Source: Rhodothermus sp. (GTDB lineage: Bacteria; Bacteroidota; Rhodothermia; Rhodothermales; Rhodothermaceae). Taken from it: a DNA stretch of 39,318 bases. Location of the stretch: the NCBI GenBank assembly GCA_026989375.1, contig JALSJJ010000237.1, positions 1 to 39,318 on the forward strand. Reading direction: 5' to 3'. The translations under genes and the position numbers were made by a program. Within the stretch, counting starts at the first letter, position 1, and each line of letters starts with the position of its first letter. Below, piece after piece: positions 1 through 39,318 of the stretch. Under the pieces are notes generated by a model. The model did not search any database, was not told the origin of the DNA, and was given only the letters and a program-made list of their open reading frames with translations.

Positions 1-489
1 GGTAAGACGTCCCGTTCCTATGCCATGCACTGGTTTCTGCATCGCATTACCGGGACGTTTCTCGTGTTTTTGCTGATCACCCATTTCTGGGTTCAGCACT
101 ACGATGCGCAGACGGCCAGTGTGGCGGTCCAGGTACTTTCCCAGGAGCAGATTGAGGCCGGTGCGTTGCCCGACTATCCGGAGGCGGCCAAAGAAGCGGT
201 GCGGGCGCGTTATGGCCCCGACGCTGAGGTTACCCCGTATGACGTGGTGATGCTGCGATTGGCCGATCCTGTATATGCTGTGCTCTGGAAGGGCTTCAAC
301 ATTCTGTTTTTGATTTTTGCCCTGCATCACGGGTTTTATGGCCTCAACAACATCCTGACCGACTATATTCGCCATCCCATCGGGCGCGTGCTGGCACAGA
401 CGCTTTCCTGGACGCTGGCGCTGGTACTGCTCATTGTAGGGCTGTATTCCATCATTGTGGCCGGATGGGGATATATGCCTGCATCTTGA
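1..489 (+). CDS. sdhD: Succinate dehydrogenase membrane anchor subunit (SdhD-like), 5' end outside window
   Basis: Small hydrophobic subunit that anchors complex II in the cytoplasmic membrane and helps form the quinone and haem b sites. The visible chain has three membrane segments, a first-helix HRITG motif followed by ITHFW, and a second-helix ALHHGFYGL motif; histidines in these positions are the usual haem b ligands of the family. The reading frame is open back to base 1, and the residues before the ATG at 25 (TSRSYAMHWFLHRITG) look like the conserved entry to the first helix, so I think the true start lies upstream and the ATG at 25 is internal; it remains an alternative start. The gene lies 36 bp before the flavoprotein gene, the usual order of an sdh operon; an sdhC would be expected just outside the window. 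Confidence 0.85.
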   Translation, partial: GKTSRSYAMHWFLHRITGTFLVFLLITHFWVQHYDAQTASVAVQVLSQEQIEAGALPDYPEAAKEAVRARYGPDAEVTPYDVVMLRLADPVYAVLWKGFNILFLIFALHHGFYGLNNILTDYIRHPIGRVLAQTLSWTLALVLLIVGLYSIIVAGWGYMPAS

Positions 490-525
490 AAAGACCTACG
501 GGTTGATTGCAAACCGAATGTTGCC

Positions 526-2265
526 ATGATTTTTTCGCACGACGTCGTCATCGTAGGAGCCGGTGGTTCGGGCTTGATGGCGGCGCTTTACGCCAAGGAG
601 GGAGGTGCCGATGTGGCCGTGATTTCCAAGCTGCATCCGCTTCGTTCGCACACAGGAGCGGCCCAGGGAGGGATTGGCGCAGCTCTGGGCAACGAAGAAG
701 AAGACCACTGGCTCTGGCACGCCTTCGATACGGTCAAGGGGAGCGACTACCTGGGCGATCAGGATGCCATTGAGATCATGTGTCAGGACGCGCCCCGGAC
801 CATCATCGAGCTGGAGCATTACGGCGTGCCCTTTAGCCGTAACAAGGAGGGAAAAATTGCCCAGCGCCGCTTTGGGGGGCACACACGCAATTTCGGGGAG
901 GCGCCGGTCCGACGTGCCTGCCACGCAGCAGACCGCACGGGCCACGCCATTCTACATACCCTCTACGATCAGTGCGTCAAAAATCAGGTTCGCTTCTACG
1001 ACGAATTTCAGGCGTTGGACCTGATCATGACGCCCGAGGGCGTCTGTTGCGGGGTAGTGGCCTATGAGTTGCTTACCGGGGAAATTCACGTTTTTCACGC
1101 CAAGATGGTCTGTCTGGCCACGGGCGGCTATGGACGCGTTTACAAGACGACCTCGAACGCCCATGCCAGTACAGGCGACGGCATGGCCATCGTGCTGCGC
1201 AGCGGCCTGCCGCTTGAGGATATGGAATTTGTCCAGTTTCATCCCACAGGTCTTTACCGACTGGGTATTCTGGTGACCGAAGGGGCGCGTGGTGAAGGCG
1301 GCATCCTGCTCAACGACAAGGGCGAACGCTTCATGGAGCGCTATGCGCCTACGGTAAAGGACCTGGCACCTCGTGACCTGGTTTCACAGTGCATCTACAA
1401 GGAGATCCGCGAAGGACGGGGCATCAACGGGAAAGATTACGTCTATCTGGATCTGCGGCACGTGGGGCGCGAGGTGATCGAAACCAAGCTGCCTGAAATT
1501 GCCACGTTCTGCCGCACGTATCTGGGCATCGACCCGGTAAAGGAACCGATTCCAGTGGCTCCTACCTGCCACTATGCGATGGGAGGGATCCCTACCAACT
1601 ATGATGGGCAGGTGGAGCGGGCCGGTCGGGGTAGCATTGTACCGGGTCTCTACGCGGTAGGTGAGTGCGCGTGCGTGTCGGTGCATGGCGCCAACCGACT
1701 GGGTACCAACTCGCTGGTGGACCTGGTTGTCTTCGGGCGCCGTGCCGGAATTCACATGGCCGAAACGCTTCGGAAAGAAGGACGCAAGAAGGAGCCGCTG
1801 CCCGACAACCCGGACCGGCGCGTCCGCGAAATGCTGGAGGACATTCTGGGGCGGACGCGGGGAGAGCCCGTAGCCGTGGTGCGCTCCGATCTGCAGCAGA
1901 CCATGATGGATAACGTCTCCGTGTTTCGTAACGAGGAGACGTTGACCACCGCGTTGGACGACCTGAAGCAGATCCGGGAGCGCGCCAAGCGCGTGGTGGT
2001 GCGGGACAAGAGCAAGCGGTTCAATACCGAGCTGATGGATGCCGTCGAGCTGGGCTTCCTGGTCGATCTGTCTGAAGTAATCACGCGTTCAGCCCTGAAT
2101 CGGACAGAAAGTCGGGGGGCCCATTCCCGCGAAGACTACCCGAAGCGAGACGACGAGAACTGGCTCAAACATACGCTTATTTACCGCGAAGGAGAAGACA
2201 GTTACCGGTTCGACTACAAGCCGGTAACGATTACCCGATTCCAACCGAAAGAACGGAAGTACTGA
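526..2265 (+). CDS. sdhA: Succinate dehydrogenase flavoprotein subunit
   Basis: Catalytic subunit of complex II, oxidising succinate to fumarate with covalently bound FAD on the cytoplasmic face of the membrane. The 579 residues begin with a Rossmann dinucleotide motif (G11-x-G13-x-x-G16). The motif SHTGAAQGG places the flavin-attachment histidine at about residue 42. An FHPTG motif, RGEGG, and the arginine in APRDLVSQ form the dicarboxylate site, and [11 protein letters not shown] is the second FAD-binding signature. Length is normal for the family. The start is the first ATG in frame; no strong ribosome-binding site precedes it. It sits 36 bp after the anchor gene and 49 bp before sdhB. Confidence 0.97.
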
Positions 2266-2314
2266 GCGACCCGCCTGATTGCTACGTGGTCGCCCAACCG
2301 ATGGAGCGGTAACC

Positions 2315-3031
2315 ATGAAAGTCAAGGTCAAAATCAAGCGCTTCAATCCGGAGACCGACGCCGAGCCGCACTGGGAGACCTATGAGGTCGATGCGGATCC
2401 CATGGACAGCGCGCTGTCATTGCTTTTGCATATCAAATGGCATATTGACGGCTCGCTGACCTTCCGCAAAAGCTGCGGTCATGGCATTTGCGGCTCGGAT
2501 GCCATGAAGATCAACGGCGAAAACCGGCTGGCCTGCTCGGTGCTGGTCAAAGATCTGGTCAAAGGAGAGGGCGATACGATCACGTTCGAGCCGTTACCCA
2601 CCGCTCCGGTAATTAAAGATCTGGTCATTGACCAGAGCCGCTTCTTCGAAAAATATCGGGCCGTTAAGCCCTGGCTGATTACACGCACGCCGCCGCCTGA
2701 GCGGGAGCGGCTGCAGAGCCCCGAGGAGTTTGCGCTGATTGAAGACGCCACTAAATGCATCATGTGCGGGGCCTGTACGCATGCCTGCCCCAGCACCTGG
2801 GCGGATCCGGAGTATCTGGGGCCAGCCGCTCTGCTCAAGGCCTATCGGTACACCTTTGACTCGCGCGACGAAGGGGCTGACGAGAGATTACCGGTGGTCG
2901 ACTCGCGCGAGGGGCTCTGGAAGTGCTATACGATCTTCAATTGCAATGAGGCCTGCCCCAAAGAGATTGACATTTCCCGCTGGCTGTCGGCGCTGAAGCG
3001 GCGCGCTGTGATGGAGGTGGCTGCCCGATGA
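2315..3031 (+). CDS. sdhB: Succinate dehydrogenase iron-sulfur subunit
   Basis: Electron-transfer subunit of complex II, carrying electrons from FAD to the quinone site. The three expected clusters are visible in order: a plant-type [2Fe-2S] site (SCGHGICGSD, then a later AC), a [4Fe-4S] site (CIMCGACTHACP), and a [3Fe-4S] site (CYTIFNCNEACPKEI). Asp in the fourth [2Fe-2S] position is also found in E. coli SdhB and is not a defect. The ATG at 2315 is chosen because a GGAG lies 8 bases upstream and the protein then starts with the usual KVKVKIKRF strand; the frame is open further upstream to 2279. The gene ends at 3031, and the opposite-strand neighbour ends at 3032 with no gap. Confidence 0.96.
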   Translation: MKVKVKIKRFNPETDAEPHWETYEVDADPMDSALSLLLHIKWHIDGSLTFRKSCGHGICGSDAMKINGENRLACSVLVKDLVKGEGDTITFEPLPTAPVIKDLVIDQSRFFEKYRAVKPWLITRTPPPERERLQSPEEFALIEDATKCIMCGACTHACPSTWADPEYLGPAALLKAYRYTFDSRDEGADERLPVVDSREGLWKCYTIFNCNEACPKEIDISRWLSALKRRAVMEVAAR

Positions 3032-3475
3032 TTACGACGGTAGAAAGCGGTGGCGCAGGTAGTCGCCGGATGGGATAAGGCGTGCTCGCGACAGATCGCC
3101 GTGGTACAGGTAGATCCAGGCCAATACTGAATGGCCATCCGGCAGGAACACGGTATCCTGGACGCGCCGGTATTCGCCAGCTTCTGGCTGCTCTGGATCG
3201 TATCCTTCGTATGCATCCAGATAGGTGAAGATGTGGGCGGCCTGGGCTCGATGCAAGGCATATAGTTCGCCGTGTACGATGCGGTCGGGATCAGGGACGA
3301 CGCCGGGGTAGGCACCGAGATCGTACAAACGACCCCGGTAATAGGCACGCCCCAGCGAGCGAATTGCGTCGTGCAGGGTGGGCGGAAGAAAGCGGGGCAA
3401 TTGGCCGCGCAGGGTGCCGTAAACAAACAACAAGGTAACCGACATCCAGACAGGGGGATGCCAGCGGTGTTTCAT
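3032..3475 (-). CDS. Gamma-glutamylcyclotransferase-like (GGCT/AIG2) protein
   Basis: The 147-residue product has the signature of the GGCT-like fold: FVYGTLRG near the start, YPGV in the middle, and LDAYEGY carrying the presumed catalytic glutamate. Family members cyclise gamma-glutamyl or gamma-glutamylamine substrates to 5-oxoproline; the substrate here cannot be told. The ATG at 3475 overlaps the stop codon of the upstream GvpF/L-family gene (ATGA), which suggests translational coupling and supports this start; a second ATG at 3445, directly before the conserved strand, is an alternative. It is the last gene of a three-gene minus-strand unit and abuts the end of sdhB tail to tail. Confidence 0.8.
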   Translation of the reverse strand: MKHRWHPPVWMSVTLLFVYGTLRGQLPRFLPPTLHDAIRSLGRAYYRGRLYDLGAYPGVVPDPDRIVHGELYALHRAQAAHIFTYLDAYEGYDPEQPEAGEYRRVQDTVFLPDGHSVLAWIYLYHGDLSRARLIPSGDYLRHRFLPS

Positions 3476-4389
3476 ACCGAAGCAGCGGCCGATGCTTCCA
3501 GATGCAGCCGGGCAAAGTTAAACGGCGGTGAAGGGCCGTTCAACTGTAGTCGGATGCCCAGCGTTCGGTAGGCCCGCTCCAGAGAGGCCACCCGGTCGCG
3601 AAAAGCACTTGTGCGTTCGGTAGCAACCAGATAGGCTGCGCGCAGTACGGGGTGATGTCGGACTTCCAGGCGTTGCACTTTGGCCCGGTCAGCTAAGGCG
3701 GAGAGCGTCTGGTGACAGTGCTCGGCCGCTATTTGCAGGAGCCGATCCACCTCGACCATGAGTGAAGGGTCGTCGGCTGCTGTGCCCTGGACCAGCGCAA
3801 CCGCCTCTTTCAGACGCGCACGATCCACATCGAGCTGAAATAGCCATTCCTGCCGGCCGTCCAGCAACGCCAGCGTAGCACAGAAATCTTCGTAGTTAGC
3901 CTCCAGCAGCGCTCGGACGTGCGCCTGTTCCGGACAGATCGTGCCAAATCGTAAGGGAAGCAGCGGGCCTTCGAGCTGCAAAGAGGCCAGAAACTGATGA
4001 TGTGCCCGAAGCTGAGCACGTAGCCACTCCGTGTCGTGAAGGCGCTGCCGGATGGCTTCCAGACTATAATCGCGGGCCGGGACGCGCCGTACGATGGCTT
4101 GCACATTGCGGAAGGGAATGCATGCCAATGGCTCCGGTCCACTGACCGATTGGCCAGCCCATGTAATACCATAGACGTAGTGAACCTGCGGTTCTGGAGC
4201 CGTGATAGGATGTAATTGGCGGCTCACCTGCTCGAGGATGGCCTGCAACCACCACTGCTTGAGTACGGCACGCGCCAGCGCCAGCGCTTCCTGACGGGAA
4301 GCCTCGGTCAACTGGTATACTTCCTTTTCAGAAAAATACCAGCGGGCTGCAGGTCTGTCGCGCTCAAGCGCCGGCATGATCCGCTTCAT
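3472..4389 (-). CDS. GvpF/GvpL-family protein with an extra N-terminal helix
   Basis: The core matches the gas-vesicle GvpL/GvpF family. It has a first strand YVYGI, then IPFRNVQAIVRRV, the central GPLLPLRFGTI motif, an EWLFQLDVD strand, and the C-terminal AYLV...FRDRV...GP-PPFNF motif. In gas-vesicle producers these proteins are accessory or minor components that bind GvpA. No gvpA or other gvp gene is visible in this window, so a gas-vesicle role is not shown. About 70 residues precede the core and contain a helix (EALALARAVLK..LQAILEQ) closely matching one in the product of the gene immediately upstream. A GTG at 4431 would add 14 residues; I chose the ATG at 4389 because it gives an N-terminus of the same length as the upstream protein. 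It overlaps the upstream gene by 26 bp and the downstream gene by 4 bp. Confidence 0.78.
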   Translation of the reverse strand: MKRIMPALERDRPAARWYFSEKEVYQLTEASRQEALALARAVLKQWWLQAILEQVSRQLHPITAPEPQVHYVYGITWAGQSVSGPEPLACIPFRNVQAIVRRVPARDYSLEAIRQRLHDTEWLRAQLRAHHQFLASLQLEGPLLPLRFGTICPEQAHVRALLEANYEDFCATLALLDGRQEWLFQLDVDRARLKEAVALVQGTAADDPSLMVEVDRLLQIAAEHCHQTLSALADRAKVQRLEVRHHPVLRAAYLVATERTSAFRDRVASLERAYRTLGIRLQLNGPSPPFNFARLHLEASAAASV

Positions 4390-4870
4390 CTTCGGCCGAG
4401 CTGCCCCGCGTGAGCCATTCCTCGTTGGCACTTAGCTGCTGACGAAGGTTCTCGATCTCGCGTAAAATCTGGCGCGCGCCCTCCATCTCTGATCCGTTCT
4501 GCTCCGTTTCGACAGCAGTTGGTGCCGGCGTAGCCTGTGCTGTTTTTTCCGAAGGCGATGTCGGAGGCGTTTCTGGACGGCTGACCAGCGTCACCCGAGG
4601 CGTCTCAAAAGGGGGACGCTTGGGGGCTTCTGCGGGTTGAGCAGCCGTCGGCTGCGCTGCAGTAGCTGGTGGGGACATTGCCTTATGAGCCTGCAGGCGG
4701 GCCGACTGCTCCAGAATGGCCTGGAGCATTTGCTCCTTGATGATTGCGCGGGCTTCCGCCAGCGCCTCCGCTCTGGTTTCTTCAACGAGGCGTTGAATAT
4801 CTTCGTTGGAAAGCTCCAGAAATTTCGCGCGAAACTGTTCAATCAGTTTGCGGAGTTGCTCGTCGTACAT
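4364..4870 (-). CDS. Unrecognised helix/linker/coiled-coil protein, first gene of the GvpF/L unit
   Basis: This 168-residue protein has three visible parts. Residues 1-60 are a charged amphipathic helical region ending in the LQAILEQ motif. Residues 61-125 are a low-complexity linker rich in Ala, Pro and Thr. Residues 126-155 form a short predicted coiled coil (ILREIENLRQQL). There is no signal peptide or membrane segment, so it is probably cytoplasmic. In a by-eye alignment, 18 of 34 residues around residues 22-56 are identical to the N-terminal extension of the GvpF/L-family protein encoded next. This suggests a shared interaction module. The start ATG at 4870 has GGAGA 8 bases upstream. 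I do not recognise a named family. Confidence 0.7.
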   Translation of the reverse strand: MYDEQLRKLIEQFRAKFLELSNEDIQRLVEETRAEALAEARAIIKEQMLQAILEQSARLQAHKAMSPPATAAQPTAAQPAEAPKRPPFETPRVTLVSRPETPPTSPSEKTAQATPAPTAVETEQNGSEMEGARQILREIENLRQQLSANEEWLTRGSSAEDEADHAGA

Positions 4871-4975
4871 AGCATTTTCTCCGGATGGATGGGTGGCATG
4901 GTGCTGAAAGTCTGTGCTACAAGCCGTGTGCCTGCTAAACGAACGATGCCTTACGGTGTGAGTTTCGTCTAAACG

Positions 4976-4992
4976 GCGGAAAACCTTTCCGC
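4976..4992 (-). terminator. Weak hairpin after the lytic transglycosylase gene
   Basis: A perfect 7-bp inverted repeat (GCGGAAA/TTTCCGC) with a 3-base loop lies 25 bp past the stop of the minus-strand lytic transglycosylase gene. There is only a short T run after it on that strand, so it is at best a weak intrinsic terminator. It could instead be part of the regulatory region of the unit that starts at 4870. Confidence 0.25.
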
Positions 4993-5017
4993 GCGTTCAG
5001 GCAAAAAAACTGTTGTT

Positions 5018-7195
5018 TCAGGAAAAGATTTTCAGGCGTTGTCCGGGGTAGATGCGGTTGGAGCGCAGGCCGTTCCAGCGTTTGAGATCTCGTACGGATA
5101 CGCCGAAGCGCTGGGCAATTTCGCTGAGCGTGTCGCCGGGCTGTACATGGTAGATGGTATAGCCCCGTGAAACATCGGCTTCCGGGTAGATGCTCAGGCG
5201 TTGTCCGGGGTAGATGCGGTTGGAGCGCAGGCCGTTCCAGCGTTTGAGATCTCGTACGGATACGCCGAAGCGCTGGGCAATTTCGCTGAGCGTGTCGCCG
5301 CGACGTACGCGATACACCACCCGTTCTGGCATGACCGGCTCCGACAGATACAGCACCAGCTCCTGTCCGACGCGAATGGTATGACCAGAGAGGTTATTCC
5401 AGCGTTTGAGATCGGCCACCGAAATGCCATACCTCCGGGCGATCTTGCTGAGCGCATCACCCGGGCGTACGGTGTAGACGACGCGTGTGGGGGCTCTGGC
5501 ATCCGTAGGAGAGGATCTGTCGGACGAGGCAGTAGCCGGTTCAGGGGCTGCTGTTTCCAGGGCAGTGGGTTGAGCCGCAGGGGGAGCCGGTGATTTTACG
5601 GCAGGCGAAACAACACGAAGCGGACGTATGGAGCGACTGCCATACTGCACGCGCACAGGCGCTGCTTCGGCCAGTTGCAGGGCCTGGCTGCTTTTGTAAC
5701 GGGGTACCGGCACGATCAGCCGCTGCCCCGGTCGAATCAGGGTGCTCCGTAAGCCATTGGCGCGCATGAGCGCCGAGACGCTTACCCCAAAGCGTCGGGC
5801 AATGATGCTGAGCGCATCCCCACGGCGTACCCTGTAGGTAGTAACGGGACGCTTCCGATCTTCGGGAAGCTGCGCATAAGCTGCGGCAAAGCGGGCGTAA
5901 CTCCCCAGAGGTAGCCGAATAAAGTAGGGCCCCCGTGTGGGCGGCAGGATGTTGCGACGCAACTCGGGGTTCAGGGCGCGTAGCGTTGCCACATCGGTCC
6001 CTGCCATGCGTGCAATCTCTTCCAGGGAAAGCATGCCCTGTACGGGCACATAGTCATATTCATAGCGGGGGCCAGGCTGGACGCTCAGGTTCAGAGCAGA
6101 CGGATTGGAGGCCACCAGGGCCGTCGCTATGAACATGGGGACGTAGTTTCGCGTCTCGCGTGGCAGATACGGATAGATGTCCCAGAAAGTGGGCCGCTCG
6201 ATGCCGTGACGGACAGCCGCCCGCTTGAGTGCGCGCCGAACCCGCCCGGCGCCGGCGTTATAGGCGGCAAGCGCTAAATGCCAGTCCTTAAACAAGGCGT
6301 ACAGATCTTTCAGGTGGCGCGCGGCAGCACGGGTAGATTTTTCCGGATCCCGGCGTTCGTCCACCCAGGGCGTGATGCTCAGCCCATAAAGACGGGCCGT
6401 TCCGGCCATGAATTGCCACATGCCCACGGCCCCAGCTCGGCTTCGGGCGTAGGGATTGAGGCCGCTTTCTATCATGGCCAGGTATTTGAGCTCGTCTGGA
6501 ACGCCTTCTTCTTTAAAGATGTGCTCGATCATGGGAAAGTAGGTCTCCGCCCGGCTCAGCCAGCGCAACAGATGTTGTTCCGGTTCGCGCAACAGATAAT
6601 CTATGCTCATTTTGACAAGCCGGTTCATGGTGAGCGGCACGGTGCTGTGAGGAGCAGGCAGATTGGGGGGGGCCACGTCCTCCAGCAGTGGCTCGCCTAC
6701 GGCGTCCATGGCTGCAAACATCGCTTCGCGAAAGGCAAAGATGTCGCCATAGCTCAGGGTCAGCGTATCTGGCGGTATGCCATAGAGCTGTTCGTACTCA
6801 GTAATGAGAGAGCGGTATAGTTCGCGAAAGCGCACATTAGAAGCAATGTGGGGCTGGCGACTCAGCATGGCCAGGGCCTCAAGCGCTTCGTCAAGCAAGC
6901 GGGCGGCGATTTCCAGCTCGCCCGCCGCCTCTGCTTTGAGGATGCGTGCCTGATGGTTGTACAGATGCGCCAGGTATTCAAGCAAGGTGGGCTCGTCCAG
7001 ACTATCGGCGGGCGGTAACAAGCCAACCAGGCTGGTGCCAAGCAGGCGCAACCGCCGATCGAATGGGATTTCTTCGGAAGGAAAGGCCTGCAGACGCTCC
7101 AGCGGAGCCGCCGTTCTGGTTGAGATCGTATCTTGCGCCTGCGTGGTGCCTACCAGGCTTCCAATAAGCCACAGCAACAGTAATCCCCGTACCAC
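5018..7195 (-). CDS. Secreted lytic transglycosylase with four LysM domains (MltD-like)
   Basis: Predicted cell-wall enzyme cleaving peptidoglycan glycan strands to 1,6-anhydro products. The 725 residues start with a signal peptide (hydrophobic core, cleavage likely after TTQA, residue 20). After an alpha-helical region of about 200 residues comes an SLT domain, with the catalytic glutamate in IESGLNPYA (about E243), GAVGMWQFM, and AYNAGAGRV. Four peptidoglycan-binding LysM domains follow at about residues 453-496, 573-616, 627-670 and 680-724; an Ala/Pro/Ser-rich linker separates the first from the other three. E. coli MltD has the same order with fewer LysM domains and is a lipoprotein; no lipobox cysteine is seen here. 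The start is a GTG. It is probably the last gene of the leftward operon starting at 13000. Confidence 0.93.
5032..5138. repeat. 107-bp direct repeat, copy 1 (LysM domain 4)
   Basis: This stretch is identical, base for base, to 5194-5300, offset by 162 bp. It encodes most of the fourth LysM domain of the lytic transglycosylase. The repeat ends exactly where the two domains diverge, beside the glycine-rich start of each domain. Confidence 0.95.
5194..5300. repeat. 107-bp direct repeat, copy 2 (LysM domain 3)
   Basis: Identical to 5032-5138 and encoding most of LysM domain 3. The first two LysM domains of the same protein are clearly diverged, so this pair reflects a recent duplication or gene conversion. 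Confidence 0.95.
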
Positions 7196-7258
7196 GACTT
7201 TTTACTCTCAGTTAAAGCGATACTTCAACACTGGGCTAACGATACACACCGAGTATTT

Positions 7259-8431
7259 TTATTGCAAGGGGGATGCCCGATTTTTTCGGTATCGACGCTC
7301 GACGGCGTCGGTAAAGGCGACGGCGGGTTCGCTGTAGATATTTACGTGGTAGCGACGGAATACTTCTTCTGCGATGAGCTGAGAGGCTTCGGCCCAGGTG
7401 GGCATGTCGCGTAATCGGCGCAGTACGCGTTCGTAGGCAACCCGGTCTCCGCGGAACAGATGCGTAATGAACAGTTCGCGATGGCGCAGGCCGGTTTCAC
7501 CGAGCACTTCGCGTTCCAGGTCGGTTGTGGGAAGCTCCGGGGTTTGTTCAGCCAACGGTTTTTGGTAAAACTGCATCCAGCGAGGCAGGGTGTCGGCGTC
7601 AGCGGTAGTTGTCTGTATGTTTTCGGGAGTTGCCTGCTGAAGCTGAAAGCGACGCCAGAGGGGTAACGTTGCTTCTTCTGTGGGTTCGGTGGTTATGGCC
7701 GGCTTATCGGCGATAAGCGCATGCAGCGCCTCGGCCGTCAGCAGAGCCGTGCCTTCGGCTTGAAGTCGCTGCACCAGGTGCGTCTGCTGTTTTTCTGAAA
7801 AGAAAGCGATCAGCAGGGAGGCAGGAATCGCTGTTGGCCGTTCCGGTAGGAGGGCGGCCAGTTCATAGAGCGGGCGAAGCAGTCGCAGCCAGGCGTCAGC
7901 ATCAAAATCGGCCGTCAGCTTCCGGTCAATGCGTTGCAGTAGTGCTGTGAAGCGTTCTCGTTGTAGTTGGGCGATCTTTTTTTCTTCGAGGTAAAGGGCA
8001 ACGGCTTCTCGGAAGTAAGCATAGGGGAGAAACCAGTGCATACGCTGGAGTACCTTTTCGGCCGGCAGCACCTCATCTTCCGAGAAGATGTGGGTGGTGA
8101 GGGTGTGGATTGGTCGGACCAGATACTGCGCCAGGGCCTGAACACTCTGGCTGAGCAGTTCTGGCCATACCTGGGGCGGAATGCGTAGATGCGAACGCAA
8201 TCGGGTGCACAGCGCTTGATAGGCTTCCTGGACTTCTGGTGCTTCGACTTCGAACCAGGTGTCATCAAGGAAGGGAAGCCGGGCATCTGCCTGCGCGATC
8301 GCCAGGTGCTGCAGGTAATGTATGAGCGCATCGGGCATTCCCAGCCGGCGTAGCTCACGAAGGGGGTAGGCCCGGGTAGGAGGGAAAGCCGCCTGTAATT
8401 GCCGGGTCAGAAGACGAATGAATTCGGTCAT
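7259..8431 (-). CDS. Unrecognised protein between nadC and the lytic transglycosylase
   Basis: About 390 residues with no signal peptide and no clear membrane segment, so probably cytoplasmic. It is mostly helical and rich in Leu, Gln, Arg and Ala. The first 240 residues look like a continuous helical bundle, followed by a Thr/Glu/Pro-rich stretch (about residues 250-310) and a second helical part that ends in a basic tail (VERRYRKNR). I recognise no catalytic motif or family. I chose the ATG at 8431, starting MTEFIRLLTRQL. A TTG at 8491 would add 20 residues that do not look like protein-coding sequence. It lies downstream of nadC and 63 bp before the lytic transglycosylase start, in the same orientation. 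Confidence 0.75.
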   Translation of the reverse strand: MTEFIRLLTRQLQAAFPPTRAYPLRELRRLGMPDALIHYLQHLAIAQADARLPFLDDTWFEVEAPEVQEAYQALCTRLRSHLRIPPQVWPELLSQSVQALAQYLVRPIHTLTTHIFSEDEVLPAEKVLQRMHWFLPYAYFREAVALYLEEKKIAQLQRERFTALLQRIDRKLTADFDADAWLRLLRPLYELAALLPERPTAIPASLLIAFFSEKQQTHLVQRLQAEGTALLTAEALHALIADKPAITTEPTEEATLPLWRRFQLQQATPENIQTTTADADTLPRWMQFYQKPLAEQTPELPTTDLEREVLGETGLRHRELFITHLFRGDRVAYERVLRRLRDMPTWAEASQLIAEEVFRRYHVNIYSEPAVAFTDAVERRYRKNRASPLQ

Positions 8432-8497
8432 AAGACATATGGGCCCGGTTCGTGAACGGATCTGGGCCTTATAACGCCAGCTTTTCGGCAAAGTCTC

Positions 8498-9412
8498 CTA
8501 CAACGTGAGTTCCAGCGACAAGTCGAGTGCGCGAACGGAATGGGTCAGGGCTCCGGAAGAAATGGCTTCGACGCCGGTGGCCGCAATGGCCGCAGCGGTT
8601 TCCAGGGTAATGTTGCCTGAGGCTTCTGTGTGAAAGCGGCCATCAATGCGTTGCACAGCTTTTCGAAGGGGTTCGACGTCAAGTGTGCCGTCAGGAAGCC
8701 TTCGAGCGAAATTGTCCAGCAGGATCCAGTCGACGCCTCCTGTGGTGAGGATGGCATCGACGTCTTCCAGGGATTGAGCTTCAATCTCGATAGGAAGGGT
8801 CAGTTGGCGTTGTGCGCAGTATCGGTGGGCGGCTTCAATAGCTTCACGAATGCCACCAGCGGCCACAATGTGATTATCTTTGATAAGGATCATGTCATAG
8901 AGTCCCAGGCGGTGGTTGGTACCGCCCCCCAGACGTACTGCCCATTTATCCAGCAGCCGCAGGCCTGGTGCCGTCTTACGGGTGTCGAGCACTTTCGTGC
9001 CATAGGGGCGGACGCGTTCCACAAGGTGATAGGTAGCAGTGGCGATGCCGCTCATGCGTTGCATCAGGTTCAGCACCAGCCGCTCCGCCATGAGCAGGCT
9101 TCGAGCGGGGCCTTCTACGGTGCCGAAAATGGTGCCGGCTGTTACCCGGCTGCCGTCTGCCTGATGCCAGGTGAGGTGCACATGAGGGTCCACGATCTGG
9201 AAAACGCGGGTGGCTACCTGCAACCCGGCAATGATACCGGATGCTTTGGCGAGGAAAAGCCCGCGAGCTTGGCGATTCAGGGGAACGGTAGCTTCGGTGG
9301 TAACATCGCCCGGACCGATGTCTTCGGCCAACCACTGCCGGATCAGCGTATCCAGCGTTGCTTCATCCAGATAGGGAGGCCAGGCAGCCGATGTCGTCAT
9401 TTCGGCAGGCAT
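8498..9412 (-). CDS. nadC: Nicotinate-nucleotide pyrophosphorylase (carboxylating)
   Basis: Converts quinolinate and PRPP to nicotinate mononucleotide, the entry step of de novo NAD synthesis. The 304-residue product has the EDIGPGDVTTEA start typical of NadC, the phosphoribosyl-binding DTRKTAPGLRLLDKWAV motif, GGGTNHRLGLYDMILIKDNH, IEIEAQSLEDV, and the C-terminal SGNITLE and GVEAISSGALTHS strands. Length is normal. Two starts are possible: ATG at 9412, or ATG at 9400, which overlaps the stop of the upstream thioesterase gene as ATGA and would suggest coupling. No nadA or nadB is present in this window. Confidence 0.95.
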   Translation of the reverse strand: MPAEMTTSAAWPPYLDEATLDTLIRQWLAEDIGPGDVTTEATVPLNRQARGLFLAKASGIIAGLQVATRVFQIVDPHVHLTWHQADGSRVTAGTIFGTVEGPARSLLMAERLVLNLMQRMSGIATATYHLVERVRPYGTKVLDTRKTAPGLRLLDKWAVRLGGGTNHRLGLYDMILIKDNHIVAAGGIREAIEAAHRYCAQRQLTLPIEIEAQSLEDVDAILTTGGVDWILLDNFARRLPDGTLDVEPLRKAVQRIDGRFHTEASGNITLETAAAIAATGVEAISSGALTHSVRALDLSLELTL

Positions 9413-9855
9413 GAGCGTTTAGGCTGGCCGTCGGTTGACAGCGAAGGCGCCAGGGCCTGTTGCAGCACGTCCAGCAGAACCTTCGGTGCACGTATGGGGC
9501 GATTGCGGGCGCGATCGACAAAGCAGAGCGTTACCTGACCAGTGGCCAACAGTTCCTGGGTTTCGTGGCGGCGCACTTCATAATCCAGGAATAGTCGGGC
9601 CCGTGGTAGCTCTCGGATCATGGTTACAATATCCAGCAGGTCATCGTAATAAGCGGGCTGAATAAAGCGCAGGCTCAGCGCAACCACAGGCATGATAATT
9701 CCGGCCGCCTCCAGTTCGCGATAGGGAAGTCCCAGGGCGCGTAGCGTCTCGGTACGTGCCGCTTCCAGGTAGTCCACATAGTGGGCATGATACACCATAC
9801 CCATCGGATCGCATTCCCGGTAGCGTACCCGATGTTGATAGACGTGTCGGATCAT
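9397..9855 (-). CDS. Acyl-CoA thioesterase, 4-hydroxybenzoyl-CoA/YbgC family
   Basis: Hotdog-fold thioesterase of 152 residues. The [26 protein letters not shown] block carries the catalytic Asp (residue 16) and is the classic YbgC/FadM signature; a typical [11 protein letters not shown] strand follows. The preferred acyl-CoA or acyl-ACP substrate cannot be read from sequence. The start ATG at 9855 overlaps the stop of accA (ATGA), and its own stop overlaps a possible nadC start, so three genes are tightly coupled. Its position next to accA suggests a link to fatty-acid metabolism, which is inference. Confidence 0.88.
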
Positions 9856-10883
9856 GCCGTTCCGTGTTCCGTCGAGGGCGTGGGCTCTGATACTTCTCGA
9901 TAAATGCCCATGCGGGCAAACTTTTCGATGCGCGTATCGATCAGCGTGGGGGGGGCAATGCCTTCCAGCGCCTGTAGTGCTCGGGCGATAGCGGCACCGA
10001 CCGCCTGGAAAGTAGCCTGAGGATCGCGGTGTGCCCCACCGACAGGTTCAGGAATGATCTCATCGATGACGCCGAGCTTGAGCAGGTCGGCTGCTGTAAG
10101 CTTCAAGGCGCGGGCCGCTTCTTCTTTGTAATCCCAGGAACGCCAGAGAATCTGCGAGCAGCTTTCAGGTGCAATGACCGAATACCAGGCGTTTTCCAGC
10201 ATCAGGATGCGGTCGCCCACTCCGATACCCAGGGCGCCCCCTGAGGCGCCTTCGCCAATTACCACTACGACAATGGGGACTGGCAAGCGGGCCATTTCGA
10301 ACAGGTTACGGGCAATGGCTTCGGCCTGGCCGTGTTCTTCGGCTTCAATACCTGGATAGGCGCCCGGTGTGTCGAGCAGGGTAACAATGGGTTTACCGAA
10401 CTTGGCGGCCAGTTTCATCAACCGTAGGGCCTTGCGGTAACCCTCAGGATTGGGCATACCAAAGCGGCGGTATTTCCGGCTTTTTGTGTCGCGCCCTTTC
10501 TGGTGGCCTACAAAGAGTACGGTACGATCGCGATACCCGAAACGGGTGCCCTGGAACGTGGCAAATCCGCCGACGATAGCCGGATCATCGCCAGCGCAAC
10601 GATCGCCGTGTAACTCGACGAAGCCCTCCGCAAGGGCCTCGATATAGTCGAGCGTATAGGGACGATCAGGATGACGAGCGATTTGCACCCGCTGCCAGCG
10701 GGTCAGGTTGCGGTAGACCGATTCGCGCAGTGCGGCTACGCGTGCTTCCAGAGCCGCTATCTCCGCAGAAAGATCTGCTTCAGGATTTTCGGCCATCAGC
10801 GCGCGCATCTCGTCGAGCTTTTGCTCAAGCTCGACGATAGGTTTTTCAAAATCAAGCAGGTATTTCGAAGTTTTCTGCGCCAT
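9852..10883 (-). CDS. accA: Acetyl-CoA carboxylase carboxyltransferase subunit alpha
   Basis: Alpha half of the carboxyltransferase that makes malonyl-CoA for fatty-acid synthesis, working with AccD. The 343 residues open with the usual helical region ([14 protein letters not shown]), then [31 protein letters not shown], NFGMPxPEG-like [44 protein letters not shown] and [10 protein letters not shown]. All are standard AccA blocks. The gene lies 8 bp after the glycosyltransferase-fusion gene and overlaps the thioesterase gene. No accD is in this window. Confidence 0.96.
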
Positions 10884-10891
10884 GAGCGTGT

Positions 10892-13000
10892 TCAGGCTGT
10901 ATAAAGCATTCGACGGATAGCCCGAAGCAGCAGCACCAGGTCCAGCCAGGTCGTCCGCTGCTGCATATAATAAGCATAAAGCTGACGAATATCTTCAGGA
11001 TTGCGGGGTGGGGTAGGCCGTGCTTCGCTTACAGCAAACAGGCCGGGATGAATGTCCCAGGTGCGGGGTAGGAGTACATATTCGTCTGGTCGGCATCCGA
11101 CAAGGACCCGGTGGCCGCGCAGCACATCGGGCAGGGCTGTCAGGCGACGAACCAGCCGGTTCAGCCCCGGGTGGGCGGTCAAGCGGGCCAGTCCTTTCAG
11201 GAGAGGCAGCAGCACCAGTCCCAGTAGCGCCAGGCTGCATTCCAACGCGCGACGCACAGGTAGGCTCCGGAGGGTAGGTAGGGCAGCTTCTGCATCAACA
11301 AGGGAAGGGGGCTCGAGCGTTTCGATATGCGCTTTGCCAATTACGTGGGGGCGGCCTTCCGGTAGCATTTTGAACTGGACCGGCAGGTCACGAAGCTGTT
11401 GAATGAGCTGCAGGACGGTGGTGTGTGAAAGGCCAGCGGTGGCAAAAATGACGGTATCCACCTGTTGCAGACGCACCAGATCACGCAGGTGATGCAGAGC
11501 GCCCAGGCAGGGGGGAGGCGGCGATGCATTTTCGTTCAGTTGCGGCGAGACGTATCCGATCAGATGAAACGACGGCCAGGGGATTGCTTCCAGCAGGCGG
11601 TGCAGACGGCGAGCTTCATCGGCCGGTCCCACCAGCAGAGCCCGTTGTAGGCGGGTGGAGCGGCGCCGTCGCCATATGAGTCGCCATCCCACCAGCAGGG
11701 TAAACATGAAGGGAGCGCTGAGCAGCACCACCATTCGAGAGAACGCGATGTCGGGCACCAGAAACGATAGCGTGCCCATAAAGAGCAGGCTGATCAACGT
11801 GCCATAGAAGACCGGACGCAGTTGCCAGGCGCGACCGCGTCGGTAGCCGTGCATCAACGCAATACCCACCACGGTGCTCAGTGCGTAAGCTGGCACTACG
11901 GTGAGCAAAAATAGCGACGCCAGTGGGCGTCCGGCCATCAGGGAGCGCAGCCAACCAGTGATCGTGACGACCAGCGCCGTCAGCGCACCGTCGAGCAGTA
12001 GCGGTGCCAGCCGACGGATGCTACGATGCAGCGCAGACAGTCCGGCCCGCAATGCAATACCGGTGCGAAGTAATGACAGAAAAACAGGGGGATAACGGTC
12101 ACGGAAATGCTTCTCAACGAACCGGAGCATGGCTCCATAGAACAGCCGCACGTAGCGCAGCTCCCCCTTCTTGGTACTTTCTCCTTTATAGTGAATGATC
12201 TGGGTACGCGGCGTATAGACAATCTTCCAGCCGGCTTGCTGAATGCGATAGCACCAGTCCAGGTCTTCCCCGTACATGAAAAAAGCTTCGTCGAGCAGGC
12301 CGGCACCACCATCGGGTTGCAGACCGCCAGGCAGCAGATGCGCCGTAGCGCCGAGCCCATCACGGCACAGGCGCTCGTAGGCCACCCGCGAAAAGTAAAG
12401 CGCGGCATGCCGAACGAACATGCAGGAGCCGCTGAGCGCATCGACTTCCGTCTCGACATCGGGTGACAGGTAGGTCATGTTATAGCGCCCGAAACGTCGG
12501 CTGCGTGGGAAAAGACGGCTTAAGCCGATCATCCGGTAAAAAGCGACAGCCGGTGTAGGAAACGCTCGACGACTTTCCGGAGCAAATGTACCGTCCGGAT
12601 TGAGAATTTTACAGCCGGCTGCACCTACGTCGGAGTGGGCATCCAAAAAGTCTACCATCGTGCGAAGTGTGTCTTCCTGCACGATGGTGTCGGGATTAAG
12701 CAGCAGCAGATAGCGGCCGCGGGCGCGACGGATGGCCTGGTTGTTGGCACGGCTGAAGCCGACGTTGTGGGTGTTGACCAGGAGATGCACCTGAGGAAAT
12801 CGGGTACGAACCATTTCAACCGAGCCGTCCACCGAGTTGTTGTCCACGACAAAAACTTCCACAGCCAGTCCTTTGGCGGCACGAAAGACCGAGTCCAGCG
12901 CCTGCTCGAGCAGCTCGCGCACGTTATAATTCACAATAATCACCGATAGATCGACAACCGAACTATCGGTGGCGGAAGTGAACGGCCCGGCAGACGACAT
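10892..13000 (-). CDS. GT2 glycosyltransferase fused to a degenerate phosphoglycosyl-transferase-like membrane region
   Basis: The 702-residue protein has two halves. Residues about 15-265 are a family-2 glycosyltransferase of the rhamnosyltransferase type: [25 protein letters not shown] (the nucleotide-sugar metal site), SGSCMFVR and [16 protein letters not shown]. Residues about 330-440 hold several membrane segments. Residues about 450-570 resemble the Rossmann-like domain found before the catalytic domain in WcaJ/WbaP-type enzymes ([20 protein letters not shown]). The last 110 residues recall the polyprenyl-phosphate sugar transferase domain: a first helix [18 protein letters not shown], then [19 protein letters not shown], and a final [15 protein letters not shown]. 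The catalytic Asp-Glu dyad normally found in a SLDELPQ-like motif is missing. The likely role is exopolysaccharide or O-antigen assembly at the inner membrane. Confidence 0.85.
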
Positions 13001-13356
13001 AGACGATCAGACAGCATCTCCGCAGCGCAGTGCAACCGGTTTCAAAGATAATGCGAAAGTGGGCCGCCCTTGCCGCAAAGCTTTGCAAAAAACGGAGGGG
13101 CGGCATACTTTGTGCCTACCTCTACGATCACGGTCCAGGGATGGGAAATGCGGAAGCTCTGTCAACGATTCCCGAAAATCCTGCAAGGAAATCCGGGAGG
13201 CGTTGATTTTTTTGGCTAAGTCCTGTACCGTTAGGGCTGTTTTCGGTAAAGTGAAACTTTTTATCCGAATTTCGCATGGACGGGCTCCCGCGCAGGGTGG
13301 GAGGCTGTAGATTCCTGCATTACGAACAAGAGGTATAGCCTTAGGCCCGGAACGTT
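13001..13356. other. Divergent intergenic region between the glycosyltransferase operon and the act operon
   Basis: These 356 bp separate two long operons read in opposite directions, so promoters for both should lie here. I see a 12-bp perfect palindrome at 13075-13086, and a TTTG (13082-13085) and TACTTTG (13106-13112) pair with 20 bp between them, loosely resembling the -33/-7 promoter of Bacteroidota on the plus strand. A possible sigma-70-like pair TTGATT (13203) and TACCGT (13226) is weaker. None is strong enough to name as the promoter. I see no credible gene in this stretch. Confidence 0.6.
13075..13086. promoter_or_regulatory. 12-bp palindrome, possible operator
   Basis: GCAAAGCTTTGC is a perfect inverted repeat located 75 bp upstream of the glycosyltransferase gene and about 270 bp upstream of actA. 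Its right half overlaps a possible -33 promoter element. It could be the binding site of a dimeric regulator. A single occurrence cannot prove this. Confidence 0.3.
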
Positions 13357-14004
13357 ATGCCGCAGATTTTTTCCAGAAAGACCAACCGGTTGCCGGCGCT
13401 TTCGCTGGCGGGTTCTGTCTTTGGAGGCGTGCTGGCCGTTTTTCTGGTATGGTACTACTTTTCGCCGGAATTTTATGAAGTGGGTTATGCGCCGGAGCAA
13501 CCGGTGCCTTACAGCCATCGGGTTCACGTAGGCAAGCTGGGATTAGATTGTCGCTACTGTCATGGAGGGGTAGAGATCGCCGATAAGGCAGGTATCCCTT
13601 CTACGCAGACCTGTATGAACTGTCATGGTCAGATTTTGACTGAATCGCCCCGGTTACAGGCGGTGCGCGATAGCTGGGCGACGGATCAATCCATTGAGTG
13701 GGTGAAAGTGCATCACCTGCCTGACTATGCGCACTTCAGCCATGCCTCCCACGTAAACAATGGGGTGGGATGTGAGACCTGTCATGGCCGGATTGATCAG
13801 ATGGATGTGGTGCGGGTAGTTAAGCCACTCTCTATGGGGTGGTGCCTGGAGTGTCATCGGCAGCCGGAGTTGTATTTGCGGCCGCAAAGTGAGATCACCA
13901 CAATGGGCTATCAGCCGCCGGCCGATTACATCGAGCGCAACCTGGAGCGCATTCGGAAAGAGGGGATCCGTCCGCCTACGAACTGCTCGGCCTGCCATTA
14001 CTGA
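13357..14004 (+). CDS. actA: Alternative complex III subunit A, pentahaem cytochrome c
   Basis: Electron-carrying subunit of the quinol-oxidising alternative complex III, facing the periplasm. The 215 residues have one N-terminal membrane helix (about residues 15-34) and five CxxCH haem-binding motifs: CRYCH (C65), CMNCH (C86), CETCH (C139), CLECH (C163) and CSACH (C210). The last motif is one residue from the C-terminus. Five haems and one anchor helix match the ActA family. It opens the act operon; actB follows after 58 bp. No strong ribosome-binding site is seen before the ATG. Confidence 0.95.
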   Translation: MPQIFSRKTNRLPALSLAGSVFGGVLAVFLVWYYFSPEFYEVGYAPEQPVPYSHRVHVGKLGLDCRYCHGGVEIADKAGIPSTQTCMNCHGQILTESPRLQAVRDSWATDQSIEWVKVHHLPDYAHFSHASHVNNGVGCETCHGRIDQMDVVRVVKPLSMGWCLECHRQPELYLRPQSEITTMGYQPPADYIERNLERIRKEGIRPPTNCSACHY

Positions 14005-14062
14005 GCCGAGCCTTATGGGTTTGGTTGGAAATGTCTTGGCGTTTGTTGGTTGAGAGCGTCCT

Positions 14063-17000
14063 ATGATTGAACTGCCTGTGGTAAATCCAGACGGAGCCGA
14101 AAAGCCTGCGTCGGGCAAGCGTTTCTGGCGCAGCGCAGCCGATTTGCAGCGTAACCCGGAATGGGTAAAGCTGGCGCAGGACGAGTTTATGCCGGGCGTT
14201 GCCGAGCCGCCGAGTGGCACGTCGCGGCGTCAGTTTTTGCAGATTATGGGCGCGTCGATGGCGCTGGCCGGCCTGACGGCCTGCCGGCGGCCTGTCGAGA
14301 AAATTCTGCCCTATGTGCGTCAGCCTGAGGAGATCATTCCGGGCATTCCGCTTCACTATGCGACGGCCATGCCTTTCAGAGGGAGTCTGCGGCCGTTGCT
14401 GGTCGAAAGCCACGAGGGGCGTCCGACCAAAATTGAGGGGAATCCGGATCATCCGCTCAGTCGGGGAGCTTCGGGGGTCTTTGAGCAGGCTTCGCTGCTG
14501 AATCTGTACGATCCGGATCGCTCCCAGCAGGTGCTCCGCAAGGGAGAGGCCGCTTCATGGAATGACTTTGTGCAGTTTGCCCGGGCGCTGGTTGCCGAGG
14601 CGGGTACCAAACGGCTGGCTGTGCTTTGCGAGCCGAGCAGTTCGCCCACGCTGGCGGCGCTACAACAGGAGCTGGCCCGCCGTTATGCGCAGGTGCGCTG
14701 GGTGACCTACCGACCAGAAGGGGACGACAACGAAGCCCTGGGGCTGCAGCAGGCCTTTGGGCGTCCGGTGCGGGTTCGCTATCGCTTCTCCGAGGCCCAG
14801 GTTATCGTCAGCTTGGACGCCGACTTTCTGGGGCCGACCGACCGCAACTTTATCGAGAATACACGTGAGTTTGCAGCCAGCCGGCGCATGGAGCGGCCTG
14901 AGGACGAGATCAGCCGTCTGTATGTGATCGAGAGCACCTACACGGTAACGGGCGGGATGGCCGATCATCGCCTGCGCCTGCGCGCCAGCGACATCCCGGC
15001 ATTTGCGGCAGCGCTGGCGGCTGAGCTGGGCATTGCCGAGCTCCGTGAGGCGGGGGCTCGCTTTGCCGGGCATCCTTTCGTGGTAGAGATTGCTCGCGAT
15101 CTGCGAGCAGCCGGCACACGGGGCGTGGTGCTGGCAGGCGAGACGCAACCACCGGCCGTGCATGCTCTCTGCGCGGTGATCAACGATCTGCTGGGTAGTC
15201 TGGGCCGTACAGTGATTCTGCATGCGCTGGAAGAGCCGGTCGTGCCACAGCATGTGGCCTTGGCCGATCTGGTGCAGGCCATGCAGGCCGGTGAGGTAGA
15301 TGTGCTGCTGCTTCTGAATGTCAATCCTGTCTATGATGCGCCGGCCGCGTTGGGCTTTGCCGAAGCGCTGGCGCGGGTCCCCGAGGTGATTCACCTGGGA
15401 CTGCACGTGGACGAAACGGCACGCCGAAGCACCTGGCATCTGCCAGCAACACACTACTTGGAGGCCTGGGGAGACGGACGCGCCTACGACGGTACGCTTT
15501 CGGTTATCCAGCCCCTGATTGCACCGCTTTATGAGGCAGCTCATTCAGCGCTTGAGGTACTGGCGCTGCTGGCTACGGGACAAGAGCAGAGTAGCTACGA
15601 CCTGGTGCGCGCTACCTGGCGGCAACTACTGGCAGGACGGGGCGCCTTCGAGCAGGTCTGGCAGCGGGTGTTACACGATGGATTCCTGCCGGACTCGGGC
15701 TATCCGACCGTTACGTTACGGCCGCGTCGGCAGGCGCTGGCCAACTGGCCTGCCCCGACAGAAGGCGGCCTGGAGGTGGTCTTCCGGCTGGATCCGACCA
15801 TACTGGACGGCAGTTTCGCCAACAATGCCTGGACGCAGGAGCTGCCCGACCCGATCACAAAGATCGTCTGGGATAATGTAGCCATCTTGAGTCCGAAGAC
15901 GGCCGAGGAGCTGGGCGTCAAGGCTGAATACCGTAAGGGCGTCTATATTGTCGACGTGATCGAGCTTTCGCTGGATAATCGTGCGGTGGAGCTACCTGTC
16001 TGGGTGCTGCCCGGCCATCCGGACGATACGATCACCGTCTATCTGGGCTACGGTCGTGAGATTACCTCAACCCGTCCCGAGCGTAAGACGCCGTTTTTCG
16101 ACCTGGACGACTACACAGACATCTACGGCCATGGCGCCATAGCCACCGGCGTGGGCGTAAATGTGGCGCCGCTTCGGCGGCCGGAGATGCCCTGGGTGGC
16201 ACGTGGTGTCCGGGTGCGCAAAACTGAACGTACCTATAAGATTGTAACCACGCAGGACCACGGAGCGATGGTCGGGCGGCCTCTGGTACGTCTGGCTACG
16301 CTGGAAGAATTCCGGAAGCATCCAGATTTTGCTAAAAAGGCCGAGCCGCCCCTGAAAGGCCTGGAACCCTGGGAGCAGTATCCTACGCTGTGGGAAGAGG
16401 CCCATCCGAGCAAGCAGCCCGCCTTTCAGGACAGCGACTACTACCGCAACCAGTGGGCAATGGTCATTGACCTGAATGCCTGTACGGGTTGCAATGCCTG
16501 CATTGTGGCCTGCGACAGTGAAAATAACGTGCCGATGGTGGGCAAAAGTGAGGTGGGCCGCGGGCGCGAAATGCACTGGTTGCGTATCGATCGCTACTTT
16601 GTGAGCGACGAAGCACATGCCGATGATCCGCAGCTCGTGGTGCAACCGGTGCCCTGCATGCACTGCGAGAACGCGCCCTGCGAGTCGGTCTGTCCCGTGG
16701 CCGCTACGGTGCACTCGCCGGATGGGCTCAACGAGATGGTCTACAACCGCTGCATCGGTACCCGCTATTGCTCGAACAACTGTCCCTACAAAGTGCGGCG
16801 CTTTAACTGGTTCAACTGGGTCAAGACGCTACCTATTCAGATACAGATGGCCCAGAATCCGGACGTGACCATGCGCTTCCGCGGTGTGATGGAAAAATGC
16901 ACATACTGCGTGCAGCGCATCCGGGAGGCGCAGCGGCAGGCCAATATTGAGCGGCGGCCATTGCGGGATGGCGAAGTCAAGACGGCCTGTCAGCAGGCCT

Positions 17001-17182
17001 GTCCGGCCGAAGCGATCACGTTCGGTGATCTGAATGACCCCAACAGTGCGGTTGTACAACAGCGACAGAACGTGCGGCGGTACGAGATGCTGGCGGCGCT
17101 CAACGTCAAGCCGCGCACTTCGTACCTGGCCCGCATCACGAACCCGAACCCCCGGCTACTGGAACAGGAATCGGTAGCCTGA
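14063..17182 (+). CDS. actB: Alternative complex III subunit B, molybdopterin-oxidoreductase-like plus iron-sulfur domain
   Basis: Large periplasmic subunit of 1039 residues. A twin-arginine signal (SRRQFLQ, R55-R56) is followed by a hydrophobic stretch and a lipobox LTAC with Cys74, so it should be a Tat-exported lipoprotein; lipidated ActB is known from solved complexes. Residues about 80-780 resemble the molybdopterin-oxidoreductase fold, which in this family lacks the cofactor. The C-terminal part holds four ferredoxin-type cysteine groups: [11 protein letters not shown] (about residue 806), [14 protein letters not shown] (about 866), [12 protein letters not shown] (about 897), and CTYC with [10 protein letters not shown] (about 946-980). 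This fits three [4Fe-4S] and one [3Fe-4S] cluster. The fused B1-B2 form is the usual one in R. marinus-type complexes. Confidence 0.96.
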
Positions 17183-17210
17183 GCGATCTGCAAGCAGGAC
17201 CGAGAACGCG

Positions 17211-18674
17211 ATGGCGCACGCAACAAAAGACCTGTCGGCATTGGCCCGCACCGACTACGAGCTGGAGCCACCGTTGGTGCAGGGTGGACTGACCTTCCAC
17301 GACATCACGGAGCTGGTTTCGCAGCATACGGAAAAGAAGACGCCCAAGGCCTGGTGGGCCGCTTTTTCGGTGGCCTTTCTGGGGATGCTGACGTTGATTG
17401 CTATGCTGGCCTACCAGGTCTGGAATGGCGTGGGCGTCTGGGGGAACAACATTCCGGTCGGGTGGGGCTGGCCTATTGTCAACTTCGTCTTCTGGGTTGG
17501 TATCGGTCACGCTGGCACCTTGATTTCAGCTATTCTGTTTCTGTTCCGCCAGCGCTGGCGTACCTCTATCAACCGGGCGGCCGAGGCGATGACCATCTTT
17601 GCGGTGATCTGCGCGCTGATCTTCCCGACCTTCCACGTAGGCCGCGTCTGGGCTATCTACTGGACGCTGCCCATCCCGAACCAGATGGAGATGTGGCCGC
17701 AGTTCAAGAGTCCGCTGCTCTGGGACGTGTTTGCCGTTTCCAGCTACTTTATCGTTTCGCTCGTGTTCTGGTACGTCGGGCTCATTCCGGACCTGGCCAC
17801 GCTCCGGGATCGCGCCGTTCTGATGGGTCGTCGCCTGCGCGCCAAGATTCTGGGCTTCTTTGCGCTGGGTTGGTGTGGGGCCAATCGCCACTGGCGGAAC
17901 TACGAAAAGGTTTACATGCTGCTGGCCGGGCTGGCCACGCCGCTGGTGCTTTCGGTGCACTCGGTCGTGTCGTTTGACTTTGCCGTCTCCATCATTCCTG
18001 GCTGGCATACAACGATCTTTCCCCCTTACTTCGTGGCCGGTGCCATCTTCTCCGGGTTTGCCATGGTCGTGACGCTCATGGTCATTGCGCGCAAGGCCTA
18101 TGGCCTGGAAAACGTTATCACCGTGGATCACCTGGAGAAGATGAACATCATCATGCTCGTGACGGGCACGATGGTTGGCTTTGCCTATATCACGGAGTTT
18201 TTCATTGCCTGGTACTCCGGGGTGCCCTACGAGCAGTATGCCTTTATCAACCGGGCGACGGGGCCGTATGCCTGGGCCTACTGGATCATGATGTCAGCTA
18301 ACCTGATCTTTCCTCAGTTCTTCTGGATTAAGAAGCTGCGGCGGAATATTCCTTTTATGTTTGTGGCTTCAATTGTGGTCAACATTGGCATGTGGTTCGA
18401 GCGCTTTGTGATAACGATCACGTCGCTGCATCGAGATTTTCTGCCGTCAAGCTGGGATTACTTCGTGCCGACGTGGGTGGATGTGCTCACGCTGATCGGT
18501 TCGTTCGGGCTGTTTTTCACGCTGTTCCTGTTGTTCTTGCGCTTTGTGCCGATGGTGGCTATGGCCGAAGTGAAAGGAGTACTGCCCGAGGCCGATCCGC
18601 ACTTTTACGAGATGCACGGCGACGGTCACAGCCGTCCGGCCGACGTCCAGGTAAACCGGGGACGCTCGTCCTGA
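17211..18674 (+). CDS. actC: Alternative complex III subunit C, NrfD/PsrC-like quinol-oxidising membrane protein
   Basis: Integral membrane subunit of 487 residues with about ten transmembrane helices, of the NrfD/PsrC family. In alternative complex III this subunit is believed to hold the quinol site and sits beneath ActB. Visible family features include a [18 protein letters not shown] helix, FHVGR, and [10 protein letters not shown] before the second four-helix bundle. The N-terminal 45 residues are soluble and polar. It follows actB by 28 bp and precedes actD by 16 bp. ActF later in the operon is its paralogue. Confidence 0.95.
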
Positions 18675-18690
18675 GCAACGGAGAGATGCC

Positions 18691-19344
18691 ATGCTGAAGG
18701 AATTGCTTCGCTCGCTGAAAGCTTCCATGGGCATTTATGAGGCCCGTGAGGGAGCAGTTTATGGCCTGCTGGCCGAGTTTTCGGATCCAGCAGCGCTGCT
18801 GCATGCGGCCCGGCAGGTGCGCAAGGCTGGCTATCGGCATTTTGATGCCCACAGTCCCTTCCCCATTCATGGTATGGACGAGGCGATGGGGTTGGGCAAC
18901 TCGAAGGTGGGCGTGATCACCTTCTTCACGGGCACGATTGCTGGCTTTGCACTGGGCTGGTGGATGCAATGGTGGATGGGGGCTGTCGATTATCCACTGA
19001 ACATCAGTGGAAAGCCCTTTTTTGCACTGCCGCCATCGGTGCCCATCATCTTTGAGCTGACCATTCTGTTTTCGGCGCTGGCCGGGGTGGCGGCAATGCT
19101 GGCCCTTAACGGACTACCGCGTCCGTACAACCCGCTGTTTTATTCGAAGAACTTTGCACGGGTAACCGACGACGGTTTCTTCCTGTTTATAGCGGCCAGT
19201 GATCCGAAGTTTGACCAGGAGGCCACGCGTCGGTTGCTGGAGCAGTTGGGCGGCTACAACATCGAAGTTATTGAGGATCGCGGAGAGGAGGAACGAGTGC
19301 CCGCGCCCGTGCCGGCTGGCGAAGCCGCGGTGCCTACGAGCTGA
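18691..19344 (+). CDS. actD: Alternative complex III subunit D (DUF3341)
   Basis: The 217-residue protein matches the ActD family: a cytoplasmic N-terminal domain (YGLLAEFSDPAALLHAARQVRKAGY and DAHSPFPIHGMDEAMG), two membrane helices (about residues 70-90 and 110-135), and a C-terminal ferredoxin-like segment with DDGFFLFI and EQLGGYNIEVIE. Its role in the complex is structural or at the cytoplasmic face; no cofactor motif is present. A GGAGAG lies about 10 bases before the ATG. Confidence 0.92.
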   Translation: MLKELLRSLKASMGIYEAREGAVYGLLAEFSDPAALLHAARQVRKAGYRHFDAHSPFPIHGMDEAMGLGNSKVGVITFFTGTIAGFALGWWMQWWMGAVDYPLNISGKPFFALPPSVPIIFELTILFSALAGVAAMLALNGLPRPYNPLFYSKNFARVTDDGFFLFIAASDPKFDQEATRRLLEQLGGYNIEVIEDRGEEERVPAPVPAGEAAVPTS

Positions 19345-19362
19345 AAAATCATGTAAGCCAGA

Positions 19363-19980
19363 ATGGTTATGCCGCGTACGATCTGGACTGGACTGCTACT
19401 TGGCCTGCTGCTGACGGGTTGCCGGGGGATGATCTCCAGCAAACCCCCTGTGCATCCTAACCTGAATATGGACTTCCAGGAGAAATTTGAGGCGCAGGAA
19501 TTGAACCCCTTCTTTGCCGATCGCCGGGCCATGCGGCCGCCGGTGCCCGGCACCGTGCCTCGGGGGCTGCTGAAGGAAGATACCCATTTCTACTTTGGGA
19601 AAACGGCTGATGGGGCCTACGTTGAGCGCATTCCGCTGGCTGTCACGCCCGAGCTGGTACGGCGGGGCCAGGAGCGCTATAACATCTACTGCGCCGTCTG
19701 CCATGGAAAAGCGGGAGATGGCCAGGGTATTATCATGCGGGGTAACTATGGTTATACGCCCGCACCGTCCTTCCATGACGACCGGCTGCGCAACGTGGCG
19801 GATGGCTATCTCTTCGAGGTAATCACTAATGGTGTGCGTAATATGCCCGCGTATGGTCATCAGATTCCTGTAGCTGACCGCTGGGCCATTGTGGCGTACA
19901 TGCGGGCGCTTCAGCGCAGCCAGAACGCCACGGCCGCTGACGTGCCCGAGGCAGTCCGCGCACAACTTCAAGCAAAGTAG
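19363..19980 (+). CDS. actE: Alternative complex III subunit E, monohaem cytochrome c lipoprotein
   Basis: Periplasmic monohaem cytochrome c of 205 residues. The N-terminus is a lipoprotein signal with lipobox LTGC (Cys20), consistent with lipid-anchored ActE in solved complexes. One haem site is present (CAVCHGKAGDGQG), and the distal methionine is probably the one in NMPAYGHQI. It is the presumed exit haem that hands electrons to the caa3 oxidase or a soluble carrier. Two ATGs, at 19363 and 19369, are both reasonable starts and differ by two residues. It follows actD by 18 bp. Confidence 0.93.
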   Translation: MVMPRTIWTGLLLGLLLTGCRGMISSKPPVHPNLNMDFQEKFEAQELNPFFADRRAMRPPVPGTVPRGLLKEDTHFYFGKTADGAYVERIPLAVTPELVRRGQERYNIYCAVCHGKAGDGQGIIMRGNYGYTPAPSFHDDRLRNVADGYLFEVITNGVRNMPAYGHQIPVADRWAIVAYMRALQRSQNATAADVPEAVRAQLQAK

Positions 19981-20010
19981 TTTGGGCGCTTAATCATTGG
20001 GCATAGACTT

Positions 20011-21261
20011 ATGGCAGCAGTGAAAAAGAGTACGTTTCCGGGCTGGCTACTGGATCCGCTGCAGCCCACGCGAGCGCAGGCGGAACCCCGTTACCGCCTT
20101 CCCGAAGATGTGCGCATCTGGGCCGTTCCGCTGGCTCTTGGCGTTGGGCTGCTTATTGTCAGCATCGTAGGGTGGATTATCGATGCGCCTCAGTTCTATT
20201 TCTCCTACTTGGTAGGGTGGACCTTCTGTCTATCGCTGGCGCTGGGAGCTCTGTTTTTTGTGATGATTCAGCATCTGACGCGCGCGCAGTGGGTGGTGGC
20301 CGTACGCCGGCTGCCTGAAGCCCTCCTCTGGACTTTCCCGGTGTTGATTGTGCTGTTTATCCCGATCCTGTTCGGGCTGCACGATCTGTATCACTGGACA
20401 CACCCTGAGGTCTACGATCCGGCCAGTCCGGAGTATGATCCCATTCTGGCCGGGAAGCGGGCATACTTGAACGTGCCCTTCTTCCTGGTGCGCGTCGGGT
20501 TCTACTTTTTCATCTGGACGCTGCTGGCCTATAAGCTTTACACCCTGTCGGTGCGTCAGGATGTGGACCCGGATCCGTCTATCCCGGCGCAGCAGCGGAA
20601 AGTCAGTGCCTGGGGGATGCCGCTCTACGGCGTGACAGTAGCTTTTGCCAGCTACGATTTCTTGATGTCGCTCGATCCCCACTGGTACTCGACGATCTTT
20701 GGGGTGTACTTCTTCGCGGGGGCATTCTTTGTCGCATTAGGTTTCATCACCGCCTGCTATGTTATGCTGGTGCGTCGAGGGCCGCTGGCTGGCGTGGTGC
20801 GTCCGCCCCATTTCCAGGATCTGGGCAAGTTGATGTTTGGCTTTACGGCTTTCTGGGCCTATATCGCCTTCAGCCAGTACATGTTGATCTGGTATGGAAA
20901 CATTCCTGAGGAGACGCTCTGGTACCGTCATCGATTAGAGCATGGTTGGGAAGGGATTAGTCAGCTGCTGATCTGGGGCCATTTCGTGTTGCCGTTTCTG
21001 ATACTTTTACCCTGGGCGGCCAAACGCATGCCGCTGCTGGTGGGGATCATGGGCATTTGGTTTGCCATCATTCACTGGATCGATCTGTTCTGGATAGCCA
21101 TGCCCGTGCTGCACAAGGAGTTGACCTTCCACTGGCTGGACATAACCTGCTGGCTGGGGTTACTGGGAGTGGTGGTTGGATTGCTGTTTTACCGGCTCAG
21201 TCGGCATAGCCTGGTGCCCCAGAACGATCCCTACCTGGCCCGCTCGCTGGCTTTGCATTAA
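20011..21261 (+). CDS. actF: Alternative complex III subunit F, NrfD-like membrane protein
   Basis: Second NrfD-like integral membrane subunit, 416 residues with about ten transmembrane helices. Typical ActF stretches are LSLALGALFFVMIQHLTRAQW, a conserved aromatic loop LHDLYHWTHPE, and FMSLDP-like FLMSLDPHWYSTIFGVYFF. It pairs with ActC in the membrane part of the complex and is thought not to bind quinol itself; a proton-related role has been proposed for the family. It follows actE by 30 bp, and 84 bp separate it from the next gene. Confidence 0.94.
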   Translation: MAAVKKSTFPGWLLDPLQPTRAQAEPRYRLPEDVRIWAVPLALGVGLLIVSIVGWIIDAPQFYFSYLVGWTFCLSLALGALFFVMIQHLTRAQWVVAVRRLPEALLWTFPVLIVLFIPILFGLHDLYHWTHPEVYDPASPEYDPILAGKRAYLNVPFFLVRVGFYFFIWTLLAYKLYTLSVRQDVDPDPSIPAQQRKVSAWGMPLYGVTVAFASYDFLMSLDPHWYSTIFGVYFFAGAFFVALGFITACYVMLVRRGPLAGVVRPPHFQDLGKLMFGFTAFWAYIAFSQYMLIWYGNIPEETLWYRHRLEHGWEGISQLLIWGHFVLPFLILLPWAAKRMPLLVGIMGIWFAIIHWIDLFWIAMPVLHKELTFHWLDITCWLGLLGVVVGLLFYRLSRHSLVPQNDPYLARSLALH

Positions 21262-21345
21262 GGACGTTTTTGCAGAGCCTTTGCATAGAGCGACAACCAG
21301 GTTTTTTATAAAGCGTTCGACCATACTGTAACTTGCTTAGAAGTT

Positions 21346-21756
21346 ATGGCCGAGCAGGAGAAACAGACCCAGAAGGCTTCCGCCGAGACTGCACCGGCCG
21401 AGCCGGAGCTTCCAGCCGTGCAGCCGGACGAAGCCAACGTGCAGGCACCGTACCTTTTCCGGCTGGTGTGGGGAACGGTAGCGCTTGTTGTCGTTATTGT
21501 GGTGATCCTGATTGTGGCGGCGCGCTGGCAGATGCAAAAGATGGCAGAGGCGGCCGCGGCGTCGCTTCGCTATCCGTTGAAAGAAGAGACCGAAGCGCAT
21601 GCGCGGCAACTATTGGAAGGCTATGGGGTGGTAGATGCCGAACGGGGCATTTATCGCATTCCTATTGAGCAGGCCATGGAGGAGGTGGTAAAAGCTTACG
21701 GAGGAGATTCGACCTTGACGTTACCACAACCTTCAGGGCTGCGCGTGCGCATGTGA
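21346..21756 (+). CDS. actG: Single-helix membrane protein, probable alternative complex III subunit G
   Basis: A 136-residue protein with a charged, Ala/Glu/Pro-rich cytoplasmic N-terminus (about 45 residues), one membrane helix (about residues 46-64), and a periplasmic tail. The tail motif GVVDAERGIYRIPIEQAMEEV is the conserved part seen in small proteins encoded near act or cox genes. R. marinus alternative complex III has been described as having a seventh, single-helix subunit, and this gene has the right position and shape. The name rests on position and topology and is less certain than actA-F. Its stop overlaps the start of the SCO gene (GTGA). Confidence 0.6.
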   Translation: MAEQEKQTQKASAETAPAEPELPAVQPDEANVQAPYLFRLVWGTVALVVVIVVILIVAARWQMQKMAEAAAASLRYPLKEETEAHARQLLEGYGVVDAERGIYRIPIEQAMEEVVKAYGGDSTLTLPQPSGLRVRM

Positions 21757-22610
21757 GCTTGAACATTTTGATGATGTCGATGTGGTGGCGCTGGCAGAAG
21801 AGGATATGGTTGCTGGGAATGCTGCTCGCGCTCCCGGCCCTTGCGCAGCGGAGTGGGCAGCAACTGGCTGTTTTTGAGGGGGTTGGCATCGAGCCGAAGC
21901 TCGGGGCCTACATTCCGCTGGATCTGACGTTTTATGACGAAGAGGGTCGGCCTGTAGCCCTGCAGACGTTCTTTGACGGTCGGCGCCCGGTATTGCTGAC
22001 GCTGGTGTACCACGATTGCCCGATGCTCTGCAACCTGGTGCTGGACGGACTGACAAAAACGCTTCGGCAGATGTCGTGGACCCCGGGCGAGCAGTTTGAA
22101 GTACTGGCGATCAGCTTTGACCATCGAGAGACGCCCGCACTGGTCCGTCGAAGAAAGGCCCACTACCTGGAGATGCTGGGAAAACCGGCTGCGGCGGCCG
22201 GCTGGCATTTTCTGACGGGTGATTCGACAACGATTCGGGCGCTGACGGATGCCGTGGGATTTTCTTTTCGCTGGGTGCCGGAAAAACAACAGTTTGCGCA
22301 TCCAGCAGCGTTAATTTTTCTGAGTGGCGACGGAAAGATCTCGCGTTATCTGTACGGCCTGGAGCATGATCCGGGCGATGTGCGCAAGGCGCTGGTAGAG
22401 GCGTCGGAAGGCAAGGTTGGGACGGTGCTGGATCAGGTGCTGCTGTACTGCTTCCAGTACGATCCCAACGAAAATTCTTACGTAGCGAACGCGTTCAACA
22501 TCATGCGGCTGGGTGGAGCGGTGACAATGGTGGTGCTGGGCATCACCCTGTTTCTGTTCTGGCGGCGAGAGCGTCGCCGCCAGCAGGCAACGCTCCAGAC
22601 GGCTGGCTAA
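21753..22610 (+). CDS. SCO1/SenC family copper chaperone for cytochrome oxidase assembly
   Basis: Thioredoxin-fold, membrane-bound chaperone that helps build the CuA site of cytochrome oxidase. The 285 residues contain the copper-binding CPMLC motif in YHDCPMLCNLV and the conserved histidine in LEHDPGDVRKAL. An N-terminal hydrophobic segment (WLLGMLLALPALA) looks like a signal peptide. After the domain, a C-terminal membrane helix (AVTMVVLGITLFLFW) followed by arginines should tether it to the inner membrane. The GTG at 21753 overlaps the upstream stop; ATGs at 21771, 21774 and 21780 are alternatives. It lies directly before the oxidase subunit II gene that needs CuA. Confidence 0.92.
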   Translation: MSLNILMMSMWWRWQKRIWLLGMLLALPALAQRSGQQLAVFEGVGIEPKLGAYIPLDLTFYDEEGRPVALQTFFDGRRPVLLTLVYHDCPMLCNLVLDGLTKTLRQMSWTPGEQFEVLAISFDHRETPALVRRRKAHYLEMLGKPAAAAGWHFLTGDSTTIRALTDAVGFSFRWVPEKQQFAHPAALIFLSGDGKISRYLYGLEHDPGDVRKALVEASEGKVGTVLDQVLLYCFQYDPNENSYVANAFNIMRLGGAVTMVVLGITLFLFWRRERRRQQATLQTAG

Positions 22611-22633
22611 ACGAGGAGAACGTTTCGAAAGCG

Positions 22634-23584
22634 ATGTATGCAATGATTTTGCTGCAGAGTACCGCTTGGTTACCGGAGGCTGCTTCTTCGGTAGCTCCCG
22701 AAGTAGATAGCCTGTTTCTTTTCTGGGCACTGGTGAGCACCCTGTTGTTTATCGGCGTCGTCGGAGCGATGACCTTTTTTGTCGTTCGTTACCGGCGACG
22801 TCGGCTTGACGAGATGCCGGAGCCCGTCAAGGAAAAGAAGGCGATTGAGCTGGCCTGGATCGTGGTGCCTACGATTCTGGTGCTGATCGTTTTCACCTGG
22901 GGCTTCCGGGTTTTTATCAAGATGTACACGGCCCCACCGGATGCCTACGAGATTCTGGTCCATGGCTACCAGTGGTACTGGGAGTTTGAGTACCCGAATG
23001 GGGTTAAGACAACCAACGAGCTGCATGTGCCAGCCGGGCAGCCGGTGAAGCTACGTATGACCAGCGTCGATGTGATTCACAGCTTCTACGTACCGGCATT
23101 TCGGGTCAAGCAGGACGTGCTGCCCGACCGGTACTCGTCGCTCTGGTTTGAAGCCACCAAGCCCGGTGAATACACGGTCTTCTGCGCGGAGTACTGTGGC
23201 ACGCAGCACTCTGGCATGCTGGCCAAGGTAATCGTGCATCCGCGGGAGGAATTCGAGCAGTGGTTGGAAAACGCCGGAGTACCGGAAGACATGCCACTGG
23301 CAGAGCTTGGCGCCAAGCTGTACCGGGATAAGGCCTGCTTTAGTTGCCACAGCCTTGATGGATCGCGCCTGGTCGGACCTACCTTCAAGGGGCTTTTTGG
23401 ATCCACCCGGACGTTTGAAGATGGGTCGACCGCTGTGGCGGATGAAAATTATCTTCGGGAAGCCATCCTGCAACCCGGAGCCCGGGTAGTGCAGGGCTAT
23501 CCCAACGTGATGCCGGCCAGCTACGCGTCGCTGAGCGAACGCGAAGTGGCCGCTTTGATTGAGTTTATCAAGCAGCAGCAGTAA
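22634..23584 (+). CDS. coxB: caa3-type cytochrome c oxidase subunit II with fused cytochrome c domain
   Basis: Subunit II of 316 residues. Two membrane helices come first, then the cupredoxin domain with the aromatic [10 protein letters not shown] strand, [11 protein letters not shown] (CuA histidine) and [12 protein letters not shown] (the two cysteines, histidine and methionine of CuA). A C-terminal cytochrome c domain has CFSCH and a probable axial methionine in NVMPASY. This makes it a caa3 enzyme that can take electrons directly from a cytochrome or from alternative complex III. Starts at 22634 and 22643 differ by three residues. It is 23 bp after the SCO gene. Confidence 0.96.
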
Positions 23585-23600
23585 TGCTGAGGAGGGTGCC

Positions 23601-25307
<1,707 letters not shown>

Positions 25308-25342
25308 ACGGAGTGTACGACTGACCAACGCAGGAGATTACA

Positions 25343-26023
25343 ATGGCAGGAGCTTCGGAAGCTGTACCCGGTCAGGCGGAAGCCCACGTGCACCATCCGC
25401 CATATCTGCAACACCATTTTGTGTCGGCCGAGCAACAGTTTGATGCGGCCAAGCTCGGCATGTGGATCTTTCTGGCCACGGAAATTCTGTTGTTTAGTGG
25501 CATGTTCGTGGCCTATGCGATCTATCGCGTCTGGCATCCGGAAGTGTTTCAGGCGGCCAGCAAGCTGCTCGACTGGCGGCTGGGTGGTCTGAATACGCTG
25601 GTGCTACTGGCCTCTTCCTACACAGTCGCCCTGGCCGTGCATTACGCGCAACTGGGCGATCAGAAACGCCTGGTTCGCAACCTATGGCTAACAGTGGTGC
25701 TGGCTGGGGTATTCATGGTGGTGAAGTACTTCGAGTACTCGGAGAAATTTCACCACCACATTTTCCCCGGCGGGAATTATGCTTATGAAGGGCTCCAGAT
25801 TCCCTATGTGGGGCAATTCTTCAGCATCTATTTTGTAATGACGGGTATCCATGGCCTGCACGTGCTGGTGGGGATGGGGATCCTGGCCTGGATAGCTATG
25901 CGGGCGCAACGCGGGCACTTCAGCCCCGAATACTATACACCAGTGGAAATTTCGGCCCTGTACTGGCACCTGGTAGATATTATCTGGATTTTCCTGTTCC
26001 CCTTGCTGTACCTGATTCACTGA
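25343..26023 (+). CDS. coxC: Cytochrome c oxidase subunit III
   Basis: Membrane subunit of 226 residues with five predicted helices, matching the shorter bacterial subunit III. Family marks are KLGMWIFLATEILLFSGMF, a central YFEYSEKF stretch, TGIHGLHVLVGMG, and the C-terminal ALYWHLVDIIWIFLFPLLYL. The protein stabilises subunit I. GGAG precedes the ATG by about 8 bases. It is 35 bp after coxA and 19 bp before coxD. Confidence 0.95.
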   Translation: MAGASEAVPGQAEAHVHHPPYLQHHFVSAEQQFDAAKLGMWIFLATEILLFSGMFVAYAIYRVWHPEVFQAASKLLDWRLGGLNTLVLLASSYTVALAVHYAQLGDQKRLVRNLWLTVVLAGVFMVVKYFEYSEKFHHHIFPGGNYAYEGLQIPYVGQFFSIYFVMTGIHGLHVLVGMGILAWIAMRAQRGHFSPEYYTPVEISALYWHLVDIIWIFLFPLLYLIH

Positions 26024-26042
26024 TGCGGATGGAGGCAGCATC

Positions 26043-26414
26043 ATGGCGCACGCAACACACCACATTATACCCCGACCGCTACTGCTTAAAGTGTTTCTGG
26101 CACTGGTGGCGCTGACGATTATCACAGCGTTGACCGGTCAGGCGGATCTGGGCGCGTTCAATTTTATGCATGTGCCGCTGGCTATTGGAATCGCTGTGAT
26201 CAAGGCCACGCTGGTCGTGCTGTTTTTTATGGGGCTTAAGTACGACCGGCCTATCAATGCGCTGGCCTTTATCATCGGACTGTTGATGGTGGGGGTCTTC
26301 CTGACCTTCACGTTACTGGATATGCTCTATCGGGGTGACATTGGCAACCTGGATGCGCAGCCGATTCGAGGGCCACAGATAGAGCAGGTAGAGGCGCCAT
26401 CGGGTAGCCCCTGA
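26043..26414 (+). CDS. coxD: Cytochrome c oxidase subunit IV (prokaryotic type)
   Basis: Small membrane subunit of 123 residues with three predicted helices. LPLAIGIAVIKATLVVLFFMGL-like sequence (here MHVPLAIGIAVIKATLV then FFMGLKYDRP) is the hallmark of the bacterial subunit IV family. It is the last gene of the respiratory block; a strong hairpin follows 21 bp after its stop. A GGAGGCAGC sits before the ATG. Confidence 0.92.
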   Translation: MAHATHHIIPRPLLLKVFLALVALTIITALTGQADLGAFNFMHVPLAIGIAVIKATLVVLFFMGLKYDRPINALAFIIGLLMVGVFLTFTLLDMLYRGDIGNLDAQPIRGPQIEQVEAPSGSP

Positions 26415-26435
26415 AGATGGCTTCTGTTGCGCAAG

Positions 26436-26473
26436 AAGCAAAGGCGTCGGATCTGCAACCGACGCCTTTGCTT
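26436..26473 (+). terminator. Strong hairpin terminator closing the act-cox operon
   Basis: A perfect 15-bp inverted repeat (26436-26450 with 26459-26473) around an 8-base loop, GC-rich near the loop, begins 21 bp after the coxD stop. The 3' flank (GTAAACG) has few T residues, so efficiency as an intrinsic terminator may be reduced. Position and strength still make transcript termination or 3'-end protection the best explanation. Confidence 0.75.
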
Positions 26474-26576
26474 GTAAACGACCCTTACCTGAAGGCCATC
26501 TTCTTCTGCGTCCTGTCGCCATGGATCCCGGCTGGAGGTAGGGGCGTGTCTATACGAGAATAAGCGCAAGCATGCC

Positions 26577-26867
26577 ATGACGCTACTTCCGGTATTAGTC
26601 TTTGGGCCCGTCCTCTTTTTGATGCTGGTATGGGCTCTGGTGACGGCCGGACGGATTCTTTTTCCGGAGCGACCGTTACCATTTGACCGGGAGTTTTCCC
26701 TGCGGGGGTGGACGATGCGTCCGCGTCATCGGGCACCGATCCATGCGGAGGCGCTACGGGCCGGGAGCCTGCAGCATGACCACCAGGCTTCGTATCACTT
26801 TGAGGCGGGCCAGTCCGACGGATTGCCGGAGACCTGGGTAGATGACCTCTGGCTTCGCCGAAATTGA
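26577..26867 (+). CDS. Small unrecognised membrane protein downstream of the oxidase genes
   Basis: A 96-residue protein with one N-terminal membrane helix (LPVLVFGPVLFLMLVWALVTAG, about residues 4-26) and a polar tail rich in Arg, His and Asp. I recognise no family. The tail contains four histidines over about 25 residues, with no known metal motif. The reading frame is clean, with codon use like its neighbours, and the gene lies in the same direction between the oxidase operon terminator and metF. It could be an oxidase-associated protein, but nothing in the sequence shows this. Confidence 0.6.
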   Translation: MTLLPVLVFGPVLFLMLVWALVTAGRILFPERPLPFDREFSLRGWTMRPRHRAPIHAEALRAGSLQHDHQASYHFEAGQSDGLPETWVDDLWLRRN

Positions 26868-26953
26868 AGTCTGGATTTCATTAGACGCTTCCTTGAATCC
26901 TGAAGGGGCGAGCGCGGTAGAAAGCGACGTTTGTAGAGCCCGGCCGTTTGCCT

Positions 26954-27910
26954 ATGAAAGTGATCGAAATTCTGGAGCAGGCGACTGGACCACTGATTTC
27001 CTATGAAATCATTCCACCGCGCCGAGGGGGCTCGCTGGAGGAGGTGCTGGCCGTAGTCGAAGCGTTAATACCGTTCGATCCCCCGTTTATTGATGTGACC
27101 AGTCATGCTGCCGAAGTTGAATACGAGCAGCTGCCGGACGGCACATTGCGCCCTCGGGTCAAGCGTAAGCGTCCGGGAACGATTGGCATCTGTGCAGCCA
27201 TCAAGAGTCGCTTCGGCGTTGAAACCGTACCGCATTTGCTCTGCCGGGGGTTTACGCGAGAGGAAACCGAAGATGCGCTGATCGAGCTGCATTACTTGGG
27301 TATCCAGAACGTCATGGCGCTGCAGGGCGACTCGCCCAACTACCGAAAGCCCATTCCACCAGATCGGACGGTCAACGAGTACGCCGTTGATCTGGTACAA
27401 CAGATAGCCAACATGAACCGCGGCATTTATCTGGAACCGCTTGAGGATGCTGTCCCTACTGACTTCTGCATTGGCGTGGCGGGCTATCCCGAAAAGCACT
27501 TTGAAGCGCCCAACCTGACCTGGGATATTTTAAACCTTAAGCGTAAGATTGAAGCAGGAGCCCACTATGTGACCACGCAGATGTTTTTTGACAACCGACA
27601 CTATTTTCGGTTTGTCAAGCGGTGTCGGGAGATGGGCATTAATGTGCCCATCATTCCTGGGTTGAAAATTCTGACCAGCAAACGCCACCTTCAGCTTTTG
27701 CCCAGTCGGTTTCATGTAGAGATTCCAGAGGCGCTTGCGGCTGAGGTGGAGGCCGCGCGGCCGGAGCATGTCCCTGAAATCGGAATAGCCTGGGCACGCC
27801 GGCAGGCCGAAGAGCTATTGGAAGCGGGCGTGCCCTGCATCCATTTCTATATCATGTTACGGGCTGATCATGTGCGGGCGGTAGTGGAGTATCTGCGCAA
27901 GATAGCGTAG
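26954..27910 (+). CDS. metF: Methylenetetrahydrofolate reductase
   Basis: Reduces 5,10-methylene-tetrahydrofolate to 5-methyl-tetrahydrofolate for methionine synthesis, with FAD in a TIM barrel. The 318 residues show SYEIIPPRRGG (with the catalytic-type glutamate), DVTSHAAEVEY, ALQGDSPNY, FCIGVAGYPEKHFEAPN and TQMFFDNRHYFRF, all standard blocks. The ATG at 26954 is preferred over an in-frame TTG six bases earlier. The gene is 86 bp after the small membrane protein. No metH is present here. Confidence 0.95.
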   Translation: MKVIEILEQATGPLISYEIIPPRRGGSLEEVLAVVEALIPFDPPFIDVTSHAAEVEYEQLPDGTLRPRVKRKRPGTIGICAAIKSRFGVETVPHLLCRGFTREETEDALIELHYLGIQNVMALQGDSPNYRKPIPPDRTVNEYAVDLVQQIANMNRGIYLEPLEDAVPTDFCIGVAGYPEKHFEAPNLTWDILNLKRKIEAGAHYVTTQMFFDNRHYFRFVKRCREMGINVPIIPGLKILTSKRHLQLLPSRFHVEIPEALAAEVEAARPEHVPEIGIAWARRQAEELLEAGVPCIHFYIMLRADHVRAVVEYLRKIA

Positions 27911-27970
27911 ATCTGCTGACGCCAAAAGACCGTGACCCGCTGCGCTTTTCACGCAAAGTTGCGACGCCCA

Positions 27971-27999
27971 TTGCTTGCGTAAGACATTCTGTGTAGAAT
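27971..27999 (+). promoter_or_regulatory. Sigma-70-like promoter P1 for the cold-shock gene
   Basis: TTGCTT (27971-27976), 17 bp spacer, TAGAAT (27994-27999). Transcription would begin near 28006 and give a leader of about 146 bases before the cold-shock start codon. Spacing is ideal and the -10 box matches the consensus in five of six bases. Confidence 0.45.
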
Positions 28000-28008
28000 A
28001 AGTAAAGA

Positions 28009-28037
28009 TTGACAACCGAGGAGGAGGCGACTATCTT
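28009..28037 (+). promoter_or_regulatory. Sigma-70-like promoter P2 for the cold-shock gene
   Basis: TTGACA (28009-28014, perfect -35 consensus), 17 bp spacer, TATCTT (28032-28037). Transcription would start near 28044, giving a leader of about 108 bases that still contains both structured elements described below. Confidence 0.5.
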
Positions 28038-28066
28038 ATTGGTAAGCAGTGACTTGTGCCTGTAGT

Positions 28067-28151
28067 CCCCGGGCATCTCGGCTGTCGAGAGACGGGGAGG
28101 CCAAGCTTTTGATGGAGCATTACGTTGGGCGTAGCATTGAGGAGGCCTCCC
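28067..28151 (+). promoter_or_regulatory. Structured leader of the cold-shock mRNA with two competing pairings
   Basis: Pairing A is a hairpin: CCCC (28067-28070) with GGGG (28094-28097), and inside it TCTCG (28076-28080) with CGAGA (28086-28090) around a GCTGT loop. Pairing B joins GGGAGGCC (28095-28102) to GGCCTCCC (28144-28151), the bases directly before the start codon and overlapping the ribosome-binding site GAGGAGG (28139-28145). A and B share the G residues at 28095-28097, so they cannot form together in full. The pairings are read directly; regulation is inference by analogy with cspA leaders. Confidence 0.5.
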
Positions 28152-28445
28152 ATGGCAGCACGTCGTGGCGTCGTTAAGTGGTTTGACGCAAAGAAAGGAT
28201 ACGGTTTCATCGTGCATCCGGACGGAGGAGCCGACATTTTCGTTCACTACTCACAGATCATCAGCGAGCGGCGGTTTAAAACGCTCCGAACCGGCCAGGT
28301 GGTTGAGTTTGAGTTGCATGAGGGGCCGAAAGGACTGCATGCTCGCAATGTCGTTCCGCTCAACGAAGTGAGGCGGAAGGCAGCTTCCGGTGAACGTGCC
28401 TCAGGTTCGCAGCACTCCCACCCTCATGCGGTAGATCGTTCCTGA
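28152..28445 (+). CDS. Cold-shock domain protein (CspA family) with a basic tail
   Basis: Single-stranded RNA/DNA-binding protein of 97 residues. Residues 4-70 form the cold-shock domain, with KGYGFI (RNP1) and DIFVHYS (RNP2) and the GVVKWFD start. The last 27 residues are a Ser/Arg/His-rich disordered tail absent from classical CspA of about 70 residues. Start chosen at the ATG at 28152, which has GAGGAGG six bases upstream; an in-frame codon at 28125 would place the ribosome-binding site inside the gene. It is preceded by two promoter-like sites and a folded leader. Confidence 0.93.
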   Translation: MAARRGVVKWFDAKKGYGFIVHPDGGADIFVHYSQIISERRFKTLRTGQVVEFELHEGPKGLHARNVVPLNEVRRKAASGERASGSQHSHPHAVDRS

Positions 28446-28481
28446 AAAGAGGTAGGGGCATTGTTTTTCGTCCGGTATGCC

Positions 28482-28515
28482 GCTATCTTGCAGCAGCTCT
28501 GGGCTGCAAGATGGC
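28482..28515 (+). other. 13-bp hairpin between the cold-shock gene and the next gene
   Basis: Inverted repeat 28482-28494 with 28503-28515, including a perfect 10-bp core ATCTTGCAGC/GCTGCAAGAT and one G-T pair, around an 8-base loop. It begins 36 bp after the cold-shock stop and ends 9 bp before the next start codon. No T tract follows, so it is not a classical intrinsic terminator. It may attenuate transcription or protect the cold-shock mRNA 3' end, or control translation of the gene at 28525. Confidence 0.55.
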
Positions 28516-28524
28516 AGAAGACCT

Positions 28525-28992
28525 ATGGGTTTTACATTTACCGACGAGGATATTCAGCGGATCGCTGAGGCGTTAGGGGGAACGCCACACATTGAAGGGA
28601 CGACAGCGCGGTTTGCCTTATCTGATCCGGAGAGTGGAAGACGACTGACGCTTGAAATCCAGTGGAAACTGGCGTTGCCCGCTGCGCTGCAGGAGGTGAT
28701 GCCGTCTAATCTGGTTTCAGTTTATACGCCCAGCTCGTTTCTACAACTTCAGGGTTGTACAGGCTATCTGGCCAGTCGGGAGCTGGGGGAGGTGATCTTT
28801 TTTGGACGACAGCAGGGGTGCGTCAGTGGCCTGGTGGTCGAACGTGAAGTGGGTTGCTCGCTTTATGCCAATGTGCATGAACGGTTGCTTTCGGCTGATT
28901 TTATGCAACTGCCGCCCGAAATGGTCATGAGCAGCGTAGCCCTTTCGATGAGCGAGACCCTTTTTAACGATCTGAACGACAACGCCTTATGA
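28525..28992 (+). CDS. Unrecognised 155-residue protein upstream of ybeY
   Basis: No signal peptide and no membrane segment. The pattern is mixed alpha/beta: an N-terminal helix (DEDIQRIAEALGG), then alternating strands (TARFALSDP, RLTLEIQW), a GCTGYLASRELGEVIFFGRQQGC segment with cysteines at its ends, and a C-terminal helix. I know no family with these motifs. The ATG at 28525 begins MGFTFTDEDI; the frame runs upstream to 28477 through the hairpin, which is unlikely to be coding. Its stop overlaps the ybeY start as ATGA, which argues that the two are co-translated. Confidence 0.7.
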   Translation: MGFTFTDEDIQRIAEALGGTPHIEGTTARFALSDPESGRRLTLEIQWKLALPAALQEVMPSNLVSVYTPSSFLQLQGCTGYLASRELGEVIFFGRQQGCVSGLVVEREVGCSLYANVHERLLSADFMQLPPEMVMSSVALSMSETLFNDLNDNAL

Positions 28993-29429
28993 AGGCCGCC
29001 GAGACAGAGGCGCTGGAGATCATGCAGGTACATCCATCGCGGCGGTTACCTAATGCACTGCTTCGACGGTTGGTACAGGTAGTACTGGACGGTGAGCAGG
29101 CACATCTGCGCTATCTGAGTCTGGTGCTGGCCGATCACGCCACGGTGCGTGCCCTTAATCGGGTTTACCTGGGACACGACTACGATACCGATGTTCTTTC
29201 TTTTCCCCTGTCCGAAGAGCCCGGGGTGGTAGAGGGCGAGATTTACGTTGACCTGGACACGGCAGCCGAGCGACATGCCGAGTTCGGGGCCACGTTTACC
29301 CAGGAAGCCTGCCGCTACGTGGTGCATGGGCTACTACACCTGATCGGCTACGACGATGCGACGCCCGAAGCCCGGGCGCGTATGCATCAACGTGAAGATC
29401 ACTATCTACAAACGGTGGGGCTGCGCTGA
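28989..29429 (+). CDS. ybeY: Endoribonuclease YbeY, 16S rRNA maturation
   Basis: Metal-dependent single-strand RNase used in 16S rRNA 3'-end maturation and ribosome quality control. The 146 residues contain DTDVLSFPL and the zinc motif HGLLHLIGYDDATPEARARM. The third ligand position is Asp (GYDD) in place of the His usual in proteobacteria; as I recall this is common in the Bacteroidota lineage. The start ATG overlaps the preceding stop. It ends three bases before the end of the convergent DUF2723 gene. Confidence 0.93.
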   Translation: MKAAETEALEIMQVHPSRRLPNALLRRLVQVVLDGEQAHLRYLSLVLADHATVRALNRVYLGHDYDTDVLSFPLSEEPGVVEGEIYVDLDTAAERHAEFGATFTQEACRYVVHGLLHLIGYDDATPEARARMHQREDHYLQTVGLR

Positions 29430-29432
29430 CGG

Positions 29433-32291
29433 CTACGGGTTCGTAGTGGTGTCGTCCGGGGCACCCAGGAACTGCTGCATTTCCTGGCGGAGCTCTTCTG
29501 GGGTCTTGCGAAAGCTGTCGTCTCCCAGCACTTCAGCCAGCCGATTGCTGAAGGCTGCCGCCGCGTCGTAGTCGCCGGCCATCATATAGGTGAAGCGAAT
29601 GATCCGTACGAATTGAGCAGCCAGATCAGCTTCCCGCTGGGAGCGAGCCGTACGCAGGGTAAAGAGCACAAGCGGTTCTGCTTTTTTCCAGATTGCTACG
29701 GCTTTTTCCAGAGCGCCTACCTGCTGATAGGCCTGGGTCAGGAAGTAGTACGAACGCAGGTCAGCCGGGATGGTCTCCAGGGGTATTCGGACCATCAGCG
29801 TATCGAGCAGGGCCTCGCCTTCGCTGGCCATCCCTTGCTCGGCCAACTGTGTGGCGATATGTGCATAGATGCTCCGGTAGTTGTCTACCATACGACGGAT
29901 GTTTTCGTCAAAGTATACGTCCGGGTTGTCTAAGTTGGTGAATCGGAAGTTCCGGAGCCGTTCCAGCGTAATTGAGGGCACGACCCGTCCAAGTGTTACG
30001 TTGTGCCGAATAGGGACTACCCGGTAGGCCTGGCCTTCGAGCTGGAAGAAGTTTTGCAGGTTGAGCTGACCATCCGGACTGACCGTAACAGCAAAATAGA
30101 TAGGGCGCTCCCAGTTGCGCTCGGCATTGGTTCGCAGCATATCGAGTACGGCAATGTCGGCCGCATAAAGCAGGTGCAAATCGCGGGTGTAAGGCCGACC
30201 TTCCAGGCGCCAGCGCATTGGCCGCATAACGCGGCTGCTGTCTTCTGGAGCAATGCCCAGCCGCTCGTAGTCGGTGGCAGGATTGAGCCGAACCGGCAGC
30301 TCAAGCTCGCGCGGCTCCCAGGCGACCACGCTGAGACGGTCAATTTCAGCATCGCTCAACGAGATGGGCAGCGGTGCCGACTTACGAGCCCACTGATGCT
30401 TGAGCTGTTTGATATACCACGAGGTGTTCAAGAGCGACAGGTTGGCTACGCGGACGTCCTGACGCACGCCTTCTACTTCCTGCAGATACCAGAGGGGATA
30501 GGTATCGTTGTCGCCGTTGGTAAAGACAATGGCGTTATCGTCAAGGCTCATCAGCAGATTCCAGGCGTAGTCGCGAGCCACATAGCGACCGGAGCGATCG
30601 TGATCATCGTAATTCTGTAATACCATGTGCAGTGGCACGGCCGCAAAGATCACCACAGCGGTTCCCCAGAGCAAAGCACGTTGCAAGGTGGCTGCGCGAT
30701 CTTTCAGACGGTCGCGGACGATTTCCAGCAGACCTGCCGCTCCAATACCTACCCACAGGCTGAAAGCAAAGAAACTGCCCACGTAGGAGTAGTCACGTTC
30801 GCGAGGTTGCAGGGGCGTCTGGTTCAGATAAATGATAATTCCCACCCCGGTTACCAGAAACAGAATGAGCACGCTGAAGGCCCGCCGCCAGTCATGGTTG
30901 AAGTGAAAAAGCAGGCCCAGCAGGCCCAGCAGGAGCGGCAGGGCGTAGTAGACATTGCGGGCAGCACGTTCACTGGGCGTCTGGAAGAAATACAGGTCTT
31001 TTTCGCCGGGTAGAAAGCCCGTGATAGCCGGGGCATCCTGCACGTCGCTGGCCTTGCCAACAAAGTTCCACAGGAAGTAACGTATGTACATGTGGCCGAG
31101 CTGGTAACGCAAAAAGAAGTCCAGATCCGAGTCATACTGGGCATAGACGCGCAGGTGGTTAGGGTCCGGTGACCAGCGACGAGGAAAGAGCACCTGACGC
31201 GTCTGGTCGATCTGTCCTGTCCGGTTGTTGTAGGTGGCCCCGCGCAGCAGCGGGGTCTCACCGTACTGTTCACGCTTCAGATAAGAGACAAAAGTTTGGG
31301 GGGTTTCGGGGTCGTTCAAGTCGATGGGCGGATCGACACTGCTGCGGATAATGATGAGCGCATAGCTCGAATAGCCCAGCAGGATCATGGCCAGGAAGAG
31401 CATGGCCAGATTGGCCGCTGGCTTTTGCTGCCGATGGGTATAGTAAACCCCAGCGACTACCAGGACCAACACCGTCAGCCCGAACAGGAGCGGATCGCCA
31501 CTTTTGCCTGCCCAGTCGGGTAGTTCCTGGATGATGCCCGGATAGATGATCAGAAAGATAAGTGCAGAGGTGGCCAGGGCGCCTGCAATGCGTAGCCCGC
31601 GTTGGGTGGGGGTCCATTCAGGTCGGTCAAATTCTGTAAAAAAGACCAGGAGCGCCACGAAAAACAGAGCCAACAGGCTGAGCAGGTGCACCCCGATGGC
31701 CAGTCCAAACAGGTAAGCGATGAGCACCAGGTAGCGGTTAGCCGCCAGGCCGGAGAGTGTGCCGCCGCGCCGCAAGGTAGCGACTTCGGCCGCTGCCTGT
31801 TCGCTCCACCGCAAGCTCAGCCAGACGACCAGTGCGGTAAAAAGCATGGACATGGCGTAAACTTCGGCTTCGACGGCATTGAACCAGAATGAGTCAGTTA
31901 CAGCAAATGTGCAGGCACCGACCACACCACCCGTCAGTGCAACGAAATCGTCTGTCCACGACCGCTGTTCGGCTGGCGGTTGCCAGTGGCGAATCAGGCG
32001 GACGATAATCAGGAACGTCAGCAGCACGGTAAAGGCGCTGGAGAGGGCCGAGACCCAGTTGACAGCCAGCGCGACCAGCTCGCGCGAGGGAGCCAGCATC
32101 GAGAAAAGCCGGGCTACCAGCATGTAAAACGGGGCCCCGGGTGGATGCATGACCTCCAGGCCGAAGACGCTCGCAATAAATTCGCCCGAGTCCCAGAAGG
32201 AAACCGTTGGCGCAATGGTCAGGCCATAAAGAATCAGCGCGTACAGAAAAACGGCGGTAGCTACCAGACGCTCAATTAACGTGCGACGCAT
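29433..32291 (-). CDS. Large DUF2723 membrane protein (TMEM260/protein O-mannosyltransferase-like)
   Basis: About 952 residues, with roughly a dozen membrane helices in the first 570 residues and a large extracytoplasmic part after them. The first loop holds the family signature FWDSGEFIASVFGLEVMHPPG, with acidic residues like those at the active site of GT-C-fold glycosyltransferases. The end of the protein (about residues 820-940) is helical and TPR-like (YYFLTQAYQQVGALEKAVAIWKKAE). The human relative TMEM260 is a protein O-mannosyltransferase, so a role in protein glycosylation is possible but unproven. The ATG at 32291 (MRRTLIER before the first helix) is preferred; an ATG at 32345 would add 18 residues. 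It is 108 bp after rtcA in the same direction. Confidence 0.85.
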   Translation of the reverse strand: MRRTLIERLVATAVFLYALILYGLTIAPTVSFWDSGEFIASVFGLEVMHPPGAPFYMLVARLFSMLAPSRELVALAVNWVSALSSAFTVLLTFLIIVRLIRHWQPPAEQRSWTDDFVALTGGVVGACTFAVTDSFWFNAVEAEVYAMSMLFTALVVWLSLRWSEQAAAEVATLRRGGTLSGLAANRYLVLIAYLFGLAIGVHLLSLLALFFVALLVFFTEFDRPEWTPTQRGLRIAGALATSALIFLIIYPGIIQELPDWAGKSGDPLLFGLTVLVLVVAGVYYTHRQQKPAANLAMLFLAMILLGYSSYALIIIRSSVDPPIDLNDPETPQTFVSYLKREQYGETPLLRGATYNNRTGQIDQTRQVLFPRRWSPDPNHLRVYAQYDSDLDFFLRYQLGHMYIRYFLWNFVGKASDVQDAPAITGFLPGEKDLYFFQTPSERAARNVYYALPLLLGLLGLLFHFNHDWRRAFSVLILFLVTGVGIIIYLNQTPLQPRERDYSYVGSFFAFSLWVGIGAAGLLEIVRDRLKDRAATLQRALLWGTAVVIFAAVPLHMVLQNYDDHDRSGRYVARDYAWNLLMSLDDNAIVFTNGDNDTYPLWYLQEVEGVRQDVRVANLSLLNTSWYIKQLKHQWARKSAPLPISLSDAEIDRLSVVAWEPRELELPVRLNPATDYERLGIAPEDSSRVMRPMRWRLEGRPYTRDLHLLYAADIAVLDMLRTNAERNWERPIYFAVTVSPDGQLNLQNFFQLEGQAYRVVPIRHNVTLGRVVPSITLERLRNFRFTNLDNPDVYFDENIRRMVDNYRSIYAHIATQLAEQGMASEGEALLDTLMVRIPLETIPADLRSYYFLTQAYQQVGALEKAVAIWKKAEPLVLFTLRTARSQREADLAAQFVRIIRFTYMMAGDYDAAAAFSNRLAEVLGDDSFRKTPEELRQEMQQFLGAPDDTTTNP

Positions 32292-32399
32292 CGGGGTAAG
32301 GATTAAACTTTCCCGGAAAAACGCCTTTCTAACGCCGGCCTGCATGGCGGGTTGCCCTTCAAGGTCACGGCGCTGATCGATCCGGCATGAGGCAGATGC

Positions 32400-33485
32400 T
32401 CAGGGAGCCGGCAGTGAGGTGGACCAATCAACGGGCAGTCGTCGTGCAGTGCCTTCAACCCGCAGCGTGCGTTCCTGAAGCGTCACGACCACCCCCAGAA
32501 ACTGCTCCACCAGCCAGCAGCTTGAAGCCATATGGTCGGTGATTGCAGGGACGCGATACATTGAGGTACTCTCGGCCAGTGCGACGTAGGGCAGCAGTTG
32601 ATCGGCCAGATGGCGATCGACAGTGGCGCCGCTTTGCAGGTCTTCAAGCAGCATACGGGCCACGTTATCGGCGATTGCTTCGGAGGGGCGTCCGGGGGCA
32701 CCGGCCTGATCAGCTCCCAGCAATGCGCCTGTGTCGGTTTCGACAAAGACAGCCAGCGCAGCCCCTGGCTGAGAGGCAAGGGTGTCATTAATCGTTTCAA
32801 TATGTGGCTCCGGAAGCCCGGCTTCGATCAAGCGCTGACGGCAGCGGTTGGCCAGGCGTCGGGCTACCCGGCGTTGCTTCAGGTGGGAGGCCAGCGCGAA
32901 CCCGAAGATTTGCACTGGACGTCCTTGTTGCTCCAGGCGTAACGGCTGCAACGGGGTACGAAGCGGGATTACTTCTAAGAGAAGCTCGCCTCCACCGCGA
33001 GGCACGTAACCCGGCCGCCGCATCTCCAGGTGCGCTTTCAGCCCCATTCGATGCAACAGCGGCAGCAGGGCATAGCGCAGATGAAAATAGGTTGGCGCAA
33101 AATCCTGAAATAACCCACCACGGATAATGGCTCGGGTTGGGCTATCGGCAAAAGCCAGCACAGGCAAGACCGTTTGCACCAGCAATGTGGCCGAGCCGGC
33201 TGTGCCAATGTCCCACTGGTACAGGCCACCGCGGGGTTGCGTGCGGGGCACAAACGTCAGGCGCTGGCTACCGACCTCGGCACCTTCCAACCGAGCATCA
33301 ACCAGCTCGGCGACGGCCTCAACGGCTTTCAGGTGCTGAGGACGAAGGCCCGGTGGTCGCCGGCGTGCCCGTACGTTGTAGAGACGCAGGGGGCGACCCA
33401 GCAAGGCCGCCAGGGCTACAGCCTGCCGTACCAGCGTCCCGCTTCCGGAATGCCGGCTGCCGTCGAGTGTAAGCGGTGCGGGCAT
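32400..33485 (-). CDS. rtcA: RNA 3'-terminal phosphate cyclase
   Basis: Converts RNA 3'-phosphate ends to 2',3'-cyclic phosphate in an ATP-dependent reaction through a covalent AMP-histidine intermediate. The 361 residues contain LTLDGSRHSGSGTLVRQAVALAALLG near the start, LRPQHLKAVEAVAEL, WDIGTAGSATLLVQTVLPVLAFA, GGLFQDFAPTYFH, the RHLADQLLPYVALA block and a final TDHMASS segment with the expected nucleophile (about H318). The substrates may be tRNA or rRNA fragments. No rtcB is in the window. The ATG at 33485 is two bases past the rsmI stop; a GTG at 33491 overlapping that stop is an alternative start. Confidence 0.9.
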   Translation of the reverse strand: MPAPLTLDGSRHSGSGTLVRQAVALAALLGRPLRLYNVRARRRPPGLRPQHLKAVEAVAELVDARLEGAEVGSQRLTFVPRTQPRGGLYQWDIGTAGSATLLVQTVLPVLAFADSPTRAIIRGGLFQDFAPTYFHLRYALLPLLHRMGLKAHLEMRRPGYVPRGGGELLLEVIPLRTPLQPLRLEQQGRPVQIFGFALASHLKQRRVARRLANRCRQRLIEAGLPEPHIETINDTLASQPGAALAVFVETDTGALLGADQAGAPGRPSEAIADNVARMLLEDLQSGATVDRHLADQLLPYVALAESTSMYRVPAITDHMASSCWLVEQFLGVVVTLQERTLRVEGTARRLPVDWSTSLPAP

Positions 33486-33487
33486 GC

Positions 33488-34240
33488 TCACGAGGTTTCT
33501 TCTGAAGCGTAGGACGAAACGATAACCGCCTGATCACGGGGCCAGTTGGGATCAGGCCGGTAAGAAGTACCGGCCACGATGAGCACGATCTCACCTCGAA
33601 TGCGCGGCTGTGCTGCATAGTACGCGTGAAGTGTACGCAGCGTGCCGCGCGCGAACGTTTCAAACACCTTGGTCAGCTCGCGGGCTACAACAGCCGGCCG
33701 ATCGTCTCCCAACGCCTGCGCCAGCTCGTCGAGCGTGCGGACCAACCGGTGGGGGGCCTCGTACAGTACGATGGTGCGAGGCTCGGCCGCCAGCTCGGCC
33801 AGCCGCTTCCGGCGTCCCTTTTTGGACGGTAGAAACCCCTCGAACACAAACCGATCGGCAGGAAGTCCACTGGCGGCCAGGGCCGGTATGAAGGCGGTCG
33901 GACCTGGCAGCGCTACGACCGGAATATGTCGGTGCAGACACGCCCGCACCAGGTAGAAGCCGGGGTCGCTGATACCAGGCATGCCGGCATCGGTAATCAG
34001 AGCGATTCGTGCGCCAGCTTCCAGGCGGGCGACAAGCTGCGCTGCCTTGCGGGCTTCATTGTGTGCATGGTAACTGGTCGTGGGGGTTGTAATGCCGTAG
34101 TGCTGCAGCAGCTTGGCCGAGGTACGGGTGTCTTCGCAGGCGATCAGGTCCACCTCGCGCAGAACGCGCAGGGCGCGCAACGTGAGGTCCTCCAGATTAC
34201 CGATGGGCGTGGGTACGAGATACAGCATAGCGTAGCACAT
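33488..34240 (-). CDS. rsmI: 16S rRNA 2'-O-ribose methyltransferase RsmI
   Basis: Methylates the 2'-hydroxyl of C1402 in 16S rRNA, using SAM in a tetrapyrrole-methylase fold. The 250 residues have LYLVPTPIGNLEDLTLRALR, CEDTRTSAKLL, ALITDAGMPGISDPG, GLPADRFVFEGFLPSKKGRR and YEAPHRLVRTL, all diagnostic. Length is slightly shorter than E. coli RsmI. Two starts are possible, ATG at 34240 or ATG at 34228; both overlap the end of the upstream permease gene, so the genes are coupled. Confidence 0.96.
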   Translation of the reverse strand: MCYAMLYLVPTPIGNLEDLTLRALRVLREVDLIACEDTRTSAKLLQHYGITTPTTSYHAHNEARKAAQLVARLEAGARIALITDAGMPGISDPGFYLVRACLHRHIPVVALPGPTAFIPALAASGLPADRFVFEGFLPSKKGRRKRLAELAAEPRTIVLYEAPHRLVRTLDELAQALGDDRPAVVARELTKVFETFARGTLRTLHAYYAAQPRIRGEIVLIVAGTSYRPDPNWPRDQAVIVSSYASEETS

Positions 34241-35633
34241 GCAGTTGTCGGGTTAGCCATTCCAGCGGGCGCGTGACGCGCAGGTCGAGCGAGACGTATA
34301 GGATCAACACCACTCCGAGCAGGCCCATAACCAGGTTAGGTAGCCACATACCGACCCATGGAGCCAGATAGCCACGGTCGGCCAGTTTCTCGCCTTGGAC
34401 AAGGGTCACCCAGTAAAACAGAAAAATCCCCAGAGCCAGCCCGCCAGCCAGTCCCAGCCCCCCTCGGCGCACGCTCAGTCCCAGCGGCATTCCGATCAAC
34501 ACAAAAATCAGGCAGGCAACGGCAATGGAAAACTTCTTGTGGATTTCGACGCGGTAGCGATCGGCTCGTTGTTCAGTCCAATGGATTGACCGTTGCAGGT
34601 CTTCGACTTCGGTCTGGAGCCGACGGGCCTGCTGGAGGGCCAGATCGTACAACGTAGTCCATTCCGGACGGCCGCGAACCGCCAGGCGCGCAGGTGGACG
34701 TAGCGTGTCGCCATGGATCTGGGGAAGCTGCTCCTCAGGTGAAGGGTTTGCGTCGGCCACATCCCCCAGGAGGCGCATCAGAAGCTGACGCACACGCACG
34801 CGGTTTTGCCGGATTTCGGCCTCCATGGAGTCGACCAGCGCCAGCATCTGAGGTGTTGGAGTGGTACGATCGGTACGGTAGCCTTCTTCCTGGCTACGAG
34901 TGAACACGAAGTCCGACAGATCGAGCCGTAATCGATACCGCGCGAATATCAGCCGTTCGTAACGTTCCTGCCCTTCAAGGCGACGCAGCCGGTGAAACTC
35001 CCCATTTTCCAGAATTAAATCAATGAAACGTCCGCCAGCGATAGGTTGCAGTAGCCCCCGCTGGGCTTTCAGGACTGCATGTTCGCCACTGCGCCGGTAG
35101 TCATAGATGGTGATATCATGTAGGGAGTCAGTCTCTGCATCGCGATGCTGCACCAGGATGCTGTAGCCTTCGATGCCGTCGTAAAACACGCCGGGTTGTA
35201 GCTGAAAGCCGGGTTTTTTTCGCTGAATATCGATCCACAGGTTACGGGCGCGATGATTGGCTTCGGGCAGGATCAGGTTGTTGAAATACATCATGCCACC
35301 TGTCAGCAGCAGGCCTACGATCAGGAGCGGCCAGGTTAGCTGAGGTAGTGAGATCCCCGCGCTTTTGATCACCTGATAGGCATTCGATTCGGCCAGCCGC
35401 CCGAATGCCATGATCATGGCTATCAGCGTGGCCATGGGCACGGCCAGCACCACCATGTAGGCGAGGTTATAGCTGATAAGCTCCAGGATAATACCGAGCG
35501 GGAGTCCTTTGCCGACCAGATCCGGCAGATACTTGATCAGAAACTGCATGACGAGCAAAAACATGAGCGTGCCAAACCAGCCTATAAACGGGCCGGGGAG
35601 CATGCTGAGCGTCATGCGATGGAGATGCTTCAT
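34197..35633 (-). CDS. LptF/LptG family lipopolysaccharide export permease
   Basis: Inner-membrane permease of the YjgP/YjgQ family that works with LptB to move lipopolysaccharide to the outer membrane. The 478 residues have three N-terminal helices, including LAVPMATLIAMIMAFGRLAESNAYQVIKSAGIS, a periplasmic jellyroll-like part (about 120-250), and three C-terminal helices. Between the jellyroll and the fourth helix there is an extra region of about 110 residues, rich in charged heptads (QARRLQTEVEDLQRSI), which E. coli LptF/G (about 360 residues) lacks. Only one such gene is in the window; it cannot be assigned to LptF or LptG. It follows the metallophosphoesterase gene by 9 bp. Confidence 0.9.
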   Translation of the reverse strand: MKHLHRMTLSMLPGPFIGWFGTLMFLLVMQFLIKYLPDLVGKGLPLGIILELISYNLAYMVVLAVPMATLIAMIMAFGRLAESNAYQVIKSAGISLPQLTWPLLIVGLLLTGGMMYFNNLILPEANHRARNLWIDIQRKKPGFQLQPGVFYDGIEGYSILVQHRDAETDSLHDITIYDYRRSGEHAVLKAQRGLLQPIAGGRFIDLILENGEFHRLRRLEGQERYERLIFARYRLRLDLSDFVFTRSQEEGYRTDRTTPTPQMLALVDSMEAEIRQNRVRVRQLLMRLLGDVADANPSPEEQLPQIHGDTLRPPARLAVRGRPEWTTLYDLALQQARRLQTEVEDLQRSIHWTEQRADRYRVEIHKKFSIAVACLIFVLIGMPLGLSVRRGGLGLAGGLALGIFLFYWVTLVQGEKLADRGYLAPWVGMWLPNLVMGLLGVVLILYVSLDLRVTRPLEWLTRQLHVLRYAVSRTHAHR

Positions 35634-35642
35634 GGTGGGGCT

Positions 35643-36899
35643 TCAAGCGCGACGTAGCGTAATCAGGGTAATTTCTGGACGAATGCCCAGCCGAAGTGGT
35701 GGGCCGATCGTCCCCACGCCCCGGTTGACGTAAAGGTACTGACGGCCACGCGGTGATGGAGCAGGTTCCACATAGAGGCCGGCCCAGCGCTCATAGACGA
35801 TACGGGCCAACCCCCAGCGGAGGGGGCCCAGCTCGATGCCGATCTGTCCGCCATGGGTATGGCCACAGAGCATCAGGTCAATGTCGGGATAACCGGGGCG
35901 TACTTCCAGATCCCAGAATGAAGGATCGTGGGCCAGCAGTAGCCGAAGTTCTTCGCCGTGCGGATCAGGTTCCAGCCCCTTCAAGGCGCCGGGCAGATCG
36001 GCAAAGCGCTGTCGGAATCCTGTGTTATCAGTACCGATCAGGTGCAGCCGAGCCCCATCGATGCGGAAGGTGTGGTGGGCGTTGATCAGCAGACGCAGTG
36101 GGGTCTGCTCGTGTAGTCGTCGTACGACGTCGGGAGTGTGGGCGTAGTGGTCGTGATTGCCCAGGCAGCCCCAGACGCCCAGCTCGGCCTTCAGTTTGCG
36201 CAGCGCGGGCAGAATGAGGGGCAGTTCGTCGGCATCGTGATTGACGTAGTCGCCGGTGATGACGATCAGGTCGGGCTTAAGCGCCAGCAGAAGTTCGACG
36301 GCTTCGTGGACCGGTCGCTCGTCCAGGAACGAACCGGCATGCAGGTCGGAGAGCTGACCGATGGTCAGCCCGTCAAGCGCTCGGGGTAGATGGGGAATGG
36401 GGATCGTTACGCGGTACACGGTAAAGTCGTAAAGCGTACGCAGCAAGCCCTGTCCGACGGTCAGAAAAGGCAGCGCAGCGGCCGACCATCCCAGCTTCTG
36501 AATGAATTCAGCACGACTCATGCGGCGAGTGGTACCCGATTCGGTTGTGGAAGGTGCAGGCGACCTCGGACGCAGATGGGCCAGCAGCTGAGTGATCAGG
36601 CGCGTACCGTCTTTGATCAACAGGACCAGCGCGATGGGGATTTTGGGCACATAGTAGAGAGCCCAGCCTCCAAAGAACAAGGCCCGGGCCAGCTTGGGCT
36701 CTACTTCCCACCAGCGAAACACCAGAAAATAGCCCGGCAGAGCCAGCGGCATGATCCATAGCAGCACCCGATAGACAGCGAGCGTCCAACGCACCGTCGG
36801 TCGGGACCTGGCAAAACGGCGCCAGTTAACGTACACGTATCCATCAATGGCCAGCGTCAGCAACGCGAGTCCGACCGAAAACAGCGCAAAACGCCCCAT
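35643..36899 (-). CDS. Membrane-anchored metallophosphoesterase (YkuE-like)
   Basis: The 418-residue protein starts with about three membrane helices (first 115 residues). Then comes a calcineurin-like domain with the full two-metal signature: GQLSDLHAG, VITGDYVNH, GCLGNHDHYA, LLLAHDP and CGHTHGGQIG. Such enzymes hydrolyse phosphodiesters; YkuE/LpxH-like members act on envelope or nucleotide substrates, which cannot be distinguished here. Topology would place the domain outside the cytoplasm if the helices are odd in number. It is the first gene of the leftward operon and lies opposite the hydrolase gene at 37062. Confidence 0.88.
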   Translation of the reverse strand: MGRFALFSVGLALLTLAIDGYVYVNWRRFARSRPTVRWTLAVYRVLLWIMPLALPGYFLVFRWWEVEPKLARALFFGGWALYYVPKIPIALVLLIKDGTRLITQLLAHLRPRSPAPSTTESGTTRRMSRAEFIQKLGWSAAALPFLTVGQGLLRTLYDFTVYRVTIPIPHLPRALDGLTIGQLSDLHAGSFLDERPVHEAVELLLALKPDLIVITGDYVNHDADELPLILPALRKLKAELGVWGCLGNHDHYAHTPDVVRRLHEQTPLRLLINAHHTFRIDGARLHLIGTDNTGFRQRFADLPGALKGLEPDPHGEELRLLLAHDPSFWDLEVRPGYPDIDLMLCGHTHGGQIGIELGPLRWGLARIVYERWAGLYVEPAPSPRGRQYLYVNRGVGTIGPPLRLGIRPEITLITLRRA

Positions 36900-37029
36900 A
36901 CGTATGACTTCACAGGTTTCCTTTCGGCCAGTGGCCTAAGCAGCACGGAAACTTGCGGGAGATGTTCCATCCGTCCAAGCCGGTACGTGAAAAACCGATC
37001 AGGACTTTTAAAAGCACGGGGCTGCGTGA

Positions 37030-37037
37030 TAAGTTTG
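37030..37037 (+). promoter_or_regulatory. Bacteroidota-type -7 element (TAAGTTTG)
   Basis: TAAGTTTG matches the TAnnTTTG -7 element described for Bacteroidota promoters exactly. It lies 24 bp before the hydrolase start codon. No clear TTG is present at the -33 position; a perfect 10-bp palindrome CTTTTAAAAG (37005-37014) is found there in its place. Confidence 0.35.
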
Positions 37038-37061
37038 CCCCAAACCGACGGGCGGCCTACC

Positions 37062-37709
37062 ATGACGATTCATCGATTTACCTTCAATCCGTTTCAGACG
37101 AATTGCTACATTTGCCACGATGGAAACGAAGCCGTGCTGGTCGATCCGTCCTGTCACACCCGGGCCGAGCAGCAGGCCGTGGTGGAGTATCTGGAGCGCA
37201 ATGGGCTCCGACTGCGTCACCTGCTGTTGACGCATGGCCATATTGATCATATCTTCGGATGCCGATTTTTCAGCGAGTATGCCGGAAAGGGATTCTGGAT
37301 GCATCGAGCCGATGCACCTTTCCTGGAGCAGGCAGAAGTGCAGGGGCAATTCTTTGGTGTGCCGGTCGAGCCTCCTCCGCCCCCTGAAGGTTTTCTGGAC
37401 GAGGGCGATACCATCACGTTTGGACAAACCACTTGGAAGGTGCTGCACACGCCGGGTCATTCACCGGGGTCGATCAGCTTCTATGATGCGCAGCACCGAC
37501 TGGTAATCGTAGGCGACGTGCTCTTTCAGGGATCAATCGGGCGGACCGATCTGCCCGGAGGGAGCCTGCCTGTGCTTATGCAGTCGATCTTTCAGAAACT
37601 CATTCCGCTGGGCGACGACACACGTGTCTATCCCGGACATGGTCCCGAAACCACTATCGGTCGGGAGCGTCAGCACAATCCGTTTCTCACCGGCGCCTTT
37701 CCGCTGTAG
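37062..37709 (+). CDS. Metallo-beta-lactamase-fold hydrolase (glyoxalase II-like)
   Basis: The 215 residues have the metal motif THGHIDH (H58, H60, D62, H63), HTPGHSPGSISFY with a further histidine ligand, the bridging aspartate in VGDVLFQGSIGRTD, and a late histidine in YPGHGPETTIGRE. This set is typical of the glyoxalase-II/YcbL group, which hydrolyses thioesters such as S-lactoylglutathione or bacillithiol analogues; the substrate is not known. ATG at 37062 is chosen because the protein then begins with the usual short strand (MTIHRFTFNPFQTNCYI). An in-frame ATG at 36987 would add 25 residues and absorb the likely promoter. Confidence 0.9.
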   Translation: MTIHRFTFNPFQTNCYICHDGNEAVLVDPSCHTRAEQQAVVEYLERNGLRLRHLLLTHGHIDHIFGCRFFSEYAGKGFWMHRADAPFLEQAEVQGQFFGVPVEPPPPPEGFLDEGDTITFGQTTWKVLHTPGHSPGSISFYDAQHRLVIVGDVLFQGSIGRTDLPGGSLPVLMQSIFQKLIPLGDDTRVYPGHGPETTIGRERQHNPFLTGAFPL

Positions 37710-37710
37710 C

Positions 37711-38787
37711 TCACGGATTGCCCATGACGGCACGCAGGTAGAAAGCTACCGCAGCCGGACGGCTGCGCTCCAGCACAATTTGCGTGGAGCACCACACCAG
37801 CTCTCCCATTGTCAGGCAGCGCTCAAAGCGGGCGTCTCCGTAATGCTCGGCCAGTTGAGCTCCCAGCCGACGCACATTCTCTTCGGGCGCAATCAGGTCT
37901 TCCTGCATCACTTCCATGAGGGCCTGAAAGCGCCCGTGTGAAACGCGCATGCGATTGGCAATCAGTGCCCGCTCTTCCTTCTGATACTGGATGATGGTTT
38001 CTTCGGGCAGATACTCGGCCACCAGTTCCACGAAGGGGCCATTCTGTGGAAAACATTCTGGCAGATAGACTTCCTTGCGCCAGTGATGGCTCTGCTGGTC
38101 AAAGTCGATCGGACGGATGCGATAGTGCCATTTTTCGAGATCCGGCGTGCCATCGATGACGAAGTTGCCGGCATGCATGTCGCCCAGCAGACGTACGAAA
38201 CAGCGTTCGTTGAATTTGACAAACTCCTTGGCCAGGCGAACCTCATCGAAGCGGTTGGTGGGCATGTGGTCTTTTAAAAAGTCATCGCCAGGGATGCCGA
38301 TGATGTGCTCTTCAATGATCGTGTCGCCCCAGACAAAGTAGTTGATGCGGTTAGGGGACAGAATGTGTTCCAGTTCAAGGCCATAGATGCGGTTGGCATC
38401 GACGCGCTTGACGTAAAAGTAGTCGAAGTTGTCATTGAGTGCATTGACGATCCGTACGCGAAACGGTGATGTGTTTCCATAGAGGCACAGATCGATGCGG
38501 TCGATGTAGAGATGGTCGGCAATGGAAAGATCTCCGTCGGCCTTCAGCAGGGCGTACGTAAGCCGCAGACGGTCGTGGATTTCGCGTTGTTCGAGTTCTG
38601 GATAAAAGACGGTGGACCAGAGGGTGTCACGGCCCTGTTCATCATAAAAAGGGATTGCATTGTTGTAGCGGAGCAGGTCGTCGTAGCGGATGCCTCCCTC
38701 ATAGATGCGACCGTAGCGTTCCAGGTAAGAGCGCAGAAAGTCGCTGATTGGATAGATGGGTTTTTTGCGACTGATCAAATGCGTCAT
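37711..38787 (-). CDS. Unrecognised protein with a kinase-like (APH/choline-kinase type) active site
   Basis: A 358-residue cytoplasmic protein without a named family I recognise. Several features point to an atypical kinase fold. They are a possible ATP-binding lysine in FYVKRVDANRIYGLELEH (K127, with acidic helix residues E138/E140), a hinge-like IEEHIIGIPGDDFL (about 158-171), a catalytic-loop-like LLGDMHAGNFVID (D203, N208), and a metal-binding-like RPIDFD (D228, D230). The spacing is that of aminoglycoside- and choline-kinase-type enzymes. No glycine-rich loop is obvious. It starts 5 bp after the bshA stop and ends one base from the end of the convergent hydrolase gene. Confidence 0.75.
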   Translation of the reverse strand: MTHLISRKKPIYPISDFLRSYLERYGRIYEGGIRYDDLLRYNNAIPFYDEQGRDTLWSTVFYPELEQREIHDRLRLTYALLKADGDLSIADHLYIDRIDLCLYGNTSPFRVRIVNALNDNFDYFYVKRVDANRIYGLELEHILSPNRINYFVWGDTIIEEHIIGIPGDDFLKDHMPTNRFDEVRLAKEFVKFNERCFVRLLGDMHAGNFVIDGTPDLEKWHYRIRPIDFDQQSHHWRKEVYLPECFPQNGPFVELVAEYLPEETIIQYQKEERALIANRMRVSHGRFQALMEVMQEDLIAPEENVRRLGAQLAEHYGDARFERCLTMGELVWCSTQIVLERSRPAAVAFYLRAVMGNP

Positions 38788-38792
38788 AACGG

Positions 38793-39318
38793 TCAGATCA
38801 TGCGTGGGATGGCCTGGGCCAGCACCTGCTCGTAATAAGCTTCGTAGCGGGGAACGATGCGCTCGGTGTCGAAATGTTCCACGGCGCGTTGGCGTGCCGC
38901 CTGGCTCATGCCCTCCCAGAGCGCCTCGTCGGTCAGGAGGCGGTAAGTGCGTTCCGTGAAGGTGTCCAGGTCACCCAGCGGACATAGAAACCCCGTCTCA
39001 CCATCGATGATCAGCTCGGGAAGGCCACCGATGTTGCTGGCCACGACGGGCACGCCACAGGCCATGGCTTCAAGTGCGGCCAGGCCAAACGTTTCTGAGC
39101 CGCTGGGCATCAGAAAAACGTCGGCAATGGACAGGATTTCTTCGACAGGGTCCTGCTTTCCCAGAAAGCGAATGTCGTCGTAGACGTCCAGCTCGCGGGC
39201 CAGATGCTCAGTCGGGACGCGGTCGGGGCCGTCGCCCACCAGCAGCAATTTGACCGCCAGGCCTTCCTGACGCAACCGATGAAAGACGCGCACTACCTCT
39301 GGCACGCGTTTGACCGGG
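38793..39318 (-). CDS. bshA: N-acetyl-alpha-D-glucosaminyl L-malate synthase BshA, C-terminal part
   Basis: First enzyme of bacillithiol synthesis, joining UDP-GlcNAc and L-malate. Only the C-terminal half of the GT-B glycosyltransferase (about 175 residues) lies in the window; the frame is open to the last base. Visible motifs are PVKRVPEVVRVF, LLLVGDGPDR, DDIRFLGKQDPVEEILS, and the retaining-GT4 signature GSETFGLAALEAMACGVPVVASNIGG. The GKQD segment is characteristic of BshA rather than of other GT4 enzymes. The gene is cut by the window edge, not broken. Confidence 0.92.
   Translation of the reverse strand, partial: PVKRVPEVVRVFHRLRQEGLAVKLLLVGDGPDRVPTEHLARELDVYDDIRFLGKQDPVEEILSIADVFLMPSGSETFGLAALEAMACGVPVVASNIGGLPELIIDGETGFLCPLGDLDTFTERTYRLLTDEALWEGMSQAARQRAVEHFDTERIVPRYEAYYEQVLAQAIPRMI

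Follow-up and report, generated by a model that had tools for sequence, protein, structure and literature searches.

Proteins of the GvpF/GvpL (GvpF/L) family are treated as gas-vesicle proteins, and genomes are annotated accordingly. GvpF is the primary GvpA binder and its probable chaperone, while GvpL provides a platform for accessory proteins (PMC11445434, PMC9501494). Among these, GvpC is a strong GvpL partner that lies on the gas-vesicle surface and is made of helical repeats of 32-40 residues (PMC9501494). The locus described here, in a stretch of 39,318 nt from Rhodothermus sp. (hereafter the window), encodes a protein with the same GvpF fold, which exceeds the cut-off of the family model PF06386 by about 100 bits. 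It differs from gas-vesicle GvpF and GvpL in carrying an extra N-terminal helix module, in falling on a separate branch of the family tree and in belonging to a genome that lacks gvpA and gvpK. Among the papers searched, none linked the Rhodothermales with GvpL and none cited PF06386; the two that mentioned both Rhodothermus and gas vesicles were, judging by title, an extremophile review and a virus-host study. The locus offers a system for asking what the GvpF/L fold does where gas vesicles are absent.

A GvpF/L gene without gas-vesicle genes

Three open reading frames overlap end to end on the minus strand of the window. They encode a helix-module protein of 168 aa (4364..4870), with an orthologue in all seven genomes of the genus, an orphan GvpF/L protein of 319 aa (3472..4431) and a GGACT/AIG2-like gamma-glutamylcyclotransferase-like protein of 147 aa (3032..3475), and the unit is convergent with sdhA-sdhB. 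The GvpF/L and GGACT genes share 4 nt. The overlap of the helix-protein and GvpF/L genes amounts to 68 nt with a GvpF/L start at GTG 4431, but shrinks to 26 or 14 nt with a start at ATG 4389 or ATG 4377; all three starts are candidates, since both homology and model confidence begin near residue 30. An MltD/LysM lytic transglycosylase gene (5018-7195, minus strand) lies upstream of the helix-protein gene. Upstream of it in turn, a gene kept in the genus (7259-8491, minus strand) encodes a protein of 410 aa that fits no Pfam family convincingly.

The assignment of the 319-aa protein to the GvpF/L family is solid, as it combines Pfam, a structure-profile match and the predicted fold. Residues 84-307 (3511..4182, minus strand) score 127.2 bits with PF06386, whose cut-off is 23.6 (E=1.5e-36), and profile matches were obtained to the solved GvpF structures 6l5d (4e-15) and 4qsg (3.5e-14). 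The AF2 model of the protein (pLDDT 82.3) presents one long helix, spanning residues 35-72, ahead of a GvpF fold, and the best Foldseek hits of this model are again 6l5d and 4qsg (E 4.9e-11 to 1.2e-10). These data bear out the family identification proposed by the initial annotation. Scores against the NCBIfam equivalogs fell far under their cut-offs, with 27.6 of 350 bits for GvpF and 23.5 of 200 bits for GvpL.

The same annotation had called the gene an orphan, and a genome-wide search for a gvp cluster, through PF00741, GvpK and GvpG, found none, in agreement with that description. Each of the seven genomes of the genus contains one GvpF/L gene and none contains gvpA: neither PF00741 (GvpA/J/M family) nor PF05121 (GvpK) matched in the window's own genome or in the six others, while both models matched in five genomes of family f12, the positive controls, under the same searches. 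The window's genome is a 96%-complete metagenome-assembled genome, a type of assembly in which the absence of gvp genes depends on completeness, and the same absence was found in a genus member assembled as a single contig of 3.43 Mb (G003). Searches for GvpG in the genus and its neighbours yielded only partial hits below the cut-off (21.5-23.5 bits versus 30.6), limited to about profile positions 37-65, which form a common C-terminal motif; partial hits of this type occur in unrelated control genomes too. With no gvpA-type gene and no GvpK, and given its tree position and equivalog scores, a functional gas-vesicle GvpF or GvpL was rejected as an interpretation of the protein. An anti-phage defence role was likewise discarded, as PADLOC models gave no match at E<=0.1.

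The GGACT-like protein contains the same full domain as other GGACT/AIG2-like gamma-glutamylcyclotransferases (PF06094, 80.6 bits, cut-off 22.8; E=1.8e-22), with visible YGTL and GE motifs, but it stands outside the conserved pair. Its gene is missing in one Rhodothermus genome (G001, locus L048) and in families f8 and f10. It is a dispensable, genus-specific hitchhiker, and the three-gene unit as such is therefore not conserved. The trio put forward by the initial annotation thus stands as three overlapping minus-strand reading frames at these positions, but the unit that is conserved is the pair of helix-protein and GvpF/L genes.

Alignments of the seven genus members revealed that the blocks GAAAC, TCGTTC, GGCA and CTTG are kept in all of them within the 147 nt located 5' of the helix gene (4871..5017, minus strand). 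Because these blocks are conserved in all seven species, this intergenic stretch is probably the helix gene's own promoter or regulatory region. A palindrome-like sequence in the same stretch, GGAAAGCTTTTCC, is kept in all or most genus members. The spaced pattern GAAAC-N16-CGTT is also present 5' of the helix gene in 7/7 species. An ECF-type promoter was considered, but a slightly stricter pattern, GAAAC-N15-TCGTT, occurs 6 times genome-wide against 6 for the control and so gives no support for a regulon. A sigma-54-like pattern, GGCAC-N5-TTG(T/C) with one mismatch, occurs 57 times genome-wide versus 32 for its control, a modest excess; 5' of the other genes it has one match in f10 and none at the fusion or f8 genes, and a sigma-54 assignment was therefore not adopted.

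A helix module in three locus layouts

The 168-aa protein matched no Pfam family at E<=0.01. It consists of an N-terminal helix module (SNEDIQRLVEETRAEALAEARAIIKEQMLQAILEQ; 4706..4810, minus strand), delimited by alignment and by an HMM of the small helix proteins, followed by a Pro-rich linker that holds the genus-conserved FETPRVTLVSRPETPP and by a C-terminal coiled-coil-like helix (ILREIENLRQQLSANEEWL; 4412..4480, minus strand). In alignments, this last helix is kept in the f8 counterparts of the protein, which span 138-142 aa. A second copy of the module makes up the N-terminal helix of the GvpF/L protein (residues 34-72; 4216..4332, minus strand; HMM E=2.2e-13), so that in Rhodothermus there is one module per protein. 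A helix common to the two proteins had been noticed by eye, with 18 of 34 residues identical. The gapless alignment of SNEDIQRLVEETRAEALAEARAIIKEQMLQAILEQ with SEKEVYQLTEASRQEALALARAVLKQWWLQAILEQ of the GvpF/L protein contains 19 identities in 35 positions, and its Smith-Waterman score of 103 lies some 12 standard deviations above that of shuffled sequences (32.4 +/- 5.8; best of 5000, 66), which corroborates the observation.

An HMM built solely from the small helix proteins matched the GvpF/L N-termini of every member of the genus (f1; E 1e-12 to 3e-15) and those of f8 and f10 (E 1e-4 to 1e-7), as well as the N-termini of fusion proteins, described below, from f4, f5 and f6 (E 2e-7 to 9e-5); the best of 920 local shuffles reached an E of 0.0035. 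Several f13 fusions remained at noise level and most f13 proteins matched weakly, so the homology of the f13 helix rests on a chain of intermediates. The small helix proteins had strong counterparts only in f1, f8 and f10, all of them in genomes with module-linked GvpF/L, and gas-vesicle GvpF/L copies showed no helix module with this HMM. In profile-profile comparisons, the module matched the N-terminal helix of the fusions at 89%, with a score of 30.2, whereas 30 column-shuffled controls did not exceed 14.8; its match to the 44-residue repeat of the fusions was 70%. Short Ala/Lys/Glu-rich amphipathic helices, this module included, can nonetheless resemble each other through convergence.

Across the order, PF06386 was detected in 44 of 114 genomes and gvpA in five, and all 44 GvpF/L genomes of the class fall within this one order. 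The fetched loci presented three layouts. In the genus (f1), a helix protein accompanies a GvpF/L protein bearing the helix, together with GGACT except in G001/L048. In the second layout, the GvpF/L protein of f8 carries the helix at its N-terminus and is accompanied by distinct small helix proteins (77, 93 and 138 aa), in a locus likewise placed between an MltD/LysM gene and sdhB, and f10 also combines a helix-bearing GvpF/L protein with small helix proteins adjoining sdhB. The unit is convergent with sdhB (2279-3031 in the window) in f1, f8 and f10, as read from the window and from L058, L060 and L059; by eye, the f8 SdhB sequence is clearly of a different type from those of f1 and f10.

The third layout, found in f4, f5, f6, f13 and genus g37 of f12, joins the parts in one chain of about 700-1900 aa, in which a helical region and an acidic linker precede a C-terminal GvpF/L domain. 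Such fusions were identified in f13 (L063-L067, L069-L073 and L085-L087) and in f4-f6 (L053-L057), among them that of L066 in f13, with 1917 aa. The f4, f5, f6 and f13 fusions carry the module helix at their N-terminus or close to it, and in most of them tandem 44-residue repeats follow. Neighbouring genes in most of these loci include an FtsX/MacB-type permease, detected with Pfam, and peroxiredoxin, MoaD/MoaE and PurC-type genes, recognised by sequence inspection.

The helical regions tested in f4, f6 and f13 follow a strict 44-residue period (44, 88, 132). The L053 fusion contains 11 to 12 consecutive units without any indel, the last of which is LRDAEAAARDAMNHVDDESAVLVEARRVLKERMLQSMLNEAIRE, and the two f5 fusions present one or two recognisable units only. 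The repeat length equals 4 x 11 residues, its amphipathic period is 3.7-3.8 and its composition is strongly acidic. In the fusion members scanned, no Pfam model covers the repeat, and PF01304 (GvpC) was absent among the hits to this region at E<=1. A structural model of a fusion was good for the GvpF/L domain, with a mean pLDDT of 51 overall and mostly 35-58 in the repeat region, where it depicts, at low confidence, helices of about 38 residues separated by loops of 5-6 residues. Genus g37 (L077 and L078) also encodes a second, degenerate GvpF/L copy of 469-470 aa with repeat-like helices, near genes for helicase-like and DnaG-like primase proteins.

Possible roles of the helix and of the GvpF/L domain

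The two upstream genes may represent the Rhodothermus form of a GvpF/L system that is independent of gas vesicles and occurs in many families of the order. The amphipathic helix would be the point of association: its copies in the small protein and in GvpF/L would pack together as one helical bundle or rod, and this structure would hold or multiply the GvpF/L domain. In related families, the same parts are combined in one chain, comprising an N-terminal helix, in most cases repeats, an acidic linker and the GvpF/L domain. A bundle or rod is favoured because the helix is divided between separate proteins in f1, f8 and f10 and joined to GvpF/L in a single chain elsewhere, a pattern typical of components with a joint function. 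The initial annotation had proposed that proteins sharing the helix bind each other or a common partner. This proposal is supported indirectly, since the helix and GvpF/L form one polypeptide in other families and since small helix proteins are found only in genomes with such a GvpF/L. Given that there is no GvpA in the genome, either the GvpF/L domain serves some other client or it has no client at all; we infer that it chaperones a different client or provides the platform for its assembly, both the activity and the client being conjectural. Taken as a whole, a gas-vesicle-independent GvpF/L system with the helix as association module and a different client is our best explanation, and one that we hold with moderate confidence.

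The main rival takes the helix for a docking or targeting tag, through which the small proteins and GvpF/L would both attach to some third partner, such as a scaffold, shell or membrane, and not to each other. A natural comparison is with the encapsulation peptides of bacterial microcompartments, which are short terminal amphipathic helices joined through a linker. The module is likewise short, amphipathic and near-terminal, including in the fusions, its linkers are Pro-rich or acidic, and a single locus can contain it in as many as four proteins, all features that would suit a tag. The locus has no known shell gene, no partner gene is constant across both kinds of neighbourhood, and tandem copies within one chain would suit a self-packing rod equally well, and we regard a docking function as rather unlikely.

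The repeats and the module could also coat a hydrophobic surface, for instance that of a granule of lipid or polyester, as the repeats of GvpC or of apolipoproteins do, with GvpF/L as a cap. A repeat of 4 x 11 residues with this amphipathic period would fit such a coat, and so would the precedent of GvpC, which in gas vesicles partners strongly with GvpL (PMC9501494), as the fused families similarly set tandem amphipathic helical repeats beside a GvpL-type protein. Unlike those of GvpC, the repeats here measure 44 residues and are confined to the fused families, with neither PF01304 nor any other convincing Pfam match; their strong acidity and the absence of granule genes at the locus further argue against a surface coat, which seems improbable.

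A gas-vesicle-like structure built on an unrelated shell protein would require that the small helix proteins take the place of GvpA, both as client and as subunit of the shell. The f8 locus, where two helical proteins of GvpA size (77-93 aa) and a larger one lie beside GvpF/L, is suggestive in this respect, and GvpF is known to bind the first helix of GvpA (PMC11445434). Yet the hhalign probability between the module and a two-sequence GvpA alignment was 0.1%, on which the small proteins were rejected as divergent GvpA. The lack of GvpK, GvpG hits that all remain under the cut-off, the lack of an evident beta-hairpin and the presence of the helix within the GvpF/L chain itself in the fusions also weigh against such a replacement, making it very improbable.

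Phylogeny and selection

In a maximum-likelihood phylogeny built from 64 GvpF/L domains, a branch with 97/88 support has the 29 gas-vesicle-type rows, among them those from the f12 clusters and from other families in the phylum, without exception on the same side. The other side gathered all the module-linked orphans and a very divergent group of orphans from other families of the phylum. The tree was midpoint-rooted and hence carries no order as to which GvpF/L class came first. In comparisons of the window with other species, where computable, omega was 0.07-0.12 for the helix protein, 0.13-0.18 for GvpF/L and 0.10-0.20 for GGACT, versus 0.011-0.016 for sdhB. The genes of the locus are under purifying selection, yet they evolve much faster than core metabolism.

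True gas-vesicle clusters exist in the order (f12), and a lone GvpF/L gene in an f12 genome without gvpA (G053; L062:5158-6006), nested among f12 gas-vesicle copies, is likely the relic of a lost cluster, but for Rhodothermus such an origin is more improbable still than a GvpA replacement: module-linked GvpF/L lies across the 97/88 branch from gas-vesicle GvpF/L and is therefore no relic, purifying selection maintains the Rhodothermus gene in 7/7 species, and its helix module is missing from gas-vesicle copies. The earlier suggestion that the GvpF/L fold was recruited to a role outside flotation is hence well supported, with seven of seven genomes lacking gvpA and gvpK, purifying selection and a separate clade.

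Many families of one order thus have no gas vesicles but retain GvpF/L proteins of a separate clade that is tied to a repeated helix. This raises the question of whether gas-vesicle assembly borrowed an older chaperone or platform domain. A broader reading, which we advance only tentatively, is that the Rhodothermales hold a distinct gas-vesicle-independent class of GvpF/L whose modules and 44-residue arrays form a supramolecular scaffold or assembly machine of a new type, with the very divergent copies from other families of the phylum belonging to the same class. If so, gas-vesicle GvpF/L would be one specialised branch of a broader family of assembly chaperones.

The very divergent lone GvpF/L proteins of these other families (L129, L130 and L131 in f30; L132 and L133 in f47 and f56) span 409-561 aa and present an N-terminal extension and a long linker. 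In two genera of f30, the gene adjoins an ECF sigma factor gene, confirmed by Pfam in L129 and L130.
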